A stretch of 53,542 bases of DNA from Actinomycetes bacterium (GTDB taxonomy: Bacteria > Actinomycetota > Acidimicrobiia > Acidimicrobiales > Aldehydirespiratoraceae): positions 1-53,542 of the forward strand of contig JAJRXJ010000070.1 of assembly GCA_024276355.1 (NCBI GenBank), read 5' to 3'. Position numbers and translations under genes: made by a program. The notes beneath the pieces are model-generated. The model saw only the letters and a list, made by a program, of their open reading frames with translations. It was not told the DNA's origin and ran no database searches. Of the stretch, positions 1 through 53,542 are shown in pieces. Numbering within the stretch: the stretch's first letter is position 1; every line of letters begins with the position of its first letter.

Positions 1-182
1 CCCATCGGCGGGGCCGGGGGCGGCGGGGCGGAGGCCGGAGGGGCCGGGGCCGCGGCGGGAGCAGGCGGCGCCGCCGGGGGTGGGGGCGGAGCGGCCTCCG
101 GGGGCGGCGGAGGCGGAGCGGCCTCCGGGGGCGGAGGCGGAGGCGGAGGCGGAGGCGGCTGCGGGGGCGGGGGCGGAGGCGC
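1..182. repeat. GGCGGA-type low-complexity DNA
   Basis: Short near-tandem GGCGGA/GGGGC units, purest at about 129-162 where GGAGGC is iterated. On the minus strand they encode the proline-rich run. Such tracts change length by slippage and often suffer assembly errors. Confidence 0.8.
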
Positions 183-203
183 TGAATCAAAGTCTTCGGG
201 CAC
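1..203 (-). CDS. Proline/alanine-rich protein, N-terminal part (cut by window edge)
   Basis: The frame runs off the left edge, so only about 67 residues are visible. After a short acidic start (MPEDFDSA) nearly all residues are Pro or Ala with occasional Glu, as in the disordered N-terminal tails that precede membrane domains (for example RDD or DUF4190 types) in actinobacteria. The start is best placed at GTG 203, because an AGGAG lies six bases upstream; the in-frame ATG at 209 directly abuts that AGGAG and has no spacer. The following domain lies outside the window, so function is unknown. It is probably in one operon with the small gene ending at 249. Confidence 0.55.
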   Translation of the reverse strand, partial: MPEDFDSAPPPPPPQPPPPPPPPPPPEAAPPPPPPEAAPPPPPAAPPAPAAAPAPPASAPPPPAPPM

Positions 204-248
204 GTTCATCTCCTGGAATCGAGAATCAATTGCTGATGGCGATGCATC

Positions 249-476
249 TCAACCATCAGCCGGTGGACGGAGGTCGATACGAAGGGTGAGAATGCCGTCG
301 TCGAGAGATGCGGTGGCGTCGGCGATCATGGCGTAGTCCTGGAAATCGAGCTGGGCCTGATCCAGGAACATCTTGCGTTCGTCCCCGCCGACCGGTGGAA
401 GATTCCGGTGGCGAACAGAATCGGCCCGCTCACGGAATCGCTTCAACATTGCTTCGATGTCGAGGGTGTCAGCCAT
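249..476 (-). CDS. Small conserved-looking hypothetical protein (75 aa)
   Basis: A 75-residue soluble protein beginning MADTLDIEAM. An amphipathic helical first half (KRFRERAD) is followed by a hydrophobic/acidic second half (DYAMIADATASLDDGILTL) that looks like strands. No signal peptide or membrane segment. It lies 45 bases upstream of the proline-rich gene and about 35 bases downstream of the small membrane protein on the same strand, so co-transcription is likely. I do not recognise the family. It is called a gene for its normal actinobacterial codon use, ATG start and position in a run of minus-strand genes. Confidence 0.6.
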   Translation of the reverse strand: MADTLDIEAMLKRFRERADSVRHRNLPPVGGDERKMFLDQAQLDFQDYAMIADATASLDDGILTLRIDLRPPADG

Positions 477-511
477 TTCTCAACCGTACATCCCCGGAGC
501 CGACGCGTGCA

Positions 512-829
512 TCAGCGGCGGCGCTCCGCAATTCTCTGACGACGCGACGGAATCGTGTACCAGAAATAGGCCGACGCCATCACTGCTGTGACCCCGGCGA
601 TGGCCAGCAATCCGACCGTCACAGCGTGGGTGGTTCCGCTCGCGCTGCGCCTGGCTTCTGGAACCGTGCTGGTGACCACCACGCTCGTTGAAGTGTCGGT
701 CGCTGCAGCCGCGACGGTCGCCGGCGGACCAACAACAGCCGCGACCGTCAGGAACACAAGCAGTGGGAGTGATGCGAGTTTCGGCACGAACATGGACGGT
801 AGCCGGTTCAGTGCTGATGCTGTGGACAC
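512..829 (-). CDS. Small secreted/membrane protein with C-terminal anchor
   Basis: About 105 residues. The visible plan is an N-terminal hydrophobic signal (KLASLPLLVFLTVAAVVG), a Thr/Ser-rich linker, then a transmembrane helix near residues 68-92 (AVTVGLLAIAGVTAVM) and an Arg-rich cytoplasmic end (SRRQRIAERRR). This fits a type I membrane protein with a short extracellular stalk. GTG 829 overlaps the end of the upstream glycosylase gene by 22 bases; ATG 793, directly before the signal sequence, is an equally good start and avoids the overlap. Function unknown. Confidence 0.55.
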   Translation of the reverse strand: MSTASALNRLPSMFVPKLASLPLLVFLTVAAVVGPPATVAAAATDTSTSVVVTSTVPEARRSASGTTHAVTVGLLAIAGVTAVMASAYFWYTIPSRRQRIAERRR

Positions 830-1584
830 CAGTACGTGGATCGTCCGCCGACGGTCTCGTGGCGAATTGCCGCCCCGTCCCTCGGACAGACCGCTCCCGG
901 CGACCGAGACTCCTGCAGGTCGCCGGTGTGGCTCCCGCCTCGAGCCCGTAACTCATCAATGGTCTCGATGATCCCCTCGCGAAGACTCCCGATGTCGGCG
1001 GCCGTCAACTCATCGACCGGTCGGGTCGGGGCGATCCCGCACCTCCACAGAATCTCGTCGACCAGCAGATTGCCGAGACCGGCCACGCGTCGTTGATCCA
1101 GCAGCACCGCCTTGACCGCACGCCTCCCCGTCAACCGATCGGCCAGGGCGGCATCGTCGACGAGAGTCGTCGCGTCCGGACCCAGCCGGTCCTCGTCGGG
1201 ATCAAGCTCGACCCCACCCAGCCGTCGGGGATCGTTGATTGCCAGTCGCCCACCATCGCTGAATCCGAGGGCGAACCTGATCCACGCCGGATCGGATCGG
1301 TGGCTCGAGTATTCGAGATGATCGATGGGGGCATCGCCGTCGACGATGATCCGGCCCGTCATCCCGAAGTGAACCCCGAGGGTGGCGTTGTCGGTGTCGA
1401 TCAGCATCAGCTTGCCGATGCGTCGCACCCGGGTCACCACCGCGCCGGACAGGGCGGCCTCGAGCTCGACACGGTTGGTTCGCTTGAGATACAAGCCATC
1501 GTGGGCATCCACGGTGGCGATGGTGCGACCGACCACCATCCGGGCAGCGTCGGCGTACGACTCGACCTCGATGAGCTCAGGCAC
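808..1584 (-). CDS. mutM: Fpg/Nei-family DNA glycosylase / AP lyase
   Basis: Base-excision repair enzyme that removes oxidised bases and nicks the abasic site. The protein begins MPELIEVES, giving the catalytic Pro2-Glu3. Lys58 (RIGKLML) matches the conserved beta-elimination lysine, and the helix-two-turn-helix is clear (LLDQRRVAGLGNLLVDEI, about residues 160-177). The C-terminal zinc finger is atypical: CPRDG and CPQHQH carry Asp and His where the second and fourth Cys normally stand. The start is GTG 1584, one base after the TGA of the upstream PLP enzyme; longer readings add unrelated residues before the invariant Pro. Fpg and Nei cannot be separated confidently from sequence alone. Confidence 0.88.
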   Translation of the reverse strand: MPELIEVESYADAARMVVGRTIATVDAHDGLYLKRTNRVELEAALSGAVVTRVRRIGKLMLIDTDNATLGVHFGMTGRIIVDGDAPIDHLEYSSHRSDPAWIRFALGFSDGGRLAINDPRRLGGVELDPDEDRLGPDATTLVDDAALADRLTGRRAVKAVLLDQRRVAGLGNLLVDEILWRCGIAPTRPVDELTAADIGSLREGIIETIDELRARGGSHTGDLQESRSPGAVCPRDGAAIRHETVGGRSTYWCPQHQH

Positions 1585-1585
1585 G

Positions 1586-2764
1586 TCAGAGAGAATCGAG
1601 GGCCTGAGTGAGGTCGGCAACCACATCGGTGGTGGCTTCAAGCCCACACGACAACCTCACCGTGCCCGGTTTGATGCCCGCCGCTTCGAGCTCGTCGGGA
1701 AGCAACCCGGCGTGGGTGGTGGAAGCCGGGTGGGTCACCAGGGTCTCCGGACCACCGAGTGATGTGGCCAGCTGCGCGAGCCGCAGAGCCTCCACGAACC
1801 GACAGCCCGCATCAAGCCCTCCGACCAGATCCATGGCCACGATTCCGCCGAACGAATCGAGTTGCCGCACCGCGAGGTCGTGTTGCGGATGCGAAGGATG
1901 CCCAGGGTAGAAGACCGCCTCCACCTCAGAGTGCCGGTGTAGACAATCGGCGACCGCGGCAGCGGTGGCGGATTGCTGTGAGAGGCGAACAGGCAGGGTC
2001 CTCAGGCCGCGGAGTCCGTTGAGGGCATCGAACGGCGAGGCGACCGCCCCCTGCAGCACCGCGAAACCACGGATCCACGCGAGCAGCTCCTCGCCACCGG
2101 CCACCACCCCCAGGATGGCATCGTTGTGGCCGGCAATGGCTTTGGTGGCCGAGTGGACCACCAGATCGACTCCGTGTTCGAGCGGGCGGAGCCCGAGAGG
2201 AGTGGCGAACGTTGAGTCGACCACGGTCATCGGGCCCTTGATGGCACCGATCTCGTCGAGGTCGACCAGTGTGAGTTTCGGATTCGCGGGGGTCTCCGCG
2301 AACACCAACGTGGTGCGCCCGGGTATCACCGCTTCGGTGAAGGCCCCGGGAACCGAAGCGTCGACCAGAGTGACATCGATTCCGAATCTCGGACAAACGG
2401 CCTGCAACAACAACTGGGTGTGGGAGTAGGCCTGCTGTTGGGCCACCACATGGTCGCCCGATGAGCAGAGTCCGAGGACCACGGCGCTCACAGCCCCCAT
2501 TCCCGATGCAAACGCCTTGGCAGCCTCGGCTCCCTCGAGATCGGCGATCGCCGATTCGAAATCGGCAACGGTCGGGTTGGAGTGGCGTCCGTAGAAAGTC
2601 GGGTTGGTGATGTCGGCGGCCATTCTGCGGGCATCATCGATCGACTCAGCCCGGAATGTGCTGGTGGCCCAGAGAGCCGGAGCGAGGGCATTGCCGCTGT
2701 GGCCGCGACCAGCCCGGATCGCCCGCGTTTGCAGCTCGAGATCCGGGCCTTCGGTGTCAGACAT
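1586..2764 (-). CDS. Cys/Met-metabolism PLP enzyme (homoserine sulfhydrylase or cystathionine gamma-synthase type)
   Basis: A 392-residue fold-type I PLP enzyme of the trans-sulfuration family. The PLP lysine is Lys208 in VVHSATKAIAGHND. The substrate/PLP tyrosine region (NPTFYGRHSNPT, 54-65) and C-terminal SCGLE signature are present. It overlaps the end of metX by eight bases, so the pair is translationally coupled: MetX activates homoserine and this enzyme would place sulfur (as sulfide or cysteine) on the activated homoserine. Sequence alone does not separate MetZ, MetB and methionine gamma-lyase; context favours a biosynthetic role. It shares the SAM riboswitch upstream of metX. Confidence 0.85.
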   Translation of the reverse strand: MSDTEGPDLELQTRAIRAGRGHSGNALAPALWATSTFRAESIDDARRMAADITNPTFYGRHSNPTVADFESAIADLEGAEAAKAFASGMGAVSAVVLGLCSSGDHVVAQQQAYSHTQLLLQAVCPRFGIDVTLVDASVPGAFTEAVIPGRTTLVFAETPANPKLTLVDLDEIGAIKGPMTVVDSTFATPLGLRPLEHGVDLVVHSATKAIAGHNDAILGVVAGGEELLAWIRGFAVLQGAVASPFDALNGLRGLRTLPVRLSQQSATAAAVADCLHRHSEVEAVFYPGHPSHPQHDLAVRQLDSFGGIVAMDLVGGLDAGCRFVEALRLAQLATSLGGPETLVTHPASTTHAGLLPDELEAAGIKPGTVRLSCGLEATTDVVADLTQALDSL

Positions 2765-3971
2765 CGTCCTTCTCCGCTCGCTCGAGAATCTCCCGAATCG
2801 GCGGTCCGAGTCTGCCCGACTCCAGAAGGAACCCGTCGTGTCCCTGCGGGCTGTCGATCACCTCGTAACGGCAGTCACCTCCACCGGCGGTGATGCCGTC
2901 GTGGATGTCGGCCTGCTGGCACGGGGGATAGAGCACGTCGGAGGAGATCGACGCCGTGAGCACCGGCATGCGCAGTCGGCCCAGCGCCGCCCTGACACCC
3001 CCACGACCGCGCCCGAGATCGTGGAGGTCCATCGACTTGCTCACCACCAGATAGGAATTGGCGTCGAAGCGTCTGACCAACTTCTGTCCGTGATGATCGA
3101 GATACGACTCGATTTCGAAGCGGCCCCACGGATGGAACTCGGCGCGGTAGTCGTGGTGGGCCCTGCCGAACCTCTCGTCGAACACCTCGGCCGACCGGTA
3201 GGTGATCTGGGCGATCTCGCGTCCGATCATCAGGCCCTTCCATGGGCCCCCTCCCGGGCCGGCGTCGTAGTAGTCGCCGTCGTTGAAGTTGGGGTCGGTC
3301 ACGATCGACAGCCGCTCGACCGCACTCCATGCGATCTGGGTGGCGCTGGCGGCCGCGGTGGTGGCCAACGGAACCAGCGACTTGACCCGACGGGGGTACA
3401 TCGCCCCCCATTCGAGAACCTGCATTCCTCCCATCGAACCGCCCACCACCGACAGCCAACGGTCGATTCCGAGCCTCGAGGCCAGCAGTTGCTGGGCGCG
3501 AACCATGTCGCGAATGGTGACCTGCGGGAAGTCGGATCCGAATGGTCGGCCGGTGGCGGGGTTGATGCTTGCCGGACCGGTGGTCCCCTGACATCCACCG
3601 AGCACGTTGCTGCACACCACGAAGTAGCGGTCGGTGTCGATGGCCCGGCCGGGTCCTATCAGATCATTCCACCAGCCGACGCTCGGATGACCCGGGGCGA
3701 TTCCCCCGGATGCGTGGCTGTCGCCGGTGAGCGCGTGACATACCAGGACAGCGTTGGACGCGTCGATGTCGAGGTGGCCCCAGGTCTCGTAGGCCACGGT
3801 GATCTCGTCGAGCCGACCCCCGGCCTCGAGGGCAAAAGGCCGACCATCGGTGACGGTCATGAAGCGCCTCGAGCCGACGGGATCCCCGGGCATGAGCGCG
3901 CCGGTCGGCGGCAGGTCGGTGGGGAACCTGCGGGCCGGATCGAAGCGACTTGTAGGGGGTGGGTCTGCCAC
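2757..3971 (-). CDS. metX: Homoserine O-acyltransferase MetX
   Basis: A 404-residue alpha/beta-hydrolase that acylates homoserine, the committed step of methionine synthesis. The nucleophile elbow is GGSMGGMQ with Ser about 179; the other triad members are in SSDVLYPP (Asp) and QGHDGFL (His) near the C-terminus. The family signature HALTGDSH is at about 79-86. The start is GTG 3971, with an AGGAA ribosome site six bases upstream; the frame stays open much further upstream but that part is the riboswitch leader. Acetyl versus succinyl specificity is not decided here, though actinobacterial MetX usually uses acetyl-CoA. Confidence 0.93.
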   Translation of the reverse strand: MADPPPTSRFDPARRFPTDLPPTGALMPGDPVGSRRFMTVTDGRPFALEAGGRLDEITVAYETWGHLDIDASNAVLVCHALTGDSHASGGIAPGHPSVGWWNDLIGPGRAIDTDRYFVVCSNVLGGCQGTTGPASINPATGRPFGSDFPQVTIRDMVRAQQLLASRLGIDRWLSVVGGSMGGMQVLEWGAMYPRRVKSLVPLATTAAASATQIAWSAVERLSIVTDPNFNDGDYYDAGPGGGPWKGLMIGREIAQITYRSAEVFDERFGRAHHDYRAEFHPWGRFEIESYLDHHGQKLVRRFDANSYLVVSKSMDLHDLGRGRGGVRAALGRLRMPVLTASISSDVLYPPCQQADIHDGITAGGGDCRYEVIDSPQGHDGFLLESGRLGPPIREILERAEKDDV

Positions 3972-4034
3972 GGTTTTCCTGTTCTGGGCATGGTTGCACG
4001 GCACCCTGTGGCGGGAGCGGACCCCCGGACACTT

Positions 4035-4160
4035 TGTCGCGCCGACCGAAGCCGACACCACATCCTCGCCGAAACGAGAGGGCACCTTGGGCGTCCGATC
4101 CCAGGTTGCCGGGTTGCTTCGACCACTCACGGGGAGCAGACAGCCACAACCTCTCCAAAT
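4035..4160 (-). promoter_or_regulatory. SAM riboswitch (SAM-I/SAM-IV clan, SAM-IV-like) in the metX leader
   Basis: Read on the minus strand, the leader contains the SAM-aptamer hallmarks ACCCGGCAACC (plus-strand span about 4103-4113) and AAGGTGCC (4081-4088), joined by a helix CCTGGG/CCCAAGG equal to P3. The 5' strand GAGAGG (4150-4155) pairs with CCTCTC (4076-4081) directly after GGTGC and forms P1. Absence of a P4 hairpin between P3 and P1, with further pairing potential downstream, resembles the SAM-IV arrangement of actinobacteria. It lies 65-190 bases upstream of the metX GTG and would repress metX and the next genes when SAM is abundant. Outer helix limits are approximate. Confidence 0.78.
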
Positions 4161-4194
4161 GCTCCCACCAGTCAAGCGATCGCGTGGGGTCAGG

Positions 4195-5916
4195 TCAAGG
4201 TGATTCTTGGGATGGGTCCGAATTGTCGAACATGTGGGCGGGTAGGCGGCGCTCCCACCACTCCACGATCTCCGGCCGCTCAACACCGAAGGCGGCGTCG
4301 CACAGCCGCCCCGCTTCGATGAGATCAGCTCTGACGCGCCGACGTTCACGGTGGATGTCCTCGATGGCCCGGGCGGCGCGGTCCCATGCCGGCCCCGGCG
4401 TCGGCACCGGCGTGCCGGCCAACATCTTGGCACTGACGCGGATCGCATCGGCCGACAGACCCGAACCAGCCGCCATGGAGCACAGGGCCGCCGACGTGCA
4501 CGGTGCCGTGAGCGCGGCCGCCAGGTGCCAGAGCATGGACGGGTCGTGAGGCTCAATCACCACCACCGGCGTGCAGGGAATCATGGAGCCATCAAGGTCG
4601 ACGATGAGCTCAATCACCTTGGTCTGAGTGGCTACCAGAAGCTTGGGCCTGAGCCGGTCGCGAAACCACGAAGCGACCGACGGGGCCACTCGGTCCATCC
4701 TTACGGTCGGGGTGTCCCAGGCCCGCCGGTCGTAGCGGCATTGCCTATGGCCCCAGGCGGTCGTGAGGGGATCTATCAACCCGGAGGTGACGAGTCGGTG
4801 GGAACCGTCGGGATCGTCCTGCACTGCGTCTCTCAGGCCGTAGTACTGGTCACGAAAGCCGGCGGTGACATTGGCCAGTTCCGACAGGGGATGGCCTGTC
4901 AATGTGACATGCGGTGTGCCATCGACGCCCGCCAACAGCGGGGCCCATGACCGTGCCGGCGGGATCGGACAAGGCGAAACTCCCACCGGCGGCAGCCCGG
5001 CGCTGCGCTCAACGACCGATGGGGCAGCGTCCCTTTCGCACACCACGGCACAGGTGTCGACCGAGGCACTGAACACTTTGGTGCCGGGCGTCCAGAATCG
5101 CGTGACCGGAGCCAGCGACCCGATCAGTTCACGAACCGGTTGAGCGTCGCGGGCCGACAGCACCGATGTCGGCTGCACCAAGGCGACCCGGCCCCCCGGG
5201 GCGACCAGCTCGACTGCTGCCAACAGGAACAGCATCGACTCATCGACGAACCCGCCGACCGTCGGCCACCGATCCCTGGTCCTGGAGCGGGACTCGTCGC
5301 TGCGGACGGTGTCGCCACGCAGCTGCGAAAGGAAGGGAGGATTGCCCACTATCAGATCAGGGATCGTTCCTCGGAACGGGTCGGGCTCGAGGAAGTCGGC
5401 CACCGCTATGGCTCCGACGCCGGGGGCCACGCCGCCCGACCAGAGTGTGAGGGCGGCCACGGTCGTGGCCACGGCCAGAGGGTCGATGTCGCATCCGACA
5501 ACGTGGGCGACGGCATCTTCGCGGGGCATGTCCATGGCCGCGGCCGCGGCCACCAGGAACACTCCCCCGCCCACCGATGGATCGGCCGCGACGCCGACCG
5601 GGCCAGACGGACATGCCCCAGCCACCAGCGCGGCGGCCACGTCGTATGGCGTGTGGTGGACCCCACCGGTGTGTCGACGAACAGACGACAGGAGCATCTC
5701 GCGCACCATGCCCGGAAGCATCCAGGCACTGTCGCCGATCCCAGGCGGAACATCGACCGCGGCCACCCCTCGATCAGGATCGACAACGATTCCATCGACC
5801 ACGAAATCAACGGATAGCCCCGCTGATCGGGACGCCGAGGCCACCACGCCGGCCAGTGCGGCGGCAGAATCCCCGCCTGACGCCTCGACGAACAGCTCGG
5901 CTACGGACGCCAGCAA
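4195..5916 (-). CDS. N6-adenine-type DNA methyltransferase (orphan)
   Basis: A 573-residue class I SAM-dependent methyltransferase of the N-6 DNA methylase (Eco57I/TaqI-like) type. Visible: an HHTPYDVAAALV region (about 86-97) as in type I/IIG enzymes, a SAM-binding motif DPSVGGGVFLVAAA (about 111-124) in place of DPACGSGxFL, an acidic GCDIDPLAVA motif, and the catalytic NPPFLSQ. The C-terminal half would be a target-recognition region. No restriction endonuclease, specificity subunit or helicase-nuclease is adjacent, so it looks like a solitary methylase. It begins at TTG 5916, three bases after the helicase stop, suggesting a helicase-methylase operon that ends just before the metX riboswitch. 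Confidence 0.78.
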   Translation of the reverse strand: MLASVAELFVEASGGDSAAALAGVVASASRSAGLSVDFVVDGIVVDPDRGVAAVDVPPGIGDSAWMLPGMVREMLLSSVRRHTGGVHHTPYDVAAALVAGACPSGPVGVAADPSVGGGVFLVAAAAAMDMPREDAVAHVVGCDIDPLAVATTVAALTLWSGGVAPGVGAIAVADFLEPDPFRGTIPDLIVGNPPFLSQLRGDTVRSDESRSRTRDRWPTVGGFVDESMLFLLAAVELVAPGGRVALVQPTSVLSARDAQPVRELIGSLAPVTRFWTPGTKVFSASVDTCAVVCERDAAPSVVERSAGLPPVGVSPCPIPPARSWAPLLAGVDGTPHVTLTGHPLSELANVTAGFRDQYYGLRDAVQDDPDGSHRLVTSGLIDPLTTAWGHRQCRYDRRAWDTPTVRMDRVAPSVASWFRDRLRPKLLVATQTKVIELIVDLDGSMIPCTPVVVIEPHDPSMLWHLAAALTAPCTSAALCSMAAGSGLSADAIRVSAKMLAGTPVPTPGPAWDRAARAIEDIHRERRRVRADLIEAGRLCDAAFGVERPEIVEWWERRLPAHMFDNSDPSQESP

Positions 5917-5919
5917 GAG

Positions 5920-7095
5920 TTAGTCGGCCTCAGGGTCCCAGGCAACCAGGTCGGACAACCGCGGGTCGTTCGAGAACATCTCGACGATCGGCATCAACAC
6001 CCCGATGCGTTTCTGAAGCCGCTTGATGTCGAGCTCTTCGTTCCAAACGGAGAGGGTGACCACCAAGCCGCTCTCTCCGGCTCTGGCTGTGCGTCCGGCC
6101 CGATGCAGGTAGGTCTTGTGGTCGGACGGCGGGTCGTATTGGAGCACCACATCGACATCGTCGACATGAATACCGCGGGCGGCCACGTCGGTGGCCACCA
6201 TCACATGGAGCTTGCCGTTGCTGAAATCGCGCAGCGACTTCTCGCGCTGCGACTGGCGGAGATCGCCGTGGATCGCCGCGGCGTCGAGGCCGAGCGAGTG
6301 GAGTTCATCAGCCAGACGGTCGGCCATCACCTTGGTGCGGGTGAACATGATGGTGCGGTCGACCGACTTGGCGATCGTGGCCGCCACCTTGGCCTTGTCC
6401 ATCTTGTGGACCGCGATGAAACGGTGGGTCATCTCGTCGACGGTGACTTCCTTGCCGGCGACTTCGTGCATTTCGGGGTCGCTCTGGTAGCGGCGGATCA
6501 AAGAGTTGACGGCGCCGTCGAGAGTGGCCGAGAAAAGCAGGGTCTGGCGGTCGCTCTGCACGTTGCGCAGGATCCACTCGACCTGGGGCAGGAACCCCAT
6601 GTCGGCCATGCGATCGGCCTCATCCACGATCACGTGGCTCACGGAGGTGACCGCCACCGCTTTGCGTTCGATCAGGTCGATCATGCGACCCGGGGTGGCC
6701 ACCACCATGTCGATGCCCTTGTCGAGCTTGGCGATCTGCTTCTCGATCGGGGCGCCGCCGTAGACGGCAAGAACCGACCGGTCGACCGCAGCGGCGGCCG
6801 GTTTGAGCTCGTCGCAGACCTGGTTGGCCAGCTCACGGGTGGGTACGAGCACGAGAGCCTTGGGAAGGTTGGGTTGGGCCACCTCGAGACGCTGAAGGAC
6901 CGGAAGTCCGAAGGCGAGGGTCTTGCCGGAGCCGGTCTTGGCCTTGCCGCAGACATCCTTGCCGGCGAGTGCGTCGGGGATGGTGAGAGCTTGGATCGGG
7001 AAGGGGGAGGTGATGCCCTTGTCCGAGAGAGTGGTGACGATTTCGTCGCGCAGGCCGAGATCGGCGAACGTTTTGGTTGCAGTTGAATTAGGCAT
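5920..7095 (-). CDS. DEAD-box ATP-dependent RNA helicase
   Basis: A 391-residue minimal DEAD-box protein without a long basic tail. Motifs in order: Q motif (F-PIQALTIP, about 31-40), Walker A AKTGSGKT (52-59), ATPGR, DEAD in VIVDEADRMADMG, SAT in LLFSATLDG, and the C-terminal ARGIHVDDV and HRAGRTARAG. It should unwind RNA in ribosome assembly or mRNA turnover; RhlE, DeaD and CshA types cannot be separated here. ATG 7095 precedes the Phe of the Q-motif region at the usual distance. It is probably co-transcribed with the DNA methylase that starts three bases downstream. Confidence 0.92.
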   Translation of the reverse strand: MPNSTATKTFADLGLRDEIVTTLSDKGITSPFPIQALTIPDALAGKDVCGKAKTGSGKTLAFGLPVLQRLEVAQPNLPKALVLVPTRELANQVCDELKPAAAAVDRSVLAVYGGAPIEKQIAKLDKGIDMVVATPGRMIDLIERKAVAVTSVSHVIVDEADRMADMGFLPQVEWILRNVQSDRQTLLFSATLDGAVNSLIRRYQSDPEMHEVAGKEVTVDEMTHRFIAVHKMDKAKVAATIAKSVDRTIMFTRTKVMADRLADELHSLGLDAAAIHGDLRQSQREKSLRDFSNGKLHVMVATDVAARGIHVDDVDVVLQYDPPSDHKTYLHRAGRTARAGESGLVVTLSVWNEELDIKRLQKRIGVLMPIVEMFSNDPRLSDLVAWDPEAD

Positions 7096-7119
7096 GGTTA
7101 CACCGTCAGGGTACCGCCG

Positions 7120-7410
7120 TCAGACCACTCGGCCCCGTATCACCGTCACACCCTCGCTTGTGAGGCGTTGTTGTTGTTCGACCGGATCGCCGGCAGCAAG
7201 TCGGCCGTCGGCGGCCACCACCCGCCACCACGGGAAACCCGCACCACCGCTTCGGCGCAACATGGACCCGACAGCACGGGCGGCACCCGGACGCCCGGCC
7301 TCGGCGGCCACCTCTCCGTAGCTGACCACATCGCCCGGCCCCAGCCCATCGAGCACCGCGGCCACCGCCAGCTCGAAGTCGGTCCAATCTGTGCGGTCGA
7401 GCGGGTCCAT
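7120..7410 (-). CDS. Alkyltransferase-like (ATL) protein, MGMT family
   Basis: A 96-residue single-domain protein with the DNA-binding half of O6-alkylguanine transferases: GDVVSYGEVAAEAGRPGAAR is the helix-turn-helix with the Arg finger. The active-site PCHRV of true transferases is replaced by PWWRVV, so it has Trp instead of the alkyl-accepting Cys. Known ATL proteins with this change bind alkylated bases and hand them to nucleotide-excision repair. ATG 7410 starts just before the conserved domain; only 26 bases separate it from the divergent hydrolase at 7437, so their promoters overlap. Confidence 0.8.
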   Translation of the reverse strand: MDPLDRTDWTDFELAVAAVLDGLGPGDVVSYGEVAAEAGRPGAARAVGSMLRRSGGAGFPWWRVVAADGRLAAGDPVEQQQRLTSEGVTVIRGRVV

Positions 7411-7436
7411 CCCCCACCGAGGATAGTGTCCGCCGA

Positions 7437-8237
7437 ATGAGTGTCCTGTCCGAGATCGACGACTGGCCGGTCGGCAACGCGTCAGCGGCATTGATCAGGC
7501 ACGGGTCACTCACCACCCACGGCGATGTCGACCGACCGTTCCGCCTGGCGTCGATAACCAAGCTCATCACCTCGCTGGCAGTACTCGTTGCGTGCGAGGA
7601 GGGAACCACCACCCTAGAGACCGTCACCACCGACTCCGGAGCGACCGTGGCCGATCTGTTGTGCCACGCAGGCGGCATCGCCCCCGACATCCCCGAGGTG
7701 ATCGCTCCACCACGACTCCGGCGCTCCTACAGCACCGCCTCGTTCCAGATCCTGGCCGACCACGTCGCCGACCGCTCCGGGATCGAGTTCGCCACCTACC
7801 TCCGCGAAGCGGTGCTCGATCCGGCGGGAATGTCGTCCACCTCTCTCGAAGGGACGCCCGGGGCCGGCGCCATCGGCACGGTGTCAGACATGATCACTTT
7901 GGCGCGGTGCTGGAGCGAACCGGTTCTGGTGTCGCCGCAGACCCTTCGCCTCGCCACCACAGTTCAGCTTCCGGATCTGGCCGGCGTGCTACCGGGATTC
8001 GGCCGACAGACGCCGAACCCGTGGGGTCTGGGCCCGGAGATCCGGGGGACCAAGAACCCCCACTGGACCAGCCACCTCAACTCAGAGTCCACTTTCGGAC
8101 ACTTCGGCAGCAGTGGCACCATGCTCTGGACCGATCCCGAGGCCGACACCACGTTGATTGCCCTGTCCGATCGTGATTTCGGCCCGTGGGCAGCCGCGGC
8201 ATGGCCGAAACTCTCGTCGGGTGTGCTCAACGCCTGA
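7437..8237 (+). CDS. Beta-lactamase-fold serine hydrolase
   Basis: A 266-residue protein of the class C beta-lactamase / penicillin-binding-protein-like family. The SxxK motif is SITK (about 39-42, in FRLASITKLIT), the YxN-type motif is YSTASF, and the third motif is HFGSSGT. There is no signal peptide, so it is probably cytoplasmic and more likely an esterase or amidase than a drug-resistance enzyme. It is shorter than the ~350-residue family norm. The start has no Shine-Dalgarno sequence; a TAGTGT hexamer lies seven bases upstream, which suggests a leaderless mRNA. Substrate unknown. Confidence 0.8.
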   Translation: MSVLSEIDDWPVGNASAALIRHGSLTTHGDVDRPFRLASITKLITSLAVLVACEEGTTTLETVTTDSGATVADLLCHAGGIAPDIPEVIAPPRLRRSYSTASFQILADHVADRSGIEFATYLREAVLDPAGMSSTSLEGTPGAGAIGTVSDMITLARCWSEPVLVSPQTLRLATTVQLPDLAGVLPGFGRQTPNPWGLGPEIRGTKNPHWTSHLNSESTFGHFGSSGTMLWTDPEADTTLIALSDRDFGPWAAAAWPKLSSGVLNA

Positions 8238-8341
8238 CACCGGCTGGGCCACAATGCCCATTCGCCCATGTCCGGAGGTTGGAACCTTGCTCAGGATGAC
8301 GGGCATCGTGCCGATGGTCAGATCATGACTCCGGCCCGCCG

Positions 8342-9358
8342 GTGCCGAATGGTGCCCACGTGACCAATCACGCCACCAGCCCGATGGCGATGGCCCGCGC
8401 CCGCCATGCGCTCATGCAGGCCGGGCTCGATTCGAGTGTCCCGCTGGAAGCCGCCTCGAGCGTCACCAACGAGGTCTGGCTCACTCCCCAGCACGTGGTG
8501 AGAGTCAACCGCCGCCCGAACCAACGGCTACGCCGCGAGGCGATGCTCGGCCCGGTGCTTCCGGCCGAGATCGGCTACCCGATGGTGGTTTCCTACGGTG
8601 GCAGGCTCGGTGCCGACTATCTGGTCCTGCGCCGGGTACCCGGTCGCCCACTTGCCCACTGCTGGCCGACGATGTCCCCGGCCGAACGTCGTGATGCCAT
8701 CCACCAGCTCGGGGCGAAGTTGCGGCGACTGCACATGACACCGGGGCCGGCTGACCTTCCCCGTATCGACGCGCCCCAGATGCTCCGAGGCGACACGTTG
8801 TCGCCGGTCATGTCGTTGCTGGTGGCCCTCGACCAGGTCCGGTCACTTCCATACGTCGACCCGGGGCTCATCGACGACGTCGAAAACCTGGTTTTCGAAC
8901 TCACACCCGCCATCGAGCCGTTCGAGAGCCAGTTCCTGATCCATGGGGATCTCACGTTCGAGAACATCCTCTGGAACGGCGAGCGGATCACGGCCATCCT
9001 CGATTTCGAGTGGGCCCGCACCAGCCCTCCGGATGTCGATCTGGATGTGTTCCTGCGTGTCTGCTGCCTGCCCCAGTTGCATGTGGCCGACGCCTATTAC
9101 GAGGTGACCAGGCCCGAGGACTACGCCGATGTGCCGTGGTGGCTGCAGGAGGTCTACCCGGAACTCTTCGCCATTCCCAGGCAACTCGATCGCTTGCGGC
9201 TCTACTCGATCGCATACGACATTCGCGACCTGACCATGTTCCCGCCCCTGGCGGTAGCCGAGCAGCTACACGAACATCACGCGCTAAACCGCCTACGGGG
9301 CGCCGTCACCGGGAGAAGCCACCTCGATCTCCTCGACGCCTCCAGCGGCGTCTCCTGA
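8342..9358 (+). CDS. Aminoglycoside phosphotransferase (APH)-family kinase
   Basis: A 338-residue small-molecule kinase-like protein. The catalytic loop is intact (LIHGDLTFENILW: Asp and Asn present, about residues 199-211) and is followed by the metal-binding Asp in AILDFEWA. The N-lobe contains TNEVWLTPQHVVRVNRR, where the nucleotide-binding lysine seems replaced by Arg. Such proteins phosphorylate sugars, choline, homoserine or antibiotics; the substrate cannot be told. The GTG start has no clear ribosome site, and an ATG at 8384 is an alternative. The 3' end overlaps the convergent lgt gene by 66 bases. Confidence 0.8.
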   Translation: MPNGAHVTNHATSPMAMARARHALMQAGLDSSVPLEAASSVTNEVWLTPQHVVRVNRRPNQRLRREAMLGPVLPAEIGYPMVVSYGGRLGADYLVLRRVPGRPLAHCWPTMSPAERRDAIHQLGAKLRRLHMTPGPADLPRIDAPQMLRGDTLSPVMSLLVALDQVRSLPYVDPGLIDDVENLVFELTPAIEPFESQFLIHGDLTFENILWNGERITAILDFEWARTSPPDVDLDVFLRVCCLPQLHVADAYYEVTRPEDYADVPWWLQEVYPELFAIPRQLDRLRLYSIAYDIRDLTMFPPLAVAEQLHEHHALNRLRGAVTGRSHLDLLDASSGVS

Positions 9359-10168
9359 GTCTTCCGGCCCGGAATCCTCGTCGGTGTCGATCACCCGACC
9401 CTTGAACCAGAGCCAGGCAACCGCTGCAGTGATACCAATGCCGCTCATCCAGATGTTGATCCGCACCCCGAGAATGTGGGTGGCCGGATCGATGCGCACG
9501 GTCTCGAGCCACAGACGGGCCGTGAGGTATCCCAGAACGTAGACCGCGATCAGGCTGCCGCGCCTCACCACTCGCTTGCCATCGAGCCAGATCAGGAACA
9601 CGACCAACCCGAGGTTCCACAGCGATTCGTAGAGGAAGGTGGGGTGGAAGGTGGACACACCGGGGTGTCCGGCCTCGGCGGCGAGCTCGGGCTTGATCTC
9701 GACGCCCCACGGAAGATTGGTGGGGCCGCCGAACAGTTCCTGATTGAACCAGTTGCCGAAGCGCCCGATCGCTTGGGCCAAGGGAAGCGCGGGAACGACC
9801 GCGTCGAACACATCGGCTCGCGACAGCCCCTTGCGCTTGATCACCCACATCGCCGCAAACACTCCGGCCGCTATCCCGCCGGGAATTCCGAGACCGCCTT
9901 CCCACACCTTGAACGGCACCAGCCAACCCTCGTCGAAACGCCAGTCGGTGACAAGATGGTAGATGCGAGCGCCCACCAGGCCTGCGGGCACGGCCCACAT
10001 GGCGATCGACGCCACGTCGTCCGGGTTTCCTCCGCGATCTTCCCAACGCTTCTGGGCCAGCCAGACCGCGGCGACCACGCCTAGTGCGATCATCAAGCCG
10101 TAGGCCCGCAGGGTGAGCGGGCCCAACTCGATGACGTTGGACGATGGGCTTGGTATCGACGCGAACAA
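9293..10168 (-). CDS. lgt: Prolipoprotein diacylglyceryl transferase Lgt
   Basis: Polytopic membrane enzyme that attaches diacylglycerol to the lipobox cysteine of prolipoproteins, the first step of lipoprotein maturation. The family signature GRFGNWFNQELFG is present with six or seven membrane helices and a C-terminal acidic tail (DEDSGPEDSGD). The start is placed at TTG 10168, because CAGGAG lies six bases upstream; a TTG at 10186 in the same frame contains that ribosome site inside the coding region. One substrate could be the L,D-transpeptidase lipoprotein encoded at 12967-13818. The 3' end overlaps the convergent kinase gene. Confidence 0.93.
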   Translation of the reverse strand: MFASIPSPSSNVIELGPLTLRAYGLMIALGVVAAVWLAQKRWEDRGGNPDDVASIAMWAVPAGLVGARIYHLVTDWRFDEGWLVPFKVWEGGLGIPGGIAAGVFAAMWVIKRKGLSRADVFDAVVPALPLAQAIGRFGNWFNQELFGGPTNLPWGVEIKPELAAEAGHPGVSTFHPTFLYESLWNLGLVVFLIWLDGKRVVRRGSLIAVYVLGYLTARLWLETVRIDPATHILGVRINIWMSGIGITAAVAWLWFKGRVIDTDEDSGPEDSGDAAGGVEEIEVASPGDGAP

Positions 10169-10237
10169 GTCGGACTCCTGAGGCAAGAACTCTGTGCGAA
10201 ACCCTACGCAGGCGCGATCGCTTCCGCTACGCGGCCA

Positions 10238-12022
10238 TCAGTTCGCGAGGATCCCCGAACGCCCGATCGACAGATCCGAGATACCCGACTCGACCCCGGC
10301 AAGCAGACCGGGTACCCGTGCCAGGCGGTGGGTGGCAAAGAACCGGGCCAGTACCGCTTTGTCGCGCGCCTGGTCGGTGTCGCCGGAATCGATGGAGGCC
10401 ATCGCGGCGTCGGCCAGGATCTGACCGCCGGTGGTTGTGGCCAACATGGACAGATAATCGGTGGCCCCGGCGAGCGTGTCGCGCGGATCGGATGCCCCAG
10501 CGGCGAGCAGCCATTCAGTGGCCTCCTTGGTGGCAGCCAACGCGGCCGCGAGGTGGGTGGCCACGGGAGCGAGCTCGTCGACTTTCTCAGCACGGCCGAG
10601 CGTGGCCGCAATCGAATCAAGGTGAGCGGCGATCACCGCTCCCCCGCTCATGGGCAGCTTCCGACCCACCAGATCTATGGCTTGGATTCCGTTGGTTCCC
10701 TCGTAGATCGGGGTGATGCGGGCGTCACGGAAATGCTGGGCGGCTCCGGTCTCTTCAATGAATCCCATGCCCCCATGGACCTGCACCCCGGCGCTGGTGA
10801 GCTCCACACCGAGATCGGTGCACCACGCCTTGCTGAGAGGCGTGAGCAGGGCCGCGAGTTGGGAGCCGCGCTCACGGTCATCGGCGTCCTTGCCGTGGCT
10901 GGCGTGATCGAGCGCCTCCGCGTTGCGGTAGCAGAGCCCGCGCATCGCATCGATGCACGACTTCATGTCGAGAAGGGTCCGCTGGATGTCGGGATGGTCG
11001 ACGATCGGTGAACTCTCACCCTTCTCAGCGCCCGGTGCCCGACCCTGCAATCGCTCGTGGGAATATTCGAGGGCCTGCTGATAAGCACGCTCGCTGACCG
11101 CCAGGCCTTCGAGACCAACCGAAAGCCTCGCCATGTTCATCATGGTGAACATGGCCCGCATACCGGCGTTCTCCTCGCCGACCATCCAACCAATGGCACC
11201 GCCATTGTCGCCGTACCCCATCACACAGGTGGGGCTGGCATGGATTCCGAGCTTGTGTTCGATCGAAACGCAGGTGACATCGTTGCGTTCACCGAGGCTG
11301 CCGTCGGCGTTCACCAGGAACTTGGGCACGATGAACAAACTGATGCCCTTGGTGCCGGGAGGCGAACCCGGCGTGCGGGCCAACACCAGATGAATGATGT
11401 TGTCGGCCATGTCGTGTTCGCCCCATGTGATGAAAATCTTCTGGCCGGTGATCGACCAGCTTCCGTCGTCGCGGGGCACGGCCTTGCTGGTCAGCGCACC
11501 CACGTCGCTGCCGGCCTGGGGCTCGGTGAGGTTCATGGTGCCCGACCACTCACCGGAGATCATCTTCTTGAGGTAGAGCTCTCGCTGGATCTCGTTGCCG
11601 TGATGGATGATGGCGTCTATCGCCCCCTGTGTGAGAAGCGGGCACAGCGAGAAGGCCATGTTGGCGCTGGTGAGCATCTCCTGGATGGCGAGGCTCAGGG
11701 TCCAGGGGAAGTTGCCTCCTCCGTATTCCTCGGGGAATCCGACTCCGCCCCAACCGGCCTCGACGTAGAGCCTGTAGGCCTCCTTCAATCCAGGGGCCGC
11801 GGTGACCGAGCCATCGTCGTTGCGCTGCGATCCAAAGGTGTCGCCGTCGCGGTTGGTGGGCGCCACCACCTGTTCGAAGAAACGCGCCGCCTCGTCGAGC
11901 AGCCCGTCGACGAGATCGGGATCGGAGTGCTCGAAGCCCTCCAACGCGGCCAAGCCGTCGAAATCGACGATGCTTCGCAGAGTGAACTTGATGTCGGCGA
12001 GGGGGGTGCGGTAGTCGGTCAC
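10238..12022 (-). CDS. Acyl-CoA dehydrogenase, long FadE5/DmdC type
   Basis: A 594-residue flavoprotein, about 200 residues longer than classical acyl-CoA dehydrogenases. The N-terminal extension (YRTPLADIKFTL) and extra C-terminal helical region match the FadE5 / methylmercaptopropionyl-CoA dehydrogenase (DmdC) subgroup. Visible are the FAD/substrate segment NLTEPQAGSDVGAL (about 164-177), the HGGMGFIEETGAAQ region and the catalytic Glu in IYEGTNGIQAIDL. It would oxidise an acyl-CoA and pass electrons to ETF. The gene starts with GTG ten bases after the YihY stop, so they are probably co-transcribed. Substrate chain length cannot be inferred. Confidence 0.88.
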   Translation of the reverse strand: MTDYRTPLADIKFTLRSIVDFDGLAALEGFEHSDPDLVDGLLDEAARFFEQVVAPTNRDGDTFGSQRNDDGSVTAAPGLKEAYRLYVEAGWGGVGFPEEYGGGNFPWTLSLAIQEMLTSANMAFSLCPLLTQGAIDAIIHHGNEIQRELYLKKMISGEWSGTMNLTEPQAGSDVGALTSKAVPRDDGSWSITGQKIFITWGEHDMADNIIHLVLARTPGSPPGTKGISLFIVPKFLVNADGSLGERNDVTCVSIEHKLGIHASPTCVMGYGDNGGAIGWMVGEENAGMRAMFTMMNMARLSVGLEGLAVSERAYQQALEYSHERLQGRAPGAEKGESSPIVDHPDIQRTLLDMKSCIDAMRGLCYRNAEALDHASHGKDADDRERGSQLAALLTPLSKAWCTDLGVELTSAGVQVHGGMGFIEETGAAQHFRDARITPIYEGTNGIQAIDLVGRKLPMSGGAVIAAHLDSIAATLGRAEKVDELAPVATHLAAALAATKEATEWLLAAGASDPRDTLAGATDYLSMLATTTGGQILADAAMASIDSGDTDQARDKAVLARFFATHRLARVPGLLAGVESGISDLSIGRSGILAN

Positions 12023-12032
12023 GAGCTGAAGG

Positions 12033-12956
12033 CTAGCTCCTGTTCCTACCCACCGGTAAGTGGGGCGTGCGGCGCTCCACAGCGATCGATTTGCCGTCCT
12101 TCACGGCCAGCAGTGAGTTGATCTCGGCGCCGACGAGGAGGCCCATGGCCATCAGGTAGAGCCAGAACATCACGCTCAGGGCGCCACCCAGCAGGCCGAA
12201 CACCGCGTTGGATCCAGACGAGGCCGCCGCAAGATAGCGGTTGAAACCGAGCGAAACGACCACCCACCAGACCGTGGCGATACAGGCGCCGGCCAGTTCG
12301 CTGCGCCAAGGCGTTCGGTGGGAGGGGGCCACGTGGTAAACGGTCGCCGACCACACCACCAGCACCACCGCCACGAGCGGCCATCTGGCCAGGTCCCAAG
12401 CCACGACAAAACCGTTTCCGGCTCCGAGTCTGTCGGCAATCCCCCCGCCCACCCCGAACAGCGGCCCGACCACCGCCATGAGCATCACCAGGGATGCCAT
12501 CGTCACGGTGGCCACGGTGAGACCGAAGCCCACCAAGCGGGTGGACAACCAACCCCTGGTGGTCTTGTATCCGTAGGCCACATCGAGCGCTCCCACCACC
12601 GCCACGAAACCACGCGACGCCGCGTAGAACGACAAGACGAGACCAGTGGTGAGAGCGCCGGCATTCGACCCGTCGAAGAGATCCCTCACCGTCGAGTCGA
12701 GGGAGTTGTCGGAGCCGAACGTCCTCGAGATCCGTTCCAGAAGCCAGTCTTCCACCTGTCCCGCGGCATGGGCGCCGATCAGATTGTCGAACGAACCGAG
12801 CGCCGCGGCCAGAACGATCACCAACGGGAACAGTCCCAGGAGGGCGAAGAACGCTATCTCGGCAGCCAGCCCACCGAGACGGTCGGCCGACCACTCACCG
12901 GCCACGTCCTTGGCCAACGACACCGACCAATCGAGAATACGTCGCATCCGGTCCAC
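12033..12956 (-). CDS. YihY/BrkB-family inner membrane protein
   Basis: A 307-residue integral membrane protein with about six helices and the family's N-terminal pattern AAEIAFFALLGLFPLVIVL (about 31-49) and C-terminal GGALSVMFWLYLMAMGLLVG followed by GAEINS. Members are sometimes called ribonuclease BN through an old misannotation; the real role of the family is unsettled (transport or envelope function). It lies 10 bases downstream of the L,D-transpeptidase stop and 10 bases upstream of the acyl-CoA dehydrogenase, in one minus-strand run. Confidence 0.87.
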   Translation of the reverse strand: MDRMRRILDWSVSLAKDVAGEWSADRLGGLAAEIAFFALLGLFPLVIVLAAALGSFDNLIGAHAAGQVEDWLLERISRTFGSDNSLDSTVRDLFDGSNAGALTTGLVLSFYAASRGFVAVVGALDVAYGYKTTRGWLSTRLVGFGLTVATVTMASLVMLMAVVGPLFGVGGGIADRLGAGNGFVVAWDLARWPLVAVVLVVWSATVYHVAPSHRTPWRSELAGACIATVWWVVVSLGFNRYLAAASSGSNAVFGLLGGALSVMFWLYLMAMGLLVGAEINSLLAVKDGKSIAVERRTPHLPVGRNRS

Positions 12957-12966
12957 CGGATGGAGG

Positions 12967-13818
12967 CTAGGCGACGATATCGACCGGCGTTCCCATCGGT
13001 ACCGTCTGGGCCAGAACCCTCACCACCTCGTTGGGAATGCGGATACACCCGTTGGAGAACGCCCCACCGATCAGGCCCGGGTTGTTGGTGCCATGGATCG
13101 CTATTACCGGCACGCCTCCGCCGAACGAGTCGAGGGCCTCCGAAAAAGCCGACAGGCTGAGGATGTAGGGACCGTAGGCGCTGCCCTCCCACTCCTGCAC
13201 GAGGTCGTTCACGAAAAAATGCCCGAGCGGGGTGGGGCTGCGATCGGCACCCACCACCGCACCGGTCTGGGCCACCACCTCGTCGCCGTTCCATACGGTG
13301 ACCGACCGGTTGGACACATCGACCTCGGCATGGAATCTATGGGAGGTGATCTCGGCGTCGGCGGCCCTGATCCAGGCCTCGGTTCCGTTGGGTCTCACGG
13401 GAATCTGGACCTTCAGCCACTCACCGTCGTCGCTTCGATCGACGATCATCAGCACCAAGGGATTCTTGAAGAATGTGGGGTTGGTTATGGCGTACTCGAA
13501 CGACACACGAGGACCGCCGGGCGAATCGAATGTGTCGAGGATCGTGACGCTGTCGACGATGTTGGCGACAAAGGTCTCGTGGGGGTCGGCAGCAACCGTG
13601 GTGGTGGGAACAGCGGCCGTTGTGGTGGATACTGGCGCCAAAACCGGTGGAGCAGAAGTGTCCGGAGCCTGGGATGGGACCGGTTGAACGGTGGTGGACA
13701 CGTCGACGACAGCTGGTGGAGCGCCGAAGTCGGCGCCGGCACGGGCGCCGCAAGCCGACGCGAGAACACTCAGAGTGGCAACAACCCCGATGACCCGACC
13801 CGACGACACGACCCCCAT
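12967..13818 (-). CDS. L,D-transpeptidase lipoprotein (YkuD domain)
   Basis: A 283-residue exported lipoprotein. The N-terminus (VIGVVATLSVLASAC) is a lipobox signal peptide with the lipidated Cys at about residue 23, followed by a long Thr/Val/Pro-rich linker. The C-terminal YkuD domain has the catalytic set IAIHGTNNP and SNGCIRIPN (Cys nucleophile). It should make 3-3 cross-links in peptidoglycan or attach proteins to it. ATG 13818 is chosen because the signal peptide begins there; the frame extends another 34 residues upstream but without signal character and would overlap the divergent gpgS start. Confidence 0.9.
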   Translation of the reverse strand: MGVVSSGRVIGVVATLSVLASACGARAGADFGAPPAVVDVSTTVQPVPSQAPDTSAPPVLAPVSTTTAAVPTTTVAADPHETFVANIVDSVTILDTFDSPGGPRVSFEYAITNPTFFKNPLVLMIVDRSDDGEWLKVQIPVRPNGTEAWIRAADAEITSHRFHAEVDVSNRSVTVWNGDEVVAQTGAVVGADRSPTPLGHFFVNDLVQEWEGSAYGPYILSLSAFSEALDSFGGGVPVIAIHGTNNPGLIGGAFSNGCIRIPNEVVRVLAQTVPMGTPVDIVA

Positions 13819-13909
13819 GTTAGATAAACATCGGTTGCTATGGAACCGAGCCTGAATCTCGGAGCTGTCTGAAGCGGCGCACGGGCGGTCATCTTCGTAC
13901 GATGAACCA

Positions 13910-14845
13910 ATGCCGGCCACCGAGGATCACATGATCGCAGCCCACGAACTCGAGGCCCGGTCTCTGGTCGAGATGAAGAACGGCGCCTCGATATCGGTGT
14001 GCCTTCCGGCCCGCAACGAAGAAGAAACCGTCGGCCCGATCGTCGAATCGATCCGACGATCACTGATGACCGATCCCGCCACCGGATCGCCGGAATTCCT
14101 GGTCGACCAAGTGGTCGTGATGGACGACTCCTCCACCGACGACACCGCAGGGTCGGCACGTCGCGCCGGGGCGGAGGTGAGAGCGGTTTCGGAGGTGTTG
14201 CCCGAATGCGGGCCCGGCCGGGGCAAGGGCAACGTTCTCTGGAAGAGCGTGGCCGCCTGCACCGGCGACATCATCGTCTGGATCGACGCCGACCTCACCA
14301 GCTTCCATCCCGGGTTCGTGACCGGTCTCTTGAGACCGCTGCTCTCCGACCACCGGATCGCAATGGTGAAGGGCTATTACCACCGCCCGCAGGAAGACGG
14401 GGTCGGAGGTGGCCGAACCACTGAACTCATGGCCCGGCCACTGATATCGACCTTCTTTCCCCACCTCGCCCACATCAGGCAGCCACTCGGCGGCGAATAC
14501 GCTTCGCGGCGCCAGGTTCTCGAGCGCCTGCCGTTCTTCGAGGGATACGGCGTCGAAACCGGGCTCTTGATCGACATCGCCAAGTCCCACGGTGCCGATT
14601 CGATCGCCCAGGTCGATCTCGGAACCCGCACCCACCGGATTCGTCCGCTCCACGACCTCACCGCCCAGTCGATGGAGGTCCTCCACGCCGCGGTGTCGCG
14701 GGCCCCCGGAATCGTGTGGAACGACGAATGGGAATCGGTGCTGCGACGCCCCGGCAGGCCACCGGTCGAGGTCGTCACCGCCGAGCGCCCACCCCTGATT
14801 TCATGCGATGGTTACCATCCCGACCCCTCTACCACCTCTGGCTGA
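13910..14845 (+). CDS. gpgS: Glucosyl-3-phosphoglycerate synthase (GT81)
   Basis: A 311-residue retaining GT-A glycosyltransferase. It shows CLPARNEEETV (nucleotide binding, about 31-41), GPGRGKGNVLWKS (about 101-113), and the metal-binding DADL in IVWIDADLTSFHPGFV. These match GpgS, which joins NDP-glucose and 3-phosphoglycerate. In mycobacteria the product leads to methylglucose lipopolysaccharide; in others to glucosylglycerate-type solutes. No GpgP phosphatase is adjacent. The ATG lacks a ribosome site, but TACGAT lies six bases upstream, so the transcript is probably leaderless. The E1 alpha gene starts one base after its stop. Confidence 0.88.
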   Translation: MPATEDHMIAAHELEARSLVEMKNGASISVCLPARNEEETVGPIVESIRRSLMTDPATGSPEFLVDQVVVMDDSSTDDTAGSARRAGAEVRAVSEVLPECGPGRGKGNVLWKSVAACTGDIIVWIDADLTSFHPGFVTGLLRPLLSDHRIAMVKGYYHRPQEDGVGGGRTTELMARPLISTFFPHLAHIRQPLGGEYASRRQVLERLPFFEGYGVETGLLIDIAKSHGADSIAQVDLGTRTHRIRPLHDLTAQSMEVLHAAVSRAPGIVWNDEWESVLRRPGRPPVEVVTAERPPLISCDGYHPDPSTTSG

Positions 14846-14846
14846 C

Positions 14847-15824
14847 ATGACTTCCACCGCCGGCGAACCCCGCCGCTCCACGGATCTCCTCACCACCCAT
14901 CGTTGGATGGTCCTCACCCGCACGCTCGACGAGGCGATCCGCACGTTGTGGCTCACCGGCAAGGGGGTCGGGGGAACGTTCAACCAGATCGGCCACGAGG
15001 CCATATCCGTGGGCTCCGCGCTGGGTCTTCTCCCCGACGACGTGATCGCCCCGATGCACCGCGACCTCGGCGCCTACCTCGTGCGGGGCATGACCGCCCG
15101 ACGACTACTCGCCCAGCAGCTCGGGCGGGCTTCCGGCGTCAGCCGGGGCCGCGACGCCAACATCCACGGATGCGGCGATCTCAACCTTGGGATAATCGGA
15201 TTCATATCCCACCTTCCCCAGTCACTTCCGGTGGCTGTCGGCGCGGCCATGTCGTTCCGGTATCGCAACCAGCCCCGGGTGGCGCTCACCTTCACCGGCG
15301 ACGGCGGGTCGATCACCGGATTGTTCGCTGAGTCGCTCAATCTGGCGGTTCTGGAGGCTGCCCCCGTCGTGGTCGTGGTCGAGAACAACCAGTACGCCTA
15401 CTCCACACCGATCACCAGCCATTCCGCCAACACCAACATCACCTCCCGGGCGCGCGCTGCCGGAGCCGTGGCTGTCAATGTCGATGGCAACGACGTCGAA
15501 GCCGTACTGGAGACGGTCGGACGGGCGATCGGCGAAGCCCGGGATGGCGCCGGTCCGAGGGTGGTGGTGGCCCACACGATGAGAATGCTCGGCCATGCCA
15601 TCCACGACGGAGCCGACTACGTGCCGGCGGAGCTGATCACCCAATGGGAGAAACGCGACCCGATTCAGCTCGTCGAGGCCCGCCTCAGGGAGCTGGGTAC
15701 ATCCGACGATGAGATCGAGGAGGTTCGGGTCGGGGCACGAACCGAGGTCGACGATGCCGTCGAATTCGCGTTGAGGAGCCCCATGCCCGATCCGGCCGAC
15801 GTGACCGAAGGGGTATGGGCATGA
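14847..15824 (+). CDS. 2-oxoacid (branched-chain/pyruvate) dehydrogenase E1 alpha
   Basis: A 325-residue thiamine-diphosphate subunit. The ThDP/Mg motif starts at TGDGGSITG and ends at VVVENNQYAYSTP, the standard GDG-x25/30-NN spacing. GHEAISVG and the IHGCGDLN loop near the phosphorylation-loop region are also seen. With the E1 beta gene it forms an alpha2-beta2 decarboxylase that feeds acyl groups to a lipoyl E2. No E2 or E3 gene lies in the window. ATG 14847 is one base after the gpgS stop; an upstream in-frame ATG at 14808 would overlap gpgS by 38 bases. Confidence 0.9.
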   Translation: MTSTAGEPRRSTDLLTTHRWMVLTRTLDEAIRTLWLTGKGVGGTFNQIGHEAISVGSALGLLPDDVIAPMHRDLGAYLVRGMTARRLLAQQLGRASGVSRGRDANIHGCGDLNLGIIGFISHLPQSLPVAVGAAMSFRYRNQPRVALTFTGDGGSITGLFAESLNLAVLEAAPVVVVVENNQYAYSTPITSHSANTNITSRARAAGAVAVNVDGNDVEAVLETVGRAIGEARDGAGPRVVVAHTMRMLGHAIHDGADYVPAELITQWEKRDPIQLVEARLRELGTSDDEIEEVRVGARTEVDDAVEFALRSPMPDPADVTEGVWA

Positions 15825-16804
15825 GCCCCGTCGAGTTCACCTACCTCGAGGCCATCAGCAACGCCCTGATTCACGAGATGGAACTCGACCCCGATGTGAT
15901 CATCATGGGCGAGGACGTGGCCCCGCCCTTCGGCGGCGCGTTCAAGGTCACCAAGGCGGCCGGGGAACGCTTCGGGGCCCGACGGGTTCGGAACATGCCG
16001 ATGACCGAGTCGGCGTTCATCGGAGCGGCCAGCGGTATGGCCCTCATGGGCATGCGTCCGGTGGTCGAGGTTCAGTTCGCCGATTTCATCACCACCGGTT
16101 TCGACTCCATCGTGCAGTTCGCAGCCAACACCCATTACCGATGGGGTGGCCGCATCCCATGGGTGATCCGGGCCCCCTCCGACGGTGGCCTGCGTGCCGG
16201 CCCGTTCCACTCGCAGAACCCCGAGGCCTGGTTCGTCCACTCACCGGGACTGAAGGTGGTGGCACCCTCCACACCGGCCGATGCCTATGGCCTGTTGCTG
16301 GCGGCCATTCGCGACGACAACCCGGTCATCTACTTCGAGTCGAAGCCTCTCTACCGGTCGCTGCGTGGTCCGATCCTCGGAGGCGACTCACCGATCGAGA
16401 TCGGCCGGGCCGCGATTGCCAGGCCAGGCCGGGACTGCAGCATCATCACCTATGGCGCCATGCGGCATGAGGCCATCTCCGCTGCGGATGCGTTGGCGGA
16501 TGAGGGGATCGAGGTGGAAGTGATCGATCTGCGAACGCTCAAGCCGCTCGACACGAACACGGTGCTCGAATCCGTGGCCCGCACCAGCAGGGCTCTGGTG
16601 GTCCACGCGGCCAACAAGATGGCCGGTTTGGGTGCCGAAATCGCCGCCGTCATAGCCGACGAGTGTTTCCAGCATCTGGATGCACCCGTGAAGCGACTGG
16701 GGGGCCTCGACATTCCGGTACCGTTCAGCCCGCCTCTGGAGGATGCCTACCGCCCGAATTCCACCAAGATCGCCGAGGCCTGCCGGCGACTTTGTGCCTG
16801 GTGA
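15821..16804 (+). CDS. 2-oxoacid dehydrogenase E1 beta
   Basis: A 327-residue beta subunit partner of the preceding gene. MGEDVAPPFGGAFKVT (about 29-44) is the conserved N-terminal signature, NMPMTESAFIGAASGMA lines the cofactor site, and the C-terminal half is a transketolase C-type domain (VIDLRTLKPLD). ATG 15821 overlaps the E1 alpha TGA as ATGA and has AAGGGG eight bases upstream; the in-frame ATG at 15815 would sit too close to that site. The 3' end overlaps the convergent acyltransferase by 58 bases. Confidence 0.9.
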   Translation: MSPVEFTYLEAISNALIHEMELDPDVIIMGEDVAPPFGGAFKVTKAAGERFGARRVRNMPMTESAFIGAASGMALMGMRPVVEVQFADFITTGFDSIVQFAANTHYRWGGRIPWVIRAPSDGGLRAGPFHSQNPEAWFVHSPGLKVVAPSTPADAYGLLLAAIRDDNPVIYFESKPLYRSLRGPILGGDSPIEIGRAAIARPGRDCSIITYGAMRHEAISAADALADEGIEVEVIDLRTLKPLDTNTVLESVARTSRALVVHAANKMAGLGAEIAAVIADECFQHLDAPVKRLGGLDIPVPFSPPLEDAYRPNSTKIAEACRRLCAW

Positions 16805-18765
16805 ACCAGGACCTCCGCCAGTTCATCACGAGCGAACCGCAGATTCGTCTCTCCACCGTCGAGATGAACACCGTCGGCTCGCCGGTACACGAGTGGCTCG
16901 CGATCGATGGCCTCGCCGGTGTGAACCAGTTCGGCGTTGCTGTTCACCGCGGCCAACTCCGACACGACTGCGTTGTAGGCATCGACGTCGGCGTCGGAGC
17001 CCCCGCGGATGGATGAGAAGAATCCGGAACTTCCCGCACCGAGATGGGGGGCCGTCGTGAGAATCAGCTTGACGCCGTAACCCGCAGCCTCGTCGATCCG
17101 CTGCTGGTACACACCGACGAGCCAGTCCATCATCTGTGGATCGGCCATGTGGAGATCGGCCAACCTGTCGAACGGATGATCGGGGTTCACGTGAGCGAAC
17201 ACGATCATCCCCCAGTCGATCACCAGGATCTCGTCGGGGATGTTGCCGTCGGCCCGGGTCACCAGGTCCGGGATGCTGGGCCGGCATGGCTTCGGGTCGC
17301 TGTCCGGGCTGATTCCCGATCGGTCTACCTGACGGCGGATGTGTCTGATCGGGGTGAGGGGATCCTGTAACGGGCTACAACCCTGAACGGTGCCGTTGAC
17401 CACCCACACCGCGCCGCTCCGCTCGCTCCATGCCCTCAGCCCGTCGAGTGCGGCGTGGGCCGTCGAGTCGCCGATCAAGAACACGGTCGGCGCTGCACCC
17501 GGTGTGAATCCCGCAGGCATGATCGGTTGATCCATCGCGATGGCCGACTGCGGGGCCGCCACACGTGTGGCAATGAAGACCCCCAGAACTGCCGTCGCTG
17601 CGGCGAGGGCACCGAGAGTCAGGATCGGTCTGGTGACCCGGGACCCGTAACCGCGTACCTGCCGGATCGGGGTTTCGACCAGCTTCATCGACAGCTCCGA
17701 GATGATGCCGGTTACCAGAATTGTCACCGCCGGATGCCAGTTGAACAAAGCTATGAGAGGCCAGTGCCAGAGGTAGATCGCGTAACTGCGTGTCCCCAAC
17801 CACCGAATCACCGGATGGGCCAGAGGGCCGGGGTGCTCGATGGCCAGGATCACCACCGAGACCGATGCCGCCGCGAGAAACATCGGCCCGCCGCGGAACA
17901 GGAGGGGATCATTCTCGGTCCAGGTCGTCGCCACCCAGACCAACGAGACCGCCCCGACGGCACCGGCGGCCATCGTGACGACGGCTACGACACGGCTGAA
18001 CCGCGGCGTGATGCCGGGCCCATGATCGAATCGCCAGACAATGGCCGCGGCTGCAGCGCCGAAGGCCACCTCCACGGCCCTTACGGGCGTCACATAGTAG
18101 GAGTCGGGACTCCCCCACCAGTGGTAGGTGCCCGCGGCAATGAGCGTGATCGACCCGAGCCAGGCCACGACACTCCCCAAGCGCGATCTCGACGCGATCA
18201 CGAACAGAACCGGCATCAGCACATAGATCTGTTCCTCTACGGCCAACGACCAGAGATGATCGAACGGTCCCGGCGAGCCGAATATCGCCCCGTATCCCCC
18301 CTGGGCGGCCGCGGCGGTCCAGTTGGCGATGTAGGCCAGACCGGCGGCTCCGTCCTGAGCCGCGGCGGGCAGGGCGTAAGGATCGAACAATGCTGTCAGC
18401 ATGGTCACCGAAACCACCGTGACCAACAGGGCCGGGACCAGGCGTCGGGCCCGTCGTCCCCAGAAACCGACGAAGCTGATTCGCCCATTCCTGTTCCGTT
18501 CATCGAGCAGCACCGTCGTGATCAGGAATCCCGACAGTGTGAAGAACATCGACACCCCGACCCACCCTCCGGGCAGAGCGCCGGGCCGAAGGTGGAAGGC
18601 CACGACCAGTACCACGGCCACACCCCGCAGTCCATCAAGCCCGGGCCACCATCGCTTGGCGGGCACCACAATCGGTTCTGGGTCGATCACGCATATGGAG
18701 GGGACCGCGGTGGGTGTCGACACGGCGCGGTCGACCTCTGCCACCTGCTCAACGCTTACTCCCAT
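16747..18765 (-). CDS. OafA/YrhL-type acyltransferase with C-terminal SGNH domain
   Basis: A 672-residue membrane O-acyltransferase. The N-terminal Acyltransferase_3 domain (about 40-390, around ten helices) has GLDGLRGVAVVLVVAFHLRP with the catalytic His, FFTLSGFLIT, and SLAVEEQIY. The C-terminal periplasmic SGNH domain has IGDSTAHA (Ser) and ADGVHLD (Asp/His). This fusion acetylates cell-surface polysaccharides or peptidoglycan (OatA/OafA-like). ATG 18765 is used; a TTG three codons upstream is possible and neither has a strong ribosome site. It lies about 50 bases downstream of the alkyl sulfatase stop, and the acceptor is unknown. Confidence 0.87.
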   Translation of the reverse strand: MGVSVEQVAEVDRAVSTPTAVPSICVIDPEPIVVPAKRWWPGLDGLRGVAVVLVVAFHLRPGALPGGWVGVSMFFTLSGFLITTVLLDERNRNGRISFVGFWGRRARRLVPALLVTVVSVTMLTALFDPYALPAAAQDGAAGLAYIANWTAAAAQGGYGAIFGSPGPFDHLWSLAVEEQIYVLMPVLFVIASRSRLGSVVAWLGSITLIAAGTYHWWGSPDSYYVTPVRAVEVAFGAAAAAIVWRFDHGPGITPRFSRVVAVVTMAAGAVGAVSLVWVATTWTENDPLLFRGGPMFLAAASVSVVILAIEHPGPLAHPVIRWLGTRSYAIYLWHWPLIALFNWHPAVTILVTGIISELSMKLVETPIRQVRGYGSRVTRPILTLGALAAATAVLGVFIATRVAAPQSAIAMDQPIMPAGFTPGAAPTVFLIGDSTAHAALDGLRAWSERSGAVWVVNGTVQGCSPLQDPLTPIRHIRRQVDRSGISPDSDPKPCRPSIPDLVTRADGNIPDEILVIDWGMIVFAHVNPDHPFDRLADLHMADPQMMDWLVGVYQQRIDEAAGYGVKLILTTAPHLGAGSSGFFSSIRGGSDADVDAYNAVVSELAAVNSNAELVHTGEAIDREPLVYRRADGVHLDGGETNLRFARDELAEVLVHQAQSRRQASAILVEFGR

Positions 18766-18813
18766 GCCGACCAATCGGCACCGTTGATCGAACCGTGAGA
18801 GGCGGTCCGTTGA

Positions 18814-20715
18814 TCAGGGTTCGACGATCCCGAAGAGCCCGCTGAACGAGTCGAGCGAACCGAGGATCGACCGGACCGCGCCCGCTTCTCCCGACACGCT
18901 CACATCTCCCGAACCGAGGAAAGCATCGACGTCGACGTCGCCGCGCAGGAGCGAGGCCAACGCCGCTTTGCGTAGTGAGATGTCGGCATCGGCCCGTTCG
19001 TCGCGTCGCCCGGGGCGATGATGGAGCGCACAGTTGTCCAGACCCAAATTGTGGGTCTCGTCGATGTCGGTGAAGTGCCAGTTGGTCGAAACCGACATTC
19101 CCCCGACATCCTCGGCCCTCAGCCGGACACCCACCAGGTCGAAGAGCATTTCCACGGTCAGCTCATCGGAGATGACGCCGGCCCCGCTGCCGAGGCCCTG
19201 GGCGCCGGTGCGTAGATCCTGGGCAGCCATCAGATAGCTGTCGCGCCACGGGCCGGATTCGCTCTGGTAGCCGAGTTGCTCGAAGGCGTCGGCCTGCAGC
19301 GCACGGGCCTCCGTGTTGGTCGGGTCGGAGAAGATCAGGTTGTTGAGCAGTTCGACCACCCACCGGTAGTCGCCCGCGTCGAAAGCTTCGCGGGCCTTGC
19401 CGAGAACTGCTTCGGCGCCGCCAATGCATTCCACGTAGCGGGCGCCGCTCTCGGCCGGTGTGTGGAGGTCGAGGTTGGTCGGGTTTCCGTCGTACCAGCC
19501 CAGGTAGTACTGGTAGATGGCCTTGGAGTTGTGGCTCACCGTGCCGTAGTAGCCGCGGGTGTGGCCCTGAGCGGTGAAACACTCCGGGATCTCGAGCGAC
19601 TCGGCGATCTCGCGCTGCGTCAGTCCGTGGTTGGCCAACCGCATGGTCTGGTCGTGAAGCCACCGATAGAGGTCGCGCTGCTGCTCGAGGTAGAGGCGCA
19701 CGTCGTCGTTGCCGAACCTCGGCCAGTTGTGGGTCGAGAATATGGTGTCGGTGTTGCCGACGAACAGGTCGATGGCCTCTTGGATGTACTTGCTCCAACC
19801 GAGAGTGTCGCGGGCCTTGGCCCCTCTGAACGGCAGGGCGTTGTGGAGGGTGTGGGTGCAGTTCTCGGCGATGCAAAGAGCCCGATGGTCGGGGAACATG
19901 AAGTTCATCTCGGCCGGGGCCTCGGTGCCCGGAGTGCTCTGGAACACCACCCTGATGCCGTCGACCACCAGTTCGGTGCCGGTGGTCGATATCTCCTCGG
20001 TCGGGCCGATGAGATTACCCCTGGCCCGCGGGATCGTCTTGCCGAGACCGCAGTCGACATGGCCGGTCTCACCCGGAGGCAGCAACATGCCGAACTGGTA
20101 GAGAGCCCGTCGCCCCATGACCGGTCCGGCCACCAGGTTCTCGCTGACGGCCTCACGGAGAAATCCCTCGGGTGCGATGATCCTCACATCTCCGGCCGCG
20201 ACCGCCTCACGAGTGGTCACCCCCAGGATTCCGCCGTAATGATCGGCATGGCTGTGGGTGTAGATGACCGCTCTGACCGGGCGTTCCCCAAGCTCGGAGT
20301 TGGCCAGCTCGAGACATGCGGCCGCAGATGATGTGGTCGTGAGCGGATCGATCACCAGCCAGCCGGTCTCACCGGCGAGAAAGGTGATGTTGGAAATGTC
20401 GTAGCCCCGGCACTGCCAGATGCCATCGGCCACCTCGAACAGGCCATGGATGGCGTTGAGCTTGCCATGACGCCACAGGCTGGGATGGACCGACGGAGGT
20501 GCCGGGTCGTCGCCGCGGAGAAAGTCGTATTCGGACACATCCCACGCGGATCCGAACGGGCCGTCGAACACCCCGGTGGGGTGCTGGGCGATCAGACCCC
20601 GGGTGGCCCTGGCCAGATCCCCCTGATCGTCGAGATCCAAAACGGCACCCGCCGCCTCGTTGAGACGACGGGTGTGGGGGGAGGCAGGCTTTGGTTCGAG
20701 CGAGACTTCAGACAT
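18814..20715 (-). CDS. Alkyl sulfatase (SdsA1/BDS1 family metallo-beta-lactamase)
   Basis: A 633-residue zinc hydrolase that cleaves alkyl sulfate esters such as SDS. The metallo-beta-lactamase core has YTHSHADHYGG (Zn ligands, about 152-162), CIAENCTHTLHN and FSTHNWPRFG. It is followed by the alkylsulfatase dimerisation domain (YYGTVSHNSKAIYQYYLGWYD is cut here to its ends: YYGTVS...YLGWYD) and a C-terminal SCP2-like lipid-binding domain. No signal peptide is evident, so it appears cytoplasmic, unlike secreted Pseudomonas SdsA1. ATG 20715. Likely role: use of sulfated lipids or surfactants as carbon or sulfur source. Confidence 0.9.
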   Translation of the reverse strand: MSEVSLEPKPASPHTRRLNEAAGAVLDLDDQGDLARATRGLIAQHPTGVFDGPFGSAWDVSEYDFLRGDDPAPPSVHPSLWRHGKLNAIHGLFEVADGIWQCRGYDISNITFLAGETGWLVIDPLTTTSSAAACLELANSELGERPVRAVIYTHSHADHYGGILGVTTREAVAAGDVRIIAPEGFLREAVSENLVAGPVMGRRALYQFGMLLPPGETGHVDCGLGKTIPRARGNLIGPTEEISTTGTELVVDGIRVVFQSTPGTEAPAEMNFMFPDHRALCIAENCTHTLHNALPFRGAKARDTLGWSKYIQEAIDLFVGNTDTIFSTHNWPRFGNDDVRLYLEQQRDLYRWLHDQTMRLANHGLTQREIAESLEIPECFTAQGHTRGYYGTVSHNSKAIYQYYLGWYDGNPTNLDLHTPAESGARYVECIGGAEAVLGKAREAFDAGDYRWVVELLNNLIFSDPTNTEARALQADAFEQLGYQSESGPWRDSYLMAAQDLRTGAQGLGSGAGVISDELTVEMLFDLVGVRLRAEDVGGMSVSTNWHFTDIDETHNLGLDNCALHHRPGRRDERADADISLRKAALASLLRGDVDVDAFLGSGDVSVSGEAGAVRSILGSLDSFSGLFGIVEP

Positions 20716-20736
20716 GCCTCGCAGTATGGTTCCTGG

Positions 20737-23639
20737 CTAGCTGCAGCCGCTAGTCGTGCCGCAACTGCTGCACACGAAACACGCACCGGAACGCTGCATC
20801 GGCACCCCGCAGGTCATGCAGAACGGGGCGTTGACCAACGATGGATTGTGTGGTGGGGTCGGCGTCGGTGAGGCGCTGGGCTCGGACCGGCTCACCGCTG
20901 TTGTGGGACGGTCGTCGGCAGCCGGTTCGGCCGGGGCGGTGTCGGCGCCGAACTCGAGTTGGGCCACCAGCTCGGATGGTGATGGCACCGACGGAGGGTC
21001 GGGGGGATGTCGCCTCCCTGCACGGTTGGGGTGACCTGTTCGACGACACCCGGCAGAGTGGGCTGGGTGCGCTCATCCGTGGTGAGGATTCCCATGGAGG
21101 CCCTGGTGTCGGGGTCGAGGTACATCACTGCCAGCCGCCGGAAGAGGTAGTCCATGAGCGAGTTGGCGATGCGGATCTCGGGATCGTCGGTCATGCCTGC
21201 CGGCTCGAATCGCATGCCCACGAATGCTTCGACGAACGCTTCGAGCGGAACACCGTATTGGAGTCCGTGGCTCAGAGAGATCGCGAACGCATCCATGATG
21301 CCTGCAAGGGTCGAGCCCTGCTTCGACACTCTCACGAAGATCTCTCCGGGACGGCCGTCGGCGTATTCACCGACCGTGACGAAGCCCTTGCAGTCGGCCA
21401 CCCGGAATTCGAAGGTGCGGGAGGCACGGGATCGTTCGAGACGCTGCCTCACGGGTTCGTGGACGATCTTTTCGACCACCCGCTCGACCACCTTCGTGGC
21501 TGCCGCGGTCGTCTCACCACCATCAGCGGATTCTTCGGACCCGTCGCCGGTGGAGAGCGGCTGGGCGACCTTGCAGTTGTCGCGGTAGAGAGCCACTGCC
21601 TTGAGCCCGAGGCGCCACGACTCGATGAGCAGAAGCTCAATCTCTTCGATGGTGGCCTCCTCGGGGAGGTTGACGGTCTTGGAGATGGCCCCCGACAGGA
21701 AGGGCTGGGCCGCGGCCATCATGCGGATGTGGCCGAGGTAGTGGATCGGGTCCTGCCCCAGGGAGCAGGAGAAGACCGGCAGGTGTTCGGCCTTCAGACC
21801 GGGGGCTCCCACCGCGGTGTGGTGTTCGCTGATGTGGTCGAGAATCGCTTCGGCTTCCCGGTCTGAGTATCCGAGGTGACGAAGGGCCCGGGGAATGGTC
21901 TGGTTGACGATGCTCATGGTGCCGCCCCCCACGAGCCTCTTGAACTTGACCAAACCGAGGTCGGGTTCGATACCGGTGGTGTCGCAGTCCATCAGCAGGC
22001 CGATGGTGCCGGTGGGGGCCAGCACCGAAGCTTGGGAGTTGCGCACTCCGTCGGTCTCGGCACGTTCGCAGGTCTCGTCCCAGGCACGCTGCGCGGCCTC
22101 GAGGATGCGGGTGGGAGCCAAATCTTCGTCGATCGCGGCGGCAGCGCTGCGGTGCTGGTCGAGCACCTTGAGCATCGGTTCGCGATTCTCGTGGAATCCG
22201 GCGAACGGGCCCATGCGCGCTGCGATCTTGGTGGAGGTGAGATAGGCCTGACCGGTCATCAACGCGGTGACGCCGGCAGCGACGGCGCGACCACCGTCGG
22301 AGTCGTAGGGCAACCCGAGCGCCATGAGCATCGCGCCGAGGTTGGCGTAGCCGATGCCGAGCTGACGAAACGCCCGGCTGGTGGCACCGATCGATTCCGT
22401 GGGGTAGTCGGCATTGCCCACGAGAATCTCCTGGGCGGTGAAGATCACGTTGACGGCGTGGGAGAAGCCGTCGACGTCAAACCCGTCGATGCCATCGGTG
22501 TCCGGGCCGTCGAGGAACGACAGCAGATTGAGGCTGGCCAGGTTGCACGCCGAGTTGTCGAGGTGCATGTATTCGCTGCACGGGTTGGATCCGTTGATTC
22601 GGCCGGTGTTGGCTGCGGTGTTCCACCGGTTGATGGTGGTGTCGAACTGGATACCCGGGTCGGCACACTGCCACGAAGCATCGGCAATCTGACGGAACAG
22701 CTCCCGGGCCTTGATGGTGCGCTGGGGCCGGCCGTCGCCGCGGGCCACCAGCGACCAGTCGGCATCGTCGACCACGGCCTGCATGAACTCGTCGGTGACC
22801 CTCACCGAGTTGTTGGCGTTTTGATACTGGATCGAGTGGATGTCGACGCCGTCGAGCGACATGTCGAAGCCGGCGGCCTCGAGGGCCCGGGCCTTGCGCT
22901 CCTCACGGGCCTTGCACCAGACGAACTCTTCGATGTCGGGATGATCGACGTCGAGAATCACCATCTTGGCGGCACGACGGGTCTTGCCCCCCGACTTGAT
23001 GGTGCCGGCCGAGGCATCGGCACCTCGCATGAAGCTGACCGGGCCGCTGGCGGTGCCTCCGCCGTTGAGCAGCTCGGTCGAGGCCCTGATGCGGCTCAGG
23101 TTGACGCCGGCGCCGCTGCCACCCTTGAAGATCCGGCCCTCTTCGGCATACCAGTTTAGGATCGAGTCCATGGAGTCGTCGACCGACAGGATGAAACACG
23201 CCGAGGCCTGTTGGGGCACGCCCTCGACCCCGATGTTGAACCACACCGGCGAGTTGAAGGCCGCCCGCTGGTGGACCAGCAGATAGGTGAGCTCGGCCGC
23301 GAAGGTGGCCGATTCGGCGGCATCGACGAAATAACCGTCGCGGTCGCCCCACTCCACGATGCGATTGACAACCCGGTCGATCACCTGTCGCAGGGAGGTC
23401 TCGCGCTCGGGGGTGCCGAGGGGCCCGCGGAAGTACTTCTGGGCCAGGATGTTGGTGGCGTTTTGCGACCAGCTCTTGGGGACCTCCACGCTGAGCTGTT
23501 CGAAAGCAACCTCACCGGTTCGGTAGTCGGTGAGACGCGAATCGCGTGTCTCCCATTCGACCTCGTCGTATGGGTGAACCCCCTCACGGGTGAAACGGCG
23601 AGTGATGCCAATACCTGTGTTTTGGGCCGCGATCGCCAT
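20737..23639 (-). CDS. nrdJ: Adenosylcobalamin-dependent (class II) ribonucleotide reductase, with apparent frameshift
   Basis: Reduces ribonucleotides to deoxyribonucleotides using B12. Visible are FNSPVWFNIGVEG, QASACFILSVDDSM, the loop NPCSEYMHLDNSACNLASLN, SVLAPTGTIGLLMDCDTTG, and VALYRDNCKVAQPL. The continuous frame departs from family character after TPTVQGGDIPP and would stop at 20892. The conserved Cys-rich tail (FCMTCGVPM...CFVCSSCGTTSGCS, stop 20737) is in another frame. The frames join at the C6 run (plus-strand G6, 21001-21006); one extra C, or a -1 slip, restores an unbroken protein of about 965 residues. ATG 23639 has AAGGAGAG upstream. Sequencing error, true frameshift and slippage are all possible. 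Confidence 0.9.
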
Positions 23640-23985
23640 GGATCGGCTCTCCTTATCTGATATTCGAACTTGTCGTGCGGGCAGGCCGACCCGGGTCAGA
23701 GGGCAGCACCACCGGTGCAGCTTCCCCACACACCGATTGTGCGGGGCCCCCAAGGCATAAGAGTCGACTCACGAGATTGACGATTCGCCACCACCATCCA
23801 GGTGACCTGTCCGACACGACGTTGTGAACCATACGACGATGTGCATGTGGACCAAAAGAGGATGTGGTGTGGATTCTGAGTGGATATTTCGCAGAGTATC
23901 CACAGTCGCGCCCCCGCGCGGTGGATGGTGGGTTGTGGATTTCGCCACACGATCCGGACCCCTCATCGACGGCTATGGTCGACCA
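23640..23985. promoter_or_regulatory. Divergent nrdJ / reductase intergenic region with GTGGAT cluster
   Basis: This 346-base gene-free region has four GTGGAT copies (23869, 23880, 23921, 23935) and one inverted copy (23898-23903). The second and the inverted copy form GTGGATA-N10-TATCCAC. GTATCCACA at 23896-23904 is one base from the DnaA box TTATCCACA. Nearer nrdJ, CCCCACACA/TGTGCGGGG (23724-23746) can form a hairpin with one mismatch. At the right end TATGGT (23974-23979) lies six bases before the reductase ATG. No clear NrdR box or B12 riboswitch was found. Confidence 0.5.
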
Positions 23986-24735
23986 ATGCGCCAGCTTCTG
24001 CCCGCCCCTCGCGACGCTGTTGATCCGCTCGATCTCTACCCCCGCGCGGAGCGGCACGAACCACCCGGTCGGCCCTGGGTGATGATCAACATGATCGCCG
24101 GAATCGACGGTGGAACCGCCATCGACGGACTGTCGGGCGGGCTCGGTGGACCGGGCGACAAGGCGGTGTTCGGGGCTGTGAGGGCATCGTGTGACTGGAT
24201 ACTGGTGGCCTCGGGCACGGCACGTGCCGAGCGGTACCGTCTTCCCCAGCCCGGCGATGCCGCCCGGAGGGCACGGATCTCGGCCGGACGCTCGCCCTCG
24301 CCGGGCCTGGCGGTGGTGTCGGGTTCGCTTGATTTCGAACCCGACCTGCCCATGCTCGCCGAACCCCCCGACGATGTCTCCCGGGCGTTGGTGATCACCG
24401 GAGATTCGGCACCCGACGACCGTGTGGAAAACCTCAGGCGGGTGGCCGAGGTGGTGGTGTTGCCCGGACCCCGACCCACTCCCGCCGGGGCCCTGGCCCA
24501 GCTTCGACAGCGCGGTGCCGGCGTGGTGCTGGTCGAGGGCGGACCGAGCTTCAACGCCCAGTTCGCAGCAACCGGGTTGATCGACGAGCTGTGTGTGTCG
24601 ATCGCCCCGAAGGTGACCGCCGGGGCCTCGAAACGCATGGTGGCCGGGGACCAGCCGATCGATCCGCTCGACTTCGATCTCGACTGGCTTCTCGAACACG
24701 AGTCGATGCTCTTCGCCCGCTACCTGCGGCGCTGA
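23986..24735 (+). CDS. RibD C-terminal / dihydrofolate-reductase-fold pyrimidine reductase
   Basis: A 249-residue protein with the RibD_C (DHFR-like) fold: MINMIAGIDGGTAIDG near residues 34-49, LVASGTARAERYR, and LVEGGPSFNAQFAATGLIDEL near the C-terminus. Stand-alone members act in riboflavin or pterin-like reductions, but the substrate of this actinobacterial subgroup is uncertain. Translation is placed at ATG 23986, six bases after a TATGGT hexamer and without a ribosome site; the frame stays open upstream but that part has no domain character. Its TGA abuts the stop of the convergent LysM gene, giving a shared TGATCA. Confidence 0.8.
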   Translation: MRQLLPAPRDAVDPLDLYPRAERHEPPGRPWVMINMIAGIDGGTAIDGLSGGLGGPGDKAVFGAVRASCDWILVASGTARAERYRLPQPGDAARRARISAGRSPSPGLAVVSGSLDFEPDLPMLAEPPDDVSRALVITGDSAPDDRVENLRRVAEVVVLPGPRPTPAGALAQLRQRGAGVVLVEGGPSFNAQFAATGLIDELCVSIAPKVTAGASKRMVAGDQPIDPLDFDLDWLLEHESMLFARYLRR

Positions 24736-25110
24736 TCAGCCGACCAGGGAGTCGGGGATCACGATGACCTGCCCGGGCTGAAGAACACCCTTGCCGGCCA
24801 GAGCGGTGAGTTCGTGGACCAACGGGCGGGGGTCGGAATCGGGATCGAGTCTCTCGGCGATACCCCAGAGGGTGTCGCCGGGCATCACGGTGATGGTGAT
24901 CGAATTCGAGGCGTCGAGCTCGGCCCCGCGACTGGCCGCGGCCTGGTTGCCGATCGAGGCGACGCCGACAAGGAGACCGACCGCCGCCGCGAAAGCGACG
25001 GCCAGAACGGCCAGGCGCCGGGCCCGGTAGACCTCAGGGGCCAGCCGGGGGCGGGCCGGAAGGCCGGTGTGGATGGTGTCTGCCTGGGGAACAACGAGCA
25101 ATGCGGTCAT
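24736..25110 (-). CDS. LysM-domain membrane protein, likely SOS-induced division inhibitor (ChiZ/DivS/YneA-like)
   Basis: A 124-residue protein: a ~30-residue cytoplasmic part, one membrane helix (LAVLAVAFAAAVGLLVGVA, about 34-52) and a C-terminal LysM domain (ITVMPGDTLWGIAERL ... GQVIVIP) that would sit in the cell wall. Divergence from lexA matches mycobacterial Rv2719c (ChiZ) and corynebacterial DivS, which halt division during the SOS response. Three SOS boxes lie in its upstream region and one sits between candidate -35 and -10 elements, supporting LexA control. ATG 25110 precedes the conserved part; the open frame upstream overlaps the operators. Confidence 0.82.
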   Translation of the reverse strand: MTALLVVPQADTIHTGLPARPRLAPEVYRARRLAVLAVAFAAAVGLLVGVASIGNQAAASRGAELDASNSITITVMPGDTLWGIAERLDPDSDPRPLVHELTALAGKGVLQPGQVIVIPDSLVG

Positions 25111-25169
25111 GGTTCGATTCTGATCTGGGGGTGTGACACTCGGAGAAATATCGGCCGGGTACTTGACTC

Positions 25170-25183
25170 CGAACGAATGTTTG
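25170..25183. promoter_or_regulatory. SOS box 1 (LexA operator)
   Basis: CGAACGAATGTTTG fits the actinobacterial consensus CGAAC-N4-GTTYG. It is in the lexA/LysM divergent region, nearest the LysM gene. Confidence 0.75.
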
Positions 25184-25199
25184 ACGAACATGTGTGCGT

Positions 25200-25213
25200 C
25201 GAACAATCGTTCG
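25200..25213. promoter_or_regulatory. SOS box 2 (LexA operator)
   Basis: CGAACAATCGTTCG has perfect CGAAC and GTTCG half-sites. It lies about 70 bases upstream of the lexA ATG. Confidence 0.85.
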
Positions 25214-25227
25214 TCAGCAATTCAATA

Positions 25228-25241
25228 CGAACACTCGTTCG
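25228..25241. promoter_or_regulatory. SOS box 3 (LexA operator), same 14-mer as at recA
   Basis: CGAACACTCGTTCG is identical to the box upstream of recA (36295-36308). On the minus strand it lies between TTGACA (25248-25243) and TATTGAAT, so LexA bound here would block a promoter for the LysM gene. Confidence 0.87.
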
Positions 25242-25280
25242 CTGTCAAGCCCCAACCGGCGGCCGCCACGGAGGCCCAAG

Positions 25281-25910
25281 ATGTCCGACACTCTCACCAC
25301 TCGCCAGCGTCAGATCCTTGATGTGATCGTCGACCACCAGAGCACCCACGGCTATCCCCCGTCTGTTCGCGAGATCGGATCGGCGGTCGGCCTGAAGTCT
25401 CCGGCCACCGTCAAATCCCACCTCGACAACCTCCGCGACGCCGGCTATCTGATCCGCGACCCGTCCAAGCCCCGAGCCATTCAGGTGCGCTACGACGCAT
25501 CCAGCGGCGAGAGCGTCGACCGCGGCCCGGTCCGCCACGTGCCGCTGGTCGGCGACGTGGCCGCCGGAACCGACGTGCTGGCATCCGAAAATGTCGAAGA
25601 GCTGGTGCCGATGCCCGCCGACCTCACCGGTGGAGGCGAGCTGTTCATGCTGCGGGTCCGGGGGGAGTCCATGATCGACATGGGGATCTTCGACGGCGAT
25701 TTCGTGGTCTGCCACAGCCAGGACACCGCCGACGACGGCGATGTCGTCATCGCCGGCATCCCCGGCGACGAGGCCACCATCAAGACCTTCCGTCGCCGCA
25801 ACGGTTCCATTGTCCTGGTGCCGTCCAACGAGAATCTGGCCGACATGGTGTTCGAGCCCGACGAGGTCAAGATCTACGGCCGGGTGGTCACCGTCATGCG
25901 CAAACTCTGA
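25281..25910 (+). CDS. lexA: LexA, SOS-response repressor
   Basis: A 209-residue repressor. The N-terminal winged helix (RQRQILDVIVDHQ ... SVREIGSAVGLKSPATV, about 9-45) binds SOS boxes. The C-terminal self-cleavage domain has the scissile bond Ala95-Gly96 (VAAGTDV), catalytic Ser130 (RGESMID) and Lys168 (ATIKTF). On DNA damage RecA filaments trigger self-cleavage. ATG 25281 has GGAGG seven bases upstream; the open frame continues upstream through the operators and is not used. Boxes 2 and 3 give autoregulation. Its end overlaps the convergent dapE by 17 bases. Confidence 0.96.
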   Translation: MSDTLTTRQRQILDVIVDHQSTHGYPPSVREIGSAVGLKSPATVKSHLDNLRDAGYLIRDPSKPRAIQVRYDASSGESVDRGPVRHVPLVGDVAAGTDVLASENVEELVPMPADLTGGGELFMLRVRGESMIDMGIFDGDFVVCHSQDTADDGDVVIAGIPGDEATIKTFRRRNGSIVLVPSNENLADMVFEPDEVKIYGRVVTVMRKL

Positions 25911-26961
25911 TCAGATCCCGCAGCGCCGCGAAGGTCGATTCCAGCGATTCGCGTTCGAGGTACTCACCGGCGGTGTGGGCGATGGTCGGGTCACCCGGTC
26001 CGAAGTTCGATGCCGGCACTCCCCGCTCGGAGAAGAACGCCACGTCGGTCCATCCCAGCTTGGCCCTCACCTCAAGACCGTTGCGCTCGATCAGCGCCGC
26101 CAGGAGCGGATCGTTGAGCCCCGGACGGGCCGGCGGCGACACATCCACCAATTCCACACGGTCGTGCTCCCCCAGCGCCGGGGCCAGCACCGCCCTCACG
26201 TGGGCCTCGGCCTCCTCCGGGGAGCGGTCGGGGGCGTAGCGGTGATTCACGACTATCTCGGCCTCGTCGGGCACCACATTGCCGGCCACCCCGCCCCGCA
26301 CATCCACCACCTGCAGGGCCTCCCGATACTCACACCCCTCCACCATGGGGGTGCGGTTCTCGGCACCGGCCACCAGATCGATCACCCGGCCGAGCCGGTG
26401 TATGGCGTTGGTCCCCATCCACGGACGGGCGGTGTGGGCCCGTTCACCGGCCATCACCACCCGAAGCCGCATGGTGCCCTGACATCCGGCTTCCACCGCC
26501 CCGAGGGTGGGCTCGCCCAGCAGGGCCACATCTCCTTCGAGCAGCTCGGGACGCTCGGCCTCTATCTCGCGGAGTCCGTTGTGGATGATCGCGATCTCCT
26601 CGCGGGCGTAGAACACGTAGGTCACATCCACCGCCGGCTCGGTCACGGTGCGGGCCAATTCGAGCATCACCGCCAAACCGCCCTTCATGTCGGTGGAACC
26701 GACCCCGAAGATTCGGTCGCCTTCGATGACCGCGGCCGAGTTGCCCGCCGGGGGCACGGTATCGGTGTGTCCACCCAGGATCAGCCGACGGGACCGGCCG
26801 AGGTTGGTGCGGGCAACGAGGTTGTCGCCGACCCGGTCGACGGTGAGATGCGGAAGTTGCAGCTCCTGTTCGAGAAGGTCGACCAGCGGGCCTTCCTCGC
26901 GACTCACCGACGGGATGTCGACAAGCGCCGCGGTGAGAGCGAACAGGTCTCCCCTGATCAC
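25894..26961 (-). CDS. dapE: Succinyl-diaminopimelate desuccinylase
   Basis: A 355-residue M20-family zinc peptidase that releases succinate from N-succinyl-LL-DAP, late in lysine and peptidoglycan-precursor synthesis. Metal-site motifs are GGHTDTVP (about 63-70), GSTDMKGG (about 88-95), YAREEI, and LLGEPT; IAHTAGEYL near the C-terminus carries the last His. The GTG start overlaps the dapD TGA as GTGA, so translation is coupled. Together with dapD, dapC and dapF this gives most of the succinylase DAP branch. Confidence 0.92.
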   Translation of the reverse strand: MIRGDLFALTAALVDIPSVSREEGPLVDLLEQELQLPHLTVDRVGDNLVARTNLGRSRRLILGGHTDTVPPAGNSAAVIEGDRIFGVGSTDMKGGLAVMLELARTVTEPAVDVTYVFYAREEIAIIHNGLREIEAERPELLEGDVALLGEPTLGAVEAGCQGTMRLRVVMAGERAHTARPWMGTNAIHRLGRVIDLVAGAENRTPMVEGCEYREALQVVDVRGGVAGNVVPDEAEIVVNHRYAPDRSPEEAEAHVRAVLAPALGEHDRVELVDVSPPARPGLNDPLLAALIERNGLEVRAKLGWTDVAFFSERGVPASNFGPGDPTIAHTAGEYLERESLESTFAALRDLIRVCA

Positions 26962-27812
26962 GTGGCCGCGCCGTGGTCTCGCAGAATCTGGTTGAGAGCC
27001 GACTTGTCGTGGCGTTGCCCCTCGGTGAGTCGTTTGATGACCAACACGGCCGGAAGGCCATACTCACCGCCGGGGAACGCTCTGGGTCGCGTGCCGGCCA
27101 CGGCCACACACCAGGACGGAATCTCTCCCCGGCCGAGTTCCTCACCAGTCTCGACATCGATCACCGGTATCGACTTGGTGAGCACGGCCCCTGCACCGAG
27201 TACTGCCCCCCGACCAACCCTGGCGCCCTCGGCCACGATGCAACGGCTGCCGATTAGACAGTCGTCCTCAATGATCACCGGCGCGGCCTGGGGTGGTTCG
27301 AGAACGCCTCCGATTCCGACACCACCCGAAAGGTGGACGTTCTTGCCGATCTGGGCGCATGAACCGACGGTGGCCCACGTGTCGACCATGGTGTTCGAGT
27401 CGACGTAGGCGCCGATGTTGATGTAGCTCGGCATCATCACCACACCCGGGGCCTGGTAGCTGCCCCATCGAGCCGAAGCGCCAGGGACCACCCTCACACC
27501 GCGCTGCATGTAGTCTGTCTTGAGCGGAATCTTGTCGGCGTATTCGAACGGTGCCGCCTCGATGGTCTCCATCTTCGAGATCTTGAACAGCAACAGCACC
27601 GCGTACTTGCACCACTGGTTGACGGTGACGCTGCCGTCGGCCTCCACCTGTGACACCCGCACCTGACCGGTATCGAGCAGATCTATGGCCTCGTGGACAC
27701 TGCCGACCACGTCGGGGTCGGCGTCGTCGTTGCTGTCGCGTGTCTCCCACAGCGACTCGATGCGGGCCTGCAGGGCGGTGTGCGCAGTGGACGGCGGGGT
27801 TGTTTCCGGCAT
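26958..27812 (-). CDS. dapD: Tetrahydrodipicolinate N-succinyltransferase
   Basis: A 284-residue left-handed beta-helix transferase adding succinyl from succinyl-CoA to tetrahydrodipicolinate. Hexapeptide-type repeats are visible (MPSYINIGAYVDSNTMVD, AQIGKNVHLSGGVGIGG, IIEDDCLIGSRCIVAEGARV). The VVPGASARWGSYQAPGVV entry region is typical of DapD. ATG 27812 is used because the N-terminal helical domain begins there; an in-frame extension upstream overlaps the preceding gene and lacks family character. Followed by dapE with a four-base overlap. Confidence 0.93.
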   Translation of the reverse strand: MPETTPPSTAHTALQARIESLWETRDSNDDADPDVVGSVHEAIDLLDTGQVRVSQVEADGSVTVNQWCKYAVLLLFKISKMETIEAAPFEYADKIPLKTDYMQRGVRVVPGASARWGSYQAPGVVMMPSYINIGAYVDSNTMVDTWATVGSCAQIGKNVHLSGGVGIGGVLEPPQAAPVIIEDDCLIGSRCIVAEGARVGRGAVLGAGAVLTKSIPVIDVETGEELGRGEIPSWCVAVAGTRPRAFPGGEYGLPAVLVIKRLTEGQRHDKSALNQILRDHGAAT

Positions 27813-27822
27813 GCGGGGCAGA

Positions 27823-28452
27823 CTATCGCCCGCCACCGGGCCACTCACCGGCCGACCATTGCGAAGGCGGGGGTCTCGGGACACTGCGGTTGCGACGGCG
27901 ACTCTGGGCCAGCGCGGCCATCGCCGCGGTGGCCAATCCGCCGATCACCAACGGCACCCCGATCAGCAACCCCACGACGAGCATTCTCACCACCCGATGG
28001 GCCGGACTCGGACCGATCGCGAGGTTCAGCCCGCTGCCCTCGACCTGTATGGAGTAGGTACCGGGCTCAAGGGCGACCGTGGCCACCGTACGGCCCGAGT
28101 GATCGGGGAATCCGTAGGAGAAAGAGCCGTCGTAGGTCCGCATTTCGACCCTACGACCTGCGTTGACATCCCAGATCTGGAATCTCACGCCTATAAGCGA
28201 AGCAGATTGGGGCTCCACGAACACGGTCCAGTTGACCGGCTCATCGATCACGAACTCGGCGGGCTGGTCGGCCCCTGAGCGAACGAAGTTGTCGACCTCT
28301 GCTGACATTTCGTAGAACTGGTAGCCGACCCACGCAACCACCGCGATGATCCCCACGACCGCGGCAATGCCACCAGACCAGATCCAGGGTTGCAGCGACC
28401 GTTGTGGTGAGGGGGGTTGTCGTGGTGGCGGTGGCAGGCCCGGACCGCTCAC
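27823..28452 (-). CDS. Hypothetical two-helix membrane protein inside the dap cluster
   Basis: A 209-residue protein with a Pro-rich N-terminus (PPPPRQPPSPQ), a membrane helix at about 24-46 (WSGGIAAVVGIIAVVAWVGY), an external beta-rich domain of ~100 residues, a second helix at about 160-182 (MLVVGLLIGVPLVIGGLA) and a basic Pro-rich cytoplasmic tail. I do not recognise the domain. Its GTG overlaps the dapC TGA as GTGA, and dapD begins 10 bases after its stop, so it is a true member of the operon. A link to DAP or wall synthesis is only suggested by position. Confidence 0.75.
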   Translation of the reverse strand: MSGPGLPPPPRQPPSPQRSLQPWIWSGGIAAVVGIIAVVAWVGYQFYEMSAEVDNFVRSGADQPAEFVIDEPVNWTVFVEPQSASLIGVRFQIWDVNAGRRVEMRTYDGSFSYGFPDHSGRTVATVALEPGTYSIQVEGSGLNLAIGPSPAHRVVRMLVVGLLIGVPLVIGGLATAAMAALAQSRRRNRSVPRPPPSQWSAGEWPGGGR

Positions 28453-29564
28453 GACGCCGATGCTCTGTCGAGCGCCAGCCGGAACCTTTCTGCAGGCTGC
28501 ACAACTGCGAGCCTGACGCGTGCCCGACCGGCATCACCGTAAAACTCCCCGGGGCTCACGATCACACCCGACTCGGCGGCGAGGCGGCGGGCCAACGCCC
28601 AAGCATCACCGTCGGGGGCCTCGGCCCACAGGTAGAAACCGCCGCCGGGCATCGCGGCGGGGGCATCGAACATGGCCAACAGCTCGGCACCCATCTCAAG
28701 GCGTTGGAGGTAGCGCTGCCGTTGCACATCGACGTGGCCCTGGTCGGCCCATGCGGCCACGGCCGCGGCCTGCACCGGGCCGGGCACCAGGAAACCGGCG
28801 TGTTTGCGAACCTCTCGGAGGTACTGCACGACCTCGGTGTCGCCGGCGTAGAAACCAACCCTCAACCCGGCCAGGTTCGACCGTTTGGAGAGGGAATGAA
28901 CCGCGACCACGCCGTCGGTCCCGTTGGCCAGCGCCGTTCGGGGAGAGCCGTCCCAGGTGAACTCGGCGTAGCACTCGTCGCTCAACACCAGCACATCGTT
29001 GGCCCGCCCCCATTCGGCGACCGCATTGAGATCGTCGAGTCCCCCGGCCGGATTGCCCGGTGTGTTGACCCAAAGGCACAGCGCCCGGGCAATGTCGGAG
29101 GGGTCGATCGCAGATAGGTCGATTCGCCATTGATCATCAACCGGCACGGCCACCGCGCGGCATCCGGCCAGGGTGGCGCCCATCTCATACGACGGATAGG
29201 AGATGGCCGGGTAGAGGACGGTGTCGAGATCGGGACGACGCAACCTCAGGAACTTGGGGGTGCCGGCCACCATCTCCTTGGTGCCGACGCACGCACCGAT
29301 CTGGGTGGCCGGATCCACCGACACCCCGAATCGGTTCTCCACCCACGACGCTGCTGCCTCGCGGAAGGAGATCGAGCCAATCGACGGCGGGTAGCCGCGC
29401 TCGGCGTCGGAGGTCGACAGGGCCTCGATCACCTCTTGCGGCGGCGGGTCGTAAGGAGTCCCGATCGAGCAGTCGATGGCACCGCCGGGTAACGCGTCCG
29501 CATCGGCACGGAGCGCGTCGAGAAGGTCGTAGGGATAGGCGGGGGGCACGAAGCCGTTGGTCAT
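28449..29564 (-). CDS. dapC: Succinyldiaminopimelate aminotransferase DapC
   Basis: A 371-residue class I/II aminotransferase converting N-succinyl-2-amino-6-ketopimelate to succinyl-DAP. Seen: NTPGNPAGG, LSDECYAEFTWDG, the PLP lysine in SLSKRSNLAGLRVG, and the C-terminal RVRLAVV with the carboxylate-binding Arg. The actinobacterial DapC N-terminus (PYDLLDALRADADALPGG) is recognisable. ATG 29564 is four bases after the hflX TGA; an upstream in-frame start would overlap hflX. The neighbouring dapD, dapE and dapF support the assignment. Confidence 0.9.
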   Translation of the reverse strand: MTNGFVPPAYPYDLLDALRADADALPGGAIDCSIGTPYDPPPQEVIEALSTSDAERGYPPSIGSISFREAAASWVENRFGVSVDPATQIGACVGTKEMVAGTPKFLRLRRPDLDTVLYPAISYPSYEMGATLAGCRAVAVPVDDQWRIDLSAIDPSDIARALCLWVNTPGNPAGGLDDLNAVAEWGRANDVLVLSDECYAEFTWDGSPRTALANGTDGVVAVHSLSKRSNLAGLRVGFYAGDTEVVQYLREVRKHAGFLVPGPVQAAAVAAWADQGHVDVQRQRYLQRLEMGAELLAMFDAPAAMPGGGFYLWAEAPDGDAWALARRLAAESGVIVSPGEFYGDAGRARVRLAVVQPAERFRLALDRASAS

Positions 29565-29568
29565 TTGA

Positions 29569-30948
29569 TCACCCGTTTGGTTTGTCGCTGGTAACCACGA
29601 ACTCTCGGAGTGCACCAAGTGATGACGGCTCCAGACGAGCCCTTATGGCCATGCCGTCGGAGGCGGCGGTCTCGCTGAGCACCTGGCCCTCGCGGTGGAC
29701 CGCAGCCAGAATATCGCCCCTTGACCACGGCACAAGAAGGTCGGTGGTGGTGGTCATCGACCTGACCCTGTTGCCGATCAGTTCCAGCAGATCGTCGATT
29801 CCCTCACCGGTTTGGGCCGACACGGCCACTGATCCTTCGTTGTGACGGGCGAGGTTGGCCGCGCCGTCGTTGATATCAGCCTTGTTGAACACGGTGAGTT
29901 CGGGCACATCACCGGCACCGATCTCGTTGAGGACCAGATGCACCGCGTCGATGCAACCCTGGGGGTCGGGGCCCGAGCCGTCCACCACGTGGATCAGCAG
30001 GTCGGCGTCACGCACCACATCAAGGGTGGTCTTGAAGGCGTTGACGAGCTGATGCGGAAGCTTGCGCACGAAACCCACCGTGTCGGTGGCGTAGACACTC
30101 TCGCCTCCCGGCAACGACAGCCGCCTGGTGGTGGCGTCGAGTGTGGCGAACAGGCGGTCTTCGACCAGCACATCGGCGTCGGTGAGTGCGTTGAGGAGCG
30201 ACGACTTGCCGGCGTTGGTGTATCCGACGAGGGCCACCGCCCGGTTGCGGGTGCGCGAACGGGCCTTCGACTGGGTCTCGCGGTGCAGCTGCACTTTGCG
30301 GAGGTCGGCTTCGAGCTTGTGGACCCTGCGCACAAGGCGTCGGCGGTCGACCTCGAGCTGGGTTTCGCCCGGGCCGCGGGTTCCGATGCCGCCGCCCTGC
30401 TGGCTGAACTTGCGTCCGGAGCTGCGAAGGCGGGGCAGCCGGTATCGGAGCTGGGCCAGTTCGACCTGGGCCTTGCCCTCCAGGGTGCTGGCATTCTGGG
30501 CGAAGATGTCGAGGATCACCGCGGTGCGGTCGAGGGCGGTACGGCCCAGGATCTTTTCGAGATTGAACTGCTGCGCAGGGCTGAGTTCGTCGTCGAAAAC
30601 GACGGTGTCGCAGTCGACCATCTCGGCCAACTCACGCACTTCGATGGCCTTGCCGGAGCCTATGTAGGTGGCCGGATCCGGGGAGCTTCGACGCTGGACG
30701 AGGCGTTCGACGGCATCCGCGCCGGCGGTGTCGACGAGCAACGCCAGCTCGTCGAGCGATGCGTCGGTATCGGCGGGGTCCTCGCCGGAAAGGGTGACCC
30801 CCACGAGCACGATCCGCTCGCGGAACGTGCGCTCGATCAGACCGCCGGATTCGCCGCCGAACTCACCGAACGCGCCGCGGTGGGTGGCATCATCGACCGG
30901 CCCGACCGGGTCGCTCGGATCAACCGGTTCCATGTCGGTATCAGGCAT
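29569..30948 (-). CDS. hflX: GTPase HflX
   Basis: A 459-residue ribosome-associated GTPase that rescues or splits stalled ribosomes under stress. The HflX N-terminal domain (AVERLVQRRSSPDPATYIGSG split as RRSSPDPATYIGSGK) and glycine-rich GGGIGTRGPGETQLE linker are clear, followed by the G domain: GYTNAGKSSLLNAL (G1), DTVGF (G3), FNKAD (G4) and SAQTG (G5). An acidic N-terminal extension of about 35 residues is present. ATG 30948 overlaps the dapF stop by eight bases, the gene order dapF-hflX being the same as in mycobacteria. Confidence 0.94.
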   Translation of the reverse strand: MPDTDMEPVDPSDPVGPVDDATHRGAFGEFGGESGGLIERTFRERIVLVGVTLSGEDPADTDASLDELALLVDTAGADAVERLVQRRSSPDPATYIGSGKAIEVRELAEMVDCDTVVFDDELSPAQQFNLEKILGRTALDRTAVILDIFAQNASTLEGKAQVELAQLRYRLPRLRSSGRKFSQQGGGIGTRGPGETQLEVDRRRLVRRVHKLEADLRKVQLHRETQSKARSRTRNRAVALVGYTNAGKSSLLNALTDADVLVEDRLFATLDATTRRLSLPGGESVYATDTVGFVRKLPHQLVNAFKTTLDVVRDADLLIHVVDGSGPDPQGCIDAVHLVLNEIGAGDVPELTVFNKADINDGAANLARHNEGSVAVSAQTGEGIDDLLELIGNRVRSMTTTTDLLVPWSRGDILAAVHREGQVLSETAASDGMAIRARLEPSSLGALREFVVTSDKPNG

Positions 30949-31753
30949 CCGGCATCACGACATCAGCGATGTGGGTGGCAGGGCCGGTGAGCGTGGTCGG
31001 GCCGCTCACGTCGACCACGGCATCGCCGCCGGGCATTGACACCATCACCTTCGGCCCGACGGCGCCCCATCGATGGAAAATCGAGGCCGCGACGGTGGCC
31101 CCGCTGCCACACGCCCGGGTGATGCCGGCGCCCCTCTCCCAGACCCGAAGTTCAAGTTGGTTGGGGGCCGCGACCTTCACGAAATGCACGTTTGCTCCGT
31201 CTTCGAAGTGGGCCTCCACGGCCCGACCGGTGGAAGCGACGTCGAGGCCGTCGAAATCATCGACCTCGAACACGATGTGGGGATTGCCGATGTCGGCGGT
31301 CTCCCATCGTTTGACCCCGGCCAGCGCCTCACCAACGACCCCTTCGAGGTCGTCGGTGTCGGGGTCGGGACCCGGGCAGATCACGCCCATGTCGACGGTA
31401 ACCACAACGGTCGATGGCTCGGCTGCCGCGTGCACGGAACAGTGTCTGACGCCGGCGGGAGTCGAGATGTCGATCTCCAGATGTGGAACCCCACGCTCGA
31501 TGGCGATCGCCTGGGCCAGACACCGCAGCCCATTGCCACTCACCGCGGCTGGGCTTCCGTCGGAGTTGAGCAGACGCATCGTGATCGAGTCGTTGATGGT
31601 GCGGATGCCGTAGATGAGCCCGTCGGCCCCTATCCCGGTGCGTCGATCGCACCAGGAGATTGCCTTGGTGCCCGCATCGAGCGGGAGTCGATCGGTGAGA
31701 GCAATGAGAAAATCGTTCCCGAGCCCGTGATGTTTCGAGAGTCGGTCTGCCAT
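30941..31753 (-). CDS. dapF: Diaminopimelate epimerase
   Basis: A 270-residue cofactor-independent epimerase that converts LL-DAP to meso-DAP for lysine and peptidoglycan. The two catalytic cysteines are in SGNGLRCLAQ (about 78-87) and RACGSGAT (about 214-221); HGLGNDFL (8-15) is the N-terminal signature. ATG 31753 directly precedes that signature. The frame upstream is open but overlaps miaA. It has no ribosome site; GAGAAT lies eight bases upstream, which could mean a leaderless internal promoter. Confidence 0.94.
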   Translation of the reverse strand: MADRLSKHHGLGNDFLIALTDRLPLDAGTKAISWCDRRTGIGADGLIYGIRTINDSITMRLLNSDGSPAAVSGNGLRCLAQAIAIERGVPHLEIDISTPAGVRHCSVHAAAEPSTVVVTVDMGVICPGPDPDTDDLEGVVGEALAGVKRWETADIGNPHIVFEVDDFDGLDVASTGRAVEAHFEDGANVHFVKVAAPNQLELRVWERGAGITRACGSGATVAASIFHRWGAVGPKVMVSMPGGDAVVDVSGPTTLTGPATHIADVVMPDA

Positions 31754-31784
31754 GGTTGTCCATTCTCGCAGGTCTGAAGGCGTC

Positions 31785-32711
31785 TCACGTGTGAGTTGCG
31801 CGAACGCGATCCCAGATTCCCAGAACATCGGCAGGATCGACCGGCGCCTCGACCCAATGGAGGCGAGGATCACGCCTGAACCAACGCTCTTGGCGGCGGG
31901 CAAAACGGATTGTTCGCCGAATCGCCTGATCGAGTGCATCTTCGATTGTGCACCGTCGTTCGAGATGTTCGACCAGCTCGCGGTATCCGAGCGCTTGACG
32001 CGCAGTCGGCCCCAGGCCGGTCTCAGCGAGAGTGGCCACCTCGTCGAGGAAGCCCCGCTCGATCTGGGTGTGGTACCGGGCCACGATACGGCTGTCGACC
32101 TCGGCCCGTGGCCGTCGGATCGCCACCTGCACGAACCGGTTGGGCGGGTAGTTCTCCAAGCCGGGCCCGAAGGACGAAAACGGTCTTCCGGATCCGATGG
32201 TGACCTCGAGGGCCCGAATGATCCGACGACGATTGGTCGGTTCCATCCGGGCCGCGGCGACCGGGTCGGCGGCCGCGAGCTGCCTGTGGAGCTCGTCGGT
32301 GTCGGTGCGCCTCTCGAGTTCGGCTCTCACCTCGGGGAATTGCCCGGGAATGTCGAGATCGTCGATTACTGCGCGTAGATAAAGACCGGTGCCACCGACC
32401 AGAATCGGCACTCCCCCACGCCCGGCGATGTCGGCCAGCGCCTCGCGGGCTCGCCTCTGGAACTCACCGGCGGTGAACGCCACCGTGGGTTCGACCAGAT
32501 TGATCAGGTGGTGGGGAACGGCCTCCTGCTCGGCCGCCGTCGGCGTGGCGGTGCCGATGTCCATCCCCTTGTAGACCTGCATCGAGTCGACCGACACGAT
32601 CTCGGCGCCCTCGACCAGGTCGGCAAGGGCCAGGGCCAGACTCGACTTTCCGGATGCGGTGGGCCCGAGGATCACCAACGGCCGTTCGGCCCGCGTTCCG
32701 GGAGGAATCAC
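31785..32711 (-). CDS. miaA: tRNA dimethylallyltransferase MiaA
   Basis: A 308-residue enzyme that prenylates A37 of UNN-reading tRNAs. The P-loop GPTASGKSS (16-24), DSMQVYKGMDIGTATP (42-57), and HHLINLVEP are typical; C-terminal RRTIRFARRQERWFRRD is the tRNA-binding part. The GTG start overlaps the preceding gene's TGA as GTGA. MiaB, encoded one gene upstream, methylthiolates the product, so the pathway for ms2i6A is here nearly contiguous. Confidence 0.95.
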   Translation of the reverse strand: MIPPGTRAERPLVILGPTASGKSSLALALADLVEGAEIVSVDSMQVYKGMDIGTATPTAAEQEAVPHHLINLVEPTVAFTAGEFQRRAREALADIAGRGGVPILVGGTGLYLRAVIDDLDIPGQFPEVRAELERRTDTDELHRQLAAADPVAAARMEPTNRRRIIRALEVTIGSGRPFSSFGPGLENYPPNRFVQVAIRRPRAEVDSRIVARYHTQIERGFLDEVATLAETGLGPTARQALGYRELVEHLERRCTIEDALDQAIRRTIRFARRQERWFRRDPRLHWVEAPVDPADVLGIWDRVRATHT

Positions 32712-33538
32712 CGGGCCGCGCCGCTGAGGTGGGCAAGGAGTTGATGGAGGTCGAGCCTTCGCGGATCGACCAGATCGAGCCCATACTCATCGAGCATCAC
32801 CGGGATGAGCGGCGGACCGTAACGGTCCGCGAGCGCGGCCGCGGCGATGGCCAGATCGTGATGCCGGTCGCCGAGCCCACAGTGTTGCCATCCGGTGAAC
32901 GCCATGGTGCCGTCGGGGATGAGCCAGGTGTGGGCGAGGGCAGGTGAACCGTGGACCAACACATCGCTGTCTTCGGAGGACCGTTCGGACAGACCTTCGA
33001 TGAGGTCGTCGAGCACATCGAGCAGACGGCCGGGTTCAACCCCGGCATACGGGCCGTCGGTCGTGGTGGGAAGCTCCCCATTGCGCACACGTGATGCGGC
33101 CCGCTCGCGCCAAGTACCCACACCCGACTCGTAGGGACAGCCGGTGGTGGGAATCTCGTGGATCCTTCGCAGCGCCGAGCCAAGCAACCGGGCCATGCTC
33201 TCGGGAGCAACCGGGTGGAGCGGATCGGCGGCCGACACCGCCCCCCACGGCATTCGGATCACGGCCGACTCCAGCCGGCCATCGGATCGTCCGGACGCCA
33301 GCAGGGCAGGGGCACCGGCCCGGCCATCGAGCCATAGGAGCCGGTCGGCAGCCGACGAGACCTCGCGGGCCCCAGCCTCATGGGAATGGAGCACCATCAC
33401 GTCGCGACCCTCTCGCTCGGGACGGAGATGCGACACGCCATCGGGTTCCACCCCCGCGGGCAGGCACCGCATCAACGGGTCGGGGCCGATCACCATGGAC
33501 AACACCGGACCGAGGTCCTGATCGGTGGACGAGCTCAT
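32708..33538 (-). CDS. Aminoglycoside-phosphotransferase-fold protein lacking catalytic residues
   Basis: A 276-residue protein resembling APH(3')-type kinases. The catalytic loop appears as VLVHGSPALAHTWL, where active kinases have HGDxxxxN; so Asp is replaced by Ser and Asn by His. The metal-binding region appears as GWQHCGLGDRHHDLAIAAAAL, where the usual IDxGxxGxxDRxxDLA loses its first Asp (Gln here). The structural end DRHHDLAIA is kept. It is therefore probably a pseudokinase or binding protein. Four-base GTGA overlap with miaA and four bases after the miaB stop place it firmly between the two tRNA-modification genes. Confidence 0.75.
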   Translation of the reverse strand: MSSSTDQDLGPVLSMVIGPDPLMRCLPAGVEPDGVSHLRPEREGRDVMVLHSHEAGAREVSSAADRLLWLDGRAGAPALLASGRSDGRLESAVIRMPWGAVSAADPLHPVAPESMARLLGSALRRIHEIPTTGCPYESGVGTWRERAASRVRNGELPTTTDGPYAGVEPGRLLDVLDDLIEGLSERSSEDSDVLVHGSPALAHTWLIPDGTMAFTGWQHCGLGDRHHDLAIAAAALADRYGPPLIPVMLDEYGLDLVDPRRLDLHQLLAHLSGAAR

Positions 33539-33542
33539 CGGC

Positions 33543-34997
33543 TCAGCCTGCGCTTACCGATATCCGGGTGCGGTGGCGGGCCGCGATGGTTACATCGACC
33601 AACTCGCCCTTGAGGTGGTTGACGCTGGCCTCGAGGACCTTCACCGTTGCGTAGCTGCCCACCTTGATGGGGCGGTCGCTGGGGAAATGGACCAGCACGT
33701 TGCGCCGGGTACGACCGGTGAGAACCGTCGGGTCCTTCTTGGAGGGTCCCTCGACGGTGACTTCCTCGATGGATCCGATCCGACGCTGATTCGCGGCGAT
33801 GCTCGACCGTTCGATCACCACCCGGAGGCGCTCGTAGCGGGCCACGGCAACTGCGTGGGGCACGAAGTCGGCCTCCATGAGGGCCGCCTCGGTGCCGGGT
33901 CGGGGCGAGAATATGAAGGTGAAGGCACTGTCGAATTGGGCTTCGGCGGCAACCGCCAGCGTGGCCTCGAAGTCGTCGTCGGTTTCGCCGGGGAACCCGA
34001 CGATGATGTCGGTGGACACGGCCAGCCCGGGAATCGTGGCTCGGGCCTCGGCGAGCTTCTCGAGATAACGAGCGGCGGTGTAGCCGCGATGCATCGCGGC
34101 CAACACCCGATCGCTACCCGACTGCAGCGGGAAGTGGAGGTGTTCGCACACCTCGGGCACCTCGGCCATCGCCGCGAACGTGTCGGTGCGCATGTCCTTG
34201 GGGTGGGGGCTGGTGTAGCGGATGCGGTGGATACCGTCGACCTCACCGACCTCACGAAGCAGATCGGCGAACAGCGGGCGGGCACGACGGTCGGTGGTCC
34301 ATCGCGAGCCGCACATCCACGGATCATCGTCGGATGGCTCGGCCCGACGGGCCAGCGCGAGGTCTCGCCCGTAGCTGTTGACGTTCTGACCCAGCAGGGT
34401 GATCTCGCTCACACCATCGGCAGCCAGGCGTCGAACCTCGTCGACCAGTTCACCGAACGGTCGGCTGATCTCGGGGCCTCTCACCGCCGGAACGATGCAG
34501 AAGGCACAGTTGTTGTCGCATCCGATCTGGATGGTGACCCACGCGGCATGATCGACCTCGCGGCGAGTCGGCAGAGCCGACGGAAAGGCCTCGCCATCAG
34601 CAATGGTGGCCGCCTCGAGTATCTCGACGATCGGACCGTGTTCGGCGGCGTGGTCGAGCAGCTCAACAGCTCGTCCGACGTTGTGGGTTCCGAAAACCAC
34701 ATCGACGTAGCCGGCTTTCTCGCGGATCAGATCGCGGTCCTTTTGGGCCAGACAGCCGGCTACGGCTATCTGCATGCCCGGGTTACGATCCTTGAGCGCC
34801 TTGAGATTGCCGAGCGTTCCGTAGAGCTTGTTGTCGGCGTTCTCACGTATGCAGCAGGTGTTGAGCACCACCACGTCGGCGTCGGCAGCGTCGTCGACCC
34901 GGGCCATGCCGTCGGCCTCGAGGAGCCCGGCGATCCGCTCGGAGTCATGCTCGTTCATCTGGCACCCGAAGGTGCGAATCGCATACGACCGTGTCAC
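33543..34997 (-). CDS. miaB: tRNA-2-methylthio-N6-dimethylallyladenosine synthase MiaB
   Basis: A 484-residue radical-SAM methylthiotransferase that adds CH3S to i6A37. The N-terminal Fe-S cluster Cys are in TFGCQMNEHDS, LNTCCIRENA and VAGCLAQKD; the radical-SAM triad is CDNNCAFCIVP; a TRAM domain ends the protein (VTVEGPSKKDPTVLTGRT). GTG 34997 places RSYAIRTFGCQMN at the usual N-terminal distance. TTG 35030 would add 11 residues. The region around GTG is an 11-bp perfect hairpin, described separately. Unlike in mycobacteria no recX precedes it. Confidence 0.93.
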   Translation of the reverse strand: MTRSYAIRTFGCQMNEHDSERIAGLLEADGMARVDDAADADVVVLNTCCIRENADNKLYGTLGNLKALKDRNPGMQIAVAGCLAQKDRDLIREKAGYVDVVFGTHNVGRAVELLDHAAEHGPIVEILEAATIADGEAFPSALPTRREVDHAAWVTIQIGCDNNCAFCIVPAVRGPEISRPFGELVDEVRRLAADGVSEITLLGQNVNSYGRDLALARRAEPSDDDPWMCGSRWTTDRRARPLFADLLREVGEVDGIHRIRYTSPHPKDMRTDTFAAMAEVPEVCEHLHFPLQSGSDRVLAAMHRGYTAARYLEKLAEARATIPGLAVSTDIIVGFPGETDDDFEATLAVAAEAQFDSAFTFIFSPRPGTEAALMEADFVPHAVAVARYERLRVVIERSSIAANQRRIGSIEEVTVEGPSKKDPTVLTGRTRRNVLVHFPSDRPIKVGSYATVKVLEASVNHLKGELVDVTIAARHRTRISVSAG

Positions 34998-35024
34998 CCG
35001 GCCAAGGCTAGCGTTGGCCGGGTG
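34995..35024 (-). terminator. Strong stem-loop between recA and miaB
   Basis: CACCCGGCCAA (34995-35005) and TTGGCCGGGTG (35014-35024) are perfect complements around an 8-base loop. The hairpin begins 20 bases after the recA stop in the direction of transcription. There is no U-run, so it may be an intrinsic-like terminator without a tail, an attenuator, or an mRNA structure that hides the miaB GTG. Confidence 0.55.
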
Positions 35025-35044
35025 GGCCAAGGCCCCGAGCTACC

Positions 35045-36172
35045 TCAGTCGTCGAGGCTGATCGGCAGATCGTCGGCGTCGGAGAAATCCTCGGCGGCGA
35101 CGGCGACGGCCTCGGGCTCGGTCGATGCCTCAGGCTCAGGCATGACCGACTTCCAGACCAGGTCGGAGATCTCCACCATCATCTCGGGGTTGTCCTTGAG
35201 GAACTTCTTGGCGTTCTCACGGCCCTGACCGAGCTGCTCGCCGTCGTAGGTGTACCAGGCACCCGACTTCTTGACGATGGCCTCATCGACGGCCAGGTCG
35301 AGCACCGAACCCTCACGGGAGATGCCTTCGCCGTACATGATGTCGAACTCGGCCTGACGGAACGGCGGGGCGCACTTGTTCTTTACCACCTTGACCCTGG
35401 TGCGGTTGCCGACCACCTCGACACCATCCTTGATGGCCTCAATGCGGCGGATGTCGAGCCGGCACGACGAGTAGAACTTGAGAGCTCGCCCGCCTGGGGT
35501 GGTCTCGGGAGAACCGAACATCACGCCGATCTTCTCGCGGAGCTGATTGATGAAGATGCACACGGTTCGCGATTTGCTGAGGTTGCCGGTGAGCTTGCGC
35601 AATGCCTGCGACATGAGCCTGGCCTGCAGACCCACGTGGGTGTCGCCCATGTCGCCCTCGATCTCGGCCCGTGGGGTGAGTGCGGCCACCGAATCGATCA
35701 CGATCACGTCGAGTGCTCCGGAGCGGATCAACATGTCGACGATTTCGAGGGCCTGCTCGCCGGTGTCGGGCTGCGATATCAGCAACTCGTCGATGTCGAC
35801 CCCGATGGCCTTGGCGTAGACCGGATCCATGGCGTGTTCGGCATCGATGTAGGCGCACTTGCCGCCGTTGCGCTGGGCCTCGGCCACCACGTGGGTGGCG
35901 AGGGTGGACTTGCCGGAGGACTCGGGCCCGTAGATCTCGGTGACGCGGCCACGGGGCAAACCACCTATGCCGAGGGCCAGATCAAGGGCCAGGGCACCGG
36001 TCGGGACCGACTCGATGCTCATGGAGGCGTTCTCGCCCATGCGCATGACCGAACCCTTGCCGAACTGCTTTTCGATCTGACCGAGGGCCATCTCCAGGGC
36101 CTTGTCCTTGTCGACCGGCTTGTCTCGATCGGCGATCTTGCTGGTGGATGAGGACTTGTAACGTGGGGCCAT
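35045..36172 (-). CDS. recA: RecA recombinase
   Basis: A 375-residue strand-exchange ATPase and co-protease for LexA. Walker A is GPESSGKST (82-90), the Walker B region [15 protein letters not shown], loop L1 [13 protein letters not shown] and loop L2 [14 protein letters not shown] with GSPETTPGG. The acidic C-terminal tail is about 40 residues. ATG 36172 follows GAGAAAGA; the frame is open for 284 codons upstream but that part is leader DNA and a gene remnant. No intein is present. A SOS box in its promoter and the lexA gene in the window form the full SOS switch. Confidence 0.97.
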
Positions 36173-36188
36173 GGGTGGTTCTTTCTCG

Positions 36189-36219
36189 GTGAATGTGTAC
36201 TGCGGTGAATGTGACTGCG
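36189..36219. repeat. Tandem 15/16-base repeat in the recA leader
   Basis: CGGTGAATGTGTACTG is followed directly by CGGTGAATGTGACTG, differing by one base. It lies just upstream of the recA ribosome site, inside the transcribed leader. Confidence 0.8.
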
Positions 36220-36284
36220 GCAGACCATAGAGATGGGGTGTGACACTCTTCGGGAAGAGCGACACGCCCCGTGCGAATGACAGC

Positions 36285-36314
36285 AGTGTAAGTGCGAACA
36301 CTCGTTCGATGCAA
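36285..36314 (-). promoter_or_regulatory. recA promoter with embedded SOS box
   Basis: On the minus strand TTGCAT (36314-36309) and TACACT (36290-36285) are 18 bases apart as -35 and -10. The spacer contains the SOS box CGAACACTCGTTCG (36295-36308), identical to SOS box 3 at lexA. The leader to the ATG would be about 105 bases. Confidence 0.7.
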
Positions 36315-36412
36315 GGACCATCACAAAGTCCCTCGCCGAAGGCGCCGAATCCTGGCCGGCCGCGACGGTCTACGATCAGATCCCGGGCCCGCCACCGATC
36401 AGGAGCCGACCA

Positions 36413-36838
36413 ATGCCCCAGACCACCCCCGACGATGCCGAACTGCGGGCCCGACTCACGCCCGCCCAATATGAGGTCACCCAGCGCGCCGACACCGAGC
36501 GTCCGTTCACCGGCGAATACTGGGACTGCCACGACGACGGCACCTACAGATGCGTCGTGTGTGACACCGCCCTGTTCACCAGCGACACCAAGTTCGAATC
36601 GGGTTCGGGCTGGCCGAGTTTCTTCGACACCGTCGGCCCCGACGTGGTCGAGATCCGCAGCGACGTGTCCCACGGCATGGTTCGTGAAGAGGCCGTGTGT
36701 GCGAACTGTGGTGCCCATCTGGGCCACCGGTTCCCCGATGGGCCTCAGCCGACCGGTCAGCGTTACTGCATGAACTCGGCTTCTTTGCGGCTGGACCGAG
36801 ACGGGGCCGACGATCAATCGGCGACTGAGCGACCATAG
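36413..36838 (+). CDS. msrB: Peptide-methionine (R)-S-oxide reductase
   Basis: A 141-residue MsrB that repairs oxidised methionine. Zinc-site cysteines are CVVC (about 47-50) and CANC (about 97-100); the active site is RYCMNSASL near residue 122 with the reactive Cys. GSGWPSF and [10 protein letters not shown] are further hallmarks. CAGGAG lies seven bases before ATG 36413. It is transcribed away from recA, sharing a 240-base intergenic region that holds the recA promoter and SOS box. Confidence 0.95.
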
Positions 36839-36934
36839 GTGATCGCCGGCAGCACCTCTTGGGGGTGCGGACGATCGGAACTCGGCATCACGAATACCTT
36901 CCGCATCCGACTCCTGTGTGCGATCGGGGCATTC

Positions 36935-37024
36935 GGCGTTCATCACGTATCCGAGTTCGGCCACGTCGGCTTCGAACATCTCCTGCGATTCAGGTGTCTC
37001 CACCGGCGAACTGAGGAAGAACAC
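36935..37024 (-). pseudogene. N-terminal remnant resembling carboxymuconolactone-decarboxylase/AhpD-like protein
   Basis: From GTG 37024, eight bases after the methyltransferase stop, about 30 residues ([20 protein letters not shown] then AELGYVMN) read like the start of an AhpD-like protein. Downstream the frame is open but loses all family character and runs into the recA leader. It looks like the stump of a gene once co-transcribed with the methyltransferase. The family match is from memory and is weak. Confidence 0.35.
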
Positions 37025-37032
37025 GGTTGTTG

Positions 37033-37866
37033 TCAGACAACTTGGGCAGCCTTTCGAGCGATGACGAAATGATGGTCGCTTCTAAACCGGTAGGCACCAC
37101 GGGCATCGCGGCAATGATCGATGGCTTCCAACACCGCCTCCTTGACGACCGGGGAGTCATTCGCTTGCAGTGCCGGAACGGCCGGGCCGACGCTTGACAG
37201 GGCCCGCCAGGCAATGTCCCGATCGGCCCACTCGATGACCGAGACTCGCGTTCCGCGCTCGAGCGGCTCGAATCCACTGTCGCCGAGCATCTGCTCCGCG
37301 GCACCCGGGGCGGCGATGTTGTTCAGCTTCTTCATGCTGGTGAAGTGCTCCTGGGGTGAGAGCCGGGCGAAGGCCTTGAAGGCCGCTCTCATGTCGTTCG
37401 GGGTGCCTGTTCCCCAGAAACTGATGGCGATCAGCCCACCCGGACGGAGCACACGGTTGGCCTCAACCAGCGCAGCCTCACATCCACCCCAGATCCCGTT
37501 GATCGACATCACGGCGTCGAAGCTCTCCTCGACCCATGGCAGCTCGAACATCGATCCGAGCCGAATGTCGGAGTCAGGGTTGCGGTCCTGGGCGATCTCG
37601 ATCAGGGAGGCAGCAGCGTCGATGCCGGCGGTGGTGGCCCCCATTGCCCCCGCGTGGCGCAGGGCCAGTCCGGAGCCGCACGCCATGTCGAGTACCCGAA
37701 CCCCATCGGCGATGCCGAGCCGCTGGAACATGGCGATCATCACGTCAAGCGCGTAGTGCTCGTACAGGCACGACCAATCAGTGGCCGAGTGACCCCACGC
37801 ATCCCCGGCTTCTCGCCAGTCGTGACCTTTCTCGGTCGGCGTTTCGGTGTCAGCGTGGTCACTCAT
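37033..37866 (-). CDS. Class I SAM-dependent methyltransferase
   Basis: A 277-residue methyltransferase of the Methyltransf_11/25 type. Motif I is [16 protein letters not shown] (about 58-73), with [14 protein letters not shown] (acidic loop), [13 protein letters not shown], and [15 protein letters not shown] (motif III). The substrate is unknown; the long C-terminal part resembles small-molecule methyltransferases. ATG 37866 follows GGGGGAG; nine more codons upstream are possible. The divergent OsmC gene starts 190 bases away. Confidence 0.82.
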
Positions 37867-38056
37867 GATCGGATGCTCCCCCGCCCCTGCCAACCAGTCA
37901 TGAAGATCACCTGAAGATTCGTTGATTTCGATATTCAGGGATTCAGCAGCTTTCCTTCAGGACCTACTCACCCTCTGAGGAGGAAGGTGGTTGACGTCGC
38001 CGACTTCCCGGCGGCAGGACACAAAGCCCGATCAGGGCACGAACAGGAGGACTCGA

Positions 38057-38620
38057 ATGACAACCACCGATATCTCCCCGGTCGACAACGGGGTCAACGT
38101 GGAGGCATTGTTGGGCGCCCGCCAGCATCTCACCGATGCCCCGGAGGCCGCCCAGTTCAAGTGGCGGGCCAGTTGCGAGTGGATCAACGGCACCCATAAT
38201 CGCAGCTCGATCAGCGGGTTCGCCGGTCTCGGCGAGGAGCACACCCACCGCCAGACCTACACGATCGACTCCGACCATCCCGAGATCTTCGCCTCGGAGG
38301 ACAATGGGCCGACGCCACCCGAGATGGTGCTCGCGGCTCTGGCATCCTGCCTGACCGGCGGCATCGCCACCGTGGCCACCCACCGCGGGGTGAAGCTCAA
38401 CTCGGTCACTGCGACCCTGGAAGCCGGCATGGACCTGCAGGGCATCCTCGGGATCGACAGCGACGTTCGCAACGGCTTCGACGGAATCAAGGTGACCTAC
38501 GACATCGACGCCGACGCCTCCAAGGCCGACATCGAGGCCATCGTCGCCCAATCCCAGAAGCGGTCAGCCGTATTCGATGTGGTGGCCAACCCCACGACCA
38601 TCCAGGTCGAGGTCGTCTGA
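38057..38620 (+). CDS. OsmC-family peroxide/thiol-reactive protein
   Basis: A 187-residue OsmC/Ohr-fold protein. The conserved PPEMVLAALASCLTGG (about 90-105) holds one reactive Cys; RASCEWING (about 39-47) is a second Cys region. YciA/Ohr-like chemistry (organic hydroperoxide reduction) is possible, but this subgroup (IATVATHRGVKLNSV) is usually of unknown function. AGGAGG lies six bases before ATG 38057. The flavin monooxygenase begins five bases after the stop, so the two form an operon. Confidence 0.85.
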   Translation: MTTTDISPVDNGVNVEALLGARQHLTDAPEAAQFKWRASCEWINGTHNRSSISGFAGLGEEHTHRQTYTIDSDHPEIFASEDNGPTPPEMVLAALASCLTGGIATVATHRGVKLNSVTATLEAGMDLQGILGIDSDVRNGFDGIKVTYDIDADASKADIEAIVAQSQKRSAVFDVVANPTTIQVEVV

Positions 38621-38625
38621 AGGCC

Positions 38626-39861
38626 ATGATGCGCACGCCAGTCGTGGTCATTGGGGCCGGCCAGGCCGGCTTGGCCATGAGTCGACACCTCACCGCTCGG
38701 GCGATCGACCACGTCGTGCTCGAGCGGGGGGAGGTGGCCAACTCATGGCGTACGGAACGCTGGGACTCGCTTCGCCTCCTCACCCCCAACTGGATGAGTC
38801 GACTACCCGGTCATCACTACAGCGGGCCCGACCCCGATGGCTTCATGACCAAGGACGAGACGGTCGGTTTCATAGAAGGATTCGGCCGTAGCTTCGATGC
38901 CCCCGTTCGATCCCATGTAAGGGTCGAACGGGTCAGCGCCCGCAGCCCGGGGTTCGACGTGGTGACCGACCGCGGCACTTGGTCGTGTGACGTGGTCGTC
39001 GCCGCGACCGGAGCATCCAGCGAGCCCAAGCTCCCTCCGGTGGCGGCGGAGATTCCGTCACGGGTTCGTCAGCTCACAGCGCTGCGATACAAGAATCCGG
39101 GCCAGATCGGCCAAGGTGAGGTCCTGGTGGTTGGCGCGTCAGCATCCGGTACCCAGATCGCCGATGAGCTCCGACGCAACGGCCGAAGCGTGACCATCGC
39201 CGTCGGTGACCACGTGCGGTTGCCCCGTATGTACCGGGGGCGAGACATCTACTGGTGGCTCGACACCGTCGGGCGGCTGGACGAGCGCTACGACGAGATC
39301 GACGACCTCAATCGCGCCCGCCGCCTACCATCGCTTCAGCTCGTTGGCACCCCCGAACATCGCTCACTCGACCTCAACTCGCTGGCCGCATCGGGAGTCC
39401 GCACGGTCGGCAAGCTCATGAGAATCGCCGGGGCCAAGGCACAGTTCTCCGGCGCCTTGGCCAACCTCGTTGCCAACGCCGACCTGAAACAGAACCGCCT
39501 GCTCAACCTGATCGACGAGTTCGTGCTCGAACGCGGCCTGGGTGCCGGTATTTCCGAGCCCACACGTCCCGCTCCGACGATCCTCGGGGAGATCCCCACC
39601 GAGATCGACATCGCAAGGTTTGAGACGATCATCTGGGCCACGGGGCACCGGCCATCGTTCTCATGGCTCGATCCTTCCCTTCTTGACCACCGGGGCCGAA
39701 TCTCCCATGACGGTGGGGTCTGCGCCACCCCCGGTCTCTACCTGCTGGGGTTGCCGTTCCTGCGTAGGCGCAAGTCGAGCCTGATTGATGGGGCCGACGG
39801 GGACGCAGCCGACCTGGTGGGGCACCTGCACGCCCACCTTGACCAGCGATGCCGGGTCTAA
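38626..39861 (+). CDS. FAD/NAD(P)H-dependent monooxygenase (CzcO-like)
   Basis: A 411-residue flavoprotein with an N-terminal FAD Rossmann motif VVVIGAGQAGLAMSRHL (about 5-21), ERWDSLRLLTPNWMSRLPG, the ATG-type motif VVVAATGASS, and a second Rossmann motif VLVVGASASGTQIADEL (about 166-182) for NAD(P)H. A final IWATGHRPSF is typical of CzcO/FMO-like proteins. It probably oxygenates a small organic compound. It starts at ATG 38626 or at the next ATG codon, coupled to the OsmC gene, and converges on the large regulator at 39889. Confidence 0.86.
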   Translation: MMRTPVVVIGAGQAGLAMSRHLTARAIDHVVLERGEVANSWRTERWDSLRLLTPNWMSRLPGHHYSGPDPDGFMTKDETVGFIEGFGRSFDAPVRSHVRVERVSARSPGFDVVTDRGTWSCDVVVAATGASSEPKLPPVAAEIPSRVRQLTALRYKNPGQIGQGEVLVVGASASGTQIADELRRNGRSVTIAVGDHVRLPRMYRGRDIYWWLDTVGRLDERYDEIDDLNRARRLPSLQLVGTPEHRSLDLNSLAASGVRTVGKLMRIAGAKAQFSGALANLVANADLKQNRLLNLIDEFVLERGLGAGISEPTRPAPTILGEIPTEIDIARFETIIWATGHRPSFSWLDPSLLDHRGRISHDGGVCATPGLYLLGLPFLRRRKSSLIDGADGDAADLVGHLHAHLDQRCRV

Positions 39862-39888
39862 TCGTTGCCGGTCCGGCGATTTGCTGAT

Positions 39889-42384
39889 TCAGGGAGTCGG
39901 CGGGCGTCCCAACAAGGCTTGCCGGGTCCGGTCGACGATTGTGGCCACCGGCAGCGACGCACCGGAGGCCCACAACTCCTGACTCCGCGATTCTCCGAAT
40001 GAGTCTCTGATCCTGTCGCGGGTCTCGAATGTCAGATCCCTCAGCTTCGTCATGACCGGTGGCCCGCCCATGATGGTGTGGGCCTCAATCGCTCCGAGAA
40101 CATGGGCTGCAAGTTCATGCTGACCGATCATGTCGAGAGCGATCACACATCGTGACAGCGTGTGCCACTGCTGGGCCCACTCGCCGGCCCGATACCAGGT
40201 GTCGACCACTTCAGCGAGGCCCGCGCACCCCTCGGCGAGCTCTCCCCGGTAGACCAGAAGACTGCTGGTCTCGGCGCGAGCGAACGCGCTCAACCATCTG
40301 TTGCCGGCAGAGCGGGCCAGCCGATCGGCAGTTACGAAGGCATCGAGGGCCGTGTCGTCGTCGGCCTGACCGGCGAATCCCTCGGCCATCGATGCGGACG
40401 CCAGATCGGTGGGGCTGCCCGACCGACGGGCTGCCTCACGCGCAACCGCCATCATCTGTCTCGCCCCGTCATAGTTGCCGATCGAACTCGATCCTATGGA
40501 TGCCATGTAGTAGGCGTGGGCGAGTCGCGAGTCGCTGCCCGATTCCTCGGCCAGCCTGTTCAGCCTCACGCCCTCCGTCAATCCGCCTGCGAGATCGCCT
40601 CTCGTATAGAGCACATTGGCCATCACCCGCTCAACGAGACCCGAGGGAACGACTCTCGAGCGGGTCTCGGTTCTTCGAGCCGATTCCGCGAGCGCGAGAG
40701 CCAGATCGAACTCTCCCCGCACCCACGCGCCGTATGCCCTCACACCGGTGATCACCGGGTGGAGCGGATGGCTTTCGTCGGCAACACCAGCAACTGAATC
40801 GGCCCATGAGAACACTTCGTATCTCAGCGTTCTCATGGCGTATTCCCGAATCGCACCGATGATTCCGAACGCAATGTCGTAGTCCTCGATGTGGAGGGCG
40901 AATCGCTGCGCAGCGCGTAGGTCGGAGAACGAGCCATCCGCACGCAGTACGGCATCGCGTTCGTGGGGCGTGCCCAGGTCAAGTTCGACCGACCGGGCAA
41001 GCGACGCGAACTGTCCGGCATGGGAAGTGAACAGTTCGACGCTCTCCTGATCGCCGAGGCGATTGCGACCGTACTCTCGCAGCGTCTCCAGCATTTCGTA
41101 GCGCGTGCCTCCATGAGCCGGCCTGCGAACAGCGAGCATCGATCGACGCGTCAACCTCGTGAGCAGATCAAGCACGTCGTCGCTGCTGCACAGGGTTTCG
41201 ACGGCACCCAGATCGAATTGGCCGGCGAACACCGCTAGCGAGGCAAAGAGCCGTCGTTCATCGTCGTCGAGAAGGTCGTATGACCAACTGATCGCGTCGT
41301 GCAGCGTCCGATGTCGGGGATCGGCGCCACGTCGGACACCCTTCAGAAGCCGGAACCGTTCGTCGAGTCGCCGGGCGATCTCCGTGACATCGATGGCGCT
41401 GGCCAACGAGGCCGCCAGCTCGATAACCAGCGGTATCCCATCGAGCCGACTGCATATCTCGGCCACCGCTGACTCGCTCACGGCAGTGAGTTCGAACCTC
41501 GGGTCGGCAGCGCGGGCACGTTCCAGGAAGAGCGCTACAGCGGGTGAAGTAGGGAGTGGATCGACTGTCCACACGTGCTCTCCGGCCACTGCGAGTGGCT
41601 CGCGGCTCGTCGCCACTATCGAAACGGTTTGCACCTCACGCAGTATCCGACCGACGAGCAACGCCACCGGTTCGACCAGATGTTCGCAGTTGTCGAGCAC
41701 CAGCAGCGCTCGCCGTGATCGGAGCATGTCGACGATCGCCTCATCGATGGAGGACTCCTGTCGGGTGTTGACGTCGAGCGACGTGGCGAGGGCATCCGGG
41801 GTGGCCTCCCGGTCGGCCACTGTCACCAGTTCAACCAGGAAGACCCCGTCGGGGTAGTTACCCGACACTCTGCGAGCGAGCTCCAAGCCAACTGAGGTCT
41901 TGCCGACTCCACCGGTGCCGACGATGGTGAGCAGCCGGTTCTCGGACTGGACCTCCACGAGCCGTTCGAGAAGATCATCCCTGCCGATCAACGGCTGCAG
42001 CGCGGCCGGCAGCACCGGGATCCCGGACGCGTCGCGTCCACGGTGACCGGCATCCGTGGTAGCAGACGCAGACTCGATCACGCGAACGTCGGGCACGAAC
42101 TCGTAGCCCTTGCCGTGCACCGTGCGAATCACCCGCTGGCGGGTGCCATCGTCGCCCACCGCTTGACGAGCCGACTTGATGCGAGTGGTCAACGCCGACT
42201 CGCTCACGAACCGATCTCCCCAAACATGATCGAGTAGTTCTTCCTTGCGTACGACCCGGCCACGCCACTTGGCAAGGCAGCAGAGCAGATCGAACACCTG
42301 CGGCTCGACGGGCACCTCATCTCCTCCGCGGCGAAGCACGACCCGGGCGAGATCCAGCTCGCAGTCGTCGAATTGCAGAATCAT
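39889..42384 (-). CDS. Winged-helix / STAND-type ATPase transcriptional regulator
   Basis: An 831-residue regulator. Residues 1-100 are an OmpR/PhoB-type winged helix (PVEPQVFDLLCCLAKWRGRV split as EPQVFDLLCCLAKWRGRV; VIRTVHGKGYEFVPDV). Residues ~130-400 are an NB-ARC-like ATPase with Walker A GTGGVGKTS, Walker B ALLVLDNCEHL and a GIPLVIELAASL motif. The C-terminal half is TPR-like helical repeats. It resembles AfsR-class regulators that integrate a signal through the ATPase and TPR parts. ATG 42384 is the start of the winged helix. It is convergent with the OsmC/monooxygenase operon and divergent from the SDR gene, which are plausible targets. Confidence 0.86.
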   Translation of the reverse strand: MILQFDDCELDLARVVLRRGGDEVPVEPQVFDLLCCLAKWRGRVVRKEELLDHVWGDRFVSESALTTRIKSARQAVGDDGTRQRVIRTVHGKGYEFVPDVRVIESASATTDAGHRGRDASGIPVLPAALQPLIGRDDLLERLVEVQSENRLLTIVGTGGVGKTSVGLELARRVSGNYPDGVFLVELVTVADREATPDALATSLDVNTRQESSIDEAIVDMLRSRRALLVLDNCEHLVEPVALLVGRILREVQTVSIVATSREPLAVAGEHVWTVDPLPTSPAVALFLERARAADPRFELTAVSESAVAEICSRLDGIPLVIELAASLASAIDVTEIARRLDERFRLLKGVRRGADPRHRTLHDAISWSYDLLDDDERRLFASLAVFAGQFDLGAVETLCSSDDVLDLLTRLTRRSMLAVRRPAHGGTRYEMLETLREYGRNRLGDQESVELFTSHAGQFASLARSVELDLGTPHERDAVLRADGSFSDLRAAQRFALHIEDYDIAFGIIGAIREYAMRTLRYEVFSWADSVAGVADESHPLHPVITGVRAYGAWVRGEFDLALALAESARRTETRSRVVPSGLVERVMANVLYTRGDLAGGLTEGVRLNRLAEESGSDSRLAHAYYMASIGSSSIGNYDGARQMMAVAREAARRSGSPTDLASASMAEGFAGQADDDTALDAFVTADRLARSAGNRWLSAFARAETSSLLVYRGELAEGCAGLAEVVDTWYRAGEWAQQWHTLSRCVIALDMIGQHELAAHVLGAIEAHTIMGGPPVMTKLRDLTFETRDRIRDSFGESRSQELWASGASLPVATIVDRTRQALLGRPPTP

Positions 42385-42512
42385 GCTGCGGTAGCTGACC
42401 GTCGTCGCCGCATGCCTGAGACTATTCCGACCCCGAGGGCTGTGCATATTGTTGCCATTCGCGACGCCGTGTTAGCTTCAGCGAACTTCCAAGTGCGGAG
42501 AGGCCCCAGATC

Positions 42513-43289
42513 ATGTCGACCGCCAGATACGCCTCATACCCGTCGCTCACCGACCGAACCGTGTTCGTCACCGGCGGGGCCGACGGGATCGGACGGGCGA
42601 TCGTCAGCCAGTTCGCTTCACAGGGCAGCCGGGTGGCGTTCGTCGACATCCAAGCCGACAAGGCCAAGACCACCGTGGAGCAATGCGTGGCCGAGAATTC
42701 GCGCCACATGCCGCTGTTCTACGAGGTCGACCTGCTCAACATCGATGCACTTCGCGACGCCGTCGCCGCAGCCCAACATGACATGGGCAGCATCGAGGTG
42801 TTGGTCAACAACGCTGCCAGCGACGACCGCCACGCCTGGCAGGACATGACCCCCGAATACTGGGACAACCGAATCAACACCAACCTCCGCCACTACTTCT
42901 TCGCCATCCAGGCCGCCGCACCGGGCATGATCGAAGCGGGGTCAGGGTCGATCATCAACATTGGCAGCAGCAGCTACATGATGCAGGAGGACTTCTTCCC
43001 GGGCTATGCCATCGCCAAGTCCGGGGTCGAGGGCATCACCCGCACCATGGCCCGCACGTTCGGTCCTCACAACGTGAGGGTCAACACGGTGCTACCCGGT
43101 TGGTGCGCCACCGAGAAGCAACTTTCGATGTGGTGGACGCCAGAGGGCGAGGCGCAGACCATTGAGGACCAAGCCCTCAAGCGTCGGATCTACCCCGACG
43201 AGTTCGCCCAAATGGTGCTGTGGCTCGCCGCCGACGACGGCGCCGCCTGCACCGCCCAGAGTTTCATGGTCGACGGCGGACGATACTGA
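42513..43289 (+). CDS. Short-chain dehydrogenase/reductase
   Basis: A 258-residue classical SDR. Cofactor motif TGGADGIG (20-27), NNAAS (about 99-103), catalytic Ser in INIGSSSYM and YAIAKSG (Tyr/Lys), and a C-terminal FMVDGGRY. VDIQADK after strand 2 has an Asp that favours NAD(H). GGAGAGG lies ten bases upstream of ATG 42513. The substrate is unknown; sugar or polyol dehydrogenases have similar sequences. Divergent to the large regulator across 128 bases. Confidence 0.88.
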   Translation: MSTARYASYPSLTDRTVFVTGGADGIGRAIVSQFASQGSRVAFVDIQADKAKTTVEQCVAENSRHMPLFYEVDLLNIDALRDAVAAAQHDMGSIEVLVNNAASDDRHAWQDMTPEYWDNRINTNLRHYFFAIQAAAPGMIEAGSGSIINIGSSSYMMQEDFFPGYAIAKSGVEGITRTMARTFGPHNVRVNTVLPGWCATEKQLSMWWTPEGEAQTIEDQALKRRIYPDEFAQMVLWLAADDGAACTAQSFMVDGGRY

Positions 43290-43317
43290 GCCAGCACGTG
43301 GCAGGAATCGCCTTCGG

Positions 43318-44208
43318 TCAATCCCCGGGGTCGGGTCGGGAAAAGCCGGTAACCGCCCCGTAGGCCGAGGTGAACAGGTCGGTGACCGGAGTGCCGCGCA
43401 CTTTCACGTTGAGGGGACCGAGGCGCTCGAGCACAAGATCCGGCGGGTCGGGCGGATCGACTTCGCCGAGCAGCATCACTCCGGTGGTTCCCGATGGCTC
43501 ATGTCCACCATCGGTGACGATCGCTTCGGGACTCAATGGCCACCACGGTGCGACCTCGTCGACTGTCGGGTCGACGTCGGAATCCTTCAAATCTGTGTGG
43601 CCGGTGAGCGAGGCCAGCACCTGCTCTCGGGTGCGGCCGCGCCATTCGAGCAACAGCCAAGGGTCGGTGTCGAGACGATCGGCGAACACATAGAGCGTGG
43701 CGGCGATGTGTTTGCACGGGTTTGCCGAGTCAGGGCACGAGCACCATGCCGACAGGTCGGCCCAGCGACCCGGCAGAAGGCTCACCCCGGCGTCGGCAAA
43801 CACCTCCACCAGCTCCGGGGGGACTTCGCCGGCAAGCAGCCGGGCTGCGAATCTGACACTCGACGTCAGCGCCGCATCGACCTCGGCCCATTGAGCATCG
43901 GTGACCGCCCTGGCCTCGACGGTAACTTCGTAGGGACGCGACCGCGACCCCTGCACCTTGGCGACAAGACTCCCTGGATCAACCTCAAAGTTCACGATCT
44001 GGCCGGATCGGGCGTAGCGGCGACCGCGTTGCATCCGGGCGCCGAGACCGTACTGGTCGAGCACATCCACGAATTTCCGGGACCACCAGCTCTCGGCCAT
44101 TGCCCCTCGTTTACTCGACGTGGCGATGCCGTCGGTGACCGGAATCGGCTTCGACTCGGCATGGCTCGGCCAAGCGTCGTCCCATCCTCTTCGGGTTCGG
44201 GAGTTCAT
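43318..44208 (-). CDS. SWIM zinc-finger protein
   Basis: A 296-residue protein with a SWIM finger, CSCPDSANPCKHIAA (about 158-172, CxCx6CxH), which binds DNA or protein. The N-terminal part (SWWSRKFVDVLDQYGLGARM) is the standard start of SWIM partners of bacterial SNF2 helicases. ATG 44208 overlaps the helicase TGA as ATGA, so production is coupled to the upstream SNF2 gene and the two probably work together. The pair's function in bacteria is poorly known. Confidence 0.88.
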   Translation of the reverse strand: MNSRTRRGWDDAWPSHAESKPIPVTDGIATSSKRGAMAESWWSRKFVDVLDQYGLGARMQRGRRYARSGQIVNFEVDPGSLVAKVQGSRSRPYEVTVEARAVTDAQWAEVDAALTSSVRFAARLLAGEVPPELVEVFADAGVSLLPGRWADLSAWCSCPDSANPCKHIAATLYVFADRLDTDPWLLLEWRGRTREQVLASLTGHTDLKDSDVDPTVDEVAPWWPLSPEAIVTDGGHEPSGTTGVMLLGEVDPPDPPDLVLERLGPLNVKVRGTPVTDLFTSAYGAVTGFSRPDPGD

Positions 44209-46832
44209 CGCAGGGTCACCAACTCCCGGAGATCATCGGTGGACAGCTCGGTGAGCCACTTCTCTCCCTTACCGAGGGTGCGGTCGGCCAGGTCGCGCTT
44301 GGAGGCGATCAGCTCGTCGATCTTCTCCTCGACGGTTCCGACGCTGATCGGTTTGTGGACGAACACGTTGCGGCTCTGTCCGATCCGGTAGGCCCGGTCG
44401 GTGGCCTGGTCCTCGACGGCCGGGTTCCACCAGCGGTCGAGATGGATGACGTGGGACGCAGCGGTGAGGTTGAGCCCGGTTCCGCCCGCCTTTACCGAGA
44501 TGAGAAACAGCGGTGGGCCGGACGCCCCGTTGAATCTTTCGACCATGGCGTCGCGTCTTGGTCGGCGGACACCCCCGTGGAGCCACAGCACCTCGACCCC
44601 GAAGCGTTGCTCAAGATATGGCTGGAGGGCGCTACCCCATTCGCGAAACTGGGTGAAACACAGGGCCTTGTCGCCCGCCTCGAGCAGTTCGTCGATGAGC
44701 TCCTCAATCCGGTTGAGCTTGCCGGATCTGCCGGCGAGTGCCGATCCATCACCGAGGTAGTGGGCCGGATGGTTGCACACCTGCTTGAGACGCATCAGAC
44801 CGGCCAGTACCAATCCGCGGCGTTGCATGCCGTCGGATTGGTCGGTCTTGGCCAGCATGTCGTCGACCACCGCTTGGTAGAGGCTGGTCTGTTCCTGGGT
44901 GAGCAGGCAATGATCGACCGTTTCGATCTTGTCGGGTAGATCGGCGATGATCGACTTGTCGCTCTTGAGCCGCCGGAGCAGGAACGGCCTCGTGAGACGG
45001 CCGAGCGTGGCGGTGGCGTCAGGGTCGTGGTCGCGTTCTATGGGTATCGCGAAGCGTTCACGGAACTCCTTGGCGCTACCGAGCAGACCCGGGTTGATGA
45101 TGTGCATGATCGACCAGAGCTCGGACAGTGAGTTCTCAACGGGTGTGCCGGTGAGAGCGACGCGCCTTTCGGCTTTGAGCTTGGCGACGGCCTTGGTTTG
45201 TTTGGCGGTGGGGTTCTTCACGTTCTGGGCTTCGTCGAGAACCACTCGGCCCCACTCAACCGCGGCCAGTTCGACCCGGTCCCGGTCAATGAGCGAGTAG
45301 GTGGTGAGCACGACATCGTGCCCCGCGACCCGATCCCTGAACGGTTTGTCGTGCTGAAGGCGACCGGGGCCGTGATGCACCAGCACATTGAGCGATGGTG
45401 CGAACCGGGCCAGCTCGGCGCTCCAGTTGCCAAGCACCGACACCGGGCAGATCACCAGCGAGGGGGCCTCGACCGGGTCGTCGAGCAGCGACGCGATCAC
45501 CTGAGCGGTCTTGCCGAGCCCCATGTCGTCGGCGAGACATCCGCCCAGCCCCAGCCGGCCGAGGAAACCGAGCCAGCCAACGCCGCGTTCTTGGTAGGGG
45601 CGCAGCTCACCATCGAACTTCGGTGGGGTCTTCGCCGGTGTGACCGTGGCGTGAACGGCGTCGTTGAGAAGATCGCCGAGCCAGCCGGTGGCCACCACGT
45701 CGGCGATCTCAACACCGTTCGGAGTCGGCGCGTCTCCAAGCCCGAGCGAACTCCTGAGGATCTCCCCGACGGTGGTCTCAGCGGTCCTACCGATCAGGCT
45801 GTCGAGTTCGATGAGTGTGGCCGGATCGACCTCGACCCATTGGCCCCGAAACCGCACGATGGTTTGTTTGGCCGCGGCCGCAGCCCGGAGCCGATCAAGG
45901 TCGCGGCGGGTGAGTTTCGAATCGCCAAGAGCTGCTTCCCATCGGAACTTGACCAACTCGTGCATGCCCAGCCCGGCCTTGACCGCTGCCCCGGACGACT
46001 TCGAACGGCTGTTGGCTTTCATGCGAAGCGTCAGCGGTTTGCGTCGGGTCCACCATGTGGGCAACAGCACGGCAATGCCCGCATTGGTCAGCGCCTCCAG
46101 GCGATCACGCAGCAGTTCCACCGCTGTCGCCGGCTCGATTTCCGCCCAGACCGGCTCGGCCTGATCGAGCAGACCACCCAACTCGGGGGCCAGCCGTTCG
46201 AGATGCGCGAGCGCCCGCAGCACGTCCTCCACGGACCGGCCGCCCAGAGCCGCGGTGCCGTCCCACAGCTTCGATATGGGGACGATCAGGCTCGACTCTT
46301 CGGTGTCCTGAACGAGCAGTTCCACAGCCCATGCGTCGGGATCGGCGACCCGGCCGTCGAGATCAAGTTTCTCGCCGGTATCGGGGGCGGCGATGCGCAG
46401 GCACAATCTCACGCGCCCGATGGCCGGCACCCCGGAACGGACCCATGCCGCAACCGTCGCTTCGAGTTCGCGAACCTTGTCAGGGTTCAGCGAATTCGGC
46501 ATCCAAGGATCAGCACGACCCAGCGAATCCAGCCATGCGTCGGGCACCGACCGCCGACCGCCGCGCCGGGGGGTGAGGGTGGTACCACCCGCTGTAAGCC
46601 TGGCCCGAACCTCGGTATCGACGAGATCGGCCAGCTCGACGGGCGACGCACCCGCCAGCGCGGCCCGATCGGTAGCCGTCGGCATCGGCCACCACCACGA
46701 CCGGGCCCGACCCTTGCCATCAACTTCAAGTCCGGGAACGAACCGCCCACCGTCGACCAAGACCCTGGCGAAAGCTGTTGCACACTCATCGGCTGCGGTC
46801 GTCTCGGTCCGGGGTGTCATCCCCCTGATCAT
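44205..46832 (-). CDS. SNF2-family helicase/ATPase
   Basis: An 875-residue SWI2/SNF2 ATPase. The N-terminal ~400 residues are a bacterial SNF2-associated domain, followed by the two RecA lobes: LADDMGLGKTAQVIASLL (Walker A), VVLDEAQNVKNPTAKQ (DEAQ), ALTGTPVENSLSELWS, and motif V/VI SVKAGGTGLNLTAASHVIHL (given here as two overlapping parts: KAGGTGLNLTAAS, DRAYRIGQSRNV). It probably translocates on double-stranded DNA, remodelling protein-DNA complexes or stalled polymerases. ATG 46832 or 46820. Coupled to the SWIM gene by ATGA. Confidence 0.93.
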   Translation of the reverse strand: MIRGMTPRTETTAADECATAFARVLVDGGRFVPGLEVDGKGRARSWWWPMPTATDRAALAGASPVELADLVDTEVRARLTAGGTTLTPRRGGRRSVPDAWLDSLGRADPWMPNSLNPDKVRELEATVAAWVRSGVPAIGRVRLCLRIAAPDTGEKLDLDGRVADPDAWAVELLVQDTEESSLIVPISKLWDGTAALGGRSVEDVLRALAHLERLAPELGGLLDQAEPVWAEIEPATAVELLRDRLEALTNAGIAVLLPTWWTRRKPLTLRMKANSRSKSSGAAVKAGLGMHELVKFRWEAALGDSKLTRRDLDRLRAAAAAKQTIVRFRGQWVEVDPATLIELDSLIGRTAETTVGEILRSSLGLGDAPTPNGVEIADVVATGWLGDLLNDAVHATVTPAKTPPKFDGELRPYQERGVGWLGFLGRLGLGGCLADDMGLGKTAQVIASLLDDPVEAPSLVICPVSVLGNWSAELARFAPSLNVLVHHGPGRLQHDKPFRDRVAGHDVVLTTYSLIDRDRVELAAVEWGRVVLDEAQNVKNPTAKQTKAVAKLKAERRVALTGTPVENSLSELWSIMHIINPGLLGSAKEFRERFAIPIERDHDPDATATLGRLTRPFLLRRLKSDKSIIADLPDKIETVDHCLLTQEQTSLYQAVVDDMLAKTDQSDGMQRRGLVLAGLMRLKQVCNHPAHYLGDGSALAGRSGKLNRIEELIDELLEAGDKALCFTQFREWGSALQPYLEQRFGVEVLWLHGGVRRPRRDAMVERFNGASGPPLFLISVKAGGTGLNLTAASHVIHLDRWWNPAVEDQATDRAYRIGQSRNVFVHKPISVGTVEEKIDELIASKRDLADRTLGKGEKWLTELSTDDLRELVTLR

Positions 46833-46945
46833 GCCATGACGCGCCCGTTCGACCGACCACCGGACAGCAGGTCACTCAGTCCGGCTTGGTCCCGTCCAAC
46901 AGTGCTGGTTAGGTTTCGGTGCACACGGCTGGGAGAGGTACATCA

Positions 46946-47500
46946 ATTAGATTCACGAGATTTCGTCTTGGAGCGCTGATCTTGGCATTTCCGCTCGCCG
47001 TACCGGCACTTGCGGTGGCAGTGTCACCTTTCGTGGATGTCATACCGGGCACTTTCCATGAGGCCCCCATCAACTGGGCGGCCAGCAACGGCATCACCAC
47101 CGGCAAGGACCCAACCCACTTCGCCCCCAACGGCCCCGTCACCCGCGGCGAATCAGTCACCTTCCTCAAACGCTACGACGACTTCATCGTGCAACCAGCC
47201 ATAGCCGGGCTCGGAACCCGTACCGACGGCCTCGGCGCAACCGTCGGCAATCTCGCATGCGAAACCAGCCAGGTAGCCAGATGGGACGGTGCGAACTGGG
47301 TATGCAACACCGTTGGACTCACCACTCGAATTGGGACTGATGCCATCACCGCCGTCGACACCACCGGCGACGTCGGGAGATACACGTCGATCGCCATCGG
47401 CAACAACAACCTTCCTGTCGTCAGCTATCAGGACGTGTCCACCGGTTCCCTGATGGTGGCGCACCTCACCGAGACCGTGACCGGGATCGCGTTCAGCTGA
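46946..47500 (+). CDS. Secreted SLH-domain protein with a single C-terminal repeat (family copy 1)
   Basis: A ~184-residue exported protein: signal peptide (LGALILAFPLAVPALAVA), one S-layer-homology domain (FVDVIPGTFHEAPINWA, GITTGKDPTHFAPNGPVTRG), a CETSQVARWDGANWVC segment and one ~48-residue repeat ending VTGIAF. Compared with the copy at 47641 six repeats are missing. By alignment with the paralogs (MRFTKFRLAA, MRLTRPRFGA) the first residue falls on ATT 46946, with GGGAGAGG seven bases upstream; the in-frame GTG at 46919 has no good ribosome site. It may bind cell-wall polymers via the SLH domain. Confidence 0.7.
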   Translation: MRFTRFRLGALILAFPLAVPALAVAVSPFVDVIPGTFHEAPINWAASNGITTGKDPTHFAPNGPVTRGESVTFLKRYDDFIVQPAIAGLGTRTDGLGATVGNLACETSQVARWDGANWVCNTVGLTTRIGTDAITAVDTTGDVGRYTSIAIGNNNLPVVSYQDVSTGSLMVAHLTETVTGIAFS

Positions 47501-47511
47501 CCCTGCGACCC

Positions 47512-47576
47512 GCCGGTGGGCGACCGGCCCGGCGTAGATGCGATCGGTCCGACCGGCCCGATCGTCGCCCGCCGGT
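47512..47576. terminator. Stem-loop between SLH copies 1 and 2
   Basis: CCGGTGGGCGAC (47513-47524) pairs with GTCGCCCGCCGG (47564-47575) with one G-U; the loop holds a smaller GATCGG/CCGATC stem. It lies 12 bases after the copy 1 stop. No U-run follows, so the terminator call is tentative. Confidence 0.45.
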
Positions 47577-47640
47577 CCACGTGATTCACGAACCGATATG
47601 AGTTATTGTCCGGCCCTTCCATCTTGAGAGGACCTGTCTC

Positions 47641-49086
47641 ATGCGGTTCACGAAGTTTCGGTTGGCCGCCGTTGTTGCCGTTTTCTCCGTCGCCTTGCCC
47701 GCGGTGGCGGTAGCTGTGTCACCGTTTGTCGATGTGACCCCCGGCAGGTTCTACGAGGCCGCCGTCGATTGGGCCGCCGGTAATGGCATCACCACCGGCA
47801 AGGATCCCACCCATTTCGCACCCAATGATCCCGTCACACGCGGCGAGTCGGTCACCTTTCTCAAGCGCTACGACGACTTCATTGTTCAGCCCGCCATAGC
47901 CGGCATGGGCCAAACCATCGGCTCCCTCACCTGCGACACCAGCCAGGTTGCCAGATGGGACGGCACCAACTGGGTCTGCAACACAATCGAGGTGACCACC
48001 AAGATCGGCGTCGACCCACCCGTCACCGCGGACGCCACAGGTGATATCACCGGCCAGTTCACGTCGATCGCCATCGGCGCCGACGGACTCGCCTTCATCA
48101 GCTACGCGAGCGTCAACCCAATCACTTTGAAGATGGCTCGTTGTACCAACGCCACGTGTACCATGAACGATGCCATCGAAATCGACGCCACAGGAAACGT
48201 TGGTACCTATTCGTCGCTGGCGATCGGAGCCAACGGTTTCCCCGTCATCAGCTACTACGACCACACCAATGCCAATCTAAAAGTAAGATGGTGTGGCAAC
48301 TCGGCTTGCACCCTTGGCATCACGAATACGGTTGACGCCAACCCGGTTGCCGACGTCGGCAAATATTCGTCGATCGCCATTGGCACCGACGATCTCCCCA
48401 TCGTCAGCTACCACGACGCCACCAACGGCAACCTGAAAGTCCTGCACTGCGCAAGCGGGACCTGCACCACCTGGACCAGCCTGACCGTCGACTCGACCGG
48501 GGTGGTCGGCCAGTATCCGTCGGTCGCGATTGGAACGGATGGCCTCCCCGTCATCAGCTACTACGACACCACCAACCGCGATTTGAAGGTGATGCATTGC
48601 ACCGACACGGCTTGTACCACCCGTACCAGACTCGCCGTCGACACGACTGGCAACGTCGGCTCTCACACCTCGATCGCGATCGGCACCGACGGATTCCCCA
48701 TCATCAGCTACTACGACACCACCAAGAGCGATTTGAAAGTGTTGCATTGCACCAACGCTGCATGCACCACCCACGACACCCCCATCGCCGTCGACACCGT
48801 CGGAAACGTCGGCAAATATTCGTCGATCGCCATTGGCACCGACGGACTCCCCATCATCAGCTACGAAGACTTCACCAACCGCGACTTGAAGGTGTTGCGT
48901 TGCGCCAACATTGACTGCACCACCAGCACCAGCCTCGCAGTCGACCCCACCGGAGACGTCGGCGGCTGGACCTCCATGGCGGTCGGCACCGACGGACTCC
49001 CCATCATCAGCTACTACGACTTCACCAACAGCAGTCTGAAGGTGGCTCACCTCACGTCGATTGTGACCGGGATCGCGTTCGGCTGA
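47641..49086 (+). CDS. Secreted SLH protein with seven tandem repeats, predicted beta-propeller (family copy 2)
   Basis: A 481-residue exported protein. A signal peptide (1-26) is followed by one SLH domain (about 27-80), a CDTSQVARWDGTNWVC linker, and seven repeats of 48-52 residues (about 129-481). The repeat core is VDTTGNVGxYSSIAIGTDG then LPIISYYDTTNxDLKVLHC. Repeats 1-6 each end with a C-x4-C pair (RCTNATC, HCASGTC); the seventh lacks it and closes with VTGIAFG. The number and length of repeats suggest a seven-bladed propeller held at the cell surface. GAGAGG lies about nine bases upstream of ATG 47641. Ligand unknown. Confidence 0.85.
   Translation: MRFTKFRLAAVVAVFSVALPAVAVAVSPFVDVTPGRFYEAAVDWAAGNGITTGKDPTHFAPNDPVTRGESVTFLKRYDDFIVQPAIAGMGQTIGSLTCDTSQVARWDGTNWVCNTIEVTTKIGVDPPVTADATGDITGQFTSIAIGADGLAFISYASVNPITLKMARCTNATCTMNDAIEIDATGNVGTYSSLAIGANGFPVISYYDHTNANLKVRWCGNSACTLGITNTVDANPVADVGKYSSIAIGTDDLPIVSYHDATNGNLKVLHCASGTCTTWTSLTVDSTGVVGQYPSVAIGTDGLPVISYYDTTNRDLKVMHCTDTACTTRTRLAVDTTGNVGSHTSIAIGTDGFPIISYYDTTKSDLKVLHCTNAACTTHDTPIAVDTVGNVGKYSSIAIGTDGLPIISYEDFTNRDLKVLRCANIDCTTSTSLAVDPTGDVGGWTSMAVGTDGLPIISYYDFTNSSLKVAHLTSIVTGIAFG
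48025..49083 (+). repeat. Seven in-frame ~150-base coding repeats
   Basis: Units of 144-156 bases, each encoding ~50 residues with SIAIGTDGLPIISYYD-like cores. The DNA is similar enough for internal recombination, in keeping with the one-repeat paralog just upstream. Confidence 0.85.
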
Positions 49087-49130
49087 ACCCGGGACTCACG
49101 GGTGGGTCGCAAGCGGTTGCCGCTGAAGCG

Positions 49131-50006
49131 TCAGATCGTCGGGTGTGTCTGCGACTCGGCGAGCGTGCCGTAAAACACTGCGGCGATCACCACCACACCG
49201 CCGATCCATGTGGCGAGCGGCGGTGCTTCTCTGAACGCCAGCCACGCCCACAGCGACGCCGCGATGGTTTCCACCGGTGTGAACAAGCTCACTTCGGCCG
49301 CCGGTAGATGCCTGGTGGCGGCGGCCACGAGCACTCGTCCGAGCGGGCCGCTGACGATGCCCATCACTGCCAGCATCGCGTAGGCGCGGGTCGGGTGCCC
49401 GAGAATGTCGGCCGGTATTGCTGCCGCCACGGCGATGAACGCTCCGGCCAGGCCGATCGCCGCGGTGCGGCTCATGTCGGGGAAGCGTCGCCAGAGGTTG
49501 AGGTTGGCAGCGAACGCGATGATCGCCACGAGAGCCAGCAGGTCGCCGCTGATGTGTCCGCCGCCGAGCGAGCCCGACACCACGATCATGATGCCGGCCA
49601 TCGACAGGCCGATCGCCGTCCAGATGCGGGCCGATGATCGCTCCCGCATGACCACGGTGGCGATCAGCGCGGCAAGGACCGGGACGGCGGCCACGATCAC
49701 GACGGCGTTGGAGACCGCTGTGCGCCCAATTGCCAGCACGAACGCCGTGGTGCTCACCATCTGAAAGAAGCCCGACGCGGCCAACGGCACTCCCCCGCGG
49801 CGCACGACCCGCACCGCCGATCGCCGGTAAGTCGCCGCCAGGGCCGAAGCCATGGTGAGGGAGCTGAACACGCCGTACCAGAAGGCCACGACCCAACCGT
49901 CGACTTCGGCGGCACGCACGATGTAGGAGTCGACGCTCACCAGAAGCATCCCGACGGACGCACTGGCGACACCAAGTTGGTGAGAGGTGAACCGCTTGGC
50001 CGTCAC
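49131..50006 (-). CDS. EamA/DMT-family membrane transporter
   Basis: A 291-residue drug/metabolite-transporter protein with about ten helices in two EamA repeats. The second repeat is seen at VVIVAAVPVLAALIATVVM (end of repeat 1) to AEVSLFTPVETIAASLWAWL and GGVVVIAAVFYG near the C-terminus. It probably exports a small metabolite or amino acid. GTG 50006 is chosen because the first membrane segment begins shortly after; the open frame upstream has no membrane or signal character. No strong ribosome site. It is convergent with SLH copy 2, with 44 bases between stops. Confidence 0.82.
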   Translation of the reverse strand: MTAKRFTSHQLGVASASVGMLLVSVDSYIVRAAEVDGWVVAFWYGVFSSLTMASALAATYRRSAVRVVRRGGVPLAASGFFQMVSTTAFVLAIGRTAVSNAVVIVAAVPVLAALIATVVMRERSSARIWTAIGLSMAGIMIVVSGSLGGGHISGDLLALVAIIAFAANLNLWRRFPDMSRTAAIGLAGAFIAVAAAIPADILGHPTRAYAMLAVMGIVSGPLGRVLVAAATRHLPAAEVSLFTPVETIAASLWAWLAFREAPPLATWIGGVVVIAAVFYGTLAESQTHPTI

Positions 50007-50276
50007 GCAGCGAACGTAGTCGCTGGACGAGGCGCGGCCGTCCGATGCTGGCAACAGGTCAGGTGTCGAGCAGGACTCGGTGGTCGTTGAACCACCTGCA
50101 CCCAGGTGAGCATCAACAACGTCACCGCGCCCGGCACGCCCACGATTCCGAGGGTTGTTGACGCCTACGGATTCGGGGGTCCTTCGCCTTTCTTGTGGGC
50201 CGTTCCACACTCTTGTTGTCATCCGCAGTCTCGTGTGACGTTCGGCGATCGTCAAAGCGCGAAGGGGCATCGGATC
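50007..50276. other. Gene-poor spacer with inverted repeats
   Basis: No gene is supported here. It contains the hairpin CACCTG-CACC-CAGGTG near 50094-50109 and an 8-bp inverted repeat TCAACAAC (50113-50120) / GTTGTTGA (50154-50161). It separates the EamA gene from the broken SLH copy 3 and provides its leader (GAAGGGG ten bases before ATG 50277). Confidence 0.5.
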
Positions 50277-50567
50277 ATGAGGTTGACCAGACCGCGCTTC
50301 GGTGCCCTGATACTGGCGTTCTTGCTGGCAGTGCCGGCGATCGCGGTGGCATTGTCGCCGTTCGTGGACGTGATCCCTGGCAAGTTCCATGAAGCGCCGG
50401 TCAACTGGGCCGTCAGCAACGCCATGACCACCGGCAGGGACGCCACCCACTTCGCCCCCGAGGATCTCGCTGACCGACCACCCATGCTTCTTCTATTTCA
50501 ATGCATGGATCTCCACGTCTTCTCCCTGTGTGATCATCAGGGAGGGCGCATCTCACGATGGCCGTGA
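50277..50567 (+). pseudogene. Truncated SLH-family gene (family copy 3)
   Basis: From ATG 50277 the sequence matches copies 1 and 2: signal peptide (FGALILAFLLAVPAIAVA), then FVDVIPGKFHEAPVNWAV and THFAPED. At about position 50465 homology stops before the SLH core VTRGE; the next ~35 residues (LADRPPMLLLFQCMDLHVFS) are unrelated and the frame ends at 50567. The linker and repeats are missing. A signal-bearing peptide may still be made. Confidence 0.75.
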
Positions 50568-50686
50568 CCGGAGTCGACCCGGGCGCGGTGGCTGTACCGC
50601 GAGGATGGTTTGCGTGAACCAGCCGAGAAGCGTAAGAAGCGTCTCATCGGATCCCGCTCCGGGCACCTGGGTTATGGTCTCCGCTC

Positions 50687-51679
50687 ATGTCAACAGTTCT
50701 CGTCACCGGCGCTTCGGGCTACATAGCCAAACACATCGTTCGGGAGTTGCTCGAACATGGCCACACCGTTCGGGCAAGCGTGAGGTCCGACAAGCGCCGC
50801 GCCGAGATCGAGGCTCTGTTCCCAGGTGCCGGCATCGAGTTCGTGAAGCTCGATCTGACCAGCGACGACGGCTGGGCCGATGCTCTCAAGGGCAGCGATA
50901 TGTTGATGCACACCGCCTCTCCGTTCCCCGGCACGCAGCCGAAAGACCGCGAGGAGCTCGTGAGGCCGGCTGTCGACGGCACCCTCCGGGCGCTTTCCGC
51001 TGCACGCGACGCCGGCACCGAACGGGTGATTCTCACGTCAAGCGTCGCTGCGATGTACAAGGACCCGGCGCTGTCGCCAACCGACCCGATCGACGAGTCG
51101 AATTGGACCGACCCCGACAGCCCAAAAGCCTCACCCTACGACGCATCGAAGACTCTCGCTGAGCGGGCCGCCTGGGATTTCGTGAAGGCCAACCCGCAGA
51201 TGAAGCTCACGGTGGTCAACCCGACCGCGGTACTGGGCCCGGCGATGGATATGAACTACGGCACGTCGCTCGAATACGCCGAACGGTTCATGGCGGGCAA
51301 AGACCCGGTGATCCCCAATGTCACGTTCGGCATCGTCGATGTTCGCGACGTGGCCAAGATTCATGTGGCCGCGATGGGGCGTGAGGCTTCAATCGGCGAG
51401 CGCTACGCGATGAGTGCAGGTTCGATGTCGATGCCGGAGATGGCCGAAGCACTGGCGAGGGAATTCCCCGATCACAAGATCACCACCCGCCGCGCCCCCG
51501 ACTGGCTGATCCGTGTCATGGCGCGGTTCGTTCCGATGTTGAAAATGGTGGCCGACAGCTTGGGTCGGACCAACGAGGTCGACGGATCCAAGGCCACACG
51601 CGACTTCGATTTCACCTACACCACACCGATCGACTCCGTGTTGGCATCCGGCCATTTCCTAGCCGACAACGGCAAGTAG
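50687..51679 (+). CDS. NAD(P)-dependent epimerase/dehydratase (dihydroflavonol-reductase-like)
   Basis: A 330-residue extended SDR. Cofactor motif VTGASGYIAKH (6-16), SVRSDKRR after strand 2 (Arg/Lys, favouring NADP), catalytic Ser in ILTSSVAAMY and YDASKTLAE (Tyr/Lys, about 144-152), and VNPTAVLGPAMD. This matches the aldehyde/flavonol reductase-like subgroup that reduces aldehydes or ketones. The start has no ribosome site; TATGGT lies eight bases upstream, which suggests a leaderless transcript. Substrate unknown. Confidence 0.87.
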   Translation: MSTVLVTGASGYIAKHIVRELLEHGHTVRASVRSDKRRAEIEALFPGAGIEFVKLDLTSDDGWADALKGSDMLMHTASPFPGTQPKDREELVRPAVDGTLRALSAARDAGTERVILTSSVAAMYKDPALSPTDPIDESNWTDPDSPKASPYDASKTLAERAAWDFVKANPQMKLTVVNPTAVLGPAMDMNYGTSLEYAERFMAGKDPVIPNVTFGIVDVRDVAKIHVAAMGREASIGERYAMSAGSMSMPEMAEALAREFPDHKITTRRAPDWLIRVMARFVPMLKMVADSLGRTNEVDGSKATRDFDFTYTTPIDSVLASGHFLADNGK

Positions 51680-51722
51680 CCGCCGCCTTATGGCCCTGCT
51701 GGTGACTGCCACCGCGCGGGTA

Positions 51723-51740
51723 TGGCATATTCGTGGCATA
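51723..51740. promoter_or_regulatory. Direct-repeat operator of the toxin-antitoxin operon
   Basis: TGGCATAttcgTGGCATA gives two 7-base direct repeats exactly 11 bases apart, about one helical turn, 8 bases before the antitoxin ATG. This is where a ribbon-helix-helix antitoxin would bind for autoregulation. Confidence 0.55.
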
Positions 51741-51748
51741 GTTATCGC

Positions 51749-51985
51749 ATGGCAAGAGTACGGGTTAGCACCACAGTCGACTCCGATCTTCTCGCAGAGG
51801 CGAGGAGATTATGCGAGGGGCTCAACGACGCCGCGCTGATCGACGCCGCCCTCAACGCGCTCAAAGCCCGCCACCGCGGAGCTGAGATCGACTCCTCCTA
51901 TGCCGCCTACGACACCCAGCCGATAACTCAAGCCGACGAATGGGGCGACCTCGCATCGTGCCGTGAAGCGCCAGCCGCCTCGTGA
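51749..51985 (+). CDS. Type II antitoxin (ribbon-helix-helix, MazE/VapB-like)
   Basis: A 78-residue protein whose N-terminus ([19 protein letters not shown]) is a ribbon-helix-helix strand and helix; the middle ([18 protein letters not shown]) is the second helix. The acidic, Trp-containing C-terminus (ADEWGDLAS) would wrap the toxin. ATG 51749 gives the standard RHH length; an ATG nine codons upstream would place the operator repeats inside the gene. TGA overlaps the toxin GTG as GTGA. Confidence 0.82.
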
Positions 51986-52317
51986 GTCCGCTGCCGAAAC
52001 GTGGCGAGGTCTGGTGGTGTGAGCTCCCTGAGATTGCCCGCCGGCCGGTTGTGATTCTGAGCCGCGACGTCGCCATACCACGGCTTGGAAGAGCACTCGT
52101 GGCGCCGTGCACCACCACGATCCGTGGCCTCGTGAGCGAAGTGATCCTGGAGGCCGGTGAGGATCCGATTCCTCGCTCATCCGCCGTCAACCTCGATTCG
52201 GTGGAGAGCGTGTCTGTCGGGTCACTTGTTCAACGCCTCGGCTGTCTGAGCGACTCCCGGATGAACCAAGTCTGCTCGGCACTTGCGGTCGCAGTCGATT
52301 GCCCCGCCCCCTGCTGA
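51982..52317 (+). CDS. MazF/PemK-family endoribonuclease toxin
   Basis: A 111-residue toxin. It begins with the family signature [11 protein letters not shown], then [25 protein letters not shown] and [17 protein letters not shown], ending with the helix [11 protein letters not shown]. The conserved Arg (RRPVV) and Thr/Ser (CTTT) of the active site are present, so it appears intact. It would cleave mRNA when freed from the antitoxin encoded just upstream. Confidence 0.87.
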
Positions 52318-52499
52318 ACGTCCGCCATGTCTTCAGCCCAAGGGCCTTCATGCCGCGAATCGTCGATGAACGTGTGGCGGGTCTCGACTCCGACAGAAAG
52401 CCGGCATCATGCACGCCGTCACGCTCCCGCCGGCGGAACCGCAGGCCGAAACTGGAGCCGTCACCCCCTTGAACTCGCCCTCCCTGATCCGGGGATCAG

Positions 52500-52766
52500 A
52501 CGGTAGTGCGGCCACCAACGGCATCACCACCGCAAGGACTCCACCCACTTCGCCCCCGAACGACCCGGTCACCTGGGGTGAGTCGGCCACCTTCCTGAAG
52601 CGATACGACGACAACATCGTGTAGCCCGCGATCACCGGCCTCGGTCGAACCGTTGGCGGACTCGCATGCAATACCAGTGATATGGCCAGATGGGATGGCA
52701 CAAACCGGGTGTGCAACACCGTTTCGCTCACCACCAAGGTCGGAGTCGACGCCACCACCGCCTTCA
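52500..52766 (+). pseudogene. Degraded SLH-family gene (family copy 4)
   Basis: Homology to copies 1-3 begins at ATNGITT (about 52512). A lost G turns GKDPTHFAP into ARTPPTSPP; an extra G restores the frame at NDPV. TAG at 52622 replaces the Gln codon of FIVQPAIAG. After it the old frame continues: PAITGLGRTVGGLACNTS, DMARWDGTNRVCNTVSLTTK and VGVDATTAF, then homology ends at about 52766, where the convergent sulfotransferase gene ends. No signal peptide is seen. Confidence 0.85.
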
Positions 52767-53542
52767 GGCAGGCATTTGGAAGGGGAAGGGCTCGACCGGG
52801 CATGGCTCAGGCCCATAGGCGGTGATGCCGAACCTCGCGACCGTGGCGAGAATGGCGTCGACTACATCAGAATCCAAGCCGTGGCGTCGCCTGACAACAC
52901 CACCGGCGGCGGTGCGGCTCACCTTCCCCCAGTCGACCCCGCGCCTCGCCTCGTGGCCCCAAGTGCCAAGGACCGGCAGGAGCGTGGCCTCGGCGTCGGT
53001 CAGCACGTCTTCGTAGTGGACCACCATCCAGCGCCCACGTTTCGAGGGGTCCGTGGCCGCGATCTGCTCCGCGCACCAGGCGGATGCCAGGAACTCCTCC
53101 GGGCGGCGAGCGGCCGCAACGGCATCACCGTGTTCGGGCCAGAGCCGCAGGAAACCCGACAGGTCGATCGATTCGGGATGGCGCCAACTTCCCTCGGCCA
53201 GTTGCGACGCCACGGTCGCCACTGGGTGCCGCACCACGACAAGCGGGTCGAGGCAGGCCGTGCTGAGGTCGAGTGCACCGAGCAATCCGTTGGCCCTGAC
53301 CGACTTCACCAGCGTTGACCGCGCCGTAACGGCGACTCGGAAAGGTTGATCTTCCGCCATCCACCAATTGACGGCCCGCCCGCCCAACACGGCGTCGAGC
53401 CACTCGGCTCTGCTCCCGGTCAGGTTGTCGGCTGGCAGATAGTCGCCCCAACCGAATCCGTGCTGCCCCGCGGCGGTGGCTTTCGGGTGGAGAGGCTCGA
53501 AGATCATCAGCGATCCCGTGGCATCGGCGAGACGCGACCCGA
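52764..53542 (-). CDS. Sulfotransferase-family protein (N-terminus beyond the window)
   Basis: The frame is open to the right edge and gives about 258 residues. IFEPLHPKA near the visible start matches the segment ~40 residues into PAPS-dependent sulfotransferases, so the 5' PAPS-binding P-loop lies outside. VVVRHPVATVASQ fits the 3'-phosphate-binding motif (Arg ... Ser) and WMVVHYEDVL the following Tyr/Glu strand. It would transfer sulfate from PAPS to a sugar or lipid. The true start is outside; the internal ATG at 53507 would remove the conserved lead-in. Its 3' end abuts the broken SLH copy 4. Confidence 0.8.
   Translation of the reverse strand, partial: GSRLADATGSLMIFEPLHPKATAAGQHGFGWGDYLPADNLTGSRAEWLDAVLGGRAVNWWMAEDQPFRVAVTARSTLVKSVRANGLLGALDLSTACLDPLVVVRHPVATVASQLAEGSWRHPESIDLSGFLRLWPEHGDAVAAARRPEEFLASAWCAEQIAATDPSKRGRWMVVHYEDVLTDAEATLLPVLGTWGHEARRGVDWGKVSRTAAGGVVRRRHGLDSDVVDAILATVARFGITAYGPEPCPVEPFPFQMPA

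Follow-up and report, generated by a model that had tools for sequence, protein, structure and literature searches.

A predicted APH-fold pseudokinase encoded beside miaA in Acidimicrobiales

Locus and encoded protein

The window (the whole 53,542-nucleotide stretch analysed) contains, on its reverse strand, a run of genes in which a 276-aa protein of APH fold is encoded between miaB and miaA (Table 1). The miaB stop codon leaves four bases before the start of this gene, whose own TGA shares a four-base overlap, GTGA, with the GTG start of miaA. The original prediction, made from the sequence alone, had described this four-base gap and four-base overlap, and its coordinates, strand, frame and spacing were right. 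Both neighbours are firmly assigned by profile: MiaA scores 250 bits with TIGR00174 (cut-off 148.65) and MiaB 445.8 bits with TIGR01574 (cut-off 355.3). Relatives of dapF were matched by tblastn at related loci. On the other side, a gap of 15 bases without any gene (35030-35045) separates the miaB start from the end of an ORF reading as RecA; recX, which is common at the recA-miaB position in other actinobacteria, is not present in this gap. A promoter scan found no sites (mean of shuffles 0.9); sites resembling terminators numbered six, compared with a mean of 2.5 in shuffles. Defence-gene profiles gave no match for the window protein or for one intact relative.

Table 1. Genes and key residues of the locus, in window coordinates
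Feature	Position	Strand	Basis or remark
hflX	29569..30948	-	ORF; next after dapF; name from sequence reading; relatives matched
dapF	30941..31753	-	Next after miaA; name from sequence reading; start codon chosen within a longer ORF
miaA	31785..32711	-	Start overlaps the stop of the predicted pseudokinase gene
Predicted APH-fold pseudokinase gene, 276 aa	32708..33538	-	ORF, Pfam, PDB alignment, predicted structure
Asp228, invariant	32855..32857	-	Probable C-lobe fold Asp of other pseudokinases
Gly216 for metal-binding Asp (TGWQ vs IDxG)	32891..32893	-	HMMER to 1nd4; MAFFT
His203 for catalytic-loop Asn	32930..32932	-	HMMER to 1nd4; MAFFT
Ser198 for catalytic Asp (HGS vs HGD)	32945..32947	-	HMMER to 1nd4; MAFFT
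His127, invariant	33158..33160	-	Probable C-lobe fold His of other pseudokinases
Leu50-His51 at ATP-lobe Lys site of active kinases	33386..33391	-	Two alignments
miaB	33543..35030	-	Stop codon ends at 33543, 4 nt ahead of the pseudokinase gene start

The window protein scores 52.2 bits with Pfam APH (PF01636), well above the gathering cut-off of 23.2, so that the fold had been correctly recognised. It falls far below the cut-off for APH(3') enzymes (NF033068; 89.5 bits vs 205), although these enzymes are its nearest PDB sequence matches, and the CcrZ profile (NF046102) is absent from its 10 NCBIfam matches up to E 1. AlphaFold, run from 16 sequences, predicts a bilobal APH fold (mean pLDDT 89.3, pTM 0.88). 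Foldseek matches this model to 1nd4 (E 9.1e-16, TM 0.72), and comparison with 4feu (VIA) gives Z 24.6 and rmsd 3.4 over 257 aligned positions. For a 188-aa form from another locus (L032) a lone C-lobe is predicted (pLDDT 90.1), with the APH(3') enzyme 9qoy as best PDB match (E 3.4e-7, TM 0.64 by query length). Of the five AlphaFold models, three fell below 80 in the first job and four in the second, so fine detail is unreliable. A chance or artefactual reading frame is unlikely given the Pfam score, the dN/dS values and the random-placement test described below.

Active-site residues were assigned through the columns of 1nd4 (APH(3')-IIa) that we take to be the catalytic Asp, the catalytic-loop Asn and the metal-binding Asp. 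The change from HGD to HGS and the replacement of the catalytic-loop Asn by His had both been read correctly, and correspond to S198 and H203 in the 1nd4 alignment. Gln had been given at the metal-binding Asp, and here the reading needs correction: the column holds Gly216, with Gln218 two residues on at the motif Gly. The ATP-lobe Lys is lost as well, beyond the losses first noted; its column holds Leu50 by MAFFT and His51 by HMMER to 1nd4, one residue apart. With none of the catalytic Asp, the Asn, the metal-binding Asp or the ATP-lobe Lys retained, normal phosphotransfer would not be expected. Judged by its sequence, the window protein is a pseudokinase related to the APH(3') small-molecule kinases.

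Two other positions, His127 and Asp228, do not vary across 18 aligned sequences, which share 20-51% identity with the window protein. The available text of a paper on spore kinases describes a C-lobe held by a His and an Asp, kept in almost all of its pseudokinases (PMC2860764). From motif context and predicted helices, His127 and Asp228 are probably these same C-lobe fold residues.

Distribution and place beside miaA

A near-home search matched 17 of 41 genomes and gave 19 loci, 15 of which show the order miaB-gene-miaA-dapF. In one more (L009) the gene and miaA are present and the contig ends before miaB, and the last three (L017, L018, L019) are ordinary kinase genes at other sites, their motifs intact. 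Within the window's own family the locus gene was found in 15 of 25 genomes, the other 10 giving no match; in genus g2 of this family the miaB and miaA matches lie 18-50 nt apart in all five genomes, so the gene is absent there. All 15 own-family locus proteins lack the catalytic Asp, the Asn and the metal-binding Asp, and in seven (186-218 aa; L008, L010-L012, L014-L016) the N-lobe is all or mostly gone.

That the protein is still an enzyme, working by an unusual active site, is highly improbable. Some proteins labelled pseudokinases do turn out to be active, but here the protein has lost four key residues, the residue at the catalytic position is not constant even among members of the window's genus (Ser, Met, His, His), and relatives without the N-lobe cannot form the usual ATP site.

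For the order (Acidimicrobiales), 248 genomes were each searched with the gene profile, MiaA and MiaB. Among the matches listed, 150 genomes with MiaB were usable, and 111 of these had MiaA on the same contig and strand. The miaB-miaA distance in these 111 listed genomes was at most 200 nt in 68, 200-1500 nt in 32 and greater in 11. The gene occupies 24 of the 32 intermediate gaps among the matches listed, 22 found by the profile and two (G191, G215) by a locus HMM; of the remaining eight gaps, one gave a BNR-repeat match, one no match, and six held unrelated Pfam genes. These six (L067, L068, L070, L074, L075, L077) comprise a chorismate mutase, three GNAT, a glyoxalase and an aquaporin gene. 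Among the 11 genomes where the two genes lie farther apart, the fetched stretch contained the gene in eight and not in three (G041, G052, G123); in G041, from family f18, nothing matched between miaB and miaA.

The locus set comprises 53 proteins from 53 genomes, to which six ordinary APH proteins were added for comparison. Forty-six of the 53 genes are degenerate and seven have the Lys, the catalytic Asp, the Asn and the metal-binding Asp. Every degenerate gene lies immediately 5' of miaA: for 45 the distance is estimated at -28 to +118 nt, and for L082 the place follows from coordinates; the only locus genes away from miaA, L052 and L053, are intact. As some members of this set came to light through inspection of the miaA and miaB neighbourhoods, the fair subset is the best 30 profile matches with loci. 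Of those 30, 21 are degenerate, 17 of them outside the search profile and four being profile rows, and all 21 have miaA beside them. The other nine are five intact genes beside miaA, two intact genes away from it and two ordinary unlinked kinases (L064, L066). At 1e-6 the profile matches 88 of the 248 genomes, many by part of the profile, and the miaA placement covers the best 30 and some fetched loci.

In seven f18 genomes the gene is at miaA, with miaB on another contig or at a distance of about 2-16 kb; adjacency to miaB is less strict than adjacency to miaA. Outside the order, all 11 matches with loci (from the class and the phylum, E up to 1e-18) had neither miaA nor miaB in the flanking DNA covered, which reached up to about 1.5 kb per side. 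Short overlaps with miaA are common among the loci, and none of the measured loci has the gene fused to miaA or miaB. One protein, L060 (G065, family f42; 1381-2388, + strand), ends, ahead of miaA, in a long C-terminal tail of low complexity in which Thr, Asp, Glu and Ser abound.

These results bear on the original prediction in three ways. Its pseudokinase claim is borne out throughout the window's own family and in 46 of the 53 locus genes of the order. Intact orthologs at the same place, which it had named as evidence to the contrary, occur in distant families (seven of 53 locus genes) and not in the window's family. Its view that the gene is kept in a tRNA-modification operon is supported by the adjacency to miaA of all 46 degenerate genes, but the gene is not present everywhere, as 10 of 25 own-family genomes gave no match.

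Intact relatives, history and selection

The intact locus genes are L042, L043, L047 and L049 (family f44), L046 and L052 (f3) and L053 (one f20 genus). The degenerate class is not uniform: some of its 46 proteins retain one of the two Asp residues, and L059 retains both, with neither the Asn nor the N-lobe. Of six intact proteins scored, L042, L043, L049 and L052 exceed the NCBIfam APH(3') cut-off and L046 and L053 do not; three of the four genes above it lie between miaB and miaA. Since seven of the 53 locus genes encode intact kinases, a working kinase was present earlier in the lineage or is present elsewhere in it.

In the gene tree all 46 degenerate rows fall to the same side of one branch (support 79/86). 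A tree of MiaB and MiaA takes in 34 of the 53 locus rows, the other 19 having too little MiaB/MiaA sequence, so that f3 and f18 are out; there, intact f44 forms a group (91/92) with f25, f40 and f42, all degenerate, and the f20 member that is intact stands beside degenerate ones of f20. On the gene tree built without motif columns, the minimum number of changes is five for the catalytic Asp, four for the Asn, nine for the metal-binding Asp and 10 for N-lobe presence, counts that cannot separate gain from loss. N-lobe presence means here 85 or more residues before the C-lobe, and 13 rows are stop-to-stop frames without a chosen start. Neither a tree in which the 53 locus rows form a single clade apart from the six ordinary kinases (p-AU 0.44) nor one in which the f20 set is a clade (p-AU 0.14) was rejected, so a single origin is possible, as is separate arrival of some intact kinases. 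Catalysis may have been lost once or repeatedly. L030, an unlinked APH protein with intact motifs from Dokdonella (Pseudomonadota), groups with the intact L053 (87/66), which hints weakly at transfer between phyla.

For 12 pairs of degenerate genes dN/dS was 0.06-0.45, with ten pairs at 0.19-0.30; the highest value comes from a pair with very few changes (dS 0.06). In the same pairs MiaA gave 0.07-0.26 and MiaB 0.02-0.09, and the gene exceeded MiaA in 11 of the 12, by up to three times. Two intact pairs gave 0.37 and 0.46. In all seven close pairs, random placement of the observed base changes gave more amino-acid changes than the real sequences show in each of 300 trials; these pairs and the dN/dS pairs share genomes and are not independent. 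The pairs are drawn from relatives of the window's own copy, which is in none of them and whose nearest relative is about 51% identical. The degenerate gene is preserved by purifying selection as a functional protein.

This selection counts against a decaying relic, whose open frame would be kept only for translational coupling of miaB to miaA. The short overlaps with miaA, and the series of forms that runs from full kinase via N-lobe loss to absence in genus g2, would suit such a relic. We nevertheless consider it improbable: dN/dS is well below 1, amino-acid changes stay below random placement in every close pair, the C-lobe His and Asp are kept at 20-51% identity, and a mere spacer would not keep its sequence.

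Possible role and significance

The reading we favour, tentatively and with somewhat less than even confidence, is that the protein is a non-catalytic binding partner of MiaA. The helical C-lobe is the part present in all forms and miaA the neighbour that stays constant, while the ATP-binding lobe is absent in some relatives. On this proposal the C-lobe would be a binding module for MiaA, alone or in complex with its tRNA or prenyl substrate, and coupled translation would produce the two proteins together. Binding would adjust the stability or activity of MiaA or its coupling to MiaB, and hence A37 prenylation. In relatives with an intact active site this module would, in addition, phosphorylate a small molecule, an activity that other lineages would have lost while the binding role stayed.

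Several observations count against a partnership with MiaA. The gene is dispensable, because 10 of 25 own-family genomes have no match and the g2 gap is empty, and most genomes of the order with both miaA and miaB listed have no such gene between them. A distance-correlation test was split as to the partner: with MiaB fixed, the correlation with MiaA was 0.19 over 33 loci and 0.44 over 14 own-family loci, and with MiaA fixed that with MiaB was 0.44 and 0.24. The higher dN/dS than that of MiaA in 11 of 12 pairs, the lack of fusions in the measured loci and the G041 gap without the gene also count against it. As to the tRNA-binding role named as possible in the original prediction, the window protein has a net charge of -15 and no Lys, an acidity that lends plain tRNA binding no favour. 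Mimicry of tRNA by charge was also considered and rejected as not specific (median pI 4.94 for degenerate and 4.49 for intact proteins, 4.9 for DapF and 6.35 for MiaA).

The strongest rival, which we judge unlikely yet worth serious weight, is a functional pseudokinase acting outside tRNA modification, for which the operon would provide an expression schedule only. An ORF reading as RecA lies just upstream of miaB. Elsewhere the space between miaB and miaA is taken by genes for GNAT, chorismate mutase, glyoxalase or aquaporin proteins, so that place alone is no proof of a shared task. CcrZ with trmB is a direct precedent: in the accessible text, the ccrZ-trmB operon is conserved across Firmicutes and deletion of trmB has no growth defect (PMC8387234). 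Set against this, all 46 degenerate forms stay at miaA, in f18 even after miaB moved, and CcrZ as described in part in its two reports needs kinase residues that are lost in the degenerate forms here (PMC8387234, PMC9135335).

A metabolite sensor has a smaller probability. The old pocket would bind a prenyl, nucleoside or aminoglycoside-like molecule and signal to MiaA. In APH enzymes the substrate pocket is located in the C-lobe, and in the models the lobe retained is the one that would carry it. Against the old ligand, the columns of IIa R226 and D227, residues that we take to have a role in aminoglycoside binding, hold Ala234 and Ala235 in the window protein (HMMER alignment), which makes that ligand unlikely.

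Among known systems, the APH(3') phosphotransferases (NF033068; 1nd4, 4feu, 9qos) are the best sequence and structure matches and share the fold over the whole length; the window protein differs in lacking the catalytic Asp, Asn, metal-binding Asp and ATP-lobe Lys, and in its fixed place beside miaA. Bud32 of KEOPS, compared by description and as an analogy only, is likewise a kinase-fold partner of a tRNA A37-modifying enzyme, but appears to belong to another kinase family, has ATPase activity, and serves to make t6A rather than i6A. CcrZ/YtmP, according to the accessible portions of its reports, too has an APH domain and shares a conserved operon with a gene for tRNA modification, differing in being an active kinase, in its partner gene trmB and in its role in DNA replication (PMC8387234, PMC9135335). 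The APH-related spore kinases YtaA/CotI and YutH, also compared by description, have a kinase-like fold of the same broad group and keep the C-lobe His and Asp; independent losses of catalysis were proposed for them, their context is the spore coat with no link to miaA, and whole N-lobe loss goes unmentioned in the available text (PMC2860764).

APH-like pseudokinases as such are already known from spore coats (PMC2860764, available text). A 2025 review devoted to Ser/Thr pseudokinases of bacteria (PMC12599244) has neither 'tRNA' nor 'MiaA' in its main text, and among the matches listed, as titles and starts of abstracts mostly outside subscription papers, there was no report of a kinase-fold gene with miaA or miaB. 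A pseudokinase of this sort is known, but its operon setting, the disappearance of the ATP lobe from several families and the fixed link to miaA did not come up among those matches.

More broadly, MiaA in this order may have recruited an APH(3')-type kinase as a subunit dedicated to it, one that repeatedly lost its catalytic residues and even the entire ATP lobe, down to a pseudokinase consisting of the C-lobe alone. This would be a bacterial parallel to the kinase-fold subunit of KEOPS, a wider reading that we hold to be doubtful.

Since four of six intact locus genes exceed the NCBIfam APH(3') cut-off, false resistance calls are possible, and resistance surveys of environmental genomes may count such operon genes as APH(3') resistance genes. 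For the kinase fold itself, a single gene place offers intact kinases, mutated kinases, half-kinases and empty sites for comparison of how the fold is used after catalysis. For these bacteria, the gene suggests a factor of i6A37 tRNA modification that has so far gone unrecognised.
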